Origin: Streptomyces sp. RKAG293
Lineage (GTDB): Bacteria > Actinomycetota > Actinomycetes > Streptomycetales > Streptomycetaceae
DNA: 64,000 nt
Direction: 5' to 3'
Assembly (NCBI RefSeq): GCF_023701745.1
Contig: NZ_JAJOZB010000001.1
Location: 3,106,501-3,170,500, forward strand
The position numbers and the translations under genes are program-made. The notes under the pieces were generated by a model. It searched no databases, was not told the origin of the DNA, and worked only from the letters and a program-made list of their open reading frames with translations. Every line of letters starts with the position of its first letter. Position 1 is the first letter of the stretch. This document shows positions 1 through 64,000 of this stretch, in pieces.

Positions 1-140
1 GCGACGCGAAGACCCTGGCCGTCCTGGCGATGATGAAGTACTACACCGCCAAGGGAACGCTGCCCTTCTGCGACACCAAGCCCGCCACCGCACAGGACGC
101 CGCATGGGCCAAGCTCTACACCAACCTCACCAAGCCCTGA
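1..140 (+). CDS. C-terminal end of an unidentified protein
   Basis: The frame is open from the left edge (first full codon at base 3) to a TGA, giving the last 45 residues of a protein that starts outside the window. Third positions are almost all G or C, as in genuine genes here. The tail contains one Cys and ends in YTNLTKP; I recognise no domain. It converges on the deacetylase gene 77 bp away. Function unknown. Confidence 0.6.
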   Translation, partial: DAKTLAVLAMMKYYTAKGTLPFCDTKPATAQDAAWAKLYTNLTKP

Positions 141-217
141 CGGCACGGTCGCCCAGGAGGGCCTTAACCCCGGGACCTGTCTCCTGGCCTCCGCTGTGCT
201 GGGTCGGTCGCGCGCGG

Positions 218-1045
218 TCACGGCGTGGTGAAGGTGTAGCCGGCGTCCAACAGGCGTGGGATGTAGTCGTGGAGAGCGGCAAGGGTCTGGGCCCGGTTTC
301 CGCCGCCATCGTGATTGAGGATGATGGCCCCCGGCTTGACCGTGCTCAACACGGCCGAGGCAATGTAATTCTGGCCGGGGCATCGCCAGTCCTGAGGATC
401 CACGCTCCACGCCAGGGGGCTCATCCCCAGCTGGAAACACACATCCGGTGCCTTGGGCGAGAAGTCGCCACCGGGAGCACGGAACCAACGAGTACGGCAT
501 CCGCCGGTGGCCCACTCGACGACGTCGCTGGTGCGCTCCAGTTCGTCGCGGACGCCCCCGGACGACAGACGGCGCAGGTCAGGGTGTGACCAGGTGTGGT
601 TGGCGATCTGATGCCCGGCTTCATAGATCCGTGCGAGGACACTCGGGTTGTCAGCGGTGTTCTGACCCACCACCACGAACGTGGCACGGATGTCGTAGTG
701 GGCCAGAATCGCCAGGATCCTCGGGGTGTACTCCGTGTTCGGCCCATCGTCGAACGTCAGCGCGATGGCCGTGCGATCCGGGTTCGACAGTTCGTACAAC
801 GGTGACGTACGTAGAGCGGGTTCAGCCGGCTCAGCGGGAACGGGCACCGCAGCGGGGGGTGCCGCCGCGGCCGCTGGTGGAAATGGCACGGCGTTTGTGG
901 TCGGTGTGATGGGCGTCCGGCCCGTACGAATTGCGCCGGGTTCTCCCTCGGCCGGTTCGGCGGATCGGGCGCAGCCAGCCATCAGGAGGCCGACGCCGGT
1001 GGCCAGGATGAAGCGTCGCGGCAACGCCTTCGGGACCGGTTCCAT
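218..1045 (-). CDS. Lipoprotein polysaccharide deacetylase (NodB / CE4 family)
   Basis: 275 residues. The N-terminus is a lipoprotein signal (RRF near residue 10, then hydrophobic residues ending in LLMAGC), followed by a Pro/Ala-rich linker of about 60 residues and a NodB domain. CE4 motifs are all visible: TFDDGP (catalytic base and metal Asp), HTWSHPDL (the two metal His), RAPGGDF, and the late LNHDGG catalytic His. The protein should remove N-acetyl groups from a surface polysaccharide or peptidoglycan outside the membrane. The frame stays open far upstream, but the ATG before EPVPKALPRRF is chosen because it places the signal peptide at the start. It is a single gene, convergent with the partial gene to the left. 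Confidence 0.9.
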   Translation of the reverse strand: MEPVPKALPRRFILATGVGLLMAGCARSAEPAEGEPGAIRTGRTPITPTTNAVPFPPAAAAAPPAAVPVPAEPAEPALRTSPLYELSNPDRTAIALTFDDGPNTEYTPRILAILAHYDIRATFVVVGQNTADNPSVLARIYEAGHQIANHTWSHPDLRRLSSGGVRDELERTSDVVEWATGGCRTRWFRAPGGDFSPKAPDVCFQLGMSPLAWSVDPQDWRCPGQNYIASAVLSTVKPGAIILNHDGGGNRAQTLAALHDYIPRLLDAGYTFTTP

Positions 1046-1521
1046 GCCCCGGTCTCTCACACCCCCGCAGGCCCGGAAGGATAACCACACCGGCCCAGAG
1101 CGTGATTCAGCCGGGCAGACCGTTCCAGCGTGCCGGACGCGATGCCATCGAGTACAACCGGCGGCGGAATCGCCCGTCCGCAGGGCCGGGCACCTCCCGG
1201 AACGCGTCAGTGAGCATCCAGTTCGCCGTATCGCACCGGGCTGACGTTTTGCCCCCAATGGGCACGGCGAGAGAAGCGTGCCGTGCCGGAATTCGTGCGG
1301 GACGCGCAGTACTGCGACAACAAGGCCTGGTGCTCGCAAAGCTACTGAAACGGGGGTGGGCCCTGCGCCGAGGCAGGGCCTCCGGTCCCGTTCGGTCCTG
1401 TTCGCCGGGGCAGCCGGCGTCTGGATGCCGCTTGTCCGCGAAACCGTGACGCGAGTTCGTCGCAACCTCTCCTGCTCCATCGCCTCGGATAACATTCCCT
1501 ATTCGATGCAGCAGACCGGAT
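1046..1521. other. Intergenic region without a recognised gene
   Basis: 476 bp between the deacetylase start and a rightward hypothetical gene. Frames here lack the codon bias of neighbouring genes. It presumably holds the two divergent promoters. I see no convincing RNA, repeat or operator. Confidence 0.5.
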
Positions 1522-1998
1522 ATGACGCCCCGTCGGTCCGGCGCCGCGACCGAGGGGAATCCTCCGCCCGTGACCGACCCCGCCGCGCTGGACCGCACCT
1601 TGCACTACACCGACGACATCACCGGCGGTGACGTCGAGGCAATCGACGCATTCCTCGCGCCGCGGCTGGCCGAGCAGCGCGACGATCACTACGGCACGCC
1701 CGGCTACAAGATGGCCTTCGCCCTGGACAGCCTCGTGCAGGACGCGGCCAACACCGCCCGCTGGCACCTGGACAAACTGGCCAAGGACATCTTCCTCGAC
1801 GCCCGGGACCGCCTGAGCTCTCGGCAGGACCTGCAACGGGCGTGGAACCGGCTGTGGAGCGCGGTCTACCCGTGGAACGCCGACACCGGCTACGACACGG
1901 CGCGCTGGAACCACCTGGACTATCTCGACCCGCAGGACCGGGCCCGCCAGGAGGCAATCGCCGCACAGGCCGAGGCCGAAATGGGCGCCGGGACGTAA
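1522..1998 (+). CDS. Hypothetical protein
   Basis: 158 residues with typical high third-position GC, so very likely real. It is acidic and Trp/Tyr-rich in its second half, with no signal peptide or membrane segment, and looks mostly helical. I do not recognise the family. The start is uncertain: the ATG gives the longest form, but an in-frame GTG 16 codons later (before TDPAALDR) lies after GAGGGG and may be the true start. It stands alone between the deacetylase and a decayed glycosidase gene. Confidence 0.6.
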   Translation: MTPRRSGAATEGNPPPVTDPAALDRTLHYTDDITGGDVEAIDAFLAPRLAEQRDDHYGTPGYKMAFALDSLVQDAANTARWHLDKLAKDIFLDARDRLSSRQDLQRAWNRLWSAVYPWNADTGYDTARWNHLDYLDPQDRARQEAIAAQAEAEMGAGT

Positions 1999-2079
1999 TT
2001 GCCCACTCACGATTGGATCATGGTCCGAGTGAGCGGCGCAGACGGCTAGTCGGGTGGGCACAGCGTCCGCCCGTCCGTA

Positions 2080-2774
2080 GTTGAGCACCTGGGCAAGGAT
2101 TTCGCGGAACACGACGACTTCCGCGGCCGGTACCTCGATGGCCTTCTTGCGCGCGGGAGCTCCCACAGCCTGATGCTGTCTCCACCGATCGACCTCGCGA
2201 TCGAGCAGTCCACCGCCCGCGGCCAGATCATGATGCGAGCTGGTGACCGGCTCGACATGGCCTTGCACGCCCGCCCCGTCTGGGGCGACGAGCCCAGACC
2301 GTGGAGCCGACGGCGCATCCGACAGCGCCTGGCGGACACCACCAACAGCTGGCGATCCTGGACAGCGCCGCACCTGCTCCTACCGCGGGCCGTGGCAGGA
2401 GCAGGTCGAGCACAGCGGGCGGGTACTGCAGGCGCTCACCCTTCGCCCCGACAGGGGCGATCGTGGCGGCCGCCACCACCTCGCTCCCCGAGAGCATCGG
2501 CGGAGACCGCAACTGGGACTACCGCTACACCTGGGTACGCGACGCCAGCTTCACCCTCCAAGCCCTGGCCACCGCATCCTGCGACAAGGAAAAGGGCGCC
2601 TTCTTCGGTTTCCTCGCCCGCGCCGCAGCCACCCAGCTGCAGCGCGGCGTGGACCTCCAGGTCATGTACGGCATCGGAGGCGAACGTGACCTGAGCGAAA
2701 CGGCCCATGCCCGAAACGGGAGCCAGCCCGAACACACCGCCCCCAACTACGCCACCACACTGTCGCTGCTCTGA
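2080..2774 (+). pseudogene. Decayed GH15 family glycosidase (glucoamylase/trehalase-like)
   Basis: Pieces of a GH15 enzyme appear in order but in three reading frames. The first frame has an N-domain-like piece ending in LADTTNSWRSW. The second has SYRGPWQEQVEHSGRVLQAL. The third has PTGAIVAAATTSLPE, GGDRNWDYRYTWVRDASFTL and VMYGIGGERDLSE. An intact family member would read straight through these, so at least two frameshifts are needed. After ERDLSE the homology stops and a stop codon follows; the rest of the catalytic domain (normally several hundred more residues, including the second acidic catalytic residue) is absent. It cannot encode an active enzyme. The family hydrolyses alpha-glucosides such as trehalose or maltooligosaccharides. 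Confidence 0.85.
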
Positions 2775-2814
2775 CCTTCGGTGTCCCCCCTGTGGGCACT
2801 GTGAGCCTGGACCG

Positions 2815-4062
2815 CTAGTCGATCGTGATCGGGCCGTCGGTCGGTTTGTCCTTCCCGGCGTCCCTCTCGGTGTCCTTGCCGGTGGGCTTCGGCTTCACCG
2901 GCTCCGCGGGGCCGGCGGCCGGCTTCAGGTAACCCTGCAGTTCGAGCAGGCCGTTGTCCTTGCCCGGACGGGGGTACTCGGTGGAGCCGCTCAGGTTCTT
3001 CCGGACCGAGTCCAGGATGGTCAGCCCCTGGCCGACCAGTCCCGCCGCGATCTCACTGAGGCCGTCGGCGCCGTTGAGGACGTTGACGTTGGCCCCGGCG
3101 AGGCCGCCGGCGGCCTCCTTGACGATAAGCGGCAGCTGGTCGATCAGCATCCGGTCCAGTGCCACCCGGTCGTACGAGGCCGCGGCCTCGGCCTGGATCT
3201 TCATCCGCTCGGCCTCGGCGATCGCCAGCACCTTGATCCGTTCGGCCTCGGCCTCGGCGGGCTTCACGATCTCTGCCCGCAGCTGCTGCTGCCGGAGCTC
3301 GGCCTGGCGCTGGGCCAGTTCGGTCTGGGCGATGAGCACTTCCTGCTGTGCGTGGGCCATCGCCAGCGGGCCGGCCTGAGCGGACTCCGCCTGCGCGCGG
3401 TCCACCTGGGCCGAGTACTCGGCCTTCACCACGGCGGTCTGCCGGGCGTACTCGGCCTGGTTCCGTGCGGCCACCTGCTCCGCCTCCACCGAGGCCTGGG
3501 TGGCCTGCGCCTGGGCGATCTGCGCCTGCCGCTGGATGGCGGCCTTGTGCGGTGCGGCCATCGCGGCGATGTATCCGGTGTTGCCGTCGTCGATCGACTG
3601 GATCTGCAGCGAGTCGACGGTCAGACCGATCTTCGCCATCTCGGTCTTGGAGGTCTCCAGTACCTCGGTGGCGAGCTTCTGCCGTTCGGTGACGATCTCC
3701 TCGACCGTCATCGAGCCGATGATGGAGCGCAGATGACCGGCGAAGATCCGGCCGGTCAGTACCGACATCTGGTCCTGGTCGGAGAGGAACCGCTGGCCGG
3801 CGTTGACGATGCTCTCCCGGTCGTTGCCGACCTTGAAGGCGATCACGGCCGTCACCGACAGGGCGATGCCCTGCTTGGTCACACAGGTCTCGGCGACCTC
3901 GGCCTCGCACATCGCCAGGGTGAGGAAGCGGGTCTTGCGGAAGACGGGGAGCACGAACTTTCCGTGGCCGGTCACCACGCGGAACGGCGCACCTTCCAGT
4001 CCCCGCCTGCCGCCTGAAATCAGCATCGCCTCGTCGGGGGCGGGAACGCGATAACCGAACAT
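2815..4062 (-). CDS. Flotillin / SPFH-domain protein
   Basis: 415 residues. An N-terminal SPFH (band 7) domain covers about residues 1-190. It is followed by a long Ala/Glu/Gln-rich coiled coil (about 190-320) with the AEAER repeats typical of flotillins, and a short C-terminal region ending in a charged Lys/Asp/Pro tail. Flotillins assemble on the inner face of the membrane and organise membrane microdomains. The ATG before FGYRVPAPDEAM is chosen because it is preceded by AAAGGAG at good spacing; an upstream in-frame ATG would add 14 unconserved residues. No clear transmembrane helix precedes the SPFH domain. Monocistronic as far as can be seen. Confidence 0.92.
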   Translation of the reverse strand: MFGYRVPAPDEAMLISGGRRGLEGAPFRVVTGHGKFVLPVFRKTRFLTLAMCEAEVAETCVTKQGIALSVTAVIAFKVGNDRESIVNAGQRFLSDQDQMSVLTGRIFAGHLRSIIGSMTVEEIVTERQKLATEVLETSKTEMAKIGLTVDSLQIQSIDDGNTGYIAAMAAPHKAAIQRQAQIAQAQATQASVEAEQVAARNQAEYARQTAVVKAEYSAQVDRAQAESAQAGPLAMAHAQQEVLIAQTELAQRQAELRQQQLRAEIVKPAEAEAERIKVLAIAEAERMKIQAEAAASYDRVALDRMLIDQLPLIVKEAAGGLAGANVNVLNGADGLSEIAAGLVGQGLTILDSVRKNLSGSTEYPRPGKDNGLLELQGYLKPAAGPAEPVKPKPTGKDTERDAGKDKPTDGPITID

Positions 4063-4236
4063 TTCGTCTCCTTTGAGGGGCGTCGGTGACGCCGCCCAAC
4101 GCATCCAGGGGATCTGCCCACTCGATGACGCCGACCTGCCCGAACGGTCCCTGCCTTGACAGTTGTTCGTGCAGTCGCCCTCTGAGCAGGTGAGTCAGGC
4201 CGGCGGTTGGCCGCGTGGCTCCCGGGCAAGGTGATC

Positions 4237-4989
4237 TTAGGCGGTGTCGGTGAGGGTGGCGAAGGCGACGATGTTGCCGAGGTAGGTGCGGGTTTTGGGG
4301 TCCCAGTTGCCGCAGGTAATGAGGCGGAGTTGCGGGCGGTCCGCGGTGGTGGAGTAGATGTCGAGGGTGGGGAAGTCGTCCTTGGGGAAGGCCCGCACCG
4401 AGTCGATGGTGAAGGCGGCGGTGGTGCTGTCGGTCCGGGTGACGCTGACGCGGGTGCCTACTGTGAGGGCGCCGAGCCGGTAGAAGACGGCGGGGCCGGT
4501 CTCCTTGGAGTCGACGTGACCGAGGATGACGGATGCGCCGAGCTGTCCGGGGGTGGGTGAGTTCTTGTACCAGCCGGCTTGCAGCGGCTTCCAGGGGACC
4601 TGGACGGTTCCGTCGGTGTTGCGGCCCAGGGCCAGCAGGGCGGTGTGGACGCCGATGGCGGGGATGTCCAGGGACACCGGTACGGATGCCGGGAGGACGT
4701 GCTCCGCTGAGGAGTGTGGTGCCGGTTTGCCGGGGGGCTGTGGTGGTGTGGGGCGTGCCGTGGTCGCCGGGGCTGCCACGGCTGGGGGCTGAGGTGGCGG
4801 CGCGCTCCTGCTGGGCGCGCCGGCAAGGGCGACGGCGGCACCGGCTCCGGCCAGGGCCAGTGCTGCGGTGAGTCCGATGACGGTACGGCGGCGGGTGCCG
4901 CCCCCCGCCGGACGGGGGCGGCCGCTTCGGGGTCCGGCTCGGGCCTGGTGCCGGGCCCGGTCCCGTCGGTCATCGCTGGGCTGCGGCAT
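4237..4989 (-). CDS. Class F sortase
   Basis: 250 residues: a basic cytoplasmic leader, a membrane helix at about residues 36-57, a Pro-rich linker, then a sortase beta barrel. The catalytic triad is visible as GHVDS (His), ITCGNWD (Cys) and KTRTYLGN (Arg). Sortases cut a C-terminal sorting motif of secreted proteins and join them to an acceptor, usually the cell wall. The gene starts inside the 3' end of the CHRD gene (20-bp overlap), so the two are translated from one message. The partner has a C-terminal hydrophobic helix with a basic tail, making it the obvious candidate substrate. The Shine-Dalgarno sequence is poor, which fits translational coupling. Confidence 0.9.
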   Translation of the reverse strand: MPQPSDDRRDRARHQARAGPRSGRPRPAGGGTRRRTVIGLTAALALAGAGAAVALAGAPSRSAPPPQPPAVAAPATTARPTPPQPPGKPAPHSSAEHVLPASVPVSLDIPAIGVHTALLALGRNTDGTVQVPWKPLQAGWYKNSPTPGQLGASVILGHVDSKETGPAVFYRLGALTVGTRVSVTRTDSTTAAFTIDSVRAFPKDDFPTLDIYSTTADRPQLRLITCGNWDPKTRTYLGNIVAFATLTDTA

Positions 4990-5749
4990 TCCTGCGCCGC
5001 AGGATCAGAGTGCCGGCCAGTGCCGCGACCGCGGCGGCGCCCAGGCCGGTGGCGATCAGATCGGCGCTGTTGCCACCGGCAGAGGCCTGGGTGGCTCCGT
5101 CACCGGTTCCCGCTCCCCCGGTGGGCATGGAGTTCAGGGCTCCGCAGATGGCGGGGGCGGTGGCTTCCTGAGGGAGCTTGGGGTCCAGTTCGCTGGCGCC
5201 CAGGACGTTGTCGTACTTGCCGTTGTGGTTGTAGTCGATGCCGTGCACGACGATCACGGCGTTGTTGGCCCGTACTGCGGCCGCCACGTCCGGGGTCACG
5301 GTGATGGTGCGGGTGTAGTGGAACGAGCCGGTGGCCGGGAAGCGGTCGATGGCCAGCGCGCTGTTCGGGCTGGTGTCGCCCTTGGTGGTCAGGGACGTGC
5401 CGATCTTGCCGTAGGCAGGCAGACCGTCGGTGGTGCTGATGGCTTTGTGCCCGTTGTGGTCATGGGCCGCGTCCGCCTTCGGGCATTCACCCGAGCCCTT
5501 GATGTGGATGTGCTGGGCGTGCGGGGAGGCGTCGAGCAGTTGGTTGGCGGTCACCGAGACGGTGGCCTGGTTGCCCGACAGGGTGACGGTGGCGGTGCCG
5601 GAACCGTTGACCATGTTGGTGGCCACCGGGTCGAGAGTGGCCTGATAGTTCGCACCACCGCTGGAGTCCTGTGCGGACGCCATCGCGGGCAGCGCCAGCG
5701 GTACGGCGAACGCGGCTATACCGACCAGGGGCAGGAGAGTCTTGTTCAT
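4970..5749 (-). CDS. Secreted CHRD-domain protein, probable sortase substrate
   Basis: 259 residues. A Sec signal peptide (cleavage near AMASA-QD) precedes a CHRD-like beta domain (about residues 30-205) with several His/Asp-rich stretches (AQHIHIKG, AAHDHNGHK, IDYNHNGKYD) that could bind metal. A low-complexity Gly/Thr/Ala spacer leads to a C-terminal anchor: LIATG, a hydrophobic helix, and RRRN. LIATG is in the place of an LPxTG/LAxTG sorting motif but is not canonical. The ATG before NKTLLP follows GGAG at 7 nt. It overlaps the sortase gene, so cell-wall anchoring by that sortase is inferred. CHRD function in bacteria is not established. Confidence 0.85.
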   Translation of the reverse strand: MNKTLLPLVGIAAFAVPLALPAMASAQDSSGGANYQATLDPVATNMVNGSGTATVTLSGNQATVSVTANQLLDASPHAQHIHIKGSGECPKADAAHDHNGHKAISTTDGLPAYGKIGTSLTTKGDTSPNSALAIDRFPATGSFHYTRTITVTPDVAAAVRANNAVIVVHGIDYNHNGKYDNVLGASELDPKLPQEATAPAICGALNSMPTGGAGTGDGATQASAGGNSADLIATGLGAAAVAALAGTLILRRRNAAAQR

Positions 5750-6155
5750 GGCTTGCTCCAAACGGAGCCCTGCGGCAGTCCGGTGCCGCGCGGAATGAGG
5801 GCTCCTGTGCCATAGGGAGGAACAGCGACCGAGGCTTCACCAAGGACGCCGGGATCAACTCACACCCCTTATTCGGAGCTGACACCAGCAGCGGATGGGT
5901 CTGGGTCGCGGCAAAGCCAAGAAGCCGTCGTGCGGCGATCGCGTCCCCTCCGAGTCCTCCGGACAAAACACGGATGTACGGGGAGTAGCGTCTGCCGGGT
6001 CTTCATCCGAGCATCGCCCCTGGTCAGGGTTTCCACGGTTGCGCAACGAGGCCGCCTGTGCAGAAGGACACTCTCGACAGCGAATTCGACCCAGATTCGA
6101 CCCGGTCGGAATGTCCGCCCTGCAAAACGCGCTCTGACCTGCGGCGATATAAGGC
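5750..6155. other. Intergenic region between CHRD gene and rnpB
   Basis: About 400 bp upstream of the leftward CHRD-sortase pair and downstream of leftward rnpB. It should contain the CHRD promoter. A short direct repeat (two copies of ATTCGACCC near 6085-6105) is visible; no gene is supported. Confidence 0.5.
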
Positions 6156-6570
6156 GGCGGACGAGTCGGCCATATACGCCGGGTTCTGTCTCCCGTGGTC
6201 CTTGCGGGCCATGGGGAGGCGGCCATCCATCTGGGACCGGCGTTGCCGCCGGCCTCGTGCGGTCTACCCGCGGACTCGGGCGGGCAGCCCTCAGTCATCC
6301 GCGCAGAGCCGCCTTGCGGCGGCCCATTCTTGACCTTGCTCCAGGTGTGGTTTACCTAGCCGTCCAGGTCACCCTGGACGCTGGTGGTCTCTTACACCAC
6401 CGTTTCACCCTTACCGGGGGCCTTGCGGCTCCCGGCGGTCTGTTTTCTGTGGCACTGGCACGCGGGTCACCCCGGGTGGGCGTTACCCACCACCTTGCCC
6501 TGTGGAGCCCGGACGTTCCTCGGAAGGATCACAAGGATCCCGCCGCGACCGCCCGGCCGGCTCGTCCGCC
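6156..6570 (-). ncRNA. rnpB: RNase P RNA (class A)
   Basis: Reading the minus strand, the core motifs of bacterial RNase P RNA occur in order: GAGGAACGTCCGGGCTCC (conserved region I), the ACAGAAA loop, GTAAGGGTGAAACGGTGG, GTAAACC, and AGACAGAACCCGG near the 3' end. The ends are set by the terminal helix: GGCGGACGAG at the 5' end pairs perfectly with CTCGTCCGCC at the 3' end. That gives about 415 nt, normal for Streptomyces. The RNA is the catalytic subunit that matures tRNA 5' ends. Confidence 0.97.
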
Positions 6571-6579
6571 GTGCCGCCC

Positions 6580-6585
6580 ATCCTA
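6580..6585 (-). promoter_or_regulatory. Probable -10 box of rnpB
   Basis: TAGGAT on the minus strand lies 9 nt before the first base of the terminal helix, the expected place for a housekeeping sigma factor -10 box. No clear -35 consensus is seen at 17-18 nt upstream. Confidence 0.5.
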
Positions 6586-6603
6586 GTCGACGCGCCTGGG
6601 CCA

Positions 6604-8094
6604 CTATGCCGGGGCGAAGAGGACCCTTGACGTGCTGGGGTCGGCTTCGGTGAGGCGGACTCGGAGGTGGTGGCCGAGGGGGAGAGCGGGGGCGGACGGT
6701 GGGGACTGGATGCGGGCCACGACGGCGGGGTCGTCGAGATGGATCGTGCCGGTGCCGGGTTCGCGGTCGTCGAGGTCGATGACGAAGGCGTCGAAGATCT
6801 CGCCGACGCGGTCCTTGAGCAGGGCGGCCTCGATCAGGTCGACGCATTCGCGTTCGGCTCGGTTGGCGTGCTGGGTGCCCGCGGTCATCTCCTTGGGGAG
6901 GCCGGGGAGGGCGGCTCGGACCCAGTCCGGGGGCTGCTCGCCCGCGACGGCCGCGAGGCAGAGCTCGCCGGCGTAGCGGTCGACGAGGCGGCGCAGCGGG
7001 GCCGTGCAGTGGGTGTAGGGGGCGGCGACGGCGGCGTGTTCCGCGTGCTTGGGGGCGGCGCCGTCGAAGACCGTGTAGCCGGCGCCGCGCAGCAGGGAGG
7101 TGCACTCCTGCAGGAAGGCGGCGTGGTCGGGGCGCCGGGGGTCGAGGGAGCGGATGACGTCGGCGTACGGGGTGCCGGCCGGCCAGTCGACCTGGAGGGC
7201 TTGGGCGACGCGCCTGAGCCGGTCGGCGGCTCCCTGGGGTGCGGCGGGGAGCGTACGGAGGATGCCGGTGCCGGACCGGATCATGAGGTCGGCGGCGGCC
7301 ATGCCGGTGAGCAGGGAGATCTGGGCGTTCCAGCCGTCGGCGGGCAGCGGGGCGCGGTATTCGAGTACGTAGCCGTCGCCGTCGGGGCGCTGCTCGATCT
7401 CCTGCTCGGGGACGTTGAGGGAGATGCCGCCGCGGTCCCGTTCGAGCCCCTCCCGGAGCAGCCCGATCTCCTTGAGGAGGGCGACGGGCTTCTCCGCGGT
7501 GCCGTCGTCGATGGAGCGCTGGACGCCCGCGTAGTCGAGCTTGGCGCGGCTGCGGACCCGGGCCCGGCGGACGTCGGTGGCGGTGACCCGGCCGGTCGCG
7601 TCGAGGTCGATCCGCCACAGCAGGGCCGGGCGGTCCTGGCCGGGGAGCAGGCTGGCGGCGCCCTCGCTGAGGAGCTGCGGGTGGAGGGGGACGCGCTCGT
7701 CGGGGAAGTAGAGGGTCGTGACGCGGCGGTGCGCCTCGGCGTCCAGCGCGCCGCCGGGCGTCACGAAGGCCGCGACGTCGGCGATGGCGTAGTGCACCCG
7801 GTATCCCCCGGCCCCGGTCCCGGCCCCCGTTCCGGCCCCGGCCCCCGTCCCCGTCCGGCGGGCCAGGTGCATGGCCTGGTCGAGATCGGTGGACGTCGGC
7901 GGGTCGATCGTGAAGAGCGGGATGTCGGTGGCGTCGAGCTCCGGCATCCGGGGACGGTCGGCGGCCCGCCGGGCCTCGGCGAGCACGGCGGCCGGGAACT
8001 CCTCCGGCACCTCGAGCCGGACGCGCAGCGCACGCAGCGCGTCGCGCAGCAGGGTTCCGTCGGCGGCCGGGACGAGCAGGTGGCGGCGGGGCAT
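6604..8094 (-). CDS. RNB-domain 3'-5' exoribonuclease (RNase II/R family)
   Basis: 496 residues, shorter than E. coli RNase R or RNase II because the cold-shock N-domains and C-terminal S1 domain are reduced. The RNB signature FTIDPPTSTDLDQAMHL near residues 72-88 supplies the metal-binding Asp residues, and later motifs HYAIADVAAFV and YTHCTAPLRRLVDRYAG are typical. The protein should degrade RNA processively from the 3' end. The first Met before PRRHLLVP is chosen because the upstream extension has non-coding composition. No Shine-Dalgarno is evident, so it may be leaderless. It is divergent from yaaA with a 67-bp shared promoter region. Confidence 0.88.
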   Translation of the reverse strand: MPRRHLLVPAADGTLLRDALRALRVRLEVPEEFPAAVLAEARRAADRPRMPELDATDIPLFTIDPPTSTDLDQAMHLARRTGTGAGAGTGAGTGAGGYRVHYAIADVAAFVTPGGALDAEAHRRVTTLYFPDERVPLHPQLLSEGAASLLPGQDRPALLWRIDLDATGRVTATDVRRARVRSRAKLDYAGVQRSIDDGTAEKPVALLKEIGLLREGLERDRGGISLNVPEQEIEQRPDGDGYVLEYRAPLPADGWNAQISLLTGMAAADLMIRSGTGILRTLPAAPQGAADRLRRVAQALQVDWPAGTPYADVIRSLDPRRPDHAAFLQECTSLLRGAGYTVFDGAAPKHAEHAAVAAPYTHCTAPLRRLVDRYAGELCLAAVAGEQPPDWVRAALPGLPKEMTAGTQHANRAERECVDLIEAALLKDRVGEIFDAFVIDLDDREPGTGTIHLDDPAVVARIQSPPSAPALPLGHHLRVRLTEADPSTSRVLFAPA

Positions 8095-8161
8095 GAAGTG
8101 AGCGTATGACGGGCCGTAGGCTGCTCCCGGTTCGTGTTGGTCCGTCCGAGGGAGAACTGCT

Positions 8162-8950
8162 GTGCTCGTCCTGCTTCCGCCGTCCGAGGGCAAGGCCACC
8201 GTGGGTGCCGGTCCCGCCGTCGACCTGGCGTCGCTCTCGCTCCCCGGGCTGACCGGAACGCGGTCGACGGTGCTGGCGGAGCTGGTGGAGCTGTGCTCGG
8301 GCGACGAGGAGAAGGCCGCGGACGTGCTCGGGCTGAGCCCGGGGCTGCGCGGCGAGGTCGCCAAGGACGCGGGGCTGCTCACCGCGCCGACGCTGCCGGC
8401 CGGGGAGCTGTACACCGGCGTGCTCTACGACGCCCTGGGGCTCGCGACGCTCAGCTCCGCCGCCCGCAGGCGCGCGAAGGATTCCCTCCTGGTGTTCTCG
8501 GGGCTGTGGGGCGCGGTGCGGATCACCGACCGGATCCCGTCGTACCGCTGCTCGATGGGGGTGAAGCTGCCCGCGCTGGGCGCGCTCGGCGCGTACTGGC
8601 GGGAGCCGATGGCCGGCGTCGTTCCGGAGGCGGCGGGCGGGGGGCTGGTGCTGGACCTGCGCTCGTCGGCGTACGCGAGCGCGTGGAAGCCGAAGCCGCG
8701 CAGCGAGCTCGCGGCGCGGACGGCCACCGTGCGGGTGCTGCAGGTGACGGTCGTCGACGGTGTCGAGAAGCGGTCCGTGGTGAGCCACTTCAACAAGGCC
8801 ACCAAGGGCCGGCTGGTGCGCGCCCTCCTGGAGTCGGGCGCGAAGCCGAAGACACCGGCGAAGCTCGCCGCGACGCTGCGGGACCTGGGCTTCGTGATCG
8901 AGGAGCAGGCGCCGGGGAAGCTCGACGTGCTGGTGACCGAGATCCACTGA
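8162..8950 (+). CDS. yaaA: Peroxide stress protein YaaA (DUF328/UPF0246)
   Basis: 262 residues, the usual length. The N-terminus LVLLPPSEGKA and the later motifs SGLWGAVRITDRIPSYR and YRCSMGVKL are hallmarks of the family. E. coli YaaA limits free iron during peroxide stress and binds DNA; here that role is inherited from the family. The GTG start follows GAGGGAG at 7 nt. It is divergent from the RNB ribonuclease gene. Confidence 0.92.
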   Translation: MLVLLPPSEGKATVGAGPAVDLASLSLPGLTGTRSTVLAELVELCSGDEEKAADVLGLSPGLRGEVAKDAGLLTAPTLPAGELYTGVLYDALGLATLSSAARRRAKDSLLVFSGLWGAVRITDRIPSYRCSMGVKLPALGALGAYWREPMAGVVPEAAGGGLVLDLRSSAYASAWKPKPRSELAARTATVRVLQVTVVDGVEKRSVVSHFNKATKGRLVRALLESGAKPKTPAKLAATLRDLGFVIEEQAPGKLDVLVTEIH

Positions 8951-9012
8951 GCCCGGGGCGGAACCCCGCGGCGGAACCCCGGCACGGGACGCTGCACGGG
9001 ACGCCGCCATTG

Positions 9013-9042
9013 CATCCTGCGCAACGCTCGTTGCGCAGGATG
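9013..9042. promoter_or_regulatory. Perfect inverted repeat upstream of KDPG aldolase gene
   Basis: Two exact 14-bp arms, CATCCTGCGCAACG and its complement, are separated by only CT. The 2-nt spacer is too short for a good RNA hairpin, and the site is 26 bp before the aldolase start codon, so it looks like a protein-binding operator. The inner TGCGCAA half-sites resemble Lrp/AsnC-type operators, but no such regulator gene lies nearby. Confidence 0.6.
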
Positions 9043-9067
9043 TCGGGCCGCAGGCAGGATGACGGGC

Positions 9068-9685
9068 ATGACTTCCGTCCTCGACCTCGCCCCCGTCGTC
9101 CCCGTCGTCGTCCTGGAGGACGCCGCCGACGCCGTGCCGCTGGCCCGCGCCCTCGTCGCGGGCGGGCTGCCCGCGATCGAGGTCACCCTGCGGACGGCCG
9201 CCGCGCTGGACGCCATCGCCGCCATCGCGCGCGAGGTCCCGGACGCGGTCGTGGGCGCGGGGACGGTGCTGACGCCCGAACACGTCGGCGCCGCGGTCGC
9301 CGCCGGGGCCCGCTTCCTGGTCAGCCCGGGGTGGACCGACGTGCTGCTGGAGGCGATGCGCGCCTCGGGGCTGCCCTTCCTGCCCGGCGTCTCGACGACG
9401 TCGGAAGTGGTCGCGCTGCTGGAACGCGGCATAACGGAGATGAAGTTCTTCCCGGCCGAGGCCGCTGGCGGCACCGCGTATCTGACGTCGCTCGCCTCAC
9501 CGCTGCCGCTCGCGCGGTTCTGCCCCACCGGCGGGATCGACGCGGCCGCCGCGCCCCGCTATCTGGCGCTGCCCAACGTCGGCTGCGTCGGCGGCACCTG
9601 GATGCTGCCCGCCGAGGCGCTCCGCGCCAAGGACTGGGGTCGCGTCGAGGCTCTCGCCCGCGAAGCCGCCGCCCTGCGCGGCTGA
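9068..9685 (+). CDS. eda: KDPG/KHG aldolase
   Basis: 205 residues, normal length. It is a TIM-barrel aldolase with the catalytic Glu in AIEVTLRT, the Schiff-base Lys in MKFFPAEAAGG and the phosphate-binding GG motif after it. It cleaves 2-keto-3-deoxy-6-phosphogluconate (or the related KHG) to pyruvate and glyceraldehyde-3-phosphate. The second ATG is chosen because AGGA lies 8 nt before it, whereas the ATG 9 bp upstream has no room for a ribosome-binding site. No other Entner-Doudoroff gene is adjacent. A perfect dyad just upstream suggests dedicated transcriptional control. Confidence 0.9.
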   Translation: MTSVLDLAPVVPVVVLEDAADAVPLARALVAGGLPAIEVTLRTAAALDAIAAIAREVPDAVVGAGTVLTPEHVGAAVAAGARFLVSPGWTDVLLEAMRASGLPFLPGVSTTSEVVALLERGITEMKFFPAEAAGGTAYLTSLASPLPLARFCPTGGIDAAAAPRYLALPNVGCVGGTWMLPAEALRAKDWGRVEALAREAAALRG

Positions 9686-9801
9686 ACCCCGGAGGGCCGG
9701 ACGCGCCGGGCGGCGGCAAGGCAGGCCCACAGGCACGCAGGCAACGGAGCGGGCGACGTCCGACATGCGGCGCCCTCCACGCACCGGACCCCACCCGCGG
9801 A

Positions 9802-11031
9802 CTACCTCAAGTGCGACGTGTCGTTCAGCAGGCGCAGCGAGGCGTTGCCGTCGGCGTAGTAGGCCACCTCCGACACGGACGCCGCCGAGAGCTCCATGCG
9901 GAACAGGGACTCGGGCGGCGCGCCCAGCGCGAGCCGGACCAGCGTCTTGACCGGGGTGACGTGCGTGACGAGCAGCACCGTCTTCCCCGCGTAGCGCGCG
10001 AGGAGCTTGTCGCGCGACAGCGCCACCCGGCGGGCGACCGCCGCGAAGCTCTCCCCGCCCGGCGGGGCGGTCTCGGCCGATGCCAGCCAGTCGTCCAGTT
10101 CGGCCGGATACCGCTCCCGCACCTCGGCGAAGGTGAGCCCCTCGAAGACCCCGAAGTCGGTCTCGCGCAGACCCTCGTCGACCCGCACGTCGAGGCCGAG
10201 GCGGGTCGCGACGGCTTCCGCGGTCTGCCGGCAGCGGGCCAGCGGGGAGCTGACGATCGCCTGCACGGTGCCGCCGGCCGCGAACGAGATCGCGGCCTGC
10301 TGGGCCTGCCAACGGCCCTTCTCCGACAGGTCGGGGTCGGTGCCGCCGCTGCCCGAGAACCGCTTCTCGGGTGTGAGGGCGGTCTCGCCGTGCCGGAGCA
10401 GGACGAAGGTGGTGGGCGTCCCGAGGTCGGCCGCGGCCGACCAGCCCGCGCTCGGAGCGGTCTCCGGAAGCGCGTCCTGAACCGGCCCCTGGGCCGGCCG
10501 CTGAGCCGGCCCCGACCCCCGATCGGACAACCGGTCCGACCCCTGGGCCGCGATCCCGGCGCCGCCGCCCAGCCCGAGTTCGCTGCGCACGACGGGAGCC
10601 CCGGGCTCCCACTGCCGGCCCTTCTTGCCCGCGTCCATCGCCTCGTTCGCGAGCCGGTCCGCGTGCTTGTTCTTCTCGCGCGGGATCCACTCGTACGTCA
10701 CCTGGCCGGCCGGCAGCACGGACTTGGCCTCGGCGGCGAGCGGGCGCATGTCCGGGTGCTTGATCTTCCAGCGCCCCGACATCTGCTCGACGACGAGCTT
10801 GGAGTCCATCCGGACCCGGACCGGGGCCTCGGGATCGAGGGCCTTGGCGGCCCGCAGTCCCGCGATCAGGCCCCGGTACTCGGCGACGTTGTTCGTGGCG
10901 TGCCCGATGTACTCGGCGGCCTCGGTGAGGGTCTCGCCGGTGGCCGGGTCGAGGACCACGGCGCCGTAGCCCGCGGGGCCCGGGTTGCCCCGGGACCCGC
11001 CGTCGGCCTCGACGACGAAACCACGAGCCAT
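9802..11031 (-). CDS. Bifunctional RNase H / acid phosphatase (CobC-like)
   Basis: 409 residues in two domains. Residues 1-140 are an RNase HI fold (VEADGGSRGNPGPAGYG, NNVAEYRGLI, RMDSKLVVEQ, HADRLANEAM, carrying the acidic metal ligands). After a Pro/Gln-rich linker, residues 205-409 are a histidine phosphatase with the LLRHGET motif and the second His in LLVTHVTPVK. The same fusion is known in mycobacteria, where it has RNase H activity and alpha-ribazole-phosphatase-type activity. The ATG overlaps the stop of the zinc-ribbon gene (TGATG), so the three genes form one operon. Confidence 0.93.
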   Translation of the reverse strand: MARGFVVEADGGSRGNPGPAGYGAVVLDPATGETLTEAAEYIGHATNNVAEYRGLIAGLRAAKALDPEAPVRVRMDSKLVVEQMSGRWKIKHPDMRPLAAEAKSVLPAGQVTYEWIPREKNKHADRLANEAMDAGKKGRQWEPGAPVVRSELGLGGGAGIAAQGSDRLSDRGSGPAQRPAQGPVQDALPETAPSAGWSAAADLGTPTTFVLLRHGETALTPEKRFSGSGGTDPDLSEKGRWQAQQAAISFAAGGTVQAIVSSPLARCRQTAEAVATRLGLDVRVDEGLRETDFGVFEGLTFAEVRERYPAELDDWLASAETAPPGGESFAAVARRVALSRDKLLARYAGKTVLLVTHVTPVKTLVRLALGAPPESLFRMELSAASVSEVAYYADGNASLRLLNDTSHLR

Positions 11032-11774
11032 CAGAGGCCGGAGTCCGCGGTGCGGACCAGGATGCGCATGCAGTTCTCGCAGCGGACGACGGTGTCGGCG
11101 GGAGCCGCCCGCACCTCGCCCAGTTCGGTGATGTTGAGCTCCAGACGGCAGCCCTCGCAGCGCTTCTGGTAGAGCCGGGCGGCGCCGACGCCACCCTGCT
11201 GGGAGCGCAGCTTGTCGTAGAGCTTCAGGAGGTCGGCAGGCACGGAGCCGGCGACGATCTCGCGCTCCTTGACCGCCTTGGAGCCCTCGGCGTCGAGCTC
11301 GTTGAGCGCGGCGGACTTGCGGGTCTCGGCCTCAACGGCCTTGGCCTGTACGGACTCCAGCCGGTGGGAGAGCTCCTGGACCCGCTCCTGCATGGTCTCG
11401 CGGCGCTCCATGACCTCCAGGACGACGTCCTCGAGGTCGCTCTGCCGCTTGGCGAGCGAGACGATCTCGCGCTGCAGGTTCTCCAGGTCCTTCGGGGAGG
11501 CCGCCGCACCGGAGTCGAGCCGCTGCTGGTCGCGGGCGGCGCGCTGGCGCACCTGGTCCACGTCCTGCTCGGACTTGGTCTGCTCGCGGGCGGTGTCGCT
11601 CTCCTCGGTCTGCGCGGCGACGAGCAGGTCGCGCAGCTGGGTGAGGTCGGCGTTCAGACGGTCGAGCTCGGCGTGCTCGGGGAGGTGGTGCCGCTTGTGG
11701 TCCAGCTGCTGGATACGCGAGTCGAGCGCCTGGACTTCGAGGAGGCGGATCTGGTCGGCGGGGGCGGCGTTCAG
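11031..11774 (-). CDS. Coiled-coil zinc-ribbon protein (DUF164/CT398-like), CTG start
   Basis: 247 residues: a long antiparallel coiled coil (about 10-180) followed by a C-terminal zinc ribbon with CEGC and CENC cysteine pairs. The family is often described as nucleic-acid associated; its exact job is not known. No ATG, GTG or TTG fits the family N-terminus NAAPADQIRLLEVQALD. A CTG codon does: it follows CCAGGAG at 7 nt and overlaps the Nif3 stop as CTGA, the analogue of the ATGA overlaps elsewhere. It sits between Nif3 and RNase H/phosphatase, a conserved actinobacterial arrangement. Confidence 0.85.
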   Translation of the reverse strand: MNAAPADQIRLLEVQALDSRIQQLDHKRHHLPEHAELDRLNADLTQLRDLLVAAQTEESDTAREQTKSEQDVDQVRQRAARDQQRLDSGAAASPKDLENLQREIVSLAKRQSDLEDVVLEVMERRETMQERVQELSHRLESVQAKAVEAETRKSAALNELDAEGSKAVKEREIVAGSVPADLLKLYDKLRSQQGGVGAARLYQKRCEGCRLELNITELGEVRAAPADTVVRCENCMRILVRTADSGL

Positions 11775-12718
11775 CGGGGGGCTCCTGGGTGAGACTGCGG
11801 GCGCAAGGCGCTCGTTGGAAGGGTGGCTTCGGGCGACTGGCGGGAAGAACGGGCGGAAGAGGTGCTGGACAGAGCTTCCGGGGCCGGGGCGTGGGCCGTC
11901 CACGGGTCGGTGACCTGGTGCGACACATACGTCCGCAGGGCCCAACCGTGCCGGTCCGAGATCTCGTCGAGCTGGCCCGCGGCCTGCTCGCACCACGGCC
12001 ACTCGGTTGCCCAGTGTGCGGCATCGACCAGCGCGGGCCTACCGTCCGAGAGAAGTCCCTGCTGCTGGGCCTCGGAGGCCGGGTGGTGGCGGAGGTCCGC
12101 GGTGAGGTAGACGTCGACGCCCGCCGCGCGGACGTCGCCGAAGAGGCCGTCGCCCGAACCGCCGCAGACGGCGACGGTACGGACCAGCTGCTCCGGGTCC
12201 CCGGCGACGCGCAGCCCGGCCGCGGTACGCGGCAGGCCGCGGGCGGCGCGGGCGGCGAATTCGGCCAGTGTGAGCGGGATGTCCAGCTCGCCGATCCGGC
12301 CGAGGCCGCGGCGGCCGGACGGATCGGTCGCGTCCGGTACGAGGGGCCCGGTGATCCGCAGCCCGACGGCGCCGGCGAGGGCGTCGGAGACTCCGGGGTC
12401 GGCGCGGTCGGCGTTGGTGTGCGCGACGTGCAGGGCCACATCGTTCTTGATCAGCTTGTGCACGACACGGCCCTTGAAGCCGGTGGCCGCGACCGTCGTC
12501 GTACCGCGCAGGTACAGCGGATGGTGGGTGACCAGCAGGTCGGCGCCGATCCGTACGGCCTCGTCGGCGACCTCCTGGACGGGGTCGACGGCGAACAGCA
12601 CCCGCGTGACCTCCGCCTCGGGATCACCGCAGACGAGGCCCACGGCATCCCACTCCTCGGCCTGGTGAGGGGGCCAGAGGGTTTCGAGCGCGGCGATGAC
12701 GTCGGACAGTGAGGGCAC
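11771..12718 (-). CDS. Nif3-like dinuclear metal centre protein (YbgI family)
   Basis: 315 residues. Characteristic motifs are WDAVGLVCGD near residue 28, the metal-binding LLVTHHPLYLRG, AHTNAD, the VAVCGGSGDGL loop and VDAAHWATEWPW. The family forms toroidal hexamers with a two-metal site; its role is unsettled (hydrolase-like, or GTP cyclohydrolase-associated). The GTG before PSLSDVIAALE is chosen by homology; the frame is open for about 70 more codons of non-family sequence. No strong Shine-Dalgarno is seen. First gene of the three-gene operon. Confidence 0.87.
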   Translation of the reverse strand: MPSLSDVIAALETLWPPHQAEEWDAVGLVCGDPEAEVTRVLFAVDPVQEVADEAVRIGADLLVTHHPLYLRGTTTVAATGFKGRVVHKLIKNDVALHVAHTNADRADPGVSDALAGAVGLRITGPLVPDATDPSGRRGLGRIGELDIPLTLAEFAARAARGLPRTAAGLRVAGDPEQLVRTVAVCGGSGDGLFGDVRAAGVDVYLTADLRHHPASEAQQQGLLSDGRPALVDAAHWATEWPWCEQAAGQLDEISDRHGWALRTYVSHQVTDPWTAHAPAPEALSSTSSARSSRQSPEATLPTSALRPQSHPGAPR

Positions 12719-13054
12719 GGGAGGAAGGTTACCGCCCTCCCCCGCGCCGACCGGAATCGCGGCGGCCCGGAGACCGGCAGCGGACGAGTACCGGACACCC
12801 GCCGGACCCTTGTCCGGCAGCTGGCGGACGGGCCGCCGGACCGTCGCGGACGCGGGTAAGGCCAGCCTTGCCTCTTGCTCCGCTGTGCGACGCCCGCCAG
12901 GTCCGGAAGATGTGGTTCCGGTCACGGATCACAACAAGCGTCCGATCTTCGGGCAAACGGAAGAAGCGCCACCCTTACGTGTGAACTGCACCGACTCGCG
13001 CTGATCGTCCGGAAGTGCGAAAACTAGCGTCGTCCTCCGGAGGTGAACCGACAC
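12719..13054. other. Divergent promoter region
   Basis: 336 bp between the leftward Nif3 operon and a rightward hypothetical gene. A TAGCGT -10-like box lies about 25 bp before the GTG/ATG of the rightward gene. No gene or strong repeat was seen. Confidence 0.4.
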
Positions 13055-14209
13055 ATGACGGCTTGTGCCATCGAAAGGGCCACGGTGTTGCGGGCGGGGT
13101 TCACGATCGCGTCCGACGGCTCGTACGCGGCCTGCCTCACCGACTCGGGCGAGGGGGGCTGGTACCCCGAGCGCTGGACGCTGGCCGGCCCCGAGCCGTA
13201 CACCGTCCCGCTGCCCGGCAACCAGCCTGAGGAACCCGGCACCGAAGTGCTGCCGCTGCCCGACGGGCGGGTGCTCATCCGCCGCCGCGTCGCCGACCGC
13301 TTCGACCTCGCGCTGCTCTACCCGACCGGGCCCGGCACCGGTGAACTGCCGCTCGGCTCCCTGGAGTCCCTGGAGGGCCAGGAGGTACGGCTGCTGCCGC
13401 CGGTCGCCGGAGCGGCCTTCGCGCTCGCCCACACCGAGGGCGCCACCCAGGTGTGGCTCGTCTGCGGCAGCGGCGGCGGCAACCACAGCGGCGGGCCGCA
13501 GCTGCTCGCCACCGTGCCGGGCCGCTGCACCGGCGGCGTCTGGCTGGACCGCGCCGGCCGCATGCTCGCCCTCGACCGCGTCGGCCCGGACGGCGGCCGC
13601 GCCAAGGCCGTCGCCGTCGATCTGCGGCAGGGCGAGACGACCCCGCTGCTGCAGATCGCCGAGGACAGCAACGACCGGGTCCTGCTCGCCGAGCCCGACA
13701 GCGGGCTGCTCCTGCTGCGCAGCGACGCACCCGGCACCGACCGGCTGGGCTGGGGCGTGCTGGGCAGCCGGCGTCCGGTGCGCTTCCCGGAGGCGCTGCG
13801 GATGGCCGACACCGTCCTCACCCCGTTCGCCGCGCAGTCCGGTCAGATACTGATGCCGGAGGGGGCGGCGGTGGCGCTGCGCGCCGAGGGGCCGGACGGG
13901 GCCGCGCCCGTGGTCTGGCGGCCGGGCGAGCGGACGGTGACGTGGCTCACCGCCCCCCAGGGCTGGCTCGCGGGCACCGGGCTGTGGTCGGCGCGCGGCT
14001 CACTGCGGCTGCCGTACGCCTGCGCGCGCTGGCCGTTCGGGCTGAGCGAGTACGAGGCGCCGGCCGCGGCACCCGTGGCGGCCGTCACGGGTGGCGCACG
14101 GGCGGCGGTCGAGGGGGCCGCCGACTGCGAGCCCGACGGGGACGAGCCGAGGCCGATGTCCGTGCTCCCGCTCCAGCAGGCGCCGCTCGACACGGCGCGG
14201 GCACGGTAA
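13055..14209 (+). CDS. Hypothetical protein, possibly beta-propeller
   Basis: 384 residues. The sequence is rich in short beta-like stretches with recurrent RVLLAEPDSGLLLL, GGVWLDRAGRMLAL and QVWLVCGSGGG blocks, which suggests repeated blades of a propeller, but I cannot assign a family. There is no signal peptide or membrane segment. The ATG is chosen because CCGGAGG precedes it; a GTG 12 bp upstream overlaps that ribosome-binding site. It is followed by a small ORF and a strong terminator. Probably a lineage-specific cytoplasmic protein. Confidence 0.7.
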   Translation: MTACAIERATVLRAGFTIASDGSYAACLTDSGEGGWYPERWTLAGPEPYTVPLPGNQPEEPGTEVLPLPDGRVLIRRRVADRFDLALLYPTGPGTGELPLGSLESLEGQEVRLLPPVAGAAFALAHTEGATQVWLVCGSGGGNHSGGPQLLATVPGRCTGGVWLDRAGRMLALDRVGPDGGRAKAVAVDLRQGETTPLLQIAEDSNDRVLLAEPDSGLLLLRSDAPGTDRLGWGVLGSRRPVRFPEALRMADTVLTPFAAQSGQILMPEGAAVALRAEGPDGAAPVVWRPGERTVTWLTAPQGWLAGTGLWSARGSLRLPYACARWPFGLSEYEAPAAAPVAAVTGGARAAVEGAADCEPDGDEPRPMSVLPLQQAPLDTARAR

Positions 14210-14373
14210 CCCCGATGATCTCCGGACACGGCCGCCGACTACACTCGCCGGGGGCTACGCATCCGGACCCCTCGGGCACCGAGGGTGACCAACGGGCGTA
14301 CCCACAGGCCGGGTTGGGGATATTCGGCCGCTTCAAGCGCAAACCAGCACGCCATTCATCGGGGAGACGTTCC

Positions 14374-14508
14374 ATGTCCGAATCCACATCCGACTCCGGC
14401 GAGGGTCACGACAACGCCGGGGGTCGCCACCGCGGTACCGCTTCGCCGCACGACAGCGACGGCGACCCGCACGGCCGCCACCGGCGCCCTGCGGGCAGCA
14501 AGGACTGA
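14374..14508 (+). CDS. Small hydrophilic protein (44 aa)
   Basis: ATG follows GGGGAG at 8 nt, and the codons end just before a terminator. The product is rich in His, Gly, Ser, Asp and Arg, has no hydrophobic segment and is probably disordered. The His/Asp richness could bind metal, but this is a guess. It is 164 bp downstream of the preceding hypothetical gene and could be its operon partner or have its own promoter. Confidence 0.5.
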   Translation: MSESTSDSGEGHDNAGGRHRGTASPHDSDGDPHGRHRRPAGSKD

Positions 14509-14513
14509 AGGAC

Positions 14514-14551
14514 GGCCGGCTGACGAGACCCTTGGGTCTCGTCAGCCGGCC
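14514..14551. terminator. Bidirectional terminator hairpin
   Basis: Perfect 18-bp arms (GGCCGGCTGACGAGACCC and its complement) with a 2-nt TT centre. It lies between the rightward small ORF and the leftward SDR gene, so it can stop transcription from both sides. Confidence 0.85.
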
Positions 14552-14568
14552 GGGCCGGAGCAGCAGGA

Positions 14569-15516
14569 CTACTCGTGCTTGAGGCCCAGCACTTCGGTGG
14601 CCGCGAACGTGTGGTTCGGGTCGCGGTCCGCGTAGTAAGGAGTCAGCAGGCCGTCGAGTTCGTCGTGGCTGAAGACGTCCTTGGCGGTGTCGAACTTGGC
14701 GGCGACGCGGGGGCGGTCGATGACCGCGACCATGCCGCCGTGCACCACGAAGAGCTGGCCGTTGGCGCGCGCGGCCGCGGGTGAGGCGAGGTAGCCGACG
14801 AGCGGTGAGACGTGCTCGGGAGCGAGCGGGTCGAGACCCTCCGCCACCTCCAGATAGCCCGCGAAGACGTCCTCCGTCATCCGGGTGCGGGCCCGCGGGC
14901 AGATCGCGTTGGCGGTGACGCCGTACTTGCCGAGCGCGAGCGCCGTGGAGGTGGTGAGCCCGACGATGCCGCCCTTGGCGGCGGCGTAGTTGGGCTGCCC
15001 GGCCGAGCCGGCGAGGAACGCCTCGGAGGAGGTGTTGACGACCCGGCCGTAGACCGGTCCACCCGCCGCCTTGGAACGTTCCCGCCAGTGGACGGCCGCG
15101 AAGTGGGTCGTGTTGAAGTGGCCCTTGAGATGGACGTGGATCACCGCGTCCCACTCCGCCTCCGACATGGAGAAGATCATCCGGTCGCGGAGGATGCCCG
15201 CGTTGTTGACCAGGATGTCGAGCTTTCCGTAGGTGTCGACGGCGAGCTGGATCAGCCCGCGGGCCTCCTCGAAGTCGGCCACGTCGCCGTGGTGGGCGAT
15301 GGCCTGCCCGCCCGCCGCGACGATCTCGGCCGCAACCTCCTCCGCCGGGGTGGCCGACGCCGCACCGGAGCCGTCCCGGCCCGGCTGCCCGAAGTCGTTG
15401 ACGACGACGCTCGCGCCGAGCCGTCCCAACTCCAGGGCTTCGGCCCGCCCGAGGCCGCGCCCGGCCCCGGTGACGATCGCGGCCAGACCCGACAGTTGCT
15501 GCCCGTGCACAGACAT
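14569..15516 (-). CDS. Short-chain dehydrogenase (Hsd4A-like beta-hydroxyacyl-CoA dehydrogenase)
   Basis: 315 residues. The NAD-binding TGAGRGLGR, NNAG and catalytic YAAAK motifs of a classical SDR are present. The extra C-terminal 60 residues and the FGxxxxG-type insert near residue 42 (VNDFGQPGRDGSG) match the dehydrogenase domain of peroxisomal multifunctional enzyme 2 and mycobacterial Hsd4A (about 317 residues). It should oxidise a 3-hydroxyacyl-CoA, for sterols a side-chain intermediate, to the 3-keto form. Last gene of the MaoC, ADH, SDR operon; the MaoC hydratase would make its substrate. GAGAGGA precedes the ATG. Confidence 0.85.
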   Translation of the reverse strand: MSVHGQQLSGLAAIVTGAGRGLGRAEALELGRLGASVVVNDFGQPGRDGSGAASATPAEEVAAEIVAAGGQAIAHHGDVADFEEARGLIQLAVDTYGKLDILVNNAGILRDRMIFSMSEAEWDAVIHVHLKGHFNTTHFAAVHWRERSKAAGGPVYGRVVNTSSEAFLAGSAGQPNYAAAKGGIVGLTTSTALALGKYGVTANAICPRARTRMTEDVFAGYLEVAEGLDPLAPEHVSPLVGYLASPAAARANGQLFVVHGGMVAVIDRPRVAAKFDTAKDVFSHDELDGLLTPYYADRDPNHTFAATEVLGLKHE

Positions 15517-15583
15517 CCTGGTCCTCTCAGCTACATCTACGACGACAGGTGCGGGTTCGGATGGTTCACGTCGTTCGGACGGC

Positions 15584-16660
15584 TCAGATGGTGATGCAGG
15601 TGCGCAGCGCCTCGCCGGTGCGCATCTGGTCGATCGCGTCGTTGATCTCCTCCAGCCGCACCCGGTGGGTGATCAGGCCCTCCAGGTCGATGCGGCCGGC
15701 GCGCCAGAGCTTGATGACGCGCTCGTAGGAGCGCAGCACGTCGCCGCCGCCGTAGAGCGACGGCAGGATGCGCTTCTCGTCGAAGAACAGCTCGAACATG
15801 TTGATCTGCAGGTTGTCGTCCATGGCGCCGGCGCCGACGATGCACAGGGTGCCGCCGCGGCGGGTGTTCTCGTACGCGGTGCGGGCGGTGGCGGACTTGC
15901 CGACGACCTCGAAGACGTAGTCGAAGCCCTCGCCCGCGGTGATGCGGTTCTTGGCGTCGGCGAGCCCGTCGGGGGCGATGCCCTCGGTGGCGCCGAACCG
16001 CAGGGCCGCCTCGCGCCGGCTCTCGACCGGGTCGATGGCGACGATCTCGGCGGCGCCGAGCGCCCGCGCGCCCTGGATGACGCTGATGCCGACCCCGCCG
16101 CAGCCGATGACGGCGACCGAGGAGCCGGCCTCCACCTTGGCGGTGTTGATGGCGGCGCCGATGCCGGTGGTGACCCCGCAGCCGATCAGCGCGGCGATCT
16201 CGTACGGCACGTCGTCCGGGATCGGGACGGCGCACAGCGCGTCGACCACGACCTCCTCGGCGAAGGTGCCGGTGCCGGCGAAGCCGAAGACATCGCCGCC
16301 GGGGCGCTTGTAGTTGGGGGTGCCGGCGTTGAGGAAGCCGGCGATGCAGAGCTGGGTCTGGCCGCGCTTGCAGGACGCGCAGGCGCCGCAGGCCGGCAGC
16401 CAGCAGACCAGCACGCGGTCGCCGGCCTTGACGTTGGTGACGCCTTCGCCGACCTCGATGATCTCGCCGGCGCCTTCGTGGCCGGGCACGAACGGCGCGG
16501 GCTGCGGCAGCACACCGCTCATCGCCGACAGGTCGGAGTGACACAGTCCGGTCGCCCGGATGCGGATCCGCACCTTGCCGGGCCCGAATCCCACCGCCTC
16601 GATGTCGTCGACGACTTCGAGCTTGTCCTGGCCTATCTCCTGCTGGATTGCTGCGCGCAC
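15584..16660 (-). CDS. Zinc-dependent alcohol dehydrogenase (MDR family)
   Basis: 358 residues. The catalytic zinc site is visible as CHSD, GHEGAGEI and the later Cys in LIGCGVTTG. The structural zinc lobe has four Cys in CGACASCKRGQTQLC. The Rossmann motif is GCGGVG. It oxidises an alcohol to an aldehyde or ketone with NAD, but the substrate is not shown by sequence. The GTG start follows GGGAG at 8 nt. It lies between the MaoC hydratase and SDR genes on the same strand with gaps under 100 bp, so a lipid or sterol alcohol is likely. Confidence 0.88.
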   Translation of the reverse strand: MRAAIQQEIGQDKLEVVDDIEAVGFGPGKVRIRIRATGLCHSDLSAMSGVLPQPAPFVPGHEGAGEIIEVGEGVTNVKAGDRVLVCWLPACGACASCKRGQTQLCIAGFLNAGTPNYKRPGGDVFGFAGTGTFAEEVVVDALCAVPIPDDVPYEIAALIGCGVTTGIGAAINTAKVEAGSSVAVIGCGGVGISVIQGARALGAAEIVAIDPVESRREAALRFGATEGIAPDGLADAKNRITAGEGFDYVFEVVGKSATARTAYENTRRGGTLCIVGAGAMDDNLQINMFELFFDEKRILPSLYGGGDVLRSYERVIKLWRAGRIDLEGLITHRVRLEEINDAIDQMRTGEALRTCITI

Positions 16661-16753
16661 GGGGCGGCTCCCTTCGCGAGGTGCGGAATGGTGCGGGGTG
16701 ATGCGGGCGGTGCGGTCGTTCGCCGATGGAGTGCTGATGGAGTGCTGACGGAG

Positions 16754-17608
16754 TTACGCGTGTTCGACGACCGTGTCCGCGAGGACCGGTGCGTCGTCCC
16801 GGTCGGCCGAGGTCGCCGACACCTGGATGCGGCCGCCCTCGCGCCACATCCGCACGCGCAGCGTCTCGCCGGGGAAGAAGATCCCGGCGAAGCGGGTGGA
16901 GTAGGCGCGGACCCGCGCCACATCGCCGTCGAGCATGGTGTCGACGACGGCCTTGAGGACGATCCCGTACGAGCACAGGCCGTGCAGGATCGGCTTGTCG
17001 AAGCCGGCGACCTTGGCGAACTCGGGGTCCGCGTGCAGCGGGTTCCAGTCGCCGGACAGCCGGTAGAGCAGCGCCTGGTCCTCGCGGGTGGCGATCTCGG
17101 CGGTCCGGTCCGGCTCCCGGCCGGGCGCCTCGGTGCGGACGGAGGGGCCGCGGTCGCCGCCGAAGCCGCCTTCGCCGCGGACGAAGATCTGGGTGTCGGC
17201 CGCCCACAACGGTCCCTCGTCGTCGGCGACTTCGGAGCGCAGCACGATGACGGCCGCCTTGCCCTTGTCGTACACGGCGGCGATCCGGCTGGTCTGCACG
17301 GCCTTCCCGGTGACCGGGATCGGGCGGTGCAGCTCGATGCGCTGGCCGCCGTGCAGCACGGCGGCGAGGTTCACGTCGATCCCGGGTGCGCTGAGCCCGC
17401 CGGCGGCGGCGAGGCTGCCGCCCGCGACGGTGACGAAGCTGGGCAGCACCTGCAGTCTGCTCTCCAGCGTGTAGCGCAGCTCGTCGGGATCGGTGGCGGG
17501 CCGGCCCGCGCCCACGCCCAGGTGGTAGAGCAGGACGTCCTTGTGGTCCCAGGCGAGGTCGGTGGTGCGGGGTTCGGCCGCGGTGGCCTTCGCGACGTCG
17601 ATGGGCAT
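16754..17608 (-). CDS. MaoC-type 2-enoyl-CoA hydratase (Hsd4B-like)
   Basis: 284 residues with two hot-dog halves. The second half carries the hydratase-2 motif LSGDWNPLHADPEFA with catalytic Asp and His. Length and organisation match mycobacterial Hsd4B (about 286 residues) and the hydratase of multifunctional enzyme 2. It would hydrate a trans-2-enoyl-CoA to the 3-hydroxyacyl-CoA used by the SDR two genes downstream. The ATG before PIDVAKATAAEP follows AAGGAG. First gene of the operon; a KstR-type operator and a second dyad lie 165-240 bp upstream. Confidence 0.87.
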   Translation of the reverse strand: MPIDVAKATAAEPRTTDLAWDHKDVLLYHLGVGAGRPATDPDELRYTLESRLQVLPSFVTVAGGSLAAAGGLSAPGIDVNLAAVLHGGQRIELHRPIPVTGKAVQTSRIAAVYDKGKAAVIVLRSEVADDEGPLWAADTQIFVRGEGGFGGDRGPSVRTEAPGREPDRTAEIATREDQALLYRLSGDWNPLHADPEFAKVAGFDKPILHGLCSYGIVLKAVVDTMLDGDVARVRAYSTRFAGIFFPGETLRVRMWREGGRIQVSATSADRDDAPVLADTVVEHA

Positions 17609-17772
17609 GGTCCGGCTTGCTCCTTCGCCGTGGGGGCAGGGACGGGCACTGACCGGCGCGGGCGGGCGCCGGATACGGGCCGGCGGGCGCCGACGGCGGT
17701 GCCCGCGTGTCTTGGAGGACCCCGGCGCGGCTGTCCGCACCGTCGGCCGCGCCGGGGTCGATCACGGACTGC

Positions 17773-17786
17773 TAGAACGTGTTCTA
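17773..17786. promoter_or_regulatory. KstR-type operator upstream of the MaoC-ADH-SDR operon
   Basis: TAGAACGTGTTCTA fits the KstR consensus TnnAACnnGTTnnA exactly and is embedded in a longer perfect palindrome with 10-bp arms (CTGCTAGAAC, centre GT). A KstR-like regulator is encoded 18 kb away. Confidence 0.8.
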
Positions 17787-17829
17787 GCAGTGGCTCATGT
17801 ATAACGCATCGCCCTGAGCCTGTGAATAG

Positions 17830-17844
17830 CTGACGCACCATCAG
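17830..17844. promoter_or_regulatory. Second 15-bp dyad (CTGACG-N3-CATCAG)
   Basis: CTGACGCACCATCAG belongs to a set of near-identical dyads beside the KstR-type sites in this window. Its regulator is not known. It lies between the MaoC operon and the divergent ABC exporter gene. Confidence 0.55.
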
Positions 17845-17930
17845 ATCACACTACCGGTGACATTTGTCCCGGCCGACCCCGTACATTCCCCTCTGCCGAG
17901 GTCAGGGGCGCTCTCCGTACCGTCGACGGC

Positions 17931-18839
17931 ATGACGACAACCAAGGCGAGCGAGCCCGCGGTGCGGTTCTCCGGGGCGGTCAAGGCCTTCGGCGGCGTCC
18001 GCGCCGTGGACGGGATCGACCTGGAGATCCGGCGCGGTGAGGCCGTGGCCCTGCTGGGCCGCAACGGGGCCGGGAAGTCCACCGCGATCGGCCTGCTGCT
18101 CGGGCTGGACGCGCCCGACGCCGGCGAGGTGCGGCTGTTCGGCGGCCCGCCGGAGCGGGCCGTGCGCCAGGGCCGGGTCGGCGCGATGCTGCAGGACGGC
18201 CGGCCGGTGCCGCGGGTCACCGTGCGCGAGCTCGTCACGTTCGTCGCCCGGACGTACCCCGCGCCGATGCCCGTGGACGAGGCCCTGGAGCTGGCCGGTC
18301 TCACCGGACTCGCCCGCCGCCGGATCGACCGGATCTCCGGCGGCCAGGCCCAGCGGGTGCGCTTCGCGGTGGCGCTGGCCGGGAACCCGGAACTGCTGGT
18401 GCTCGACGAGCCGACCGCCGCTCTCGACGTCGAGGCGCGGCGCGCCTTCTGGGAGTCGATGCGCGGGTACGCCCGGCGCGGCAACACCGTGCTGTTCTCC
18501 ACCCACTACCTGGAGGAGGCGGACGAGAACGCCGACCGGATCGTGGTGATCGACCGGGGCCGGATCGCCGCCGACGGGAGCGGGGAGCGGATCAAGTCCG
18601 CGGCCGGCGGCAACCTGGTCAGCGTCGACCTGGCCGGCTCCGGATCCGCCGGGCTGCGGCTGCTTCCCGGAGTGACCTCCGTGGAGATCCGCGGCGACCG
18701 GGCCCGGCTGCGGACCAGCGACTCCGACGCCACCGTGATCGCCCTCGCCGAGCGGGGCGCCGTCCGCGGGCTCGAAGTGACCGCCGCCAGCCTGGAGGAC
18801 GCGTTCCTCACCCTGACCCGTACGAAGGAGACGATCTGA
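17931..18839 (+). CDS. ABC transporter ATP-binding protein (ABC-2 type exporter)
   Basis: 302 residues. Walker A is GRNGAGKST, the signature ISGGQAQRV, and Walker B LLVLDEPTAAL, with a C-terminal regulatory tail of about 80 residues as in drug or lipid exporters. It powers the permease encoded next, whose start overlaps this stop (TGATG). The downstream histidine kinase and response regulator follow with similar overlaps, so one four-gene operon couples export to sensing. Substrate unknown; such modules often protect against membrane-active compounds. Confidence 0.92.
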   Translation: MTTTKASEPAVRFSGAVKAFGGVRAVDGIDLEIRRGEAVALLGRNGAGKSTAIGLLLGLDAPDAGEVRLFGGPPERAVRQGRVGAMLQDGRPVPRVTVRELVTFVARTYPAPMPVDEALELAGLTGLARRRIDRISGGQAQRVRFAVALAGNPELLVLDEPTAALDVEARRAFWESMRGYARRGNTVLFSTHYLEEADENADRIVVIDRGRIAADGSGERIKSAAGGNLVSVDLAGSGSAGLRLLPGVTSVEIRGDRARLRTSDSDATVIALAERGAVRGLEVTAASLEDAFLTLTRTKETI

Positions 18840-19573
18840 TGCCGGTCCTGCTGGAGTACGTCAGGCTCGAAGTGCGCCGCGCGCTGCGCGATCCCGGATT
18901 CGTGCTGTTCGGCATCGGGATGCCGCTGGTGATGTACCTGCTCTTCACCAACCTCGGCGTCAGCGGGGACGAGAAGGACGACTACGCGGCCTACTCGATG
19001 ATCGGCATGGCCGCGTACGGTGCGCTGGGCGCGGCGATCGGCACCGGGACCGGGGTCGCGGAGGACAAGGGCCTCGGCTGGCTGCGGCAGTTGCGGGTCA
19101 CCCCGATGAGCCCACTGCAGGTCGTGGTGGCCCGCGCCCTCACCAGCTCGGTGACCGTGCTTCCCGCGATCGGCTCGGTGCTGCTGGCCGGCGCCCTCGT
19201 CAACGGGGTGGACCTGGCGGCCTGGCAGTGGGCCGCGGCGGCGGTGCTGCTGTGGCTGGGCACCGTTCCGTTCACCCTGCTCGGTCTGGGCAACGGTTAC
19301 GGCCTGACCGCGCAGACCACCGGGGTGGCCAACACGGCCTGCATGATCGCCCTCGCGGTGGTCGGCGGCCTGTGGTTCCCGACCTCGCTCTTCCCCGGCT
19401 GGCTGGCCGAGATCTCGCGCTGGACGCCCACGGCCCGCTTCGGCGACCTCGGCTGGAGCGTCGTCGCCGGCCACGCCCCGGGCCCGGGCACGGTGGCCGT
19501 GCTCGGCGGCTGGCTGCTGCTGTTCGGCGGATACGCGGTCCTCTCTTACCGCCGGGGAGCGCGTACCGCATGA
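18839..19573 (+). CDS. ABC-2 type transporter permease
   Basis: 244 residues with about six hydrophobic segments and the ABC-2 permease pattern (soluble N-terminus, LGWLRQLRVTPMSPLQ coupling region, AVVGGLWFP near the fifth helix). It forms the membrane channel for the preceding ATPase. Translation is coupled at both ends: its start overlaps the ATPase stop and its stop overlaps the kinase start. Confidence 0.9.
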   Translation: MPVLLEYVRLEVRRALRDPGFVLFGIGMPLVMYLLFTNLGVSGDEKDDYAAYSMIGMAAYGALGAAIGTGTGVAEDKGLGWLRQLRVTPMSPLQVVVARALTSSVTVLPAIGSVLLAGALVNGVDLAAWQWAAAAVLLWLGTVPFTLLGLGNGYGLTAQTTGVANTACMIALAVVGGLWFPTSLFPGWLAEISRWTPTARFGDLGWSVVAGHAPGPGTVAVLGGWLLLFGGYAVLSYRRGARTA

Positions 19574-20829
19574 TGTGGGCTGATCGACGCGGTGCGGGCT
19601 GGACGGGGAGTGGAACGGACATGGTCGACATGTGGGGGCTGCGGGCCTTCGGCCGGCGGGGTGGCTGCGGCGACAACGCGCCGCGGGACTTCGGCGAGGA
19701 GATCGACCGGATGAAGGGCCCGGACGGCGGGTCGCTCATCCCCTGGCTGCTGATGGCCAGCGGACCCGCCGTGGACGTGGCCGAGGGCCGGGTGGCGCTC
19801 CCCTGGCTGGCCGGTTCCGGCCTCGCCGCGTTCTGCGTCCTCTACATCTGCGCCGTCCGCGCCGGTTTCAGCGACCGCTTCAAGGGCGGCCCGGTACCGG
19901 TGCGGCTGCTGCTCGCGCAGGCCGCCGTCACCTTCGCCCTCGCCATCGGTTACGGGGGCAACTGGCTGCTGCTCTTCCCGCTGCTGTCGCTGGCGTGCGG
20001 TGTCAGCGCCCGCGGCCGCCGGCTCGGGATCGTGCTGATCGGGCTCAGCGCCTCGGCCGGGGTCATCGCGGGGATGGGCCACCACGAGGACTTCTGGAAC
20101 ACCGCCACCCTCTCCTACGGCACCTTCCTGTCCGGCCTGGTCGTGTCGGTGATCCTCACCCTCTTCGACGCGGTCCACATGCTCAAGGCCACCCGGCAGG
20201 AGCTGGCGCGCAGCGCGGTGGCGGAGGAGCGGATGCGCTTCTCCCGCGATCTGCACGATCTGCTCGGCCACACGCTCTCCGTCATCGTGGTCAAGTCCGA
20301 GGCCGCGCGGCGGCTCGCGCCGCGCGACATGGACGCGGCGCTCACCCAGGTCGCCGACATCGAGGCGGTCGGCCGGCAGGCCCTCACCGAGATCCGCGAA
20401 GCCGTCACCGGTTACCGCGAGGGCAGCCTGGCCACCGAACTGGACCGGGCCCGGTCCGCGCTGTCCGCCTCCGACATCGAGGTCGTCGTGACGGAGTCCG
20501 GGCCGCCGCTGCCCCCGCAGGCCGAGGCCCTGCTGGGCTGGGTGGTCCGCGAGGGCGTCACCAACGTCGTACGGCACAGCGGCGCTTCCACGTGCGAGAT
20601 CGAGCTGCGCTCCGCCGGCGGAAAGGCCCGCCTGACGATCACCGACAACGGCTCCGGCGTAAGCTCGGCGACGGCTGCCACCACCACGGCGCACCGCATC
20701 GGCACCGGCCTCAAGGGCCTGTCGGAACGGCTCGCCGCGGCCGGCGGCTCCCTGGACTCGGGCCCGGCGCAGCGCCGCGGCTTCCAGGTGACCGCGGAAC
20801 TGCCCGTCGAGGAGGAAAACGCCGCATGA
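19570..20829 (+). CDS. NarL/LiaS-type sensor histidine kinase
   Basis: 419 residues from the ATG that overlaps the permease stop (ATGATG). An in-frame ATG 51 bp later with GGGGAG upstream is a credible alternative. Several membrane helices (about residues 55-200) are followed by a HisKA_3 dimerisation box, RFSRDLHDLLGHTLSVIVVKS, with the phospho-accepting His. A HATPase domain follows with the N-box REGVTNVVRHSGAS and the G-box ITDNGSGV. Like DesK it senses through membrane helices with no large outer domain. It should phosphorylate the response regulator encoded next (ATGA overlap). Confidence 0.9.
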   Translation: MMWADRRGAGWTGSGTDMVDMWGLRAFGRRGGCGDNAPRDFGEEIDRMKGPDGGSLIPWLLMASGPAVDVAEGRVALPWLAGSGLAAFCVLYICAVRAGFSDRFKGGPVPVRLLLAQAAVTFALAIGYGGNWLLLFPLLSLACGVSARGRRLGIVLIGLSASAGVIAGMGHHEDFWNTATLSYGTFLSGLVVSVILTLFDAVHMLKATRQELARSAVAEERMRFSRDLHDLLGHTLSVIVVKSEAARRLAPRDMDAALTQVADIEAVGRQALTEIREAVTGYREGSLATELDRARSALSASDIEVVVTESGPPLPPQAEALLGWVVREGVTNVVRHSGASTCEIELRSAGGKARLTITDNGSGVSSATAATTTAHRIGTGLKGLSERLAAAGGSLDSGPAQRRGFQVTAELPVEEENAA

Positions 20830-21440
20830 CCGACCCGATCCGGGTACTGCTGGCCGAGGACCAGGGCATGATGCGGGGCGCGCTGGCCCTCCTCCTGGAC
20901 CTGGAGGACGACATCGAGGTCGTCGCCCAGGTGGCGGCCGGCGACCTGATCGTCGAGGCGGCGCTCGCCGCCCGGCCGGACATCGCGCTGCTCGACATCG
21001 AACTCCCCGGCCGCAGCGGCCTCGACGCCGCCGCCGACCTGCGCAAGCAACTGCCGTCCTGCCAGGTGCTGATACTCACCACCTTCGGCCGCCCGGGATA
21101 TCTGCGCCGCGCGATGGAGGCGGGCGCCGCCGGCTTCCTGGTCAAGGACGGGCCGGTCGAGGACCTGGCGGGCGCCATCCGCCGTGTCCTGGCCGGCGAA
21201 CGCGTCGTCGACCCGGCCCTCGCGGCGGCCGCCCTGAGCGCCGGCCCGAGCCCGCTCACCGGCCGGGAACAGGATGTGCTCAACGCGGCCGCCGACGGAG
21301 CGACCGTCTCGGACATCGCGGGCAAACTCCACCTCTCGGAGTCCACCGTCCGCAACTACCTCTCCTCGGCCATCGGCAAGACCGGCACCCGCAACCGCAT
21401 GGAGGCCGTCCGCTCGGCCCGCCAGAACGGCTGGCTGTGA
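20826..21440 (+). CDS. LuxR/NarL-family response regulator
   Basis: 204 residues: a receiver domain with the acidic pair AEDQ, phospho-acceptor Asp57 in LLDIELPG and conserved Lys in LVKDG, then a LuxR-type helix-turn-helix (LTGREQDVLNAAADGATVSDIA, STVRNYLSSAIGKTG). It partners the preceding kinase and probably controls the exporter operon itself. Its layout is very close to that of RamR encoded elsewhere in the window, including the NWL-type C-terminus, which suggests shared ancestry. Confidence 0.92.
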   Translation: MTDPIRVLLAEDQGMMRGALALLLDLEDDIEVVAQVAAGDLIVEAALAARPDIALLDIELPGRSGLDAAADLRKQLPSCQVLILTTFGRPGYLRRAMEAGAAGFLVKDGPVEDLAGAIRRVLAGERVVDPALAAAALSAGPSPLTGREQDVLNAAADGATVSDIAGKLHLSESTVRNYLSSAIGKTGTRNRMEAVRSARQNGWL

Positions 21441-21465
21441 CACCAGCCGTTCACCGCGCGCGGCG

Positions 21466-22416
21466 TCAGCTGGCCCGGGAGAGCCACACGGTGGCGTTCA
21501 GTGCCAGGGCCGCGTTGGTGGCGGTGGAGTCGTTCCAGCCGTCGTAGAGGGTGTTGCCGGACTGGCCGGTGCCGTCGTCGATCGGGGAGCTGTCGCCCCA
21601 GACCGCGACCCGGCCGCTGCCGAAGGTGCTGGTGGCGAAGAAGGCTCCGGTGGTGCCGGTGGGGCTGTAACCGGTGCGCCAGAGCAGGCCCTTGACGGCG
21701 GGGTTGTCGGACGGCTTGAGGGTGAAGGTGGTGCCGCTGGCGATCAGGCTCTTGGTCACCTTGCCGAAGGTTCCGTTGAGCACCGGGTCGGTGCTGTCGT
21801 TGATCGCCGCCGGGTGGTCGGAGCTGATGCTGAGCTTGTCGACGGAGAAGCCGAACGGGTCGGTGCTGTCGACGGTGTTGTTGGTCATCAGATCGTTGAT
21901 GATCTTGGGCGAGTCGGCACCGTCGTTGTTGCGGTCGGAACCGTTGTGGTCCGAGATCAGGAAGAGGCCGCCGCCGTTCTGCACGAACGTCATCAGGGCG
22001 GTCTTCTCCGCCGCGGTGAGCAGGACGTTGGGCTCCGGCAGCACGAAGGTGTCGAAGTTCGCCAGGTCCGTCGCGGCGGACGTCCCGTAGCTGATCTTCC
22101 CGCCCGCGGGCAGCGTCTTGAGCGAGTAGCCACCGGTCTTCTGGAGCGCCACACCCCAGGACGAGAGGGCGCCGGTCCAGTCCTTGTCGGTCTTGGGCGC
22201 GGAGTTCTGGCCCAGCGGGTCGGGCTGGCTGGTGCCGATGATCCAGTCGGCGTTGCCGGCCGTCTCGGCGTGGGCGTTGTCGAACAGGACGCGGTGAGGG
22301 GTGGCCGCGTGGGCGCCGTGAGCGGTCGCCGTCTGGACGGCGGTGCCCGCGATCAGGGCACCGAGGACGGCGAGAGCGCCGGTGAAGCGGCGTCGGGAAC
22401 TGCTGTGTACAAGCAT
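21466..22416 (-). CDS. Tat-exported protein with ThuA/DUF4350-like fold
   Basis: 316 residues. The N-terminus SSRRRFTGALAVLGAL is a twin-arginine signal, cleaved near AHA-AT. The mature domain begins VLFDNAHAETAGNADW and contains FDTFVLPEPNVLLTAAEKTALMTFVQNGGGLFLISDH, a pattern of glutamine-amidotransferase-like (DUF4350/ThuA) folds in which a conserved loop follows a beta strand. No Cys-His-Glu catalytic triad is evident, so it may be a binding rather than catalytic protein. The ATG follows GGAGG at 8 nt. Monocistronic. Confidence 0.75.
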   Translation of the reverse strand: MLVHSSSRRRFTGALAVLGALIAGTAVQTATAHGAHAATPHRVLFDNAHAETAGNADWIIGTSQPDPLGQNSAPKTDKDWTGALSSWGVALQKTGGYSLKTLPAGGKISYGTSAATDLANFDTFVLPEPNVLLTAAEKTALMTFVQNGGGLFLISDHNGSDRNNDGADSPKIINDLMTNNTVDSTDPFGFSVDKLSISSDHPAAINDSTDPVLNGTFGKVTKSLIASGTTFTLKPSDNPAVKGLLWRTGYSPTGTTGAFFATSTFGSGRVAVWGDSSPIDDGTGQSGNTLYDGWNDSTATNAALALNATVWLSRAS

Positions 22417-22634
22417 CCGGCGTACCTCCGTGGGGGGTGGGAGAGGTCGTGCGGTCGCCAAGTCTGCGCGCGTAGAACGTCGTGTGGGGAACGACCGGGC
22501 AACGCACCATTGAACGGTACATGCCACGATCGCCCCCAACAACGGCCCCACGCGCCCCATCCGCGCACCTGACCGCACCCACTCACAACCCACGCACAGC
22601 CCACTCACCGCCCACTCACCGCACCCCCGAACGG

Positions 22635-23837
22635 TCAGCCGGCGGGCCGCCGCAGCAGGGTGACGACCGCGGCGCCGCCCAGCCCGATGTTGTGCGCGAG
22701 GCCGACGCGGGCCCCCTCGACCTGCCGCGGACCCGCCTCGCCCCGCAGCTGCCAGACCAGTTCGGCGGCCTGCGCCAGACCGGTGGCGCCGAGCGGATGG
22801 CCCTTCGAGATCAGACCGCCCGACGGATTGACGACCCAGCGACCGCCGTACGTGGTGGCCCCGTCGCCGATGAGCTTGCCGGACTCCCCCTCCCCGCACA
22901 TGCCGAGCGCCTCGTACGTCAGCAACTCGTTGATGGAGAAGCAGTCATGGAGCTCGATGACGTCGACGTCCTCGATCCCGAGCCCGGACTCCTCGTAGAC
23001 CGCGTGCGCCGCCGCCCGGGACATCGGCTTGCCCACCACGTCGATGCACGAGCCCGACGAGAAGCTCTCGCCGGTGTCGGTGGTCATCGCCTGGCCGGCG
23101 ATCTCCACGGCCCGGTCCTCCAGACCGTGCTCGCGCACGAAACGCTCCGAGACCACCACCGCGGCGGCCGCGCCGTCCGAGGTCGGCGAGCACTGCAGCT
23201 TGGTCAGCGGTGAGTGGATGGTCCTGGCGGCCAGGATCTCCTCGACGGTGTAGACGTCCTGGAACTGGGCGTTGGGGTTGTTCGCCGAGTGCCCGTGGTT
23301 CTTCGCGCCGACCCCCGCCAGCTGCTCCGCCGTCGTGCCGTACCGCTCCATGTGCTCCCGTGCGGCGTTGCCGAAGATCTGGGCGGTCGGCGGGGTCATC
23401 TCGAACCCGTGCTTCGCCGCCATCACCCCGTAGTGCCGGGCGACCGGCGAGGTCGCGAAGTCACCGCCGCTCGAACCGGCGCCCAGCGCGCCCTTGGTCA
23501 TCTTCTCGAAGCCGAGTGCCAGCACACAGTCGTTGAGGCCGCCGGCCACGAACTGCCGGGCCATCATCAGCGCGGTGGAACCCGTGGCGCAGTTGTTGTT
23601 GACGTTGTAGACCGGCACCCCGCTGAGCCCCAGCTCGTACACCGCCCGCTGGCCCGCCGTGGACGCCTGGTAGCAGTACCCGACCGGCACCTGCTCCACG
23701 AGGTCGTACGGGATCCCGGCGTCGGCCAGGGCCGCGGTCCCCGCCTCCTTCGCCATGTCCCAGTACTGCCAGTCACGGGTCTCGGGCTTCTCGAACTTCG
23801 TCATGCCGACGCCGACGACGAAGACCTTGCTGGTCAT
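22635..23837 (-). CDS. SCP-x-type thiolase / lipid-transfer protein (Ltp1-like)
   Basis: 400 residues. It is strikingly similar to the thiolase domain of animal sterol carrier protein X and mycobacterial Ltp1: [14 protein letters not shown] at the start, the nucleophile Cys in [68 protein letters not shown] and [13 protein letters not shown]. It should cleave a 3-ketoacyl-CoA, probably branched or sterol-derived. AAGGAG precedes the ATG. It lies 34 bp after the double acyl-CoA dehydrogenase gene on the same strand, so they are one operon. Confidence 0.92.
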
Positions 23838-23846
23838 GCGTACTCC

Positions 23847-23882
23847 TTCAGTCACGGGTTCAGTCACGGGTTCAGTCACGGG
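23847..23882. repeat. Triplicated 12-bp tandem repeat at an operon junction
   Basis: Three exact tandem copies of CCCGTGACTGAA (minus strand). The first copy in transcription order encodes the last codons and TGA stop of the acyl-CoA dehydrogenase; the others fill the gap to the thiolase ribosome-binding site. It probably arose by slippage and sets the intercistronic spacing. Confidence 0.85.
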
Positions 23883-25950
23883 GGAGGCCGAGGATCCGCT
23901 CGGCGACGACATTGAGCTGCACCTGCGTCGTACCGCCCGCGATGGTCAGGCAGCGCGCCATCAGGAAGCCGTGCAGGGCGCGTTCGTCCGTGACGCCCTC
24001 CGGGCCGAGCAGTTCCAGCGCCAGTTCGGCGATGCGCTGCTGGTGCGGGGTCTGGACGAGCTTGCGCACCGAGGCGCCGGCGCCCGGCTCGAGGCCCGAC
24101 ACCTGCTGCAGCGTGGTCCGCAGGCCGATGCAGGCCAGTGCGTGCGCCTCGACGAGCAGCCCGCCGAGCCGGTCGCGCACCACCTCGCCCGCCGCGCCGG
24201 CCCGCCCGATCAGCGCCTCGAGACCGGTGTCGAAGGCGACCTGGTCCGCCATGTGCACCCGCTCGTTGCCGAGCGTGTTGCGGGCCACCCGCCAGCCGCC
24301 GTCCACCTCCCCGACGACCGCGTCGCCGGGCAGCACGACATCGTCGAAGTACACCTCGTTGAACAACGAGTCGCCGGTGATCTCCTTCAGCGGCCGGATG
24401 TCGATGCCGGGCGTGTTCTTCATGTCCACCACGAAGTACGTCAGGCCCTTGTGCTTGGGCGCCGCCGGATCCGTCCTGGCCAGCAGGATCCCGAAGTCCG
24501 ACCACTGGGCGGCCGACGTCCACACCTTCTGGCCGTTGACCTTCCACCGGCCGTCCGGCAGCCGCTCCGCCCGGGTCCGCAGCGACGCCAGGTCGGAACC
24601 GGCCCCCGGTTCCGAGAACAGCTGGCACCACAGCGCCTCACCGCGCAGCGTGCGCGGCACATAGCGGTCCCGCTGCTCCTGACTGCCGTGCGCGATCAGG
24701 GACGGCACCACCCAGGTGGCGATCCCCAGATCGCTCACCTTCACCCCGGCCGCCCGCAGCTCCAGCTGCACCGCCAACTGCTGCACGGGCCCGGCGCCCA
24801 GCCCGTACGGCGCGGGCAGATACGGCGCGGCGTACCCGGTGGGGGCCAGCGCCTCGCGCGCCGCGGCCGGATCGAGCCCGGCGGCTGCCGCCACCACCGT
24901 CCGCGCCCGCTCCCGGTAGGTCTCCGCCTCCTCGGGCAGATCGAGCCGCAGCTCCCGCCGGGCCCCCTGCTCCGCCAGCTCCGCCACCCGCAGCCGGTAG
25001 GTGTGCCCCGCCCCGAGCAACTGCCGCACGGCGGTCGCCCGCCGCAGATACAGATGCGCGTCGTGCTCCCAGGTGAAGCCGATGCCGCCGAGGATCTGGA
25101 TGCAGTCCTTGGCACAGCCGAAGGCCGCCTCGACCGCGGCGGCCGCCGCCATCGCGGCCGTCAGCGGCAGTACGTCACGCGCCGCGTCCCAGGTCAGCGC
25201 CCGCGCCTGCTCGACCCGTACGAGCATGTCCGCGCACGCGTGCTTCACCGCCTGGAACTGCCCGATGGGCCGCCCGAACTGCTCGCGCACCTTCGCGTAC
25301 TCGGTGGCCGTACGCAGCGCCCAGCCCGCGATCCCGCACGCCTCGGCGGCGAACAGCACCCGGGCCAGCACCTCCACGACTCCCGGCTCGATGCCCAGCA
25401 CCCGCTCGGGCGGCACCACCGCCCGCCGCGCCACCACCTCGGCGGTGCGCCGCGTCGGATCGGCGCCGGACCGCTCGCGCACCTCCAGCGCCGCCGCGTC
25501 CACCGCCATCCACAGCTCACCGGCCCGCAGCAGGATCAGCCCGGCCGCCGCCCCGCCGAGCACCGGCGGAGCGGTGCCGTCCAGTACGTACCCGCCGCCC
25601 GCCGACGGCTCGGCCGTCATCGACCCCGCGCCCAGCGCGACCGCCGCGATCCTGCTGCCGTCCGCCAGCCCCGGCAGCAGCGCCTTGCCCTCCGCGGCCC
25701 GCCCCAGCACGGCCGCCGCCAGCACGGTCGGCAGGAACGGCCCCGGCAGACAGACCGCCCCCAGCTCCTCCAGCACGACCGCCAGATCCAGCAGCCCGCC
25801 GCCGCCCCCGCCGAACTCCTCCGGCAGATGCACCCCCAACAACCCCTGCGCAGCCGCCTCCCCCCACCACACGGGCGCCCCCGCGTCCGGGTCCACCTCC
25901 GCGTCCAGCGCTGCGCGCACGGCTTCGGGGGAACGGTACGACCCGCCCAC
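23872..25950 (-). CDS. Double-domain acyl-CoA dehydrogenase (FadE34/ChsE3-like), frameshifted at its N-terminus
   Basis: 692 residues as an uninterrupted frame from a GTG, comprising two fused acyl-CoA dehydrogenase units (about 1-320 and 330-692). Each has FAD-domain motifs; the second has [29 protein letters not shown] and the terminal [21 protein letters not shown]. FadE34 of M. tuberculosis has the same fused layout and about 711 residues, and acts on steroid side-chain CoA esters. The true N-terminus ([22 protein letters not shown]) sits in another frame starting at 26003; a missing C in a run of five C near 25935 separates them. Restored, the protein would be about 710 residues. The usual YEG-type catalytic Glu near the C-terminus is replaced by AGG. 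Confidence 0.85.
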
Positions 25951-26015
25951 CCGCGGGTGGCTGCCGCCAACTCCTGGTGCTCTTCGGTGATTCCGATGCC
26001 CATGCGGACGGATAC

Positions 26016-26029
26016 TAGAACGTGTTCCA
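26016..26029. promoter_or_regulatory. KstR-type operator before the acyl-CoA dehydrogenase gene
   Basis: TAGAACGTGTTCCA matches TnnAACnnGTTnnA exactly and ends only 13 bp from the original ATG at 26003, ideal for repression. Confidence 0.75.
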
Positions 26030-26031
26030 TT

Positions 26032-26046
26032 CTGACGGAAGGTCAG
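26032..26046. promoter_or_regulatory. Second 15-bp dyad (CTGACG-N3-GGTCAG)
   Basis: CTGACGGAAGGTCAG is two bases from the KstR-type site. One mismatch from a perfect CTGACG-N3-CGTCAG dyad. Same type as sites at 17830, 29427 and 54118. Confidence 0.55.
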
Positions 26047-26324
26047 AAACAGGTTCGCCTCCGGCGAGGTTCAGCCGGGAGCACACCCGCGCCACACGCC
26101 TGCGGCGAGCCACGCGCCTCCGGCAGGGGTGCGGGTACGTGGGCCCCCGCAGCACCGTTGCGCCTGCGGCGGGCTTTTCCCCGCCCTCCCCCAACCTTCG
26201 GCCGGGGGTGCCCCCACCACTGCCGTCACGAATGCACGTCACAGACACCACCCGCGCTGCCGCAGGCCGGCTGTGACGTGAGGCGACGGGGGCTGTGACA
26301 GGAGGGGGACGGGGCTGGAGGGGT

Positions 26325-26389
26325 GGGGGTCGAAATGCTGCCGAGCTATTTGTGGGCCGCCAGGCCCTGAATAGTCGATTTCGACCCCC
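26325..26389. other. Nested three-stem inverted repeat (possible structured RNA)
   Basis: Three stems are nested in 65 nt: an outer 12-bp stem (GGGGGTCGAAAT with ATTTCGACCCCC), a middle 5-bp stem (CTATT with AATAG) and an inner 5-bp stem (GGGCC, loop GCCA, GGCCC). Internal loops are 9/3 and 3/2 nt. It lies 90 bp upstream of a methyltransferase gene in a 430-bp region that otherwise holds no gene. It could be a small RNA, leader structure or terminator. Confidence 0.55.
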
Positions 26390-26478
26390 CGCCCCGGAGG
26401 ACCCGGCCCCCGCACCCACCACCCCGCCTGGCAGGATGCCCGGACGACCACCCAGGCACAAACACAGAAGGCGGCGCC

Positions 26479-27147
26479 ATGGCCACCCTGCATCCCCGCG
26501 TCCAAGCCGCCTTCGAGGCCGCCAAGGGGTTCATGCCGCTCGACGAAGGGCTCGCCCTCCACGCCGCCGCCACCGACGCCGCCGCGCGCCTCCCCGGGCT
26601 GCCCCTCCTCGAAGTGGGAACGTACTGCGGACGCTCCACGATCCTGCTCGCCGCCGCGGCCCGAGCGGCCCGAGCGGCCGGCACGGCGACCGGCACGGTG
26701 GCCGTCACCGTCGACCACCACCGCGGCAGCGAAGAGCAGCAGCCCGGCTGGGAGTACCACGACAAGGACCTCGTCGACCCCGAGGTCGGCCTGATGGACA
26801 CCCTCCCCACCTTCCGGCGGACCCTGCACGCGGCAGGCTTCGAGGACGACGTCATCGCCATCGCCGGCCGCTCCCCGCAGGTCGCCGCGGCCTGGGGCAA
26901 GCCCCTCGCCCTGGTCTTCATCGACGGCGGGCACACCGACGAGCACGCCACCGCGGACTACGAGGGCTGGGCCCCGCACGTGGCGCCGGACGGCGTGCTC
27001 GTCGTGCACGACGTGTTCCCGGACCCGGCGGACGGCGGCCAGGCGCCGTACCGGGTGTACCGGCGGGCGCTGGACTCCGGAGCGTTCACGGAGGTCTCCG
27101 TGACGCGCTCGCTGCGCGTCCTGCGGCGTACCGGCGAGGGGATCTGA
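26479..27147 (+). CDS. Class I SAM-dependent methyltransferase
   Basis: 222 residues. The SAM site is LLEVGTYCGRSTILLA near residues 44-60, with an acidic strand end at VAVTVDHHRGSEE and LALVFIDGGHTDEHATADYEGW further on; this is the Methyltransf_24 pattern. VVHDVFPDPADGG is a metal-binding-like segment common in this family. The substrate is unknown. It starts a rightward group that continues with the amidase gene 100 bp downstream. An unusual nested hairpin lies in its upstream region. Confidence 0.85.
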   Translation: MATLHPRVQAAFEAAKGFMPLDEGLALHAAATDAAARLPGLPLLEVGTYCGRSTILLAAAARAARAAGTATGTVAVTVDHHRGSEEQQPGWEYHDKDLVDPEVGLMDTLPTFRRTLHAAGFEDDVIAIAGRSPQVAAAWGKPLALVFIDGGHTDEHATADYEGWAPHVAPDGVLVVHDVFPDPADGGQAPYRVYRRALDSGAFTEVSVTRSLRVLRRTGEGI

Positions 27148-27158
27148 GACCGGGATCC

Positions 27159-27225
27159 GGGACCGGCATCCGAGCCGAGGATCCGGGACCGGGATCCGAA
27201 ACGGGGATCCGGGACGGCCGCCGCC
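27159..27225. repeat. Short imperfect GGATCCGGGACC repeats
   Basis: Several degenerate copies of GGATCCGGGACC(GG) occur head to tail in the gap between the methyltransferase and amidase genes. Probably simple slippage sequence; no function evident. Confidence 0.6.
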
Positions 27226-27247
27226 GGCGGCCGATAGCATCGGAAGC

Positions 27248-28240
27248 GTGTTCAGCGACGAGTCGAGGATGAGCGGCAGGACCGGCGCCGTGGTCATTTC
27301 CGTGGCCGCGTTGGTGCCCACCTGCTTCGCGGGCTGGCTCGTGTACCAGTCGATGCACGGGCCGGGCGGCGACGACGGGGCCCAGCGGGTGCTGCCCCTG
27401 CCGTCGACGTCGGCCCCGGCGAACCCGAACGAGCAGACGGACGGCAAGGCCGAGTCCCCGACGTCTCCGGCGTCGGGGAGGCCGCCGTCGACGGATCCGC
27501 AGCGGAAGGCGTCCGGTACGTCCCCGGCGAAGGGGACGCCCGCCGCCCCGGCCGCAGCACTCCCGCTCAACGGGAGGACCGTCGTCATCGACCCGGGGCA
27601 CAACACGAACAACGTCAACCACACCGCGGACATCAACCGGCTCGTCGATATCGGGACGACTCGCAAGGAATGCGACACGACCGGCACGTCCACCAACGGT
27701 GGATACGCCGAAGCATCGTTCACCCTCGACGTCTCCCGGCGGGTCCGCACCCTGCTCGCCGAGCGCGGGGCGAAGGTGCGGCTGACGCAGGACGGCGACC
27801 GGTCGTTCGGACCGTGCATCGACGAGCGGGCGCGGATCGGCAACGAGGCGCACGCGGATGCGGCCGTATCCATTCACGGGGACGGTTCGGCGGCCGGGAA
27901 TCGCGGATTCCATGTGATCACCCCGGCGTCCCTGCACGCGGGGGCCGCCGACACCCGGCCCATCGTGGCGCCGTCCGGTCTGCTCGGTGCGGCGCTGAAG
28001 TCGCACTTCGCGACCGACACGGGCTCGGCGCCCGCGAACTACCTGGCGGACGGCACGGGGCTGATGGCGCGCAGCGATCTGGGCGGGCTCAATCTCTCCA
28101 CCGTCCCCAAAGTGCTCATCGAGTGCGGCAACATGCGGGATGCGCAGGACGCGGCGCAGTTCACCGATCCGAAGTGGCGGCAGCGGGCAGCGGAGGGCAT
28201 CGCTGACGGTATTACGGCTTTCCTCCAGGGAAAGAGGTGA
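27248..28240 (+). CDS. N-acetylmuramoyl-L-alanine amidase (Amidase_3)
   Basis: 330 residues. An N-terminal membrane anchor (about residues 13-34) and a Pro/Thr/Ser linker expose a zinc amidase domain (about 105-330). Zinc ligands and catalytic residue appear in order: VIDPGHN, GGYAEASFTLDVS (Glu), SIHGDG (His) and LIECGNM (catalytic Glu). It cuts the bond between MurNAc and the stem peptide outside the membrane, for wall remodelling. GTG start. A terminator hairpin lies 40 bp after the stop. Confidence 0.92.
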   Translation: MFSDESRMSGRTGAVVISVAALVPTCFAGWLVYQSMHGPGGDDGAQRVLPLPSTSAPANPNEQTDGKAESPTSPASGRPPSTDPQRKASGTSPAKGTPAAPAAALPLNGRTVVIDPGHNTNNVNHTADINRLVDIGTTRKECDTTGTSTNGGYAEASFTLDVSRRVRTLLAERGAKVRLTQDGDRSFGPCIDERARIGNEAHADAAVSIHGDGSAAGNRGFHVITPASLHAGAADTRPIVAPSGLLGAALKSHFATDTGSAPANYLADGTGLMARSDLGGLNLSTVPKVLIECGNMRDAQDAAQFTDPKWRQRAAEGIADGITAFLQGKR

Positions 28241-28279
28241 CCAACCGGTAGCCATTCGGCGCCGATTGCGCACCAGTTG

Positions 28280-28303
28280 CCGCACCCGGCTCACCGGGTG
28301 CGG
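28280..28303 (+). terminator. Terminator hairpin after the amidase gene
   Basis: Perfect 10-bp arms CCGCACCCGG / CCGGGTGCGG with a CTCA loop, 39 bp after the amidase stop. No T-run, as usual in this genome type. Confidence 0.65.
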
Positions 28304-28416
28304 ACCACACCCTTACGATGGGGGGCCACTCCCGCGCCTCGCCCCTGAACTGGCTAGAGAGCGCTGCGCGTACCGGCGACAGCGACGAAGACACCGAGAC
28401 CGACAAAGGACCTTAC

Positions 28417-29337
28417 GTGAACATCCGCTCCCTGTCCCGAGGAGACGGCGCGGTGATCGGAGCAGCGGTGCTGCTGCTGATCGCTTCGTTCCTGCCGTTC
28501 TTCTCCATCGATGTTGGTTCAGGATCCGACGAGACGGTCAGTACGTGGAGCGCGGCGCTGTTCCCGCTGCTGCCGACCGTGACCCTCGCCGCCCTCGCGG
28601 CGGCGGCCCTGATCGTGCTCGGCCGGGCCATGGTGCCCGCGGGCCGCCAGGTGGCGGGACTGACCCTGGAGCAGTGGGGCACCGCGCTGGCCGTCTTCGT
28701 CGGCTGGGCGGCGCTGTGGTCGGCGTTCTCCACCGTCATCCCGGACGTGGGCCACGGCGGCGACGGCGACAACATCAGCAAGGGCGCCGGCGCCTGGCTG
28801 ACGCTCGTCTTCGGCATCGCGTTCGCGGTCCTCGCGGTGCTGTCGTCCCGCCTTCCGGCCCTGCAGGTCCCGCTGATGGGCGCCCCGAAGCAGCCGCAGC
28901 CGTACGGTGGCGCGCCCTACGGTGCGCCGCAGCCGGGTCTGGGCCAGCCGGGCATGCCGCAGCCGGGTATGCCGCAGCCGGGTGGCTACGGCTACCCCGG
29001 CGCTCCGGCCCCCGACCCGTCGTTCGGCGGACAGCCGCAGCCCCAGCCGCACGCCTTCGGCGGCCAGGCGCCCGCGCCCGCACCGGCCCCGCAGTCGCAG
29101 CAGCCGGCGCAGGGCCAGCCGCCGCAGTCCGGTTCCTCGGACTTCACGGCGTTCTGGTTCGCGGTGCCGGTGCCGCGTCCGCTGTTCGCGGAGGACGGTT
29201 CGCCGACGCCGATCGCCGAGCTGGCGCCGGGTACGTGGTACCTGGCGGTGGAGCAGCGGGGTGCGGCGCTGATCGCGCAGACGCAGGACGGCCGGCGGGG
29301 CGTGCTGCAGGACACGAGCGGTATTCAGCGCGGCTGA
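28417..29337 (+). CDS. DUF5336-like four-helix membrane protein with Pro/Gln-rich linker
   Basis: 306 residues. Four hydrophobic helices (about 10-30, 45-75, 85-110 and 125-150) are followed by a cytoplasmic Pro/Gln/Gly-rich tail (about 155-240) with repeated QPGMPQPG units. A compact C-terminal domain starts near SDFTAFWFAVPVPRPLFAEDGS and ends DGRRGVLQDTSGIQRG. The GTG start follows AAAGGA at 6 nt. The family is common in Streptomyces and of unknown function. Single gene flanked by terminators. Confidence 0.8.
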   Translation: MNIRSLSRGDGAVIGAAVLLLIASFLPFFSIDVGSGSDETVSTWSAALFPLLPTVTLAALAAAALIVLGRAMVPAGRQVAGLTLEQWGTALAVFVGWAALWSAFSTVIPDVGHGGDGDNISKGAGAWLTLVFGIAFAVLAVLSSRLPALQVPLMGAPKQPQPYGGAPYGAPQPGLGQPGMPQPGMPQPGGYGYPGAPAPDPSFGGQPQPQPHAFGGQAPAPAPAPQSQQPAQGQPPQSGSSDFTAFWFAVPVPRPLFAEDGSPTPIAELAPGTWYLAVEQRGAALIAQTQDGRRGVLQDTSGIQRG

Positions 29338-29355
29338 CGTTCGCGACCGACGTGT

Positions 29356-29386
29356 GAGCCCCCGCCCGGAATCCGGGCGGGGGCTC
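29356..29386. terminator. Strong terminator hairpin
   Basis: GAGCCCCCGCCCGGA pairs with TCCGGGCGGGGGCTC around a one-base centre, followed by ATGTCTTTC on the plus strand. It ends the DUF5336-like gene. Confidence 0.85.
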
Positions 29387-29426
29387 ATGTCTTTCGCCGC
29401 CCCGACCGGTGCCGTACAGTCCTGAT

Positions 29427-29441
29427 CTGACGCATCGTCAG
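29427..29441. promoter_or_regulatory. Perfect 15-bp dyad upstream of the LLM oxidoreductase
   Basis: CTGACGCATCGTCAG has perfect 6-bp arms and lies 21 bp before the start codon. It is the best copy of the second dyad type found near sterol-like genes in the window. No KstR-type site is seen here. Confidence 0.65.
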
Positions 29442-29462
29442 TTACCAGGGAGGCGGCACGCC

Positions 29463-30473
29463 ATGAGGCTCGGGCTGGCACTCGGCTACTGGGGGCGTGG
29501 GCCGCGGCCGCGCGATGTGGAACTCGCGCAGGAGGCCGAACGCCTCGGTTACGACTCCGTGTGGACCGCCGAGGCGTGGGGTTCGGACGCTTTCACCCCG
29601 CTGACCTGGATCGCGGCGCACACGTCGCGGATCAAGCTGGGGACGGGCATCGCGCAGATGGCCGCCCGCTCCCCCACCGCCACCGCGATGCAGGCGCTCA
29701 CCCTGGACCATCTGTCCGGCGGCCGGATGCTGCTGGGGCTCGGGCTGTCCGGGCCGCAGGTGGTCGAGGGGTGGTACGGGCGGCCGTTCCCGAAGAGCCC
29801 GCTGACCGCGACCCGCGAGTATGTGGACGTGCTGCGGCAGGTCTTCCGGCGGGAGGGGCCGGTCGAGCTGGCCGGGCGGTTTCACAGCCATCCGTATTCC
29901 GGCGAGGACGGTACGGGGCTCGGTAAGGCGCTCAAGCCGATCACCCATCCGCTCCGGGCCGATCTGCCGATCCTGCTCGGCGCCGAGGGTCCGAAGAACA
30001 TCGCCCAGACGACCCGCATCGCGGACGGCTGGATGCCGCTGTACTGGTCGCCGATGCGTACCGACGTCTACGAGCTGTCGCTGGCCGAGGCCCCCAAGGA
30101 CTTCATGGTCGCGCCCCTGGTGCGGGCCCAGGTGTGCGACGACGTGGCCGAGGGGCTGCTGCCGGTCAAGGCGATGCTCGGCTTCTACATCGGCGGGATG
30201 GGTGCCCAGGCGAAGAACTTCCACGCCGACCTGATGGCCCGGATGGGGTACGAGGAGGAGGCCCGGCACATCCAGCGGCTCTTTCTGGACGGGCGCCGGG
30301 AGGAGGCGGTGCTGGCCGTTCCGGACGCCTTCGCCGATGAGATCTCGCTGGTCGGACCGCGGGAGCGGATCGCGGAGCGGCTGGAGATGTGGCGGTCGGG
30401 CCCGGTCACCGACCTGCTGGTGACCGCGCCCGATCCCGACACCCTGCGTGTGCTCGCCGAGTTGAACGGCTAG
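29463..30473 (+). CDS. LLM-class F420-dependent oxidoreductase (Rv3520c-like)
   Basis: 336 residues, a bacterial-luciferase-like TIM barrel. The N-terminus LGLALGYWGRGP, then YDSVWTAEAWGSDAF, KLGTGIAQMAARSP and HLSGGRMLLGLGLSGPQVVEGWYG are typical of F420-binding members. Its closest remembered relative is mycobacterial Rv3520c, a KstR-regulon member. The hydride-transfer substrate is unknown. GGGAGG precedes the ATG at 9 nt. The upstream dyad links it with the other lipid or sterol genes here. Confidence 0.88.
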   Translation: MRLGLALGYWGRGPRPRDVELAQEAERLGYDSVWTAEAWGSDAFTPLTWIAAHTSRIKLGTGIAQMAARSPTATAMQALTLDHLSGGRMLLGLGLSGPQVVEGWYGRPFPKSPLTATREYVDVLRQVFRREGPVELAGRFHSHPYSGEDGTGLGKALKPITHPLRADLPILLGAEGPKNIAQTTRIADGWMPLYWSPMRTDVYELSLAEAPKDFMVAPLVRAQVCDDVAEGLLPVKAMLGFYIGGMGAQAKNFHADLMARMGYEEEARHIQRLFLDGRREEAVLAVPDAFADEISLVGPRERIAERLEMWRSGPVTDLLVTAPDPDTLRVLAELNG

Positions 30474-30483
30474 CGGGGACGAT

Positions 30484-31029
30484 CTAGCCCCCGAGCTGGC
30501 TCGCCGACGGGATCTGGTCCTTGACCTCGGCGCCCGCCTGCTTGCCCGCCTCCTTCACACCGTCGATCGTCTTCTGGAACGTGCTGACCACGTCGTCCGT
30601 CGAATCGCCCTTGCGCAGCTTGCTGGGCAGGTCCTTGAGGGCGGCGATTCCGGCGGTCAGCGGGGCCACCAGCTTGGAGAGCGTCGGGTCGCCCTTGGCG
30701 TTGTCCGCCGCGGCCTTCAGCCGGTTGTAGGCGAACGCCCCGGCCAGCCCCCCCTTGACCAGGGCGAACGTCCGGCCGTCCGCGCCCTTCTTGAAGGTCC
30801 CGGCGCGGTACGGCTTGATGATCCACTGATAGGTGGCGCCCGCCGCGAGCCCGGCGTTCGCGACGAAGCGGGTCTTGGCGAGCTTCTGCTGCTCCACCGT
30901 GGTCGACGGCGTCGGGCTGCCGGACACCTCGCTCTTCGCCTTGTCGTTGCACGCGGTCGTCGCGGTGAGGAGCGCACCGCAGAGCAGCAGCGCGGTCAGC
31001 AGGCGGCGCAAGGGGATGCCGTTCGGCAC
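30484..31029 (-). CDS. Putative lipoprotein
   Basis: 181 residues. A signal peptide (RRLLTALLLCGALLTATTAC) ends in a Cys at a slightly unusual lipobox (TTAC). The mature part is mostly helical (Lys/Ala/Asp-rich) with no recognised domain. The GTG start is supported by GGAGG 6 nt upstream. Its 3' end faces that of the LLM gene, 10 bp away. Probably an outer-face membrane-anchored protein of unknown role. Confidence 0.75.
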   Translation of the reverse strand: MPNGIPLRRLLTALLLCGALLTATTACNDKAKSEVSGSPTPSTTVEQQKLAKTRFVANAGLAAGATYQWIIKPYRAGTFKKGADGRTFALVKGGLAGAFAYNRLKAAADNAKGDPTLSKLVAPLTAGIAALKDLPSKLRKGDSTDDVVSTFQKTIDGVKEAGKQAGAEVKDQIPSASQLGG

Positions 31030-31154
31030 GGTCGACCTCCGAGGACGTACGGGGCACACGTCCTCGCAGGATCACCCGGCCGGCACACCCCCGCCACTCG
31101 GGCGCCGGGACCGCCGGCCCGGTTGCCGGTGGCCGTCCGGGCCGTCCGGGCCGT

Positions 31155-31934
31155 TCAGAACGCCGTACGCGCCAGCCAGTGGTCCAGCAGCTCGCGGTCG
31201 CCGAGCACCTGCACGCGGTCGCTGTCCAGCGGCAGCCGCCGGTAGAAGGCGAGCAGCAGGTCGGTGAGGGGAGCGCGCAGGGCCACGTCGCCCTTGGCGT
31301 GCTCGCGCCGCCAGGTGACGGATTCCGGGCCGCGTTCGATCACCCATTCGGCGACCAGCCCGGCCGGGCTGTCGGTGGCGTGCAGGTGCAGGGTCTGTCC
31401 GTGGCCGCGCAGTTCCACGAGTTCCGGGGTCTGCTCGACCGCGAGCGGATCGGTGATGATCTCCAGCCACTCGTCGATCGCGTCCGCGGCCAGCTCGGCC
31501 GGCGCGTGGTACTCGCTCCAGGTGGCCAGCGCGGCGTCCGCCCGGTGCACCAGGGTCTCCAGGACCATCCGGCGGGCCCAGAAGCCCGCTTGCTGCGACC
31601 GCGCCCAGGTCCATACCGGCAGTTCGGGACCGGCCTCGCGCAGTGTGGCCGCGAACCGCTCGGCACCCTCGGCCAGCCAGCTGTCGAGCTTCTCGCCGGC
31701 GGGTGCCTCGTAGTCCGGCACCTGGTTCTCGGGGAGGTACTTCTCGGCCCTGGTGCCGACGATCGTCTCCGCCCAGCGGTGCGCCTGGCCGACGTGGGCC
31801 GCCAGCTCGTGCAGGGTCCAGCCCGGGCAGGTCGGCACCTTGGCGCCGGGGTCGGAACCGCGGAGTGTGTCACGCAGCCGGGCGGTCTCCTCGACGATCG
31901 CCGTGCAGTACGCCTCGTGCTCCAGCCAGGCCAT
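31155..31934 (-). CDS. Maleylpyruvate isomerase family / mycothiol-dependent DinB-fold protein
   Basis: 259 residues. An N-terminal DinB-like four-helix bundle has the metal-site His residues in LHELAAHVGQAHRW and in LVHRADA, with the opening AYCTAIVEETARLRDTLRG and PTCPGWTLHELAAHV typical of the family. A C-terminal domain binds substrate (LHLHATDSPAGLVAEWVIERG). Family members use mycothiol as cofactor or are of unknown function. Starts at ATG; monocistronic. Confidence 0.87.
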   Translation of the reverse strand: MAWLEHEAYCTAIVEETARLRDTLRGSDPGAKVPTCPGWTLHELAAHVGQAHRWAETIVGTRAEKYLPENQVPDYEAPAGEKLDSWLAEGAERFAATLREAGPELPVWTWARSQQAGFWARRMVLETLVHRADAALATWSEYHAPAELAADAIDEWLEIITDPLAVEQTPELVELRGHGQTLHLHATDSPAGLVAEWVIERGPESVTWRREHAKGDVALRAPLTDLLLAFYRRLPLDSDRVQVLGDRELLDHWLARTAF

Positions 31935-32017
31935 GCGCCGCCATCCCTCGTCTACTTCATATCGAAAGGATTTTCCACCAGCAGTTTCAACCAGCCTAAC
32001 GGGGCAAGGCGAGGGTT

Positions 32018-32305
32018 ATGTCCAGACGCTACCGAGGCAATCCCGCAGCGGCGATCATTCTGATCGTCGCAGATGTCGCGGCCCTGATCCTGATCCTGTG
32101 GATACTCATGTATCTGCTCGACGCCAACAGGGCCAACGACCTGGTCAACTGGGTCCACCATTCAGCGAATTGGCTCGCGGGCTGGTCCCTCGACCTGTTC
32201 ACCATGGATTCGGACAAACTCCGCACCGTGCTGAACTACGGCCTGCCGGCCGTCGTTTACCTGGTCATCGGCCATGCCGTGGCCGGCCGGGTCAATCGGG
32301 CCTGA
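32018..32305 (+). CDS. Small membrane protein (95 aa)
   Basis: Two transmembrane segments (about residues 11-33 and 68-86) flank an amphipathic stretch rich in Trp and Asn. The basic N-terminus (SRRYRGNP) predicts a cytoplasmic start. GCGAGG precedes the ATG. Similar small proteins are common in Streptomyces and are not characterised. Divergent from the DinB-fold gene. Confidence 0.75.
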   Translation: MSRRYRGNPAAAIILIVADVAALILILWILMYLLDANRANDLVNWVHHSANWLAGWSLDLFTMDSDKLRTVLNYGLPAVVYLVIGHAVAGRVNRA

Positions 32306-32325
32306 TCCGGCGGCGCGGAAGAAAC

Positions 32326-32343
32326 CGGCCGGCAGGCCGGCCG
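32326..32343. terminator. Short bidirectional terminator
   Basis: CGGCCGGC / GCCGGCCG with an AG centre, between two convergent genes. Confidence 0.45.
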
Positions 32344-32398
32344 CCGGAGCCCGGCCGAGCCCTGGCGGCAACGTCCCCTGACAGCACGGCCGTACGTC

Positions 32399-33508
32399 CT
32401 AGCAGCAGCCCGCGTCGTCCGGAGCCAGGCCGATCGGGAGCCGCTCGCCCCCGAAGACCGCGGTGGTCGCCTCGTCCCCCCCGAGCGCGGCCACCGCGAG
32501 CAGCAGTGCGCCGGCCGTCCAGGAGGTACGTTCCTCCGGCCAGACGGCGTCGTCGTCGTAGACGTAGCCCGTCCAGTACATCCCGTCGTCCCCGGTGCGC
32601 AGGTGCTGGATGTCGGCGAGGATCTCCACCGCGCGATCGGACTCGCCCATCGCCCACAGGGCGAGGGCGAGTTCCGCGCTCTCCCCGCCGGTGACCCAGG
32701 GCCGGTCCGAGACGCAGCGGACCCCGAGGCCGGGCACCACGAAGGTCTCCCACAGCGCCTCGATGCGCTGCTTGGCGGCGGGGCCGCGCAGCGCGGTGCC
32801 GAGCACCGGGTAGTACCAGTCCATGGAGAAGCGCCCCTTGTCGAGGAAGCGCTCGGGGTGGTGCAGCACCGCGTGGCCGAGCAGGCCGGTCGCCAGTTCC
32901 CAGTCGGGCTGCGGCTCCTCGCGGTAGTCCGCGACGGCCAGCGCGCAGCGCAGCGCCTGGTAGATCGAGGACGAGCCGGTGAGCAGCGCCTCCTCGGGGA
33001 AGCTGCCGTCGTCGTCGCGCTTCCAGGCGATCTGGCCGCCGGGCAGCTGGAGCGCGAGCACGAACTCCACGGCGGCGTTGAGGGTCGGCCAGAGGCGTTC
33101 CAGGAAGGCGTCGTCGCCCGTGGACAGGTAGTGGTGCCAGATGCCCACGGCCACGTAGGCGACGAAGTTGGTCTCGCGGGTCCGGTCGAGGGGCTCCCCG
33201 GGCGCGACGGCCGCGTCCGCACCGGGCACGTCGCCTGCGTACGAGTAGGACGCGTACCAGGAGCCGTCGGTGTTCTGCCGGTCGGCGAGCCAGCGGTACG
33301 CGGCCTCGGCGCGGCCGTGTTCGCCCGCCGCGTCCAGGGCCATGGCCGCCTCGACGTGGTCCCACGGGTCGAGGTGCCCGCCGGTGAACCACGGTATGGC
33401 GCCGTCGGCCCGCTGGATCGCGGCGATGCCGGCCACGGTCAGCTCGGCCTGCTCGGCGGTCAGGACTCCGGGCAGGACGAGGTGTTCGGTGCGTCCGGGA
33501 CTCGTCAC
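32399..33508 (-). CDS. Alpha/alpha-barrel protein annotated as prenyltransferase-like
   Basis: 369 residues. Repeated helical pairs with Gly/Trp-rich turns (GAIPWFTGGHLDPWDHVEAAMALD, TDGSWYASY, DRPWVTGGESAELALALWAM) indicate an (alpha/alpha)6 barrel of the squalene-cyclase / glycoside-hydrolase type. There is no DxDD or DDxxD prenyl-cyclase motif, so a terpene cyclase activity is unlikely, and a glycan-acting role is as plausible. The GTG start overlaps the methyltransferase stop (GTGA). Last gene of a three-gene operon with a glycosyltransferase and a methyltransferase. Confidence 0.75.
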   Translation of the reverse strand: MTSPGRTEHLVLPGVLTAEQAELTVAGIAAIQRADGAIPWFTGGHLDPWDHVEAAMALDAAGEHGRAEAAYRWLADRQNTDGSWYASYSYAGDVPGADAAVAPGEPLDRTRETNFVAYVAVGIWHHYLSTGDDAFLERLWPTLNAAVEFVLALQLPGGQIAWKRDDDGSFPEEALLTGSSSIYQALRCALAVADYREEPQPDWELATGLLGHAVLHHPERFLDKGRFSMDWYYPVLGTALRGPAAKQRIEALWETFVVPGLGVRCVSDRPWVTGGESAELALALWAMGESDRAVEILADIQHLRTGDDGMYWTGYVYDDDAVWPEERTSWTAGALLLAVAALGGDEATTAVFGGERLPIGLAPDDAGCC

Positions 33509-34248
33509 GCGTCCACCCGCGCATCCAGCACGGGGGTGTGCGGCTTGGTGGCGTAGGCCACGAAGCTCTTGCCGATCAGCGGGTTGAGCGCCTGCTCGGC
33601 GACCTTGGTGGCCAGCGGCTTCTTCATGATGTCCCAGACCAGGAGCTTGTGGTAGAGCTTCACCGGCAGGGCCTTGTCGTTGTCGACGCCGACGGCGCAC
33701 TTGATCCACCAGTACGGGGAGTGCAGTCCGTGCGCGTGGTGGGTGCCGTAGGGCTGGAGGCCGGCCTCGCGCATCTTGCCGAGCAGTTCGTCGCCCCGGT
33801 AGATGCGGATGTGGCCGCCCTCGACCTCGTGGTAGGCGTCGGAGAGCGCCCAGCAGATCTTCTCCGGGCCGAAGCGCGGCACGGTGATCGCTATCCGGCC
33901 GCCGGGCCGCAGCACCCGCACCATCTCGGCGAGTACGCCCTTGTCGTCCGGGATGTGCTCCATGACCTCGGAGATGATCACGACGTCGAAGCTGTCGTCG
34001 GGGAACGGCAGCTGGAGCGCGTCACCCTCCATCGCGACGGCGGACGCGCCGGCCGGGGCCTCGCCCTCCGCCTTCATCGCCGCGAACCATTTGGCGACCT
34101 CGCGGATCTCGTCGCCGTTGCGGTCCAGGGCGACGACATTGGCGCCGCGCCGGTAGCACTCGAAGGCGTGCCTTCCGGCGCCGCAGCCCAGGTCGAGGAC
34201 CCGGTCGCCAGGGGCGAGCGGGAAACGGGAGAAGTCGACGGTCAGCAC
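33505..34248 (-). CDS. Class I SAM-dependent methyltransferase
   Basis: 247 residues. SAM-binding motif VLDLGCGAGRHAFECYRRG near residues 18-36, acidic VVALDRN, and the post-motifs FDVVIISEVMEHIPD and LRPGGRIAITVP. The long C-terminal portion (HGLHSPYWWIKCAVGVDNDKA) is specific to this subgroup. It overlaps the glycosyltransferase gene by 7 bp and the barrel-protein gene by 4 bp, so it methylates a product of the same pathway, probably a glycan or glycolipid. Confidence 0.87.
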   Translation of the reverse strand: MLTVDFSRFPLAPGDRVLDLGCGAGRHAFECYRRGANVVALDRNGDEIREVAKWFAAMKAEGEAPAGASAVAMEGDALQLPFPDDSFDVVIISEVMEHIPDDKGVLAEMVRVLRPGGRIAITVPRFGPEKICWALSDAYHEVEGGHIRIYRGDELLGKMREAGLQPYGTHHAHGLHSPYWWIKCAVGVDNDKALPVKLYHKLLVWDIMKKPLATKVAEQALNPLIGKSFVAYATKPHTPVLDARVDA

Positions 34249-35546
34249 GGAGCCTCTGCTTTCGTCCGGTGGGTCGGGGCGGGGGCGGCGGACTGGGCGG
34301 CGATCGCCGCTCGGTAGTGCTCGGCCGTGCCGATGGCGGCCTGTTCCCAGGTGAAGCGGCTGAGGACGCGCTGCCGGCCGGCCACACCGAGGCGGCGCCG
34401 CAGGTCCGCGTCCCCGAGCAGCCGGCCCAGGGCGGTGGCGAGCGCGCCGGCGTCACCGGGCGGTACGGCGAGACAGGTCTCGCCGTCGGTCCCGGCGACC
34501 TCGGGGATCGCGCCGCCGGTGGTGGCGACCAGCGGGGTGCCGGTGGCCATCGCCTCGGCGGCGGGCAGTGAGAAGCCTTCGTAGAGCGAGGGGACGCAGG
34601 CGACCTCGGCACCGCGGATGAGGTCGACGAGTTCGGCGTCGGTGATGCCCTTGACGAAGTCGATGGCGCCTTCGAGGCCGAACCGGGTGATGGCGGCGGC
34701 GACCGGTCCGTCCTCGGCGCGCTTGCCGACGACGACGAGATGCGCGTCGGGTCGCTCCGCACGGAGCTTGGCGAGCGCTTCGACGAGGTGGACCAGGCCC
34801 TTCAGCGGCACATCGGCGCTGGAGGTGGTGACGATCCGGCCGGGGATCTCGGGCACCGAGGCGTCCGGCGAGAAGAGCCGGGAGTCGGCGCCGATGTGGA
34901 CGACGTGGACGCGGTCCCACCGCACCCCGAGGTCCTCCACGATCTCGGCGCGGGAGGAGCCGGAGACGGTCAGCACGGACGGCAGCCGGCGCGCGACGCG
35001 CTTCTGCATCTGCGTGAAGCCGTACCAGCGGCGCACCGACAGCCGGCGCTTCCAGCTGGGCGCCGCGGCCAGGTCCAGCCGCCGGTCGACGGTGATCGGG
35101 TGGTGGATCGTGGTGACCAGCGGGGTGCCCAGGCCGAGCAGCCCGTAGCCGAGCGTCTGGTTGTCGTGGATCACGTCGAACTCACCGCGCCGGGCCGCCA
35201 GGTGGCGCCGGGCGCGCAGCGAGAACGTCAGCGGCTCCGGGAAGCCACCGGTCCACATCGTGCCGGCCTCGACCGCGTCGATCCAGTCGCGGTACTCGCG
35301 CAGCCCGGGATTGCGGAACGGGTCCGGCTGCCGGTACAGGTCCAGGCTGGGCAGCTCGGTGAGGGTCACCCCGGCACCGACGGCGTCGAGCACCGGATAG
35401 GGCTGGGCACCGATCACCTCGACGGTGTGGCCGAGCCGGGCGAGCTCACGGGAGAGATGGCGTACGTAGACGCCCTGGCCCCCGCAGAAGGGGTTCCCCT
35501 TGTAGGTGAGCAGCGCGATCCGTAGTGGCATGGCCTCAACGGTCAC
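34242..35546 (-). CDS. Family 4 glycosyltransferase
   Basis: 434 residues with a GT-B fold. The N-domain has LLTYKGNPFCGGQGVYVRHLSREL; the C-domain has VVVGKRAEDG and the donor-binding E-x7-E motif in PSLYEGFSLPAAEAMATGTPLVA. It moves a nucleotide-activated sugar to an unknown acceptor. The GTG start is chosen since AAGGGGG lies 6 nt upstream; an in-frame ATG 15 bp downstream is possible. First gene of a GT, methyltransferase, barrel operon divergent from kstR, with a KstR-type operator in the shared promoter region. Confidence 0.87.
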   Translation of the reverse strand: MTVEAMPLRIALLTYKGNPFCGGQGVYVRHLSRELARLGHTVEVIGAQPYPVLDAVGAGVTLTELPSLDLYRQPDPFRNPGLREYRDWIDAVEAGTMWTGGFPEPLTFSLRARRHLAARRGEFDVIHDNQTLGYGLLGLGTPLVTTIHHPITVDRRLDLAAAPSWKRRLSVRRWYGFTQMQKRVARRLPSVLTVSGSSRAEIVEDLGVRWDRVHVVHIGADSRLFSPDASVPEIPGRIVTTSSADVPLKGLVHLVEALAKLRAERPDAHLVVVGKRAEDGPVAAAITRFGLEGAIDFVKGITDAELVDLIRGAEVACVPSLYEGFSLPAAEAMATGTPLVATTGGAIPEVAGTDGETCLAVPPGDAGALATALGRLLGDADLRRRLGVAGRQRVLSRFTWEQAAIGTAEHYRAAIAAQSAAPAPTHRTKAEAPC

Positions 35547-35599
35547 TCCCGGCCCCCTTCTCACTCACTTCCGCCGGAGCGTAACCGGTCGCGCTAATC

Positions 35600-35613
35600 T
35601 AGAACAAGTTTCA
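35600..35613. promoter_or_regulatory. KstR-type operator between the glycosyltransferase operon and kstR
   Basis: TAGAACAAGTTTCA matches TnnAACnnGTTnnA exactly. It lies 54 bp from the glycosyltransferase start and 152 bp from the kstR start, so it may serve autoregulation, the divergent operon, or both. Confidence 0.7.
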
Positions 35614-35765
35614 GACTCGAACGTTCAGAACCGAATCTACCGGCAGCGGCACGGCCCCGAATGAGACGGACCAGGTGATTCGCACCACGACATCTGTCCT
35701 GCCATCATGCAACGCAGTGCCACGGTGACCGCGGATTACGGATGGAATGTCACGGAATGGGACAT

Positions 35766-36389
35766 ATGACAACAGAACCCAAGCCGCCGACTCCGTCGTC
35801 GCCCCTGCTGACCGAACGTCAGGAGGCGCGCCGCCGTCGCATCCTGCACGCCAGCGCGCAGCTCGCCTGCCGCGGCGGTTTCGACGCGGTGCAGATGCGT
35901 GAGGTCGCCGAGAACTCGGGCGTCGCGCTCGGCACGCTCTACCGCTACTTCCCGTCCAAGATCCATCTGCTGGTCGCCACCATGCAGGACCAGCTCGGCC
36001 AGATGCACGAGACGCTGCGCAAGCGTCCGCCGGACACCGCCGAGCCGGCCGACCGGGTCGCCGAGACGCTGATGCGCGCCTTCCGTGCGATGCAGCGCGA
36101 ACCGCATCTGGCCGACGCGATGGTGCGCGCCCTGACGTTCGCCGACCGTTCCGTGAGCCCCGAGGTCGACACGGTCTCCCGCCTCACCACCGCGATCATC
36201 CTGGACGCGATGGGCCTGGACGGCCCGCCCACCGCCGACCAGCTCTCCGCGGTCCGGGTGATCGAGCACACCTGGCACTCGGCCCTGGTGACCTGGCTCT
36301 CCGGCCGGGCCTCCATCGCCCAGGTGAAGATAGACATCGAAACTGTGTGCCGCCTGATCGACCTGACGGCGCCGGAGCCGCGCGGCTGA
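35766..36389 (+). CDS. kstR: TetR-family regulator, KstR type
   Basis: 207 residues. The N-terminal helix-turn-helix (RRRRILHASAQLACRGGFDAVQMREVAENSGVALGTLYRYFPSKIHLLVAT) and the core (AMQREPHLADAMVRALTFADRSVSPEVD, AVRVIEHTWHSALVTWLSGRAS) closely follow mycobacterial KstR, the repressor of cholesterol catabolism whose ligand is a 3-oxosterol CoA thioester. That at least five KstR-type operators occur within this window is independent support. The ATG before TTEPKPP is chosen; other in-frame ATGs lie 9 and 24 bp upstream. Ligand specificity cannot be read from sequence. Confidence 0.88.
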   Translation: MTTEPKPPTPSSPLLTERQEARRRRILHASAQLACRGGFDAVQMREVAENSGVALGTLYRYFPSKIHLLVATMQDQLGQMHETLRKRPPDTAEPADRVAETLMRAFRAMQREPHLADAMVRALTFADRSVSPEVDTVSRLTTAIILDAMGLDGPPTADQLSAVRVIEHTWHSALVTWLSGRASIAQVKIDIETVCRLIDLTAPEPRG

Positions 36390-36630
36390 GAAGGCGCCTC
36401 CGGGGCAGCACGCCCGGGACCTGGCGATACCGGCCGGGGGGATGTGCCGGAGGCACCCCCGGGTGGCCCCTGTCGCACGCACATTCCCGGCGTGCGGGGG
36501 GCACATGGGCGCACGGAATGCGCCTCCGTGCATCTCCTTGGCCGGATTGCGGGGCCATCCCTGACGACATCGCGGGTACGAATGGGGTTGCTCGCACGGT
36601 CCGGTCCACGGGGTTCTCGAAGGGGCAAAT

Positions 36631-37242
36631 GTGATCCGGGTTTTACTAGTACATGACACATGGCTCATGCGATCCGCGCTCGCGGCGCTGCTGGGCAGGG
36701 AACATGACATCGAAGTGGTGGCCACACCATGGCGCAACGCACCAAGACGCGCCCGGTCGTTACGGCCTCAAGTGTGCGTGGTCGACGTGGAGTGTCCCGG
36801 CGCCGAACACGGCAACGTGGCCCAGCTGACGGAGTTACAGGACTACGCGGTCGGCCAGGAATGCGCGCTGCTCGTGCTGGCCACCGCGAGCCGCCCGGGG
36901 CTGCTGCGCCGCGCTTCGCAGGCGCGTGCGCTGGGGTTCGTCAACAAGGACGCACCGCCGGAGGAACTGGTCCGCGGGATCAGGAGAGTCGCTACGGGGG
37001 AACGTTTCGTCGACAATTCGCTCGCTTTTGATTTCCTCCAGGCCGCCGACATTCCGCTGACGCCCCGTGAGTTGAGCGTGCTGTCACTCGCCGCCGAAGG
37101 TGCGTCCATCGGTGAGATCGCCCGCGTCCTGCACCTGTGCAACGGCACCGTGCGCAACTACATGGCCGCGATCACCCGCAAGACGGGCGCCAGGAACCGG
37201 GTCGACGCCATACGAATATCCCGGGTGGCCGGCTGGCTCTGA
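36631..37242 (+). CDS. ramR: Orphan response regulator RamR/AmfR, activator of the lanthipeptide operon
   Basis: 203 residues: a receiver domain with Asp52 in VVDVECPG and Lys in FVNKDAPPEE, then a LuxR helix-turn-helix (LTPRELSVLSLAAEGASIGEIARVL, GTVRNYMAAITRKTG). The acidic pocket is degenerate (VHDT, where a pair of acidic residues is usual), and no kinase gene is adjacent, as for RamR. Three leucine codons are TTA (codons 5, 44 and 69), so translation should need the bldA tRNA. The GTG start follows AAGGGG. It is convergent with the ramCSAB operon, overlapping the last ABC gene on the other strand. Confidence 0.88.
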   Translation: MIRVLLVHDTWLMRSALAALLGREHDIEVVATPWRNAPRRARSLRPQVCVVDVECPGAEHGNVAQLTELQDYAVGQECALLVLATASRPGLLRRASQARALGFVNKDAPPEELVRGIRRVATGERFVDNSLAFDFLQAADIPLTPRELSVLSLAAEGASIGEIARVLHLCNGTVRNYMAAITRKTGARNRVDAIRISRVAGWL

Positions 37243-39003
37243 CCAGTTCCCCACCAGGTCCCGGTAGAGCGCGGACCGCTCCAGCAGCTCCTCGTGGCCG
37301 CCGCACACCGTATGCGTGCCGTCCATGACCAGCACCCGGTCCGCGCGCCGCGCCGAGCTGATGCGGTGCGCGATCACGATCAGCGCTCCGCCGCCGGGGC
37401 GGAGTGCGAAGGCCCGTTCCGCGCGGGCCTCCGCCGCCGGGTCGAGATGGCAGGTCGCCTCGTCCAGCAGCACCAGCGGCGCGGGCGACAGATAGGCACG
37501 AGTGAGCGCCAGCAGCTGCCGCTCCCCCTGGGACAACGTGCCCGGCTCCGCGATGCCGTCCAACCCGCCCATCCGGTCCAGCAGTTCCGCCATCCCGACG
37601 GCCCCGGCCGCCGCCCGCAGCCGGCTGTCGGAGACCGGCTCGGGCCCGGGGCACAGGTAGGACAGGTTGTCGCGGACGCTGCCGGCGAAGACGTACGCCT
37701 CCTGCGGGATCAGCACCCGCATCCCCGGCAGTTCGGTGGCCGGCCGCTCCCGCAGCGGCCGCCCACCGAGTTCCACCACGCCCGCACCCGGGTGCAGCAG
37801 GCCTCCGATGAGCCCCGCGAGGGTCGACTTGCCGATCCCGCTCGGCCCGACGACCGCCAGATGACAGCCGCGCGGCACCACGAGGTCCAGCTCCCGGACC
37901 ACCGGCTCGGCCAGTTCCCCGTAGGCGAAGGTGACACCGCGCAACTCCACGGCGGGGGCGGCGGGTACATCCCTGAGGGCGGGCCCGTACGGCGCATCAC
38001 CGGCGGGCGCTGCGTCCGCGGGGTCCGGTGCGGCGGCCTGCGGTACCAGACGGCCGAGGACGACGACGAAGCGCGAGCCGGCCGTGCCCAGCCCCTGCGT
38101 CAGGCTCTGCAGTGCCGGCAGCAGCGACTGGGTGAGGTAGGCGAGGGCGCCGACCAGCGCGCCCGCGGTCACCCCTCTCCCCAGCAGCCACGGCGCCGAG
38201 GCGAGCAGCAGCACGACGGGGAGCCGGCCGCCGACGCCCAGGGCCAGCGCGCGCAGCACTCCCCAGCGGGCGAGGACCCGTGACGCGCGGAATTCGGTGT
38301 CGATCCGCCGCGCGGCCTCCGCCGTCATCCGCTCCTCCGCGCCGCAGGCGGCGATGTCGCGGAGCCCGGCGGCCATCGCGCCCAGGCTCTCGGCCACGTC
38401 CTCATTCGCGGTGAGGAAGGCCGCCTGGCGGCGGTTCATCGGCCGCAGCGTCAGACAGAAGAGCCCGAGCCCCACGAACAGCGGCGGCACGACGACGAGC
38501 AGCAGGACGGGAGCCAGCGAGAGCAGTCCGATGAGGGCGCCCGCGACGGTGAACAGGAACGACCGCGACACCATGACGAGACCGGCGAACGTGTCGCGGG
38601 CGATCTCGACCTGCTGGGTCAGCCGGGAGACGACCGCGGTGTCCGCGCCGTGCGGGTCGCGTACGGCGTCGTCCAGGCCGCGGGCCACCACCCGCCGCAC
38701 CAGGCCGTCACGCAGCGGCTCCACCAGGGCCGCGACCGCGCGGTAGACCCGACCGGTCCCGAACGCGCCCGCCGCCACGGCCAGCGCGGCCAGCCCCAGC
38801 CAGCCGAGACCCACCCCGGCGCGCCCGGCGAGGAACCCGTCGTCCAGGGCCCGCGCCAGCGCGAATCCGGTCAGGAACGTCTCGACGGCCTCCAGCACCG
38901 ACCACCCGAGGAGCGCGCCGACCACCCGCGGCCGCCGCCGCAGGAAGCGGATCCCCTCGGCCCGCAGGCCGGAGCCGGCCCGGCCGCCGCGCCGCGTCAC
39001 CAC
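37084..39003 (-). CDS. ramB: ABC half-transporter RamB (lanthipeptide export)
   Basis: 639 residues: a six-helix membrane domain (about 30-310) and a nucleotide-binding domain with Walker A VGPSGIGKST, signature LSQGERQLL and Walker B LVLLDEATCHLDP. It pairs with the preceding half-transporter to export the modified peptide. The GTG follows AGGAGG at 7 nt and overlaps the previous stop. Homology ends around LYRDLVGNWSE; the remaining 50 or so residues lie antisense to the 3' end of ramR (159-bp overlap) and have unusual composition, probably a run-on extension. Confidence 0.85.
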   Translation of the reverse strand: MVTRRGGRAGSGLRAEGIRFLRRRPRVVGALLGWSVLEAVETFLTGFALARALDDGFLAGRAGVGLGWLGLAALAVAAGAFGTGRVYRAVAALVEPLRDGLVRRVVARGLDDAVRDPHGADTAVVSRLTQQVEIARDTFAGLVMVSRSFLFTVAGALIGLLSLAPVLLLVVVPPLFVGLGLFCLTLRPMNRRQAAFLTANEDVAESLGAMAAGLRDIAACGAEERMTAEAARRIDTEFRASRVLARWGVLRALALGVGGRLPVVLLLASAPWLLGRGVTAGALVGALAYLTQSLLPALQSLTQGLGTAGSRFVVVLGRLVPQAAAPDPADAAPAGDAPYGPALRDVPAAPAVELRGVTFAYGELAEPVVRELDLVVPRGCHLAVVGPSGIGKSTLAGLIGGLLHPGAGVVELGGRPLRERPATELPGMRVLIPQEAYVFAGSVRDNLSYLCPGPEPVSDSRLRAAAGAVGMAELLDRMGGLDGIAEPGTLSQGERQLLALTRAYLSPAPLVLLDEATCHLDPAAEARAERAFALRPGGGALIVIAHRISSARRADRVLVMDGTHTVCGGHEELLERSALYRDLVGNWSEPAGHPGYSYGVDPVPGARLAGDRGHVVAHGAVAQVQDAGDLTDGRTFGGE

Positions 39004-40829
39004 GATCCCGCCTCCTCCACTGTCCCTTCCCGATCGCGCTCAGCATCAGGATCGGGATCGGAATCAGGATCGGGATCGGTCGGGGCGTGGAAGACCGCCC
39101 GGTACTCCGGCAGCCGCCAGAGGTGGTCGTGCGGGGCGATGGCGCGGATGCGGCCGTCGTCGAGCCAGGCGACGAGATCGGCGCGGGCGGCGGTGGAGGC
39201 GCGGTGCGCGACGATCAGCCGGGAGCGGTCGGGGGTGGGGCTCAGCAGGGCGGCCGTGACCCGGAACTCGGTGACCGTGTCGAGGCTGGACGTCGCGTCG
39301 TCGAGGATCAGCAGCCGGCCCGGGTGCGCGAAGGCGCGGGCGAGGCCCAGCCGCTGCGACTCGCCGCCGGACAGGAACGCGTCACCGCAGGCAGTGGCGT
39401 AACCCTCGGGCAGGAGCCGGATGAAGCTGTCGGCGCAGGCGGTGCGGGCGGCCTCGGTGACCGCGGCCCCGGCGGGCTCGGGGATGCCGAAGGCGATGGT
39501 GCCGCCGATGGTGCCGCCCAGCAGCGCTGGGCGCTCGAAGGCGTAGCCGACGGCGCCGCGCAGTTCGTCGTGGGAGAGCCCGTCGAGCGGAACGCCGTCG
39601 AGCTCCACGGTTCCCCGGTCCGGGTCGGCGAGCCGTCCGGCGATCGCGGCCAGCACGGACTTGCCCGTGCCGGACCGCCCGACGAGGGCCACGGACGTAC
39701 CGCCGGGCAGCGTCAGATCGAGGTCGTCCAGGACGGCCCGGCCGCCCCGTACCGCGGTGATGCCGCGCAGTTCGAGTCGTCCCGTGCCGCCGGCCGGTAG
39801 GTGTCCGGTCCCGTACGCGGTGGCCGGTTCGGCGAGCAGCTCGGCGAGCCGCCGGGCGGCGGTGCGGCTGCGGACCAGGCCGTTGATCTGGCCCACGGCC
39901 ATGCCGAGCGCGGTGGCGAGCACGGCGTACCGCGAGGCCGCCAGCAGCTCGCCGACGCTCAGGTGCCCCTGGGAGACCCGGAGCCCGCCGACCGCGAGGA
40001 CGGCGATCTGCAGCAGCGGGACGATGATGGCGGCCTGGGCGTTGGAGCGGCCCTGGATCTGCCACATGCGCAGCCCCTGGCGGCGCAGTTCGGGCAGCGG
40101 CTCCAGGACCCGGGCGATCTCGCGTTCGGTGGTCGCGGCGGCGGCGATGGTGCGGGCGCCGCCGAGCGCTTCGACGAGCCGGCCCGCGATCTCGCCCTGG
40201 GCGGTCTGGTAGCGCGCGACGCTGTCGGTGGCGCGGCGGACGAAGGCCCGCAGGGTCAGGGCGAGGACCGGCAGGCCGGCGAGGAACGCGACGGCGAGCC
40301 AGGGGTCGATGAGGGCGAGCGCGACGAGGCCGCCGACCGGGGTGATCACGGTGGCGAGCAGCGTGGCGAGCGCGGCCGGGGCGGTCCCGGCGTGCGCGGC
40401 GTTGCCGATCAGCCGGGCGACCAGGTCGCCGGGCGGGAAGCGGGAGGTGGCGCGCGGCCCGGTGGCCAGTACGTGGCGCAGCAGCCGACCGCGTACCCAG
40501 GCGGTGCCGCGGGCGTTGGTGACGCCGGTGATCAGCCCGTCGACCGCGTCGAGGAGGACGAGTACGCAGGTGAGGGCGGTGCACAGCAGGATCCAGTGGG
40601 TGGCCTGCGGGCCGCTGTCGCGGGTGAGCAGCAGGTCCAGGGTCCGGCCGAGGGCGGCCGGGAGGGCCAGCCCGATGAACGCGGAGGCGGTGGTGCACAG
40701 ACAGAGCGCGGCGCTGCGGCCCGCGCTGTGCCGGACCGCCGCGCGCAGCAGCCGGTCGGCCTCGGCCGCGGTGGAGGTCCCGGTGGTCCCGCTGGTCCCG
40801 CTGGTCTCCGTACCGGTGGAGGTCGCCAT
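38997..40829 (-). CDS. ramA: ABC half-transporter RamA (lanthipeptide export)
   Basis: 610 residues: a Thr/Ser/Gly-rich leader, six membrane helices (about 45-320), and an ATPase with Walker A VGRSGTGKSV, signature LSGGESQRL and Walker B LLILDDATSSLD. Walker A ends in Ser-Val rather than Ser-Thr. The C-terminus has an Asp-Pro repeat (DPDPDSDPDPDAERD) from a 6-bp tandem sequence. With RamB it forms a heterodimeric exporter for the SapB-like peptide. It is separated from ramS by a strong hairpin that may lower its expression relative to ramS. Confidence 0.87.
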   Translation of the reverse strand: MATSTGTETSGTSGTTGTSTAAEADRLLRAAVRHSAGRSAALCLCTTASAFIGLALPAALGRTLDLLLTRDSGPQATHWILLCTALTCVLVLLDAVDGLITGVTNARGTAWVRGRLLRHVLATGPRATSRFPPGDLVARLIGNAAHAGTAPAALATLLATVITPVGGLVALALIDPWLAVAFLAGLPVLALTLRAFVRRATDSVARYQTAQGEIAGRLVEALGGARTIAAAATTEREIARVLEPLPELRRQGLRMWQIQGRSNAQAAIIVPLLQIAVLAVGGLRVSQGHLSVGELLAASRYAVLATALGMAVGQINGLVRSRTAARRLAELLAEPATAYGTGHLPAGGTGRLELRGITAVRGGRAVLDDLDLTLPGGTSVALVGRSGTGKSVLAAIAGRLADPDRGTVELDGVPLDGLSHDELRGAVGYAFERPALLGGTIGGTIAFGIPEPAGAAVTEAARTACADSFIRLLPEGYATACGDAFLSGGESQRLGLARAFAHPGRLLILDDATSSLDTVTEFRVTAALLSPTPDRSRLIVAHRASTAARADLVAWLDDGRIRAIAPHDHLWRLPEYRAVFHAPTDPDPDSDPDPDAERDREGTVEEAGSW

Positions 40830-40859
40830 GTGGTGGAGGTCCTCACCTCGTTCGCGGTG

Positions 40860-40906
40860 ACGGACACGGTCCCGGGCGGCGTGCTGCCGCCCGGGACCGC
40901 GTCCGT
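40860..40906 (-). terminator. Attenuating hairpin between ramS and ramA
   Basis: Arms of 21 bp with one mismatch (core CGGTCCCGGGCGGC) around a 5-nt loop, 20 bp after the ramS stop. Partial termination here would give much more ramCS than ramAB message, as needed for a structural peptide. Confidence 0.65.
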
Positions 40907-40925
40907 GCTCAACTACCTACTGGTG

Positions 40926-41066
40926 TCACAGGCAGAGAAGAACACTGCCGTGGCTGTTGGTGTCGCAGAGGAGGAGGCTCGCGGTGCTGAGGTCGCCGCC
41001 ACCGCCGCCGCCACCGCCGCCGTGGCCCTGCGGGATTTCCAGGCTCTGAAGGTCGAGAAGTGCCAT
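40926..41066 (-). CDS. ramS: Class III lanthipeptide precursor RamS/AmfS
   Basis: 46 residues. The leader begins MALLDLQSLEIP, matching the hydrophobic-DLQ recognition motif of AmfS/RamS. The core has two S-x2-S-x3-C units (STASLLLC and SHGSVLLC), exactly the pattern cyclised in SapB. Between leader and core lies a run of nine glycines, not found in the RamS or AmfS sequences I know. AAAGGA precedes the ATG at 8 nt, and it is 16 bp after ramC. The product should be a hydrophobic, surface-active peptide helping aerial hyphae emerge. Confidence 0.92.
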   Translation of the reverse strand: MALLDLQSLEIPQGHGGGGGGGGGDLSTASLLLCDTNSHGSVLLCL

Positions 41067-41082
41067 GGTGTAGTCCTTTCGA

Positions 41083-43707
41083 TCATGGGGACGGGGTTGA
41101 TGTTGTTTCAGCCCCGGTGAAGGGGCTGCTCTGGGGCCGCGTGAGCGGCGGGAGGAACGGGAGGGCCGCGGGCTGTTCGCCCAGTGCCGCGCCGAGCGCG
41201 AGCAGGCAGCCGGCCGTTCCGGTGTTGAGGTCCATGGAGAGCCGCATCATCTGGTCGCCGGGGAAGGCGAGATGGCCCTGATAGGGCATCGCGTACCAGG
41301 AGAGTGCGGCGATCTGGGCGGCCAGGTGGCCGGGAGCCGCGTCCGGGGCCGTCGTGCGGCCGAGGTGCAGGATCATGCCGGCCCGTCCGTTGAACAGTCC
41401 GGGCTGCGCGTAGTAGCGCGATCTCGCGGCGGGCAGGATCCCGGCCCGCGCCCGTTCGAACTCGTCGTCGGGGCGGTGCGCGAGATAGTCGTCGAGGACC
41501 ATGCCGATGCCGACGCTGCCCGCTCCGAGATAGGGCATGGTCCGGAAGCCCTCGTTGACGAGCCAGGTGCCCTCCCGGTCCTGGCCGCACTTGGCGAGGT
41601 CCTGGCGCAGCGCGGTCGCGGCGAGGTCGAGCAGCTCGGGCGCGCCGGTCCGCTCGTACAGGCGCAGGAAGAGCAGGGCGGATCCGGTGGCGCCGCGCAG
41701 CAGCCCGGTGTGGGTGCCGGGCTCGCCGGCCAGCCGGTCGGCGAGCAACTGGGCGGCCTCCACGGCCCGGTCCCGCAGTCCGCTCTCGCCGGTGGTCCTG
41801 GACAGGTGCTCAAGGGCCAGGCCCACGCCGGCGAGACCGCCGTACAGGTCGGGCACCAGGCGCTGCCAGTTCTCGCCCAGTACGCGCTCGGTCAGATCGA
41901 GCGCGCGCGGGGTGTGGCCGAGCCGGTCGAGGACGAACGCGGTGCCGAGCAGCCCGTCGTAGAGGCCGAGCAGGGTGCCGGGCGGCGGCGGGTCGGTATG
42001 GCGCAGTAACCATTCCTCACCGGCTTCGTACCGCTCGGCGCCGGTCTCGGCGAGGGCGTACAGGACACCGGCGGCGCCGTGCGCCAGCCCGATCCCGCCG
42101 CCGTCGGAGAACTGGGCGACGTCGCCGGGGAACAGCCGGTCGTCGCGTTCCGGGGTCGCCGAGGCGAGGATCGCGGCGACCATCGAGTCGCGGCTGCGCG
42201 GCCAGTCGGCCGGCTCCACGGGTACGTAGGGGGTCCGACCGCGGGTGGTGGGACTGGTTCCGGTGATCGTCTCGACGGCCTCGTCGAGGAACTCCCTGGG
42301 CACCGGGAACTGTTCGGCGATCACGTCGGCCAGGTGTACGGCCTTGTCGCGGTCCACCACCAGCAGCGTCGTCATCGGCAGGAACAGCGCCAGCCGCAGA
42401 CAGGCGAGCGCGTACCGGTCCACCTCGAAGCCCCTGCGGTCCGCCGGGGCGATGAAGCCGGGGTGGGCCAGGGCCTGGCGGGTGTGCTCGTCAATGTGCG
42501 CGGCGGCCTCGAAGTCCAGCAGCGAGACCGACCGTTCGTCGGGCCCGACCATGATGTTGAACATGTGCAGGTCGTTGAAGACCACACCGCGGCTGTGCAC
42601 GGCGGCGACGGCCTCCTCGACCGCGGCGTGGATGCCGAGCGCCCAGTCGGTGTAGTCGGCGACCGCCGAAGGGTCGGGATCGACGGAGATCAGCGGATGG
42701 CGCTGGGCGAAGAACGAGTTGAGGGTGCGGCCCTCCAGGAAGTCCATCACCAGGAAGCGGTGGTCGCCCAGGACGAACCAGTCGCGGACCTCGGGGGCGA
42801 TGCCCAGCCCCGACAGCCGTTCCAGAGCGGTCTTCTCGCGCTCCAGCCGGGCGACGGCGTCGGCCCCGTCCGCGGCCAGCCCGGCGTACGGCCTGGCCTC
42901 CTTGAGGACGACCTTCTCGCCGGTCCGCACGTCCTGGCCGGTGTAGACACCGCCGCCGTTGGAGAAGTGCAGAGCACTCTCGATGCGGTACGGGAGGTCG
43001 TTGGTGGTCGTGGCGTTGCGGGCGTCCAGGTGCGGCTGGAGGAACGCGGGGAGCGTCACCCACGGCGGGACGTGGAAGGCCGGCTCCCGGCGGTCCGGTA
43101 CGAGCACGCCGTCGGCGTCCTCGACGGCGGAGACCAGCACACCCGAGGCGTCCACGCAGTACCGCTGGGCGAATCCGCCGTAGCGGACGTAGAGCGGTCC
43201 CTGGTTCCAGCGCAGGTCGCTGAGGATGTACGGGCCGGCCTCGCCGCCGAGCAGGTCCTCCAGTTCCCGGAGGATCGTGTGCAACTGCTCGTCGTCAGAC
43301 GGGTAGATGGTGATGCACTTGCCGCTGGAGGCGCGCCCCGCGTACTTGGAGTTGCGCAGGTGCAGGGCGTAGGGACCGGGTACGAACTTGAACGGTATGC
43401 CGCGCGGGACGCAGTGGTCCCAAACCTTCGCGATGGTCTTCTCGGCGTTTTCCAGACACGCGGAGACATGGATCTTCCACCCCTGCGGGGGCGATCCGGG
43501 TCTGGGAACGCCGGTGCCGTCCACCGGCGTGAAGTGCAGCCAGTCACCGGAGCGTCCGGTGCGCCAGCCCTCGGGAACCGGGCGCTGGGCCGGCTCGTAG
43601 AGCGACGCACCGGATCCCTTGTCGGAACCGGAGCCCGTGGACAAGCGGTCCGGGGTCTCGTAGAAATACCTGTCGACTAGGCAAAAGACCTCGTACCGCT
43701 TGTCCAT
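41083..43707 (-). CDS. ramC: Class III lanthipeptide synthetase RamC/AmfT (LanKC)
   Basis: 874 residues in the three-domain LanKC layout. An N-terminal phospho-Ser/Thr lyase region (about 1-210) is followed by a Ser/Thr kinase (about 235-500) with Lys269 in VVLKEA, catalytic FNDLHMFN (Asp379, Asn384) and DFE (Asp398). A LanC-like cyclase domain follows (about 540-874: LAHGAAGVLYALAE, LYGGLAGVGLALEHL, LFNGRAGMILHLGR). The classical zinc Cys/His ligands of LanC are not apparent, which is normal for class III. It phosphorylates, dehydrates and cyclises RamS. GGAGGGGGAG precedes the ATG. First gene of ramCSAB. Confidence 0.93.
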   Translation of the reverse strand: MDKRYEVFCLVDRYFYETPDRLSTGSGSDKGSGASLYEPAQRPVPEGWRTGRSGDWLHFTPVDGTGVPRPGSPPQGWKIHVSACLENAEKTIAKVWDHCVPRGIPFKFVPGPYALHLRNSKYAGRASSGKCITIYPSDDEQLHTILRELEDLLGGEAGPYILSDLRWNQGPLYVRYGGFAQRYCVDASGVLVSAVEDADGVLVPDRREPAFHVPPWVTLPAFLQPHLDARNATTTNDLPYRIESALHFSNGGGVYTGQDVRTGEKVVLKEARPYAGLAADGADAVARLEREKTALERLSGLGIAPEVRDWFVLGDHRFLVMDFLEGRTLNSFFAQRHPLISVDPDPSAVADYTDWALGIHAAVEEAVAAVHSRGVVFNDLHMFNIMVGPDERSVSLLDFEAAAHIDEHTRQALAHPGFIAPADRRGFEVDRYALACLRLALFLPMTTLLVVDRDKAVHLADVIAEQFPVPREFLDEAVETITGTSPTTRGRTPYVPVEPADWPRSRDSMVAAILASATPERDDRLFPGDVAQFSDGGGIGLAHGAAGVLYALAETGAERYEAGEEWLLRHTDPPPPGTLLGLYDGLLGTAFVLDRLGHTPRALDLTERVLGENWQRLVPDLYGGLAGVGLALEHLSRTTGESGLRDRAVEAAQLLADRLAGEPGTHTGLLRGATGSALLFLRLYERTGAPELLDLAATALRQDLAKCGQDREGTWLVNEGFRTMPYLGAGSVGIGMVLDDYLAHRPDDEFERARAGILPAARSRYYAQPGLFNGRAGMILHLGRTTAPDAAPGHLAAQIAALSWYAMPYQGHLAFPGDQMMRLSMDLNTGTAGCLLALGAALGEQPAALPFLPPLTRPQSSPFTGAETTSTPSP

Positions 43708-43785
43708 GACTCTCCCCCTCCGGCCTCGAGGTGCTGAGATTTTCACGTGGCCGAAACGGGGAACAGTCGCGTCCGTAACGAAATA

Positions 43786-43819
43786 CCCGTGCAGAACGCA
43801 TATGTGCGTAATGCACGGG
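43786..43819. promoter_or_regulatory. Near-perfect nested dyad upstream of ramC
   Basis: CCCGTGCA and TGCACGGG enclose a second inverted pair ACGCA and TGCGT with a TATG centre. It lies 79 bp upstream of the ramC start, in the region where the activator should bind; it could alternatively be an RNA hairpin. Confidence 0.55.
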
Positions 43820-43823
43820 TGCG

Positions 43824-43859
43824 CAGCCACAGGTCAGGACGTGTCCTGACCTGCGGCTG
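43824..43859 (-). terminator. Terminator of the ALDH-ferredoxin operon
   Basis: CAGCC-A-CAGGTCAGGAC pairs with GTCCTGACCTG-C-GGCTG (one mismatch) around a 2-nt centre. It is 24 bp past the ferredoxin stop and just upstream of the ramC promoter region, insulating the two operons. Confidence 0.7.
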
Positions 43860-43882
43860 GACAGCTGTTCCGCACCAGGTCG

Positions 43883-44116
43883 TTACTCCTCGGGCGGGAA
43901 GACCGGCTCACCGGTGGCGAGCAGGGTGAGCGTGATCGCCTCCACCGGGCACCCTTCGGCCGCCGCCAGCACCTGTTCCGAGGCGTCGGCCTCGGCGGCG
44001 GCGGGGTGGGACTGCCGGGCGCCGTCGAGGGTGAAGCCGTCCGGGGCCGCGTTGACGCACATGCCGGAGCCGATGCAGACCGTGCGGTCCACCTCGATGT
44101 GCCAGCGGTCGCCCAT
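43883..44116 (-). CDS. Small [3Fe-4S]-type ferredoxin
   Basis: 77 residues. The cluster ligands are VCIGSGMC (first two Cys, CxxxxxC) and the Cys in EGCPVEAI; the usual fourth Cys position is occupied by Gly/Met, so a 3Fe-4S cluster is expected, as in ferredoxins that feed electrons to cytochromes P450. The ATG overlaps the aldehyde dehydrogenase stop (ATGA). The nearest P450 is the CYP125-like gene 10 kb away, a plausible partner under the same regulation. Confidence 0.92.
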   Translation of the reverse strand: MGDRWHIEVDRTVCIGSGMCVNAAPDGFTLDGARQSHPAAAEADASEQVLAAAEGCPVEAITLTLLATGEPVFPPEE

Positions 44117-45600
44117 CAGCCCGCCGCCCCCGCCGTACCGGCCGGCGCCTGGTATCCGGCCGGCAGGTGGATCATCTTGTGCTCCAGGTACTCGCCGAAG
44201 CCCTCGGGGCCGAACTCCCGGCCCACGCCCGAGTTCTTGTAGCCGCCGAACGGGCCGAGCATGTCGAGGCTGAAGGTGTTCACCGAGTACGTGCCGGTGC
44301 GCACCTGGCGGGCGATGTCGATGCCGTGCTCGACGTCGGCGGTCCACACGCTGCCGGACAGCCCGAACTCGGAGTCGTTGGCGATCCGCAGCGCCTCGGC
44401 CTCGTCGTCGTACGGGAGCAGGCAGATGACCGGGCCGAAGATCTCCTCGCGGGCGATCCGCATGGAGTTGCTGACATCGCCGAAGAGCGTCGGTTCGACG
44501 TACCAGCCGGTGTCCAGTCCGGCCGGCCGGCCGCCGCCGGTCAGCACCTTCGCGCCCTCCTCCTGACCGATCTTGATGTAGTCGAACGAGCGCTGCTGCT
44601 GGCGCTGGGCGACCAGCGGGCCGACCTCGGTGGCCGGGTCGAGCGGATCGCCGACGACCAGCGCGGAGGCGGCCGCGGCGAAGCGCTCGGCGATCTCGTC
44701 GTAGCGGGAGCGCGGCGCCAGGATCCGGGTCTGGGCCACGCACGCCTGGCCGTTGTTCATCCAGGCGGCCGAGGTGATGCCGGGGACGGCGGTGTCCAGG
44801 TCCACGTCCGGGAGGATGACGGCGGCGGACTTGCCGCCCAGTTCCAGGGTGACGCGGGTGAGGTTGCGGGACGCGACCTCCATCACCCGCCGGCCGGCCC
44901 CGACCGAGCCGGTGAACGACACCTTGTCGACGCCGGGGTGGCCGACCAGGTACTCGCTGACCTCCCGGTCGGCCGCCACGACCGACAGCACGCCGTCGGG
45001 CAGCCCGGCCTCCTTGGTGATCTCGGCCAGCACGTACGCGTCGAGCGGGGTCTCCGGCGACGGCTTCAGTACGACGGTGCAGCCGGTGAGCAGCGCGGGC
45101 CCGAGCTTGGCGGCGGCGGTGAACTGCGGGACGTTCCACGGCACCACGGCCGCGACGACCCCGACGGGCTCCCGGCGGACCAGGATCGGGCCGAGGACGC
45201 CGGTGCGGTGCTCCTCGTAGGGGAAGTCGCGGGCGACGGTGATCGCCGCGTCCCACACCATCATCGCGCCGAGCGACTGGGCGAGGATGCTCCACGAGTA
45301 GGGGGAGCCGTTCTCCGAGCTGATGAGACGGCCTATCTCGTCGTACCGGACGGCGATCGCGTCCTTGATGCGGGTGACGACGGCGATCCGCTCGTCGAGG
45401 GTCATCCGCGGCCACGGACCCTCGTCGAACGCCTTGCGGGCCGTGGCGACCGCGCGGTCCACGTCGGCGCGGGAGGCGTGCGGCACCCGCCCGATGACCT
45501 GCTCGGTGTGCGGGGAGATGACCTCGATGGTCTCGCTGCCGAGCGGGTCCACCAACTCCCCGCCGATGAACAGCTGTCCGTGTTCGATGAGGTCGGTCAT
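44116..45600 (-). CDS. NAD-dependent aldehyde dehydrogenase
   Basis: 494 residues. The motifs NVPQFTAAAKLGPALLTGC (cofactor), VSFTGSVGAGR, LELGGKSAAV (catalytic Glu) and NNGQACVAQTRIL (catalytic Cys) are all present. It oxidises an aldehyde to an acid; next to a P450-type ferredoxin and a KstR-type operator, the aldehyde produced from a sterol side-chain alcohol is a reasonable substrate. A comparable ALDH-ferredoxin association occurs in M. tuberculosis (Rv0768 region). GGAGG precedes the ATG at 9 nt. Divergent from the MBL gene. Confidence 0.93.
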   Translation of the reverse strand: MTDLIEHGQLFIGGELVDPLGSETIEVISPHTEQVIGRVPHASRADVDRAVATARKAFDEGPWPRMTLDERIAVVTRIKDAIAVRYDEIGRLISSENGSPYSWSILAQSLGAMMVWDAAITVARDFPYEEHRTGVLGPILVRREPVGVVAAVVPWNVPQFTAAAKLGPALLTGCTVVLKPSPETPLDAYVLAEITKEAGLPDGVLSVVAADREVSEYLVGHPGVDKVSFTGSVGAGRRVMEVASRNLTRVTLELGGKSAAVILPDVDLDTAVPGITSAAWMNNGQACVAQTRILAPRSRYDEIAERFAAAASALVVGDPLDPATEVGPLVAQRQQQRSFDYIKIGQEEGAKVLTGGGRPAGLDTGWYVEPTLFGDVSNSMRIAREEIFGPVICLLPYDDEAEALRIANDSEFGLSGSVWTADVEHGIDIARQVRTGTYSVNTFSLDMLGPFGGYKNSGVGREFGPEGFGEYLEHKMIHLPAGYQAPAGTAGAAG

Positions 45601-45630
45601 TACTGGTGCCTCCTGCGGGTCGGCCCATAC

Positions 45631-45645
45631 CTGACGCTGTTTCAG
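45631..45645. promoter_or_regulatory. Degenerate copy of the 15-bp dyad
   Basis: CTGACGCTGTTTCAG keeps the left arm and outer CAG of the CTGACG-N3-CGTCAG family; two mismatches in the right arm. Listed because it again adjoins a KstR-type site. Confidence 0.35.
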
Positions 45646-45648
45646 AAC

Positions 45649-45662
45649 TGATACCAGTTCTA
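45649..45662. promoter_or_regulatory. KstR-type operator between ALDH and MBL genes
   Basis: On the minus strand TAGAACTGGTATCA matches TnnAACnnGTTnnA with one mismatch (GTA for GTT). AGAACTG / CAGTTCT also form an inverted repeat with a 4-nt spacer. The site sits midway in the divergent promoter region. Confidence 0.55.
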
Positions 45663-45702
45663 GTTATAGTGGGCAATGACTTCGTCGGCGAGAGGGGACC
45701 AG

Positions 45703-46719
45703 ATGGTGCGCGTGACCGACCACGGCGGAGGGGTCTGGAGCATCCCGGTCCCGATCCCCGACAACCCCCTCGGCCACACGCTCGTCCATCTCCTGGACAC
45801 CGACCGCGGTCCCGTGCTGATCGACACCGGCTGGGACGACCCGGACTCGTACGCCGCACTGGAGGCCGGTCTCGTCGAGGCGGGCACCTCCGTCGCCGAG
45901 GTGCACGGCGTCCTCATCACCCACCACCACCCCGACCACCACGGGCTGTCCGCGCAGGTCCGGGAGGTGTCCGGGGCCTGGATCGCGATGCACGCCGCCG
46001 ACGCGGACGTGGTGCGCCGCACCCGGTCCGCCGAGCCGGCCCGCTGGATGTCCTTCATGATGGCGAAGCTCATCGCCGCCGGGGCCCCCGAGGAGCACCT
46101 CGCCCCGCTGCGCGCCGCCCGCGCCGCCGGCCGGCCGACCACCCTGCCGGGGCTGCGGCCCGCGCTCCCGGACCGGGACATCGAACCCGGCGAGCTCGTG
46201 GACCTCGCCGGCCGGCGGCTGCGCGCCATCTGGACGCCCGGCCACACCCCCGGGCACGTCTGCCTGTTCCTGGAGGAGAGCCGGCGGCTGTTCTCCGGCG
46301 ACCACCTGCTGCCGGGGATCTCCCCGCACATCGGGCTGTACGAGGACCCCGACGACGAGGTCGAGACCGATCCGCTCGGCGACTACCTGGCCTCGCTGGA
46401 GCGCATCGGCCGGCTGAACCCCGACGAGGTGCTGCCCGCCCACCAGTACGCGTTCAAGGACGCGGCGGGCCGGGTGCGGGAGCTGCTCGACCACCACGAG
46501 GAGCGGCTCGCCGGGCTGGCGGCGCTGATCAGCGACGCACCGCGCACGCCCTGGCAGCTCGCCGAGGTGATGGAGTGGAACCGTCCCTGGGAGCAGATCC
46601 CGTTCGGCTCCCGCAACATCGCCGTCTCCGAGGCCGAGGCCCATCTGCGGCGGCTGGTGAAGGCCGGCCGCGCCGAGGCCGTCCCCGGCTCCGACCCGGT
46701 CACGTACCAGGCGGTCTGA
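45703..46719 (+). CDS. MBL-fold metallo-hydrolase with C-terminal winged helix
   Basis: 338 residues. The metal-binding HHHPDHHG motif, TPGHTPGH, and FSGDHLLPGI are standard metallo-beta-lactamase-fold signatures for two zinc ions. A C-terminal beta-lactamase-like winged-helix part (about 255-338) is typical of the LACTB2 group, which includes nucleases and thioesterase-like hydrolases. The ATG before VRVTDHGGG is chosen since GAGAGGGG precedes it; another ATG is 27 bp upstream. Divergent from ALDH with shared operators, so a CoA-thioester or lactone substrate is possible. Confidence 0.87.
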   Translation: MVRVTDHGGGVWSIPVPIPDNPLGHTLVHLLDTDRGPVLIDTGWDDPDSYAALEAGLVEAGTSVAEVHGVLITHHHPDHHGLSAQVREVSGAWIAMHAADADVVRRTRSAEPARWMSFMMAKLIAAGAPEEHLAPLRAARAAGRPTTLPGLRPALPDRDIEPGELVDLAGRRLRAIWTPGHTPGHVCLFLEESRRLFSGDHLLPGISPHIGLYEDPDDEVETDPLGDYLASLERIGRLNPDEVLPAHQYAFKDAAGRVRELLDHHEERLAGLAALISDAPRTPWQLAEVMEWNRPWEQIPFGSRNIAVSEAEAHLRRLVKAGRAEAVPGSDPVTYQAV

Positions 46720-46779
46720 CGGAACGGGCGGCCGGGGCGCGGGCGGGCCGGGACCGGGAGCGGCACCCGCAGGGCATAC

Positions 46780-46905
46780 GATGTTCGGGACAATTCCATC
46801 CACGTCCGAGCGGGGGAAGCCGGCGCGAATCCGGCACTGACCCGCAACCGTGAGCCGTCCCCAGGGCAGGGGCGGCGAGTCGGAGTACCCGCGCGGACGG
46901 GAGCG
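46780..46905 (+). promoter_or_regulatory. Cobalamin (AdoCbl) riboswitch
   Basis: The conserved core is clear: GGGGGAAGCCGG, CGAATCCGGCACTGACCCGC, AACCGTGAG and the B12 box AGTCGGAGTACCCGC. The closing helix pairs CGTCCG with CGGACG. A TACGAT -10 box just upstream puts the transcription start near 46788. It precedes a five-gene uptake operon by about 150 nt, so cobalamin should switch the operon off. Confidence 0.95.
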
Positions 46906-47052
46906 GCTCCCGGTCCGGCAGATGCGGCGACGTATCGGCGGTGACCGGCACCGTCGAGGTAACGGAGCCGGAGCCCGGTGCCCCGCGCATGGCGCGGGCT
47001 CGCAGCGGTGCGCCCGGCCACGCACCCGCTCAGCGAAAGGCATCAACCCCTC

Positions 47053-48255
47053 ATGAACCTCCGTCGCAGCGCCGCCGCGCTCGCCGCCGCCACCGTGCTC
47101 GGTATGGCCGCGGTGCCCGCGGCCTCCGCCGACACCCCGCTGCCGCCGGGTCTCTACGGCACCGGGGACCCGACGTACGACGGGGTGTGGCGGCAGTCGT
47201 ACGCGCTGCTGGCGCTGGACACCGCCGGGGTGAAGCCGGCCGACAGCGCCGTGGCCTGGCTGACCGGTCAGCAGTGCGCGGACGGCGGCTTCCCGTCGTA
47301 CCGGGCCGACACGTCGAAGGCCTGCGACGCCAAGACGGAGGACACCAACGCGACGGGCATCGCCGTGCAGGCGCTCACCGCGCTGGGCGACAAGGCCACC
47401 ACAGACACTGTCGTGAAGAAGGCCACCGACTGGCTGACCTCGGTGCGCAACAAGGACGGCGGCTGGTCGTACAACCCCGGCGGCGCCTCCGACCCGAACT
47501 CCACCGGTGTCGTGATCGGCGCGCAGAGCGCTGTCCGGGAGGCCTCGGACAGCCTCAAGGCCTTCCAGTTCGGCTGCGACGCCAAGGCCGCCGACCGCGG
47601 CGCCTTCGGCTACCCGATGAACGGCAAGCTCACGGTGAACGCCAAGGCCACCGCCGACGCGGTGCGCGGCGCCCACGGCGCGGGGTTCGTCGTCGCCCCG
47701 TCGACCACGAACGTGGTCGCGACCGCCCCGGACTGCGCGTCGCCCGACGCCTACAAGAAGCTCGACGCGGACGGTGCCGCCTCGGCCGGCGGCGCGTACC
47801 TGACGACGCAGCTCACCGCGGGCGGCGGCCACCTGACCGCCGTCACGCCGGGCGCGGACAAGCCGACGCCGGACTACGGCACCACCGCCGACGCCGTGAT
47901 CGCGCTGGCCGCGATCCACCAGCGCGACACGGCGAAGACGTCGTACGACTGGCTCGCGAAGAACTCCGCGACCTGGTCGAAGGGCAACCCCGCGGCCCTG
48001 TCCCAGCTGATCCTCGCCGCCCACGCGACGGGCAACGACCCGCGGAGCGCCGGCGGCGCGGACCTCGTCCAGCAGCTGACCAACCTCGGCCCGAAGCCGG
48101 CCGCCGCGGCGAGCGCGAGCCCGTCGCCGTCCGACAGGACCGAGAAGAAGGACGACAAGTCCTCCTCGGCCACCTGGTGGATCGTCGGGGTCTTCTTCGT
48201 CGCCAGCATCGGCGTCGGGTTCCTCGTCAGCGGCCGCAAGAAGAAGCAGGGCTGA
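47053..48255 (+). CDS. Secreted alpha-barrel protein of the cobalamin uptake operon, membrane-anchored
   Basis: 400 residues. A Sec signal peptide (cleaved near ASA-DT) precedes a prenyltransferase/squalene-oxidase repeat domain with repeated Gly-Gly-Trp/Phe units (GQQCADGGFPSYR, NKDGGWSYNPGGAS). A C-terminal Ser/Ala/Pro spacer, hydrophobic helix (about 373-392) and GRKKKQG tail follow. Such (alpha/alpha)6 barrels form the N-domain of the animal B12 carriers transcobalamin and intrinsic factor. With the riboswitch directly upstream, an extracellular cobalamin-capture role is likely. AAAGG lies about 12 nt before the ATG. First gene of the operon. Confidence 0.82.
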   Translation: MNLRRSAAALAAATVLGMAAVPAASADTPLPPGLYGTGDPTYDGVWRQSYALLALDTAGVKPADSAVAWLTGQQCADGGFPSYRADTSKACDAKTEDTNATGIAVQALTALGDKATTDTVVKKATDWLTSVRNKDGGWSYNPGGASDPNSTGVVIGAQSAVREASDSLKAFQFGCDAKAADRGAFGYPMNGKLTVNAKATADAVRGAHGAGFVVAPSTTNVVATAPDCASPDAYKKLDADGAASAGGAYLTTQLTAGGGHLTAVTPGADKPTPDYGTTADAVIALAAIHQRDTAKTSYDWLAKNSATWSKGNPAALSQLILAAHATGNDPRSAGGADLVQQLTNLGPKPAAAASASPSPSDRTEKKDDKSSSATWWIVGVFFVASIGVGFLVSGRKKKQG

Positions 48256-48944
48256 TGCCGCGCCCCCGGCTGCGGGTCCTCGCCGTCCTGCTGGCGCTCG
48301 GCGCGCTGCTCGCGGTCTCCGCCCTGCCCGCGCAGGCCGCCGCGTACCGCTACTGGTCGTTCTGGCAGCGCTCCGGCGACACCTGGACGTACGCGCAGAC
48401 CGGTCCCGCGCTGGACCGGCCCGACGACGGGTCGGTGGAGGGCTGGCGCTTCGCGGCCAGCGCCGAGGCGCAGGACTCCTCGAAGCCGCGGGACGTCCCC
48501 GGCGCCACGTCGTTCGCCGCGATCTGCACGGGCACCCCGCCCAAGGGCGGCACCAAGCGCATCGCCCTCGTGCTGGACTTCGGCACCGCCGCCGACGCGG
48601 GCGGCGGTGCGGCACCGCCCGCGCCGCGTACCGCCTGCGCCCAGGTCCCGGGCGACGCGACGGGCGACGACGCGCTCGCCGCCGTCGCCAAGCCGCTGCG
48701 CTACAACTCGGCCGGCATGGTGTGCGCCATCGCCGGCTACCCGAAGGCGGGCTGCGGGGAGCCGGTCGCAGAAGGCTCCGGAGGCTCCGGCACGGCATCG
48801 GCGTCGAAGAGCCCCGCGCCGCAGGCGTCGGGCGACGGCGGCGGTGACGGCGGGGGTCCCTCGGTCGGTTGGTTCGCCGGCATCGCCGCCGTCCTCGCCC
48901 TCGGCGGGGCGGCCCTCTGGCAGGCCCGCCGCCGGCGCGGATGA
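48255..48944 (+). CDS. SCO2322-family secreted protein
   Basis: 229 residues: signal peptide cleaved near QAA-AY, a Trp/Tyr-rich start (YRYWSFWQRSGDTWTYAQTGP), a domain with four Cys that could form two disulfides (ICTG, TACAQ, VCAI, GCGE), a Gly/Ser/Ala spacer and a C-terminal membrane helix with an RRRRG tail. The name SCO2322 family is recalled from annotation of such operons. It overlaps the previous stop (TGATG) and the EcfT start (ATGA). Function unknown; an accessory binding protein for the transporter is the simplest view. Confidence 0.8.
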   Translation: MPRPRLRVLAVLLALGALLAVSALPAQAAAYRYWSFWQRSGDTWTYAQTGPALDRPDDGSVEGWRFAASAEAQDSSKPRDVPGATSFAAICTGTPPKGGTKRIALVLDFGTAADAGGGAAPPAPRTACAQVPGDATGDDALAAVAKPLRYNSAGMVCAIAGYPKAGCGEPVAEGSGGSGTASASKSPAPQASGDGGGDGGGPSVGWFAGIAAVLALGGAALWQARRRRG

Positions 48945-50197
48945 ACACCGGGGTACGCCGGAACACCGCCGGCCGCGGGGCCGCCGTCGCCACCCGGTCG
49001 ACGGCGCTGCACGCCGGGGCGTGGTGGCTGTGGGCGCTGGGGCTGGCGACGGCGGCGTCCAGGACCACCAATCCGCTGCTGCTCCTGCTGCTGGTCGCGG
49101 TCGCGGGCTATGTGGTCGCCGCCCGCCGCACGGACGCGCCCTGGGCGAAGTCCTACGGGGCGTTCCTGAAGCTGGGACTGGTGGTGCTGGCGATCCGGCT
49201 GGCCTTCGCGGTCCTGCTCGGCTCGCCGATCCCGGGGACCTACGTGCTGTTCAGGCTGCCCGAGGTCCCGCTGCCCGACTGGGCGCGGGGGGTCAGGCTG
49301 GGCGGGAAGGTGACCGCTGAGGGTCTGCTGTTCGCGCTGTACGACGGCATGAAGCTGGCCACCCTGCTGGTCTGCGTGGGCGCGGCGAACGCGCTCGCCA
49401 ACCCGGCCCGCCTGCTCAAGTCGCTGCCGGGCGCGCTGTACGAGGCGGGTGTCGCGGTCGTCGTGGCGATGACCTTCGCCCCGAACCTCGTCACCGATGT
49501 GCAGCGGCTGCGCGCCGCCCGCCGGCTGCGGGGCCGTGACGACCGCGGGGTGCTGGCGCTGCTGCAGGTCGGACTTCCGGTTCTGGAAGGGGCGCTGGAG
49601 CGGTCGGTGGCGCTGGCCGCCGCGATGGACGCCCGCGGCTACGGCCGCTCCGCCGACGTACCGGCCGGGATACGCCGGACGACGGCCGCGCTGACGCTGG
49701 GCGGACTGCTCGGCGTGTGCGCGGGAACGTACGCGCTGCTGTCCGCGTCCGGCGCCGGGTACGGCGTGCCGGTGCTGCTGCTCGGGCTGGTCTCGGCGCT
49801 GGCGGGGCTGCGGCTCGGCGGCCGGCGGTCGATCCGCAGCCGCTACCGGCCCGACCGGTGGGGCGCGCGGGCCTGGCTGGTGTCGGGCTCCGGGGTCGCG
49901 GTGGCGGGGCTGATGATCTGGGCGGCCTCGCACGATCCACTGGCGCTGGCCCCGCCGACGATCCCGCTCGCCGCGCCCACGCTGCCCCTGTGGCCCGCGC
50001 TCTCGATCCTGATCGGGCTGCTGCCCGCGTTCGTCGCACCACCCCCGGCGCCGCCCCGGCCCACCCCGGTGTCCCCGGCCCAGCACGTCGGGCCGGCCCC
50101 GCAGGTCAAGCCGGCCACGCACGGCGTCCCGGCCCCACACGGCGTCCCGGCCCGGCACGTCATCCCCCAGCCGAACTCGAAGGAGGACCGCACGTGA
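48941..50197 (+). CDS. ecfT: ECF transporter transmembrane T component
   Basis: 418 residues with six to eight hydrophobic helices and the coupling motifs in the CbiQ/EcfT cytoplasmic loop (RAARRLRGRD and ALAAAMDARGYGR, the A-R-G type signatures). A Pro/His-rich cytoplasmic tail follows. It links the ATPase to the substrate-binding S component. Overlaps both neighbours by 4 bp, so expression is tightly coupled. Confidence 0.9.
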   Translation: MNTGVRRNTAGRGAAVATRSTALHAGAWWLWALGLATAASRTTNPLLLLLLVAVAGYVVAARRTDAPWAKSYGAFLKLGLVVLAIRLAFAVLLGSPIPGTYVLFRLPEVPLPDWARGVRLGGKVTAEGLLFALYDGMKLATLLVCVGAANALANPARLLKSLPGALYEAGVAVVVAMTFAPNLVTDVQRLRAARRLRGRDDRGVLALLQVGLPVLEGALERSVALAAAMDARGYGRSADVPAGIRRTTAALTLGGLLGVCAGTYALLSASGAGYGVPVLLLGLVSALAGLRLGGRRSIRSRYRPDRWGARAWLVSGSGVAVAGLMIWAASHDPLALAPPTIPLAAPTLPLWPALSILIGLLPAFVAPPPAPPRPTPVSPAQHVGPAPQVKPATHGVPAPHGVPARHVIPQPNSKEDRT

Positions 50198-51810
50198 TCC
50201 GCTTCGAGCAGGTCTCCGTCCGGTACGACGACGCCGCAGAGCCCGCCGTCGCCGGAGTGGACCTCACCGTCCCCGAGGGTGAACTGTGCCTGCTCGTCGG
50301 GCCGTCCGGAGTCGGTAAGTCGACTCTGCTGGGCGCGGTGTCCGGTCTGGTGCCGCACTTCACGGGCGGGGTCCTGTCCGGCCGGGTCACCGTGGCGGGC
50401 CGTGACACCCGGACGCACAAGCCGCGCGAACTCGCCGATGTCGTCGGCACGGTCGGCCAGGATCCGCTGTCGCACTTCGTCACGGATACCGTCGAGGACG
50501 AACTCGCCTACGGCATGGAGTCGCTGGGCCTGGCGCCCGCCACCATGCGCCGCCGCGTCGAGGAGACCCTCGACCTGCTGGGCCTGGCCGAGCTGCGGGA
50601 CCGGCCGATCGCCACGCTCTCCGGCGGCCAGCAGCAGCGCGTCGCCATCGGCTCGGTGCTCACCGTCCACCCCAAGGTGCTGGTGCTGGACGAGCCGACG
50701 TCCGCGCTGGACCCCGGCGCGGCCGAGGAGGTGCTGGCCGTGCTGCAGCGGCTGGTCCACGACCTGGGGACCACGGTGCTGATGGCGGAGCACCGGCTGG
50801 AGCGCGTCGTGCAGTACGCGGACCAGGTGATCCTGCTGCCCGCCCCCGGCGCCGCCCCGCTGCAGGGGGCGCCCGCCGACATCATGGCGCTCTCCCCCGT
50901 GCACCCGCCGGTGGTGGCGCTGGGCCGCCTCGCGGGCTGGTCGCCGCTGCCGCTGTCGGTGCGTGACGCGCGCCGGAAGGCCGGACCGCTGCGTGAGCGG
51001 CTGGCGGACCGTACTCCCCCGGCCCCGCCCGTGGTGCCGGCCGCCGCCGCGCCGGTGGCGGTGCTCGACCGGCTCTCCGTCCGCCGCGGCAGGACCGAGG
51101 CGCTGCGCCAGGTGTCGCTGACCGTCCGGCCGGGCGAGGCCGTCGCGCTGATGGGCCGCAACGGAGCGGGCAAGTCGACGCTGCTGTCCACGCTCGTCGG
51201 TCTGCACACGGCCGCCTCCGGCACGGTGACGGTCGGCGGCCTGGTCCCGTCCAGGACGAAGCCGGGCGAGCTGATCCGGCAGGTGGGCCTGGTGCCGCAG
51301 GAGCCGCGGGACCTGCTCTACGCGGACACCGTGGCCGGCGAGTGCTCGGCCGCCGACCAGGACGCGCAGGCCGCGCCCGGCACCTGCCGCGCGCTGGTCA
51401 CCGCACTCCTGCCGGGCGTCCTCGACGAGACCCATCCCCGTGATCTCTCCGAGGGCCAGCGGCTGGCGCTGGCGCTGTCCGTCGTCCTGGCCGCCCGGCC
51501 GCCGCTGCTGCTGCTCGACGAGCCGACCCGCGGCCTCGACTACGCCGCCAAGGGCCGGCTGATCGGCCGGCTGCGGGCGCTGGCGGCGGACGGCCACGCG
51601 ATCGTGCTGGCCACCCACGACGTCGAGCTCGCCGCCGAACTCGCCCACCGGGTGGTGATCCTGGCCGACGGCGAGGTGGTCGCGGACGGCCCGACCGCCG
51701 AGGTCGTGGTCTCCTCCCCCGGCTTCGCCCCCCAGGTCTCCAAGATCCTCGCGCCGCTCCCCTGGCTGACGGTCCCACAGGTCGCGCTGGCCCTGGAGGA
51801 GTCGTCATGA
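50194..51810 (+). CDS. ECF transporter double ATPase (fused EcfA-EcfA')
   Basis: 538 residues containing two complete ABC ATPase domains. The first has GPSGVGKST, LSGGQQQR and VLVLDEPTSALD. The second has GRNGAGKST, a degenerate signature LSEGQRLA and LLLLDEPTRGLD. A Pro/Ala linker near residue 270-285 joins them. The fusion replaces the usual EcfA/EcfA' pair. GTG start overlaps the EcfT stop (GTGA). Confidence 0.93.
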   Translation: MIRFEQVSVRYDDAAEPAVAGVDLTVPEGELCLLVGPSGVGKSTLLGAVSGLVPHFTGGVLSGRVTVAGRDTRTHKPRELADVVGTVGQDPLSHFVTDTVEDELAYGMESLGLAPATMRRRVEETLDLLGLAELRDRPIATLSGGQQQRVAIGSVLTVHPKVLVLDEPTSALDPGAAEEVLAVLQRLVHDLGTTVLMAEHRLERVVQYADQVILLPAPGAAPLQGAPADIMALSPVHPPVVALGRLAGWSPLPLSVRDARRKAGPLRERLADRTPPAPPVVPAAAAPVAVLDRLSVRRGRTEALRQVSLTVRPGEAVALMGRNGAGKSTLLSTLVGLHTAASGTVTVGGLVPSRTKPGELIRQVGLVPQEPRDLLYADTVAGECSAADQDAQAAPGTCRALVTALLPGVLDETHPRDLSEGQRLALALSVVLAARPPLLLLDEPTRGLDYAAKGRLIGRLRALAADGHAIVLATHDVELAAELAHRVVILADGEVVADGPTAEVVVSSPGFAPQVSKILAPLPWLTVPQVALALEESS

Positions 51811-52697
51811 CGCCTCCCGGAACACCACCTGGAACACCTCTCGGAACACCACCCGGAACGTCTCCCGGACTGCGACCGCGCGCCGACCGTCAGGTACGTC
51901 CCATCCGGCTCGGGCCGCGGTCCGTCGTCGCGCTGGCACTGATCTCCGCGATCGGCATCGCGCTGTTCGGCTGGCCGCTGCTCGCCGACCCCGGCACCGG
52001 GCTCGCCCACAGCAAGGACGCCCCCTGGCTGTTCGCCGCGCTGCTGCCGATGCTGATCGCCGTGGTGATCGCGACGATCGCGGACGGCGGGATGGACGCC
52101 AAGTCGATCGCGATGCTCGGGGTGCTGGCCGCCGTCGGGGCGGCCCTGCGCCCGCTGGGCGCCGGCACGGCCGGCATCGAGCCGATGTTCTTCCTGATGG
52201 TGCTGTCGGGACGGGTGCTGGGCCCCGGATTCGGCTTCGTGCTGGGAGCCGTGTCGATGTTCGCGTCGGCGCTGCTCACCGGCGGCGTCGGACCGTGGAT
52301 GCCGTTCCAGATGCTCTCGATGGGCTGGGTCGCGATGGGCGCGGGCCTGCTGCCGCGCCCCGACACGCTGCGCGGCCGCGGCGAGCGGGTGATGCTCGCC
52401 GGCTACGGCGTCTTCTCGTCGATCTTCTACGGCACGGTCATGAATCTGCAGGGCTGGGTGACCATCGGCGGGCTGTCCTCCGGGATCTCCTACGTCGGCG
52501 GCGACCCGGTCCTCGACAACCTCCGCCGTTTCGTCGCGTACTGCCTCGCCACCTCGCTCGGCTGGGACCTCCCCCGCGCCGCCGTCACCGCGATCCTCAC
52601 GCTCACGCTCGGCGCGACGATCCTCAAGGCGCTGCGCCGAGCGACGCGGCGCGCGGCGTTCGACGTGCCCACCGGTTTCCGAGCGCCGGACGGCTGA
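51807..52697 (+). CDS. ECF transporter S component, probably for cobalamin
   Basis: 296 residues with about six membrane helices (AALGPLAGIEPMFFLMVLSGRVLGP-like core: GAGTAGIEPMFFLMVLSGR, GFVLGAVSMFASALLTGGVGPWMPFQM). The N-terminus carries a short Pro-Gly-Thr repeat (PPGT units). It should bind the vitamin in the membrane. Cobalamin is inferred from the riboswitch at the head of the operon, not from the sequence of the binding site. The stop lies within a terminator hairpin. Confidence 0.85.
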   Translation: MTPPGTPPGTPLGTPPGTSPGLRPRADRQVRPIRLGPRSVVALALISAIGIALFGWPLLADPGTGLAHSKDAPWLFAALLPMLIAVVIATIADGGMDAKSIAMLGVLAAVGAALRPLGAGTAGIEPMFFLMVLSGRVLGPGFGFVLGAVSMFASALLTGGVGPWMPFQMLSMGWVAMGAGLLPRPDTLRGRGERVMLAGYGVFSSIFYGTVMNLQGWVTIGGLSSGISYVGGDPVLDNLRRFVAYCLATSLGWDLPRAAVTAILTLTLGATILKALRRATRRAAFDVPTGFRAPDG

Positions 52698-52714
52698 TGC
52701 AGCCGTCCGGCGCT
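52682..52714. terminator. Bidirectional terminator overlapping the EcfS stop
   Basis: AGCGCCGGACGGCT and its perfect complement with a GATGC loop, followed by TTGAGG. It separates the ECF operon from the convergent fadA5 gene. Confidence 0.8.
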
Positions 52715-52748
52715 TGAGGACACAGTGAGGTGAGGCGCCCCGCAGGGG

Positions 52749-54132
<1,384 letters not shown>

Positions 54133-54146
54133 ACATGGAGTGGCCG

Positions 54147-55382
54147 ATGCCCTGCCCAGCGCTTCCCGAAGGCTTCGACTTCACAGACCCGGACGTGTAC
54201 GAGCAGCGGGTACCGCTCCCCGAACTCGCGCAGCTGCGCCAGACCGCCCCCGTGTGGTGGAACGAACAGCCCTTCAACACCGCGGGGTTCGAGGACGAGG
54301 GGTACTGGGTCGTCACCCGGCACGCCGACGTCAAAGAGGTCTCGCTCAACCCCGACGTCTACTCGTCGTTCCTCAACACCGCGGTCATCCGCTTCAACGA
54401 GCACATCACCCGCGAGCAGATCGAGATGCAGCGGCTGATCATGCTCAACATGGATCCGCCCGAGCTGACCCGCGTCCGGCAGATCGTCCAGCGGGGCTTC
54501 ACCCCGCGCGCGATCCGCCAGATGGAACAGACGCTCCGCGACCGCGCCCACCGCATCGTCGCCGAGGCGCGCGGCCGCCGGACGGGCAACTTCGTCACCG
54601 AGGTCGCGTCCGAACTCCCGCTGCAGGCCATCGCCGAGCTGATCGGCATCCCGCAGGACGACCGGATCAAGATCTTCGACTGGTCGAACAAGATGATCGC
54701 CTACGACGACCCCGAGCTGGCCATCACCGAGGAGGTGGGCGCCGAGTCGGCCATGGAGCTGATCTCGTACGCCATGAACCTCGCCGCCGCCCGCAAGGAG
54801 TGCCCGGTCAAGGACATCGTCAGCCAGCTGGTCGCCGCCGAGGACGAAGGCAACCTCAGCACGGACGAGTTCGGCTTCTTCGTCCTCGTGCTGTCCGTCG
54901 CCGGGAACGAGACGACGCGCAACGCCATCACCCACGGCATGCACGCCTTCCTCACCCACCCCGAGCAGTGGGAGCTCTACAAGGCGACGCGGCCGAGCAC
55001 CGCCGCCGAGGAGATCGTCCGCTGGGCGACCCCCGTCACGTCCTTCCAGCGCACCGCCACCCGGGACACCGTGCTGGGCGGCCAGGAGATCAAGAAGGGT
55101 CAGCGCGTCGGCATGTTCTACGCCTCCGCCAACCACGACCCCGAGGTCTTCGACCACCCCGAGCGCTTCGACATCACCCGCGACCCCAATCTGCACCTGG
55201 GGTTCGGCGGCGGCGGCCCGCACTACTGCATGGGCAAGAACCTGGCGATCATGGAGATCGACCTCATGTTCAACGCCATCGCCGACGCGATGCCCGACAT
55301 CAAGCTGGTCGGCGACCCCCGCCGGCTGCGCTCCGCCTGGATCAACGGCGTCAAGGAGATGCAGGTCAGCTACGAGGGCTGA
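54147..55382 (+). CDS. cyp125: Cytochrome P450, CYP125-like steroid side-chain oxidase
   Basis: 411 residues. The heme Cys is in FGGGGPHYCMGKNLA, the I-helix motif is VAGNETTRNAITHGM, and the ExxR is in AAEEIVRWATPVT. Overall the protein tracks mycobacterial CYP125 almost motif by motif: LPEGFDFTDPDVYEQR, VWW, IRFNEHITREQIEMQRLIMLNMD, GFTPRAI, DEFGFFVLVLSVAGNETTRN, FQRTA. CYP125 oxidises C26 of cholesterol or cholest-4-en-3-one to the alcohol and acid. The second ATG is chosen (GGAG at 6 nt); one 12 bp upstream lacks a clear site. The small ferredoxin 10 kb away could be its electron donor. Confidence 0.9.
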   Translation: MPCPALPEGFDFTDPDVYEQRVPLPELAQLRQTAPVWWNEQPFNTAGFEDEGYWVVTRHADVKEVSLNPDVYSSFLNTAVIRFNEHITREQIEMQRLIMLNMDPPELTRVRQIVQRGFTPRAIRQMEQTLRDRAHRIVAEARGRRTGNFVTEVASELPLQAIAELIGIPQDDRIKIFDWSNKMIAYDDPELAITEEVGAESAMELISYAMNLAAARKECPVKDIVSQLVAAEDEGNLSTDEFGFFVLVLSVAGNETTRNAITHGMHAFLTHPEQWELYKATRPSTAAEEIVRWATPVTSFQRTATRDTVLGGQEIKKGQRVGMFYASANHDPEVFDHPERFDITRDPNLHLGFGGGGPHYCMGKNLAIMEIDLMFNAIADAMPDIKLVGDPRRLRSAWINGVKEMQVSYEG

Positions 55383-55412
55383 GCCGGCCGGCGCATACGG
55401 CAGGATGAGGCC

Positions 55413-55772
55413 ATGAGCATCGTGAAGATCAATGCCCTGACCGTCTCGGCGGAGATGCGCGAGACGCTGGAGAAGCGGTTCGCGGCGCGTGCCGGCTCCG
55501 TCGAGAACTCCGACGGCTTCGAGTGGTTCGAACTGCTGCGCCCGGTCGAAGGCACCGACCAGTACCTCGTGTACACGCGCTGGCGCAGCGAGGAGGACTT
55601 CAAGAACTGGATGTCCACCTCGATGCGCGGCCCGGGCGCGCACGGCGGCGGCGCGGGCGGCAGCGCGGGCGCGGGCGGCGGTGAGGGCGGCGGCGAGCGG
55701 CCCAAGCCGGCCGCTTCGGACTCCGCCCTGTGGTCGTTCGAGGTCGTCCAGCAGACGGCCCCCAAGAGTTAG
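55413..55772 (+). CDS. ABM-domain protein, MhuD-like heme-degrading monooxygenase
   Basis: 119 residues. The N-terminal half (VKINALTVSAEMRETLEKRFAARAGSVENSDGFEWFELLRPVEG) matches MhuD, including Asn7 and the NSxGF segment, and a Trp (NWMST) and His (GAHGG) sit where MhuD has its catalytic Trp and heme-ligand His. A Gly-rich insertion of about 20 residues follows the His. MhuD opens heme to release iron. It is 30 bp after the P450 gene and probably co-transcribed; a strong terminator follows. Confidence 0.85.
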   Translation: MSIVKINALTVSAEMRETLEKRFAARAGSVENSDGFEWFELLRPVEGTDQYLVYTRWRSEEDFKNWMSTSMRGPGAHGGGAGGSAGAGGGEGGGERPKPAASDSALWSFEVVQQTAPKS

Positions 55773-55805
55773 GGCCTGCCCCCGCCCAGGGAACTGCGCG
55801 GCAGG

Positions 55806-55840
55806 ACGCTCCCCCCGGCCTTCCCGGCCGGGGGGAGCGT
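55806..55840. terminator. Bidirectional terminator hairpin
   Basis: ACGCTCCCCCCGGCC and its exact complement with a TTCCC loop, followed by TCTTCGTTCT. It ends the P450-ABM unit and the convergent methyltransferase operon. Confidence 0.88.
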
Positions 55841-55861
55841 TCTTCGTTCTGCCGGCCGGCA

Positions 55862-57046
55862 TCAGTCCTCCGGCCGCACCGACCGCGAGGGGTCGTCGAG
55901 CCAGGCGGTCTCGCCCTCCCGCGTGACGGTGAGCCCGAACCGCGTGTGCTCAGGACGGCCCTGTTCCTCCCACCACCGGTATGCCGCTTCCGTCTCGTCC
56001 CACAGCCGGCGCGGACCCGACTGCCAGACGCGCGCCTCGTCCTCCGCGTCCCGGAACATGACACACGCCCAGGATCTGTCGGTCAGCCCGTAGAACCAGA
56101 CGGGCCGCGCGCCTTCACGCTTGTCGGCCACGGCCTGCGAGCAGTCGGGCACGCGAAGGCCGAGGGCGAACGGGGCGGCGGTGTACGGACCGGTGACGAA
56201 CTCGGCCTCAGTGATGGTCGTACGGGACGTGTCGGCGTCATTCATCGAGCCCGTGGCGAGATAGTCGTCGTGGTCGGGGCGGGACGACCGCTGAGCCCGG
56301 AGCTTCATGAATTCCACGGGGCGCGTGAAGTTCCCCATCGCCTTGCCGTCCTTCACCACCAGCCGGACCACGGCATCCGCGTTGGAGAAGTGCGTCCCCC
56401 ACGGCGCGACGATGAGTCCGCCCGGGCGGGTCTGCTCGATCCAGGCACCAGGAATCTCCCGGAGCCCGACGGTGGCCAGAACGCGGTCGTACGGGCCCTG
56501 CTCCGCGCATCCGGCGAACCCGTCGCCCCTGACGACCACCGGGTACAGCCCAGCCGCGCACAGCCGCTCACGGGCACGGGCGGACACATCGCGGTCCACC
56601 TCGATCGTGGTGACGTTCTCACCGCGAAGACGATGCGTCAGCGCACCGGCCGTCTCGCCCGTACCGGTGCCCACGTCGAGCGCGTTCATGCCCGCGTCCA
56701 CGTCCAGGGCCTGAAGCATCGCGTACACGACGGAGGGCATGGACGAGGAGCTGGTGGACATGTCTCCGGGCACGGTGCCCGTGTGCTTCCCGTCATCCCA
56801 CTGGGTAACGATGGGGATGTCGCTGTCCGCCGTGGCGTACCAGGTGTCGGGGTCGGCCGTTCGATCCACCGGGACGCTTGTCCCTGCGTCCATGTCGAAC
56901 GGCCACATCAGGTCCGGCAGGAACGCGGCCCGGTCCACGGCCGCGAAGGTCGGAGCCCAGTCCGACGTCATCGAGTGCGTCTCAAGCAGGACGCGCCCCA
57001 GGTCCTTGCGGCTGGGGCGCTCCACCTGCGCAGGGTTCAGCGTCAC
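55862..57046 (-). CDS. PIMT-like O-methyltransferase associated with a small peptide gene
   Basis: 394 residues, much longer than housekeeping protein-isoaspartate methyltransferase (about 210). The SAM site is NALDVGTGTGETAGAL; ENVTTIEVDRDVSARARERL and DRVLATVGLREIPGAWIEQTRPGG are PIMT motifs. The N-terminal part (AAVDRAAFLPDLMWPFD, SDIPIVTQWDDGK, STSSSSMPSVVYAML) is characteristic of RiPP-associated PIMT homologues. A C-terminal domain of about 160 residues follows, as in such enzymes. It should methylate an Asp side chain, leading to aspartimide. The GTG start overlaps the stop of the small ORF (GTGA), coupling enzyme and peptide. Confidence 0.85.
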   Translation of the reverse strand: MTLNPAQVERPSRKDLGRVLLETHSMTSDWAPTFAAVDRAAFLPDLMWPFDMDAGTSVPVDRTADPDTWYATADSDIPIVTQWDDGKHTGTVPGDMSTSSSSMPSVVYAMLQALDVDAGMNALDVGTGTGETAGALTHRLRGENVTTIEVDRDVSARARERLCAAGLYPVVVRGDGFAGCAEQGPYDRVLATVGLREIPGAWIEQTRPGGLIVAPWGTHFSNADAVVRLVVKDGKAMGNFTRPVEFMKLRAQRSSRPDHDDYLATGSMNDADTSRTTITEAEFVTGPYTAAPFALGLRVPDCSQAVADKREGARPVWFYGLTDRSWACVMFRDAEDEARVWQSGPRRLWDETEAAYRWWEEQGRPEHTRFGLTVTREGETAWLDDPSRSVRPED

Positions 57047-57186
57047 CTGCGGCGGTTCCCGTCGCCGGGCGGGGTGCCCCCGTCGGGGCTGGGCGGGTCC
57101 TTCGGCGGGGTCCAGGGGGTGCCGGGGTGCTTGTCCTTGTCGTCGCTCCCACCCCAGGTGGGGGCGGTGGCCCACAGACTCGTCAT
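57043..57186 (-). CDS. Candidate RiPP precursor peptide (47 aa)
   Basis: The ATG is preceded by AAGGAG at 6 nt, an ideal ribosome-binding site, and the TGA overlaps the methyltransferase GTG, so it is almost certainly translated. The product has three Trp (5, 11, 25) in the first half and a Pro/Gly/Asp-rich second half ending in RRR. It contains two Asp-Gly pairs (35-36 and 42-43), the dipeptide most prone to aspartimide formation. There is no Cys and only one Ser after residue 14, so it is not a lanthipeptide. With a PIMT-like enzyme directly downstream, it fits the substrate of an imiditide-type pathway. Leader and core limits are unknown. Confidence 0.8.
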   Translation of the reverse strand: MTSLWATAPTWGGSDDKDKHPGTPWTPPKDPPSPDGGTPPGDGNRRR

Positions 57187-57374
57187 GCGTCGCTCCTTCG
57201 TTCGCTCTCACCACGGCGCAACTGCTGGGATCTTGAGGTCGGTTAGCCGATTCGGCTCCGGCCTACCGGTCTCGCGCCGTGAGTACGAAGTTACGGCTAC
57301 GCGGAGAGGCGAACCAGTCACGCAGCGTGCCTGTTCGCCGACGGGCCGACAGGAAGTGCCACCTCGCGTGGTAG

Positions 57375-58610
57375 TTACCCGGTGACGCCCAGGTGAGCGG
57401 CCATGTCCCGCATGTCCGTGGTCAGCGTCCGCTTACGGCGCGACAGGATGTCCTCCATGATGTACCGCGCCATGGACTGATGCTTCAACCACTCCGGCGA
57501 GCTGCGGAGGATCGCGCTGAGCTCGTCCATCGCGTCCTGGTGCGATCCCAGCTTCGCGTGGGCCCTGGCGACATCGAGGCGGTGTCGGTCCCAGTTGTTC
57601 GCGCTCGGCCGGCCGAGCTGCTTCAGCGCCGCTGCTCCCACGAGGCCTTCGTCGGCCCGGCGCAGCACCCCTCGGGAGTCCCCGATCAGGGAGAGGTCCT
57701 CGATCGCCTTCATCTCGGCGGTCACCGGCCCGAAGGTGGTCCAATGCTCACGGAAGTCGACGTGCTCGACATTCAGCGCGCTCGCGGCCGTCGCGGTCAT
57801 GCGCCGCGCTTCCCTGGCCACATCCGGGCGGTTGTTGCGCATCGCGGCGGAGGCGACACGCTGGAGCAGCTCACCCCACACCGCCAACTCCCCCGGTGAC
57901 GCACTGGAGATCCGGGGTTCGACCTCGGCGGCCGTGACGGTCGCCAACCGTTCGGCTTCGTCGAACCGGTCCTGGCGCAGGAGCAGCCAGCCCATGCCGA
58001 CGACGCCGGTGGCGGCGATCAGGGTCTGCCCGGCCTCCCGGGCATCCCGGATGCCCTGGGAGAGTGCGTGATAGGCCATGTCGTACCGCCGTACCTGCGT
58101 CAGGTACTTGCCGGCGAGCAGGAAGGAACTCGCCCGCAGGACGATGGCCTGCCGACGGGTCTCCTCGTCCTCGGCGAGCACGACCGCGGCCTCGGCGGAG
58201 CGCAGGATGGCGGGCAGCTTCTTCGCGACCGAGTCGTAGCGGTCCGCATGGTAGAGGCTGTGCGAGTCGTCGATGTCCCGCTGGACGGCCCCGAGGTCGG
58301 GGGCCTGATCAGGTGCGGAGAGCACCTCCGACAGTCCGATGGGCGGCATGAGCGCCCGGCGCAGCTCCATCAGCTTCGGGCCGTCGCCCAGGTTCGCACG
58401 AACAGGCTCCGGCGACCCGGTGGCGAAGAGACCGGACGTGGTGGTGCCCAGCGCCCTCGCGAGCAGGTGAATGGTCTCGACCTGGACGTTGCCGCCCTGC
58501 TCGACCTTGCGCACGACGCCCACCGACAGGCCCGCCGCTTCGGCGAGTTGTTCCTGGCTCATCCCCGTCCGGCGGCGATGGGTGCGGACGTTCTCTCGCA
58601 GCGACGACAT
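57375..58610 (-). CDS. XRE-family regulator with TPR-like C-terminal domain
   Basis: 411 residues. Residues 1-65 are a Cro/C1-type helix-turn-helix (TGMSQEQLAEAAGLSVGVVRKVEQGG). The rest is helical repeats, TPR-like (ILRASSFLLAGKYLTQVRRYDMAYHALSQGI, LLLRQDRFDEAERLATVTAAEVE). Proteins of this layout (as in PlcR/Rgg-like or SARP-free Streptomyces regulators) often respond to small molecules or peptides. It lies 188 bp upstream of the peptide-methyltransferase pair on the same strand and is the likely regulator, possibly sensing the peptide product. Confidence 0.85.
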   Translation of the reverse strand: MSSLRENVRTHRRRTGMSQEQLAEAAGLSVGVVRKVEQGGNVQVETIHLLARALGTTTSGLFATGSPEPVRANLGDGPKLMELRRALMPPIGLSEVLSAPDQAPDLGAVQRDIDDSHSLYHADRYDSVAKKLPAILRSAEAAVVLAEDEETRRQAIVLRASSFLLAGKYLTQVRRYDMAYHALSQGIRDAREAGQTLIAATGVVGMGWLLLRQDRFDEAERLATVTAAEVEPRISSASPGELAVWGELLQRVASAAMRNNRPDVAREARRMTATAASALNVEHVDFREHWTTFGPVTAEMKAIEDLSLIGDSRGVLRRADEGLVGAAALKQLGRPSANNWDRHRLDVARAHAKLGSHQDAMDELSAILRSSPEWLKHQSMARYIMEDILSRRKRTLTTDMRDMAAHLGVTG

Positions 58611-58654
58611 CGGATCACCTCCCGTTCAGCGTACGCCGCTTGGCGGAAAGTGAA

Positions 58655-58684
58655 GAGCCCCTCCGGAGTGATCCGGAGGGGCTC
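58655..58684 (-). terminator. Terminator hairpin after the low-complexity protein gene
   Basis: GAGCCCCTCCGGA pairs perfectly with TCCGGAGGGGCTC around GTGA, between the stop of the upstream gene and the XRE start. Confidence 0.8.
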
Positions 58685-58728
58685 CAAGGGTGCGGCCCGG
58701 CGGCGAAACTGCCGTGGGCTCAGCCGCC

Positions 58729-59445
58729 TCAGATGCTCAGGAGCTGCTGCGTCAGGTCGCGGTAGTGCGTCAGCGCCACGCGCAGTTCCTCCGTGTCGGC
58801 CTTGGCGTCGTCGTTCTGCCAGGTCGACCGAAGGGTGCGACGGCGCTCGGCGAGCTTCTCGGTGAGCTGCTTGGCGGCCTGCTCGAGGACGGCGTCGGCC
58901 TCCTCGACGGACTTGCGCGGCTCGTCCACGAACGTGCCCATCGCGTGCTGCAGGCGCTCCTCCAGCCCGTCGCCCGAGCCCGCGGCTCCGCCGTGGCGGG
59001 CGGTGTGGGTCTCGGCGGTGTGCTCGGCGGCGCGGGGGACGCTGCCTTCGCCGGTGCGCGCGGCCTCGGTCGTACGCGCCGGGTCGGTGGCGCGGGTGGC
59101 GTCCCCCGTTCGCGGGGCGTCACCGGTGCCGCTGCGGGTGGGGTCGGCCACGTGCTTGGCCTCGCTCGCGCGGGTGGCGTCGGTGGTGCGGGTGGACTCG
59201 TTCGTCCGCGTCGGCTCGTTCGTGCGCGCCGAGTCCGTCGTGCGCGGGGCCTCGGTCGGACGGGCCGTGGCCGCTGCGTCCTTGCGCGGGTCGTCCGTGC
59301 GGCCGCCGTCAATGCGCGGCGGGCGGGGCGGCTCGTCGGGGTTCTGGGCTGGGACCCGGCCGGTGTTCCGGTCCGGCGCGGCGCTGCCGCGGGCCTGGTC
59401 CTGGCTGATCTGGTCCTGGCGGGTCTGGTCCTGGCCTTCGCTCAT
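58729..59445 (-). CDS. Low-complexity Thr/Arg-rich protein with C-terminal helical domain
   Basis: 238 residues. About 1-150 is a disordered region with degenerate repeats of the ART/TRTNE/TDATR type; 155-238 is a compact helical domain (MGTFVDEPRKSVEEADAVLEQAAKQLTEKLAE, then TEELRVALTHYRDLTQQLLSI). The same domain pattern recurs in the neighbouring gene, so the two are paralogues. No signal peptide or membrane helix, so cytoplasmic. AGGAG precedes the ATG. Function unknown. Confidence 0.75.
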   Translation of the reverse strand: MSEGQDQTRQDQISQDQARGSAAPDRNTGRVPAQNPDEPPRPPRIDGGRTDDPRKDAAATARPTEAPRTTDSARTNEPTRTNESTRTTDATRASEAKHVADPTRSGTGDAPRTGDATRATDPARTTEAARTGEGSVPRAAEHTAETHTARHGGAAGSGDGLEERLQHAMGTFVDEPRKSVEEADAVLEQAAKQLTEKLAERRRTLRSTWQNDDAKADTEELRVALTHYRDLTQQLLSI

Positions 59446-59570
59446 CGTCTCTGCGCTCCTGACAGTTCGCTGATGTCTCGTGGACTACGGACTACGGATC
59501 ACGGCATGGGCCGGCGGCCTGACGGCCTCACGGCCCTGGTCCTGCGGGGGTCGGTACCGGCGGTGGTCCG

Positions 59571-60227
59571 TCAGTTCTGCCGGCGGCCGAGCACGCCGTG
59601 GTGCTTCTCCGCGGCACGCGCGTCGGTGCGGTCGGCGCCGTCGTCGAGGCGCTCGGGTTCCGCGTCGCGGTTCGACGGAGCACGGTCCGCGTCTGCCTGA
59701 ATGAGTTCCTCGAACATCGCGCGGGCCCGGACGAGCGCCTCGCGCATCTCCTCGGTGGAGGTGCCGTCGTCGCCGCGCCCGGCGATCTCATGGGCGTCGC
59801 GGTAGCCGTGCAGATGACGGGCGTGGTGCACCGACAGCGCGTCGAAGTGCTCGCCGGACTTCGCGTCCGGGAAGCCGCGGTCGCGGGCCAGGTTCTCGAT
59901 CAGCGCGTCGGCCTCGCCGAGCGCCTTCGCGGGTGAGTCGATGAAGTGCTCCTGCACGGCGGTCCAGCGGGCCGTGTACTCCTCGCGGGCCTGGGTCGGC
60001 AGCGGACGGGTCGTGAGGCCCTCGTGCTTGCGCAGCCGTTCGGACAGTTCCTTCTCGGTGGCCTTGGTGTCACCGTCGTGACGGCGCAGGACCCGGTCGT
60101 ACTCGGGCCCGAAGCGCCGGTGCAGGCTCCGGCCGCCCAGCCCACCCGGCCGGAGCATCACGGTCGTGAGAGCGGCGGCCAGAACGATGACGACCACGAC
60201 GATGGCGATAATCACGCCAGTGGACAT
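59571..60227 (-). CDS. Membrane-anchored helical protein, paralogue of its neighbour
   Basis: 218 residues. An N-terminal membrane helix (about 4-25) and basic stop-transfer (LRPGGLGGRSLHRRF) put the rest in the cytoplasm. The soluble domain contains EHFIDSPAKALGEADALIENLARDRGF and TEEMREALVRARAMFEELIQ, aligning with the neighbouring gene's C-terminal domain. The pattern is known from uncharacterised Streptomyces membrane proteins. GGGAGG at 7 nt precedes the ATG. The two genes are 125 bp apart on one strand and probably co-transcribed. Confidence 0.78.
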   Translation of the reverse strand: MSTGVIIAIVVVVIVLAAALTTVMLRPGGLGGRSLHRRFGPEYDRVLRRHDGDTKATEKELSERLRKHEGLTTRPLPTQAREEYTARWTAVQEHFIDSPAKALGEADALIENLARDRGFPDAKSGEHFDALSVHHARHLHGYRDAHEIAGRGDDGTSTEEMREALVRARAMFEELIQADADRAPSNRDAEPERLDDGADRTDARAAEKHHGVLGRRQN

Positions 60228-60334
60228 GGGAATGCCTCCCGTTTCTGCGGGTCTTCTACGGGTCGACGGACAGGGTGTGCTTCGTTGCCGGCTCATCGAT
60301 CGGCTTGCCCGAAAGCGGGTGCCCAAACGTCGAA

Positions 60335-60362
60335 CGCCCGTCCGGTCAGGGCCGGACGGGCG
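60335..60362 (-). terminator. Terminator of the MFS gene
   Basis: CGCCCGTCCGG / CCGGACGGGCG with a 6-nt loop, followed on the minus strand by TTCGACGTTTGG. About 115 bp past the MFS stop; a second 8-bp GC hairpin lies nearer the gene. Confidence 0.65.
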
Positions 60363-60476
60363 TACCTGCGGGGTGCGGGGCCGGCCCCCGGACCGGGGGC
60401 GGGACACGCGTGTTACGGGTGCTGCTGGAGGGTCGGGTGGTGCGCTCCCGCGGCGGTCGCGCGAGCGGCAGGAGCG

Positions 60477-62528
60477 TCAGGCGGTGGCGCCGCCCGTCGC
60501 CGGGCGGCCCTTCTCCAGGCGGTCCGTGTCGCCGCCGCACAGTTCGCCGCTGAGCTTCGTCAGCAGCGCCGCGAGCTCCGCGTGCCGCTCCGGGTCCCAG
60601 TCGCCGAGCAGTTCGCCCAGCACGGTCCGCCGGGCCACGCCGAGTTGCGCGGCCATCGCCCGGCCGCTGTCGGTGAGGACCAGCGGATTGCCGTCCCGGA
60701 CGGCCAGTCCGCGGGTCTCGACCTCGACGGCCGCCTCCTCGATGACGTCGGCGGGCACGGTGGTGCGCCGGGCCAGCTCGACCGGGTCGGTCTCGCCGCC
60801 CTTGGCCATCCGCAACAGCAGCCAACTGGAGGCCGGATGGATGTCGAGGCCGGCCAGCTCGGTGATCCGCACATACAGGTCGCGGCGCGCCTCCCGGCTG
60901 CCGAGCACCGACAGCCCGCGGGCGATCTCCTCGATCGAGGACCGTTCCACCGGGTTGGTGCCCAGGGTCTCGCTGGCGTCCGGCACCGTCACGGAACCGC
61001 GCAGCGGCTGTTCCTTGAGGAACCAGGCCAGTACGAACGCGATCAGGGTGACCGGCACCGCCCACAGGAACACGGTGGTGATCGACTCCGAGTACGCGTG
61101 CACCACCGGACCGTGGATCGCGGGCGGCAGTGACTCCACGGCGCGCGGGTCGGAGGAGATCAGCGACGGGTCGAAGCCGGGCGGCAGCGGCGTGTGCGCG
61201 ACCAGGGCGTCGATCTTGCCGTTGAGCTGGTTGGCGAAGACCGTGCCGAAGATCGAGACGCCGAAGGAGGCGCCGATGGAACGGAAGAACGTCGCGCCGG
61301 AGGTGGCGGCGCCCAGGTCCTCGTAGCCGACGGAGTTCTGCACGGCCAGGATCAGCACCTGCATGACGAGGCCCAGGCCGAGGCCGAAGATCAGGAAGTA
61401 GAGACTCATCACCCAGGTGCTGGTGAACTCGTCGAGCTGGTGCAGCAGCAGCAGACCGATGGCCGTGACCCCGGTGCCGAGGATCGGGAAGATCTTGTAG
61501 TGGCCGGTGCGGCTGACGATCTGCCCGGAGCCGGTGGAGGACACCAGCAGACCGATGACCATCGGGATCATGTGCACGCCGGACAGCGTCGGTGAGAAGC
61601 CGTGGACGACCTGCAGGAACGTCGGCAGGTACGTCATCGCGCCGAACATCGCGAAGCCGATGACGAAGGAGATCACCGAGACGAGCCAGAAGGTGCGGAT
61701 CCGGAACAGCCGCAGCGGCAGCACCGGTTCCACCGCCCGGCGCTCGACGACGATGAACACGGCCACCAGGACCAGGCCGAGCACCGCCAGCCCGATGATC
61801 TTCGGCGAGCTCCAGGCCCAGGTCGTGCCGCCGAGCGAGGTCACCAGCACCAGGCTGGTCGCCGCCGCGGCGACCAGCGCCATGCCCAGGTAGTCGATGC
61901 GGTGCGTGGTGCGGCGTACCGGGATGTGCAGCACGGCCGCGATGACGGCCAGCGCGACGACGCCGATCGGCAGGTTGATGTAGAACACCCAGCGCCAGGA
62001 GAGCTCCTCGGTGAACACCCCGCCCAGCAGCGGCCCGAGGACGCTGCTGGCGCCGAACACCGCGCCGAACACGCCCTGGTAGCGGCCCCGCTCGCGGGGC
62101 GGCACGATGTCGCCGACGATCGCCATCGACAGCACCATCAGACCGCCGCCGCCCAGGCCCTGGAGGGCGCGGAAGGCGATCAGCTGCGGCATGTTCTGCG
62201 CGATGCCGCACAGCGCGGAGCCGATCAGGAAGATCACGATGACGGTCTGGAAGAGCTTCTTCCGGCCGTACATGTCGCCGAGCTTGCCCCACAGCGGGGT
62301 GGCCGCCGTCGAGGCGAGCAGATACGCGGTGACGACCCAGGACAGGTGCTCGATCCCGCCCAGGTCGCTGACGATGGTCGGCAGCGCGGTGGACACGATC
62401 GTCTGGTCCAGCGCGGCCAGCAGCATGCCGAGGGCGAGCGCGCTGATGGCCAGGCGCACCGATCGCCGGTCCTGGATCTCGCCGGGGGCGGTCGGCGGTC
62501 CGGTCGGGGCCGTGGTCTCCTGCGCCAT
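60477..62528 (-). CDS. DHA2-type MFS exporter fused to a C-terminal MarR-like winged helix
   Basis: 683 residues. Fourteen hydrophobic helices (about 25-525) with the DHA2 motifs LDQTIVSTALPTIVSDLGG (motif D1), LWGKLGDMYGRKK (motif A) and LGPLLGGVF (motif C) make a proton-driven drug exporter. After the last helix, about 150 residues (TLGTNPVERSSIEEIARGLSV, ... VELARRTTVPADVIEEAAVEVETRGLAVRDGNPLVLTDSGRAMAAQL) form a winged-helix domain of MarR style at the cytoplasmic end. GAGGAG precedes the ATG at 6 nt. The fused domain could gate transport or regulate transcription; known in other Streptomyces exporters but not explained. Confidence 0.88.
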   Translation of the reverse strand: MAQETTAPTGPPTAPGEIQDRRSVRLAISALALGMLLAALDQTIVSTALPTIVSDLGGIEHLSWVVTAYLLASTAATPLWGKLGDMYGRKKLFQTVIVIFLIGSALCGIAQNMPQLIAFRALQGLGGGGLMVLSMAIVGDIVPPRERGRYQGVFGAVFGASSVLGPLLGGVFTEELSWRWVFYINLPIGVVALAVIAAVLHIPVRRTTHRIDYLGMALVAAAATSLVLVTSLGGTTWAWSSPKIIGLAVLGLVLVAVFIVVERRAVEPVLPLRLFRIRTFWLVSVISFVIGFAMFGAMTYLPTFLQVVHGFSPTLSGVHMIPMVIGLLVSSTGSGQIVSRTGHYKIFPILGTGVTAIGLLLLHQLDEFTSTWVMSLYFLIFGLGLGLVMQVLILAVQNSVGYEDLGAATSGATFFRSIGASFGVSIFGTVFANQLNGKIDALVAHTPLPPGFDPSLISSDPRAVESLPPAIHGPVVHAYSESITTVFLWAVPVTLIAFVLAWFLKEQPLRGSVTVPDASETLGTNPVERSSIEEIARGLSVLGSREARRDLYVRITELAGLDIHPASSWLLLRMAKGGETDPVELARRTTVPADVIEEAAVEVETRGLAVRDGNPLVLTDSGRAMAAQLGVARRTVLGELLGDWDPERHAELAALLTKLSGELCGGDTDRLEKGRPATGGATA

Positions 62529-62703
62529 GCCGTGCTCCTCGCGTCGCGCCGCTTGATCGCGAATCAATATTCACACTATTCGCTCCGGTTTCGCGCTCTA
62601 TGGACCCCCGGTAGTGCTGGACGGACCTGGGCACGGCATGCCCGCGGCGGCATAATCACTGCGTCTTGAGGTATCCGAGGACCGTTTGCGGGAGGGGAGC
62701 CCA

Positions 62704-63795
62704 GTGGCGCCGGAGGGGGAAGAGGGCCCGGAGCAGGGTGTGGCCACGGCCGCGGCCCGGTCGGCCGAACGGCAGATCGCGCTCGCGGCGACGGAAGGCT
62801 TCCACCCGCTGCGCGTTCGGCCATACGTGGCGGAGCCGGGCACCGAGCCCGCCGAGTCGACGGTCAAGCCACTGATCGGGACGGCCGCGTACCGCCCGGC
62901 CGCCACCGACGTGGGGATGTTCCCGGCCACCGGCGCGGGCGTGTTCCCGGCCACCGGCGCGGGGATGTTCCCGGCCACCTACGACGGCCTCGAATACCCG
63001 GCGGACGACGCTCCCGCCTACCCGGCCGGGGACGGTCCCGGGCATCCGGCGGACCTGTCCGCGGCGGGCCCCCACGACTCCGGGCTGCTGCTGGACCGCA
63101 CCGGCCACTCCGACTCCGACTGGAACGACGCCGAGGGTCCGGGTCAGCACCGCGGCGGCCGGCGCCGCCGGCCCCGCCGCCGCAGACGGGGCCTCGTCGT
63201 CGCGGCCGCCACGGTGGCCGCCACGGCGATGGCCGCCGGCGCGGTCGCCGTCGCCAACCAGCTGCTGAGCACGCCCGACCGGCCGGAGCGGGCGCTGCCG
63301 GACAACAGCAGCAGCGTCCCCGACGTCGTCCTGCCGACCAGCGACGCGATGGCCGCCGTGGCACCGACCGCCGCCCACGGCAAGGCCCCCACGGCCTCGC
63401 CGACGGCGACCCACCGTGCCCCGTCCACCCCGGTGACGACTCCCCCGGCCACCGTCGCCCCGGTGTCCGCGACCCCGTCCCCGCCCCCTGCCACGGTGGG
63501 CGACCCGGTGGTGCCAGGGCCCGACGCGACCCCGAGCAGTACTCCCGCTCCCACGAACCACCCGACGCTCGCGACCCCGGCGCTGCGGATGGGCGACACC
63601 GGCACCCAGGTCAGGGACCTCCAGCAGCGGCTGCGCCGCGCCTACGTCTACATGGGCAGCGTGGACGGCGTCTTCGACACGGAGGTCAGGGACGCCGTCG
63701 CGACGTTCCAGTTCTGGATGGGGATCACCAGCGACCCCGAGGGTGTCTACGGCCCGGCGACCCGGACCGCGCTGGAGCGGCAGACCTCCTGGTAG
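62704..63795 (+). CDS. Membrane-anchored peptidoglycan-binding protein
   Basis: 363 residues. A long disordered cytoplasmic region contains a triplicated FPATGAG/FPATYDG unit near residues 78-100, and a basic stretch (RRRRPRRRRR) precedes a single membrane helix (about 165-185). A Thr/Pro/Ser-rich external linker leads to a C-terminal PG_binding_1 domain (LRMGDTGTQVRDLQQRLRRAYVYMGSVDGVFDTEVRDAVATFQ). It probably tethers cytoplasmic partners to the wall. The GTG is chosen because GGAGGGGAG lies 5 nt upstream. Common layout in Streptomyces; partners unknown. Confidence 0.85.
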   Translation: MAPEGEEGPEQGVATAAARSAERQIALAATEGFHPLRVRPYVAEPGTEPAESTVKPLIGTAAYRPAATDVGMFPATGAGVFPATGAGMFPATYDGLEYPADDAPAYPAGDGPGHPADLSAAGPHDSGLLLDRTGHSDSDWNDAEGPGQHRGGRRRRPRRRRRGLVVAAATVAATAMAAGAVAVANQLLSTPDRPERALPDNSSSVPDVVLPTSDAMAAVAPTAAHGKAPTASPTATHRAPSTPVTTPPATVAPVSATPSPPPATVGDPVVPGPDATPSSTPAPTNHPTLATPALRMGDTGTQVRDLQQRLRRAYVYMGSVDGVFDTEVRDAVATFQFWMGITSDPEGVYGPATRTALERQTSW

Positions 63796-63817
63796 CCGCG
63801 TCTGCGAGGATCGTCCC

Positions 63818-64000
63818 GTGGCGATGGAGGAATTCGGGTCCGGTCAGTTCCAGCTCGTCCTGCTGCGGCGGATGGCGGACCACCGGCCCGAGCTGGTCGA
63901 GGAGGCGCTCCGTACGCTCGGCGCGTCCCGCGCGGAGCTGCGGGAGGCGAACCGGCGCTGGCAGGCGCGGCTGCACGGGCGGCACTCCCCGGGCGGTGAA
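63818..64000 (+). CDS. Start of a hypothetical protein, truncated by the window
   Basis: 61 codons open to the right edge from a GTG preceded by GAGGA. The visible part is helical and charged (FQLVLLRRMADHRPELVEEALRTLG). No domain can be assigned from this fragment. Confidence 0.6.
   Translation, partial: MAMEEFGSGQFQLVLLRRMADHRPELVEEALRTLGASRAELREANRRWQARLHGRHSPGGE

Follow-up and report, generated by a model that had tools for sequence, protein, structure and literature searches.

Type I pamtides, also termed imiditides, are encoded by two-gene clusters in which a Gly/Pro/Asp-rich precursor of ~45 amino acids is accompanied by a PAMT that serves as the primary modifying enzyme (PMC10787088). 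The mean Gly, Pro and Asp contents published for type I precursors are 17.3, 16.8 and 10.2%, respectively, and SpaA/SpaM from S. sparsogenes DSM 40356 is a tested pair of this type (PMC10787088). A 2026 review treats type I pamtides and imiditides as one class, counts 1414 of them, points out that their precursors are often unannotated, gives a WXXXGXP motif for the class, describes changes of C-terminal residues that abolish or reduce modification, and names the biological role of imiditides as the bigger challenge (PMC13001092).

We analyzed a 64,000-nucleotide stretch of DNA (hereafter the window) in which a small ORF directly precedes a PIMT-like methyltransferase gene, and we assign the two with high confidence as a type I pamtide (imiditide) pair. 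All five type I features that we looked for were found: a Gly/Pro/Asp-rich precursor close to 45 residues (47 amino acids), a conserved Asp near Pro/Gly (Asp35, in 73 of 74 loci), a conserved basic C-terminus (NRRR), a PAMT carrying both a C-terminal extension and the WXXXGXP motif, and a cluster free of any primary RiPP enzyme among the ORFs examined at 48.7–64 kb. An earlier note on this DNA had put the pair forward as a candidate new imiditide-like RiPP; the imiditide-like character holds, but “new” has to be tempered because the type I pamtide/imiditide class has already been published (PMC10787088, PMC13001092). The pair belongs to a class published in 2023 and is not a new class.

Results

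Layout of the locus and its closest described relatives

All features of the locus lie on the minus strand. The peptide gene (57043..57186) starts with ATG, encodes the 47-residue product MTSLWATAPTWGGSDDKDKHPGTPWTPPKDPPSPDGGTPPGDGNRRR, and is preceded at a distance of 6 nt by the ribosome-binding site AAGGAG (57193..57198). Its TGA stop overlaps by 4 bp the GTG start (at 57046) of the gene for a 394-residue PIMT-like L-aspartyl O-methyltransferase, the PAMT (55862..57046), and from this GTGA (57043..57046) we infer translational coupling of the two genes. Upstream, across a gap of 188 bp, lies a gene (57375..58610) for a 411-residue protein with XRE (HTH_3/HTH_31) and weak TPR matches, presumably a regulator of the XRE/TPR type. 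The small ORF with its ideal ribosome-binding site, the 4-bp overlap, and the upstream XRE/TPR gene described in the earlier note were thus all confirmed on the sequence, and the methyltransferase assignment was borne out by a match to PF01135 (PCMT, E 2.3e-23). The translated ORF likewise contains the two reported Asp-Gly pairs (Asp35-Gly36 and Asp42-Gly43) and the basic tail NRRR, and is devoid of Cys; Gly, Pro and Asp make up 14.9, 21.3 and 12.8% of the peptide. A promoter scan, which says little in such DNA, found no sigma-70-type promoter.

The locus shares with SpaA/SpaM (S. sparsogenes) and NmaA/NmaM (Nonomuraea maritima) the two-gene cluster, the linear ~45-residue Gly/Pro/Asp-rich precursor, the conserved Asp near Pro/Gly, the basic C-terminus, the PAMT C-terminal domain, and the lack of a cyclase. 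In S. sparsogenes ATCC 25498, which we take to be the same type strain as DSM 40356, the closest enzyme, 75% identical to that of the window, stands behind the peptide MINVQIVTAADGG...SPDGETPPGDGTHRK. The peptide ending in SPDGETPPGDGTHRK is likely, judging by this match, to be SpaA itself; we say likely rather than proven because S. sparsogenes has three candidate precursors. The pair in the window differs from the S. sparsogenes pair in sequence, and its upstream gene is of the XRE/TPR type, whereas DUF6879 and DUF5753 genes occupy that side of the S. sparsogenes locus. Type II pamtides (cysimiditides, FcaA/FcaM) likewise come from two genes, one of them for a PAMT, and have a conserved Asp; the window peptide differs from them in having neither the CXXCXGXG zinc motif nor any Cys, and a type II assignment was rejected on these grounds. 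A class I lanthipeptide with a PAMT was also rejected, as the peptide lacks both the TxDGC core motif and Cys.

The small ORF is conserved as a peptide-coding gene

In the two nearest relatives (G019 and G007), the start codon, ribosome-binding site and overlap of the small ORF are all retained, and the differences in the peptide frame fall on codon positions 1, 2 and 3 in the numbers 1, 2, 6 for one relative and 2, 3, 9 for the other. The ribosome-binding site is identical in both. Absence or frameshifting of the ORF in close relatives, which had been named as a possible refutation, was thus not seen in these two. Because the ORF, its ribosome-binding site and its overlap are retained and the differences are biased toward third positions, we conclude that the small ORF is, by its pattern of conservation, a real gene and more than chance.

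A search of the genus gave matches at E≤0.01 in 16 of 35 genomes, at 22 places. The tail together with an NTGA stop was present at all 21 places read; the 22nd (G004, E 0.009), which has a TIGR04188 match on its 5′ side, was dropped with its tail unread. A search of the family at E≤0.001 found homologous tails in 69/394 genomes and 12 of 17 genera, and the genome count is a lower bound because only 19 candidates were scored per genome. We inspected every one of the 88 places given by the family search, comprising the 21 genus places including the window and 67 others. The earlier note had asked whether the peptide always precedes the methyltransferase. An intact methyltransferase gene directly follows the peptide at 74 of the 88 places, three of which, all in genome G154, are nearly identical to one another, but not at the other 14, where it is partial or broken (9) or missing (5). 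The peptide stop lies within NTGA in 70 of the 74 loci with an intact enzyme. The 21 genus precursors give the consensus tail PGTPWTPPxxPPSPDGxxPPGDGxHRK, and at least two of the last five residues are Lys, Arg or His in 73 of 74 precursors. The peptide gene is tiny and easily overlooked.

These data also bear on the possibility that the small ORF serves merely as a leader that couples translation, or is an artefact because the methyltransferase in truth has a longer N-terminus. An in-frame GTG at 57214 would indeed allow a 450-residue enzyme; however, the tail is conserved at the amino-acid level, 12 of 17 genera contain a match, and a start at the overlap is available in the relatives' enzymes. 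The substitutions suit the peptide frame and not the frame of a methyltransferase extension, and on this pattern the N-terminal extension was rejected. We regard this explanation as extremely unlikely.

The methyltransferase belongs to a branch apart from graspetide enzymes

The best NCBIfam match of the window methyltransferase is TIGR04188, the graspetide-associated methyltransferase family, which it shares with group 13 graspetides that have a PIMT homologue (fuscimiditide, amycolimiditide, SsfA). This match, and the presence in the same genome of two TIGR04187 (SAV_5884-type) ATP-grasp matches above cut-off, would fit a graspetide made with an ATP-grasp supplied in trans from a gene elsewhere, the methyltransferase tailoring the cyclised peptide; the peptide core also offers Thr/Ser and Asp residues. 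Several observations oppose this. The TIGR04188 match (E 7.1e-83, 278.9 bits) stays under the 380-bit cut-off of the family. The nearest TIGR04187 match in the genome is 2.12 Mb from the pair, and the ATP-grasp at 5284143 is already partnered by a TIGR04188 gene of its own next to it. Among the 21 genus pair loci, 11 have a TIGR04187 match on the same contig, the nearest at 66.9 kb, and the 10 without one are mostly on draft contigs. TIGR04187 itself matches 30/35 genus genomes at E≤0.001 and 22/35 above its cut-off; at E≤0.001, half of the 14 control genomes (7) give a match as well.

In a tree of 107 methyltransferases, built by a quick method with a midpoint root and containing several long branches, 72 pair enzymes (that of the window and 71 others; the 74 with the three G154 copies counted once) fall on one branch together with 11 further rows. 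The branch has a support of 98 (starred) and includes none of the 21 graspetide methyltransferases. With the ATP-grasp not adjacent, the separate clade and the score of 278.9 against 380 bits, we rejected a group 13 graspetide, and an ATP-grasp acting in trans appears very unlikely.

The Pfam matches of ten neighboring ORFs in the window (48.7–64 kb) are to P450, ABM, thiolase, ECF and ABC transporter families, or there are none; no RiPP enzyme, and no lanthipeptide enzyme in particular, was found among these ten. At least one of the ten (48737–50158) runs antisense to a transporter gene and probably does not represent a real gene. The statement that no ATP-grasp, lanthionine or lasso gene is nearby therefore agrees with the ORFs examined at 48.7–64 kb and with TIGR04187 matches at least 2.1 Mb away, and neither an ATP-grasp nor any further RiPP core enzyme that could be the true partner was found nearby. 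The pairing, the clade and the distance to the ATP-grasp genes together support a two-gene unit in which the methyltransferase would act alone on the Asp-Gly peptide, as had been proposed.

The WXXXGXP motif is present as WEEQGRP in the window enzyme and occurs in 67 of 74 pair enzymes; only 54 of 74 fit a stringent SAM motif I pattern. An AlphaFold2 model computed from a 26-row alignment has a mean pLDDT of 90.1, with the C-terminal extension modeled at high confidence, and the top Foldseek match of the model is 1dl5 (T. maritima PIMT). In VIA-align 2, 1dl5 aligned over residues 12–385, reaching into the extension (Z 25.8, rmsd 6.6, 310 aligned), whereas the other PIMT rows covered the catalytic part only. 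The predicted fold is thus a PIMT domain followed by a C-terminal extension. As far as the authors of PMC10787088 know, no structure in the clade other than 1dl5 has been solved with the C-terminal domain.

Asp35 is the favored site of modification

Of the two Asp-Gly pairs, the first is the better kept. PDG (once TDG), which includes the Asp35 codon (SPDG, 57082..57084), is present in 73 of the 74 loci with an intact methyltransferase, compared with 66 for GDG, which includes the Asp42 codon (57061..57063) and is absent in 8; this comparison is skewed by a search query that itself contained both motifs. L127 is the one locus where the PDG aspartate is missing: GG stands in its place, and the enzyme is intact. 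Other precursor types in the named genomes, for example ...PPTPDGGPGVPNPPKAA, contain PDG without GDG. Because PDG is better kept than GDG, and because such PDG-without-GDG precursor types exist, we favor Asp35 over Asp42 as the residue likely to be modified; Asp42 is conserved and apparently dispensable.

PDG is lost at 2 of the 14 places without an intact enzyme (PEG in L047 and PGG in L116), versus 1 of 74 with one (Fisher P 0.065), and some of these 14 places are doubtful homologues, with no tail readable in L126. The difference is only suggestive of a tie between loss of Asp35 and a broken enzyme.

We propose the following course of events, with tail recognition and chemistry taken over by analogy from published relatives. 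The small gene would give a linear Gly/Pro/Asp-rich precursor, and the methyltransferase would probably be translated by coupling to the peptide gene. Guided by the basic C-terminal tail of the precursor, the methyltransferase would use SAM to methylate one Asp, most likely Asp35 of SPDG. The Asp methyl ester would then collapse to an aspartimide, from which hydrolysis could give isoaspartate. Control of the pair probably lies with the upstream XRE regulator. As judged from conservation, the product of the pair is very probably a peptide in which one aspartate is altered. Counting against the type I assignment are L127, the 14 places that lack an intact enzyme gene, the 7 of 74 enzymes devoid of WXXXGXP, and the modest share fitting the SAM motif I pattern. 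The type I pamtide class gains a small gene, with Asp35 as the candidate residue.

Regulator genes are frequent upstream of the pairs

A word search of the accessible text of PMC10787088 returned no mention of DUF, XRE or regulator, and one of PMC13001092 none of XRE. XRE-DUF397 pairs are the subject of PMC10364602. Like the XRE-DUF397/XRE-DUF5753 pairs (Scr1/Scr2, Streptomyces), many related pamtide pairs have DUF5753-type genes upstream; the window regulator differs in being XRE/TPR, with no DUF5753 match.

Using local profiles built from some of the same loci, we counted neighbors of the 74 pairs with an intact enzyme. Within 3 kb upstream on the same strand, a DUF5753 XRE gene is present at 30 loci and a DUF6879 gene at 26; 6 and 3 loci have one upstream on the opposite strand. 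From 1–4 kb downstream, on either strand, the numbers are 3 and 0. The 297 DUF5753 Pfam matches in 12 genomes (104.6 Mb) lead us to expect about 0.3 of 74 loci with DUF5753, compared with the 30 observed; we give no P value for this excess because the loci are related and not independent. A gene for either DUF5753 or XRE/TPR lies upstream on the same strand at 35 loci and downstream at 4; the remaining 39 showed neither in that upstream position. Among the 21 genus loci, gene clusters that recur at six or more are limited to the enzyme (21), DUF5753 (12), DUF6879 (9) and XRE/TPR (6); one of the rarer clusters (at most five loci) encodes a component of an ECF transporter and occurs in the three syntenic loci. 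In a set of 80 named loci covering a broader range of enzymes, matches to DUF5753, DUF6879 and XRE/TPR are each upstream at 15, and downstream at 7, 5 and 3, respectively. From their sequence features, we take the ORFs in between at L039, and at L076 and L105, to be DUF397-like or ATPase-like.

One genome (G012) links the tail to a regulator directly. There, the tail NAPWTPPEPSPDGQSPEGDGQHRK ends a 301-residue XRE-DUF5753 protein (DUF5753 E 1.3e-49), with no in-frame ATG, GTG or TTG nearer than ~225 bases before the matched tail, and an intact enzyme gene follows with the usual overlap. Among the tail-bearing ORFs of at least 60 residues screened (214 and 59, partly from the same loci, each compared with just four local profiles: DUF5753, DUF6879, XRE/TPR and methyltransferase), this regulator fusion is unique (L056, the same place as L034). 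The two methyltransferase matches of this screen, L104 and L229, are enzyme ORFs that fit the tail pattern by chance.

The upstream preference of DUF5753 and DUF6879 genes, their standing with XRE/TPR as the commonest neighbors besides the enzyme, and the G012 fusion with its intact enzyme gene are what would be expected if the modified peptide stayed inside the cell as a partner or switch of XRE-type regulators, and were not exported, with the methyltransferase altering a tail that is read by, or part of, the neighboring regulator. This concerns the role of the peptide and is compatible with a type I pamtide, so that the probabilities of the two overlap. On the other hand, there is a single fusion, the window regulator is not of the DUF5753 type, and at more than half of the loci (the 39 above) neither kind of regulator gene was found upstream in the same orientation. 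Gene clusters often have linked regulators, and graspetides, too, have been reported with DUF5753 genes next to them (PMC8939145, PMC13097080); moreover, the loci are related, and only some of the rarer neighbor clusters were identified. We consider such a switch unlikely. Unlikely, too, in our view is a broader proposal, that type I pamtides with this kind of tail may be regulator-linked signals and not secreted antibiotics. In this proposal, the substrate tail would cooperate with an XRE-DUF5753 regulator, of which it forms part in G012, and the formation of aspartimide or isoaspartate would be a post-translational switch for WhiJ-type regulators. The regulator association and the G012 fusion are nevertheless the parts worth following: tail-bearing pairs that often stand behind particular regulator genes, together with one natural fusion, give a tangible starting point for questions about the purpose of imiditides.

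The XRE/TPR gene of the window occupies the same place in the two relatives, with 93.7% identity in G007 and 46.8% in G019. In G019, the enzyme is still 92% identical.

Related probable pamtide loci

The genome that contains the window (G000) likely encodes another type I pamtide pair at locus L058 (G000:C1:3882046-3899170). Here the precursor, MKPWYLMADGGQDDGDSGNKHGGGGSDEGGNTSDGSGPADGK, differs in type from the window precursor and lies directly 5' of a methyltransferase gene (~3890010-3891185), whose product shares 44% identity with the window methyltransferase. L061 of the same genome (G000:C1:3940553-3955083) contains, at ~6380-7834 within the locus, what is apparently a decayed, defunct cassette related to the DUF6879-XRE-pamtide arrangement. 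It consists of methyltransferase fragments together with a disrupted XRE-like frame and an ORF resembling DUF6879, the latter two assigned by eye. In S. sparsogenes, a single genome carries three different type I-like precursors, each 5' of one of three related methyltransferases (L136/L243, L244, and L246).

A natural fusion of an XRE-DUF5753 regulator to a pamtide tail is found at L056 (7173-8078 within the locus; G012:C1, ~7017118-7018023), with an intact methyltransferase gene 3' of it. The PDG aspartate, the counterpart of the predicted modified residue Asp35 of the window peptide, is altered in the tails of L047, where PEG replaces PDG, and L116, where PGG replaces PDG; neither of these two loci has an intact methyltransferase gene.

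In the window, the segment 5' of the XRE gene (58729-60407, minus strand) encodes two products of 238 and 278 aa, neither of which gave a match in a Pfam scan. The 238-aa product is Thr/Arg-rich.
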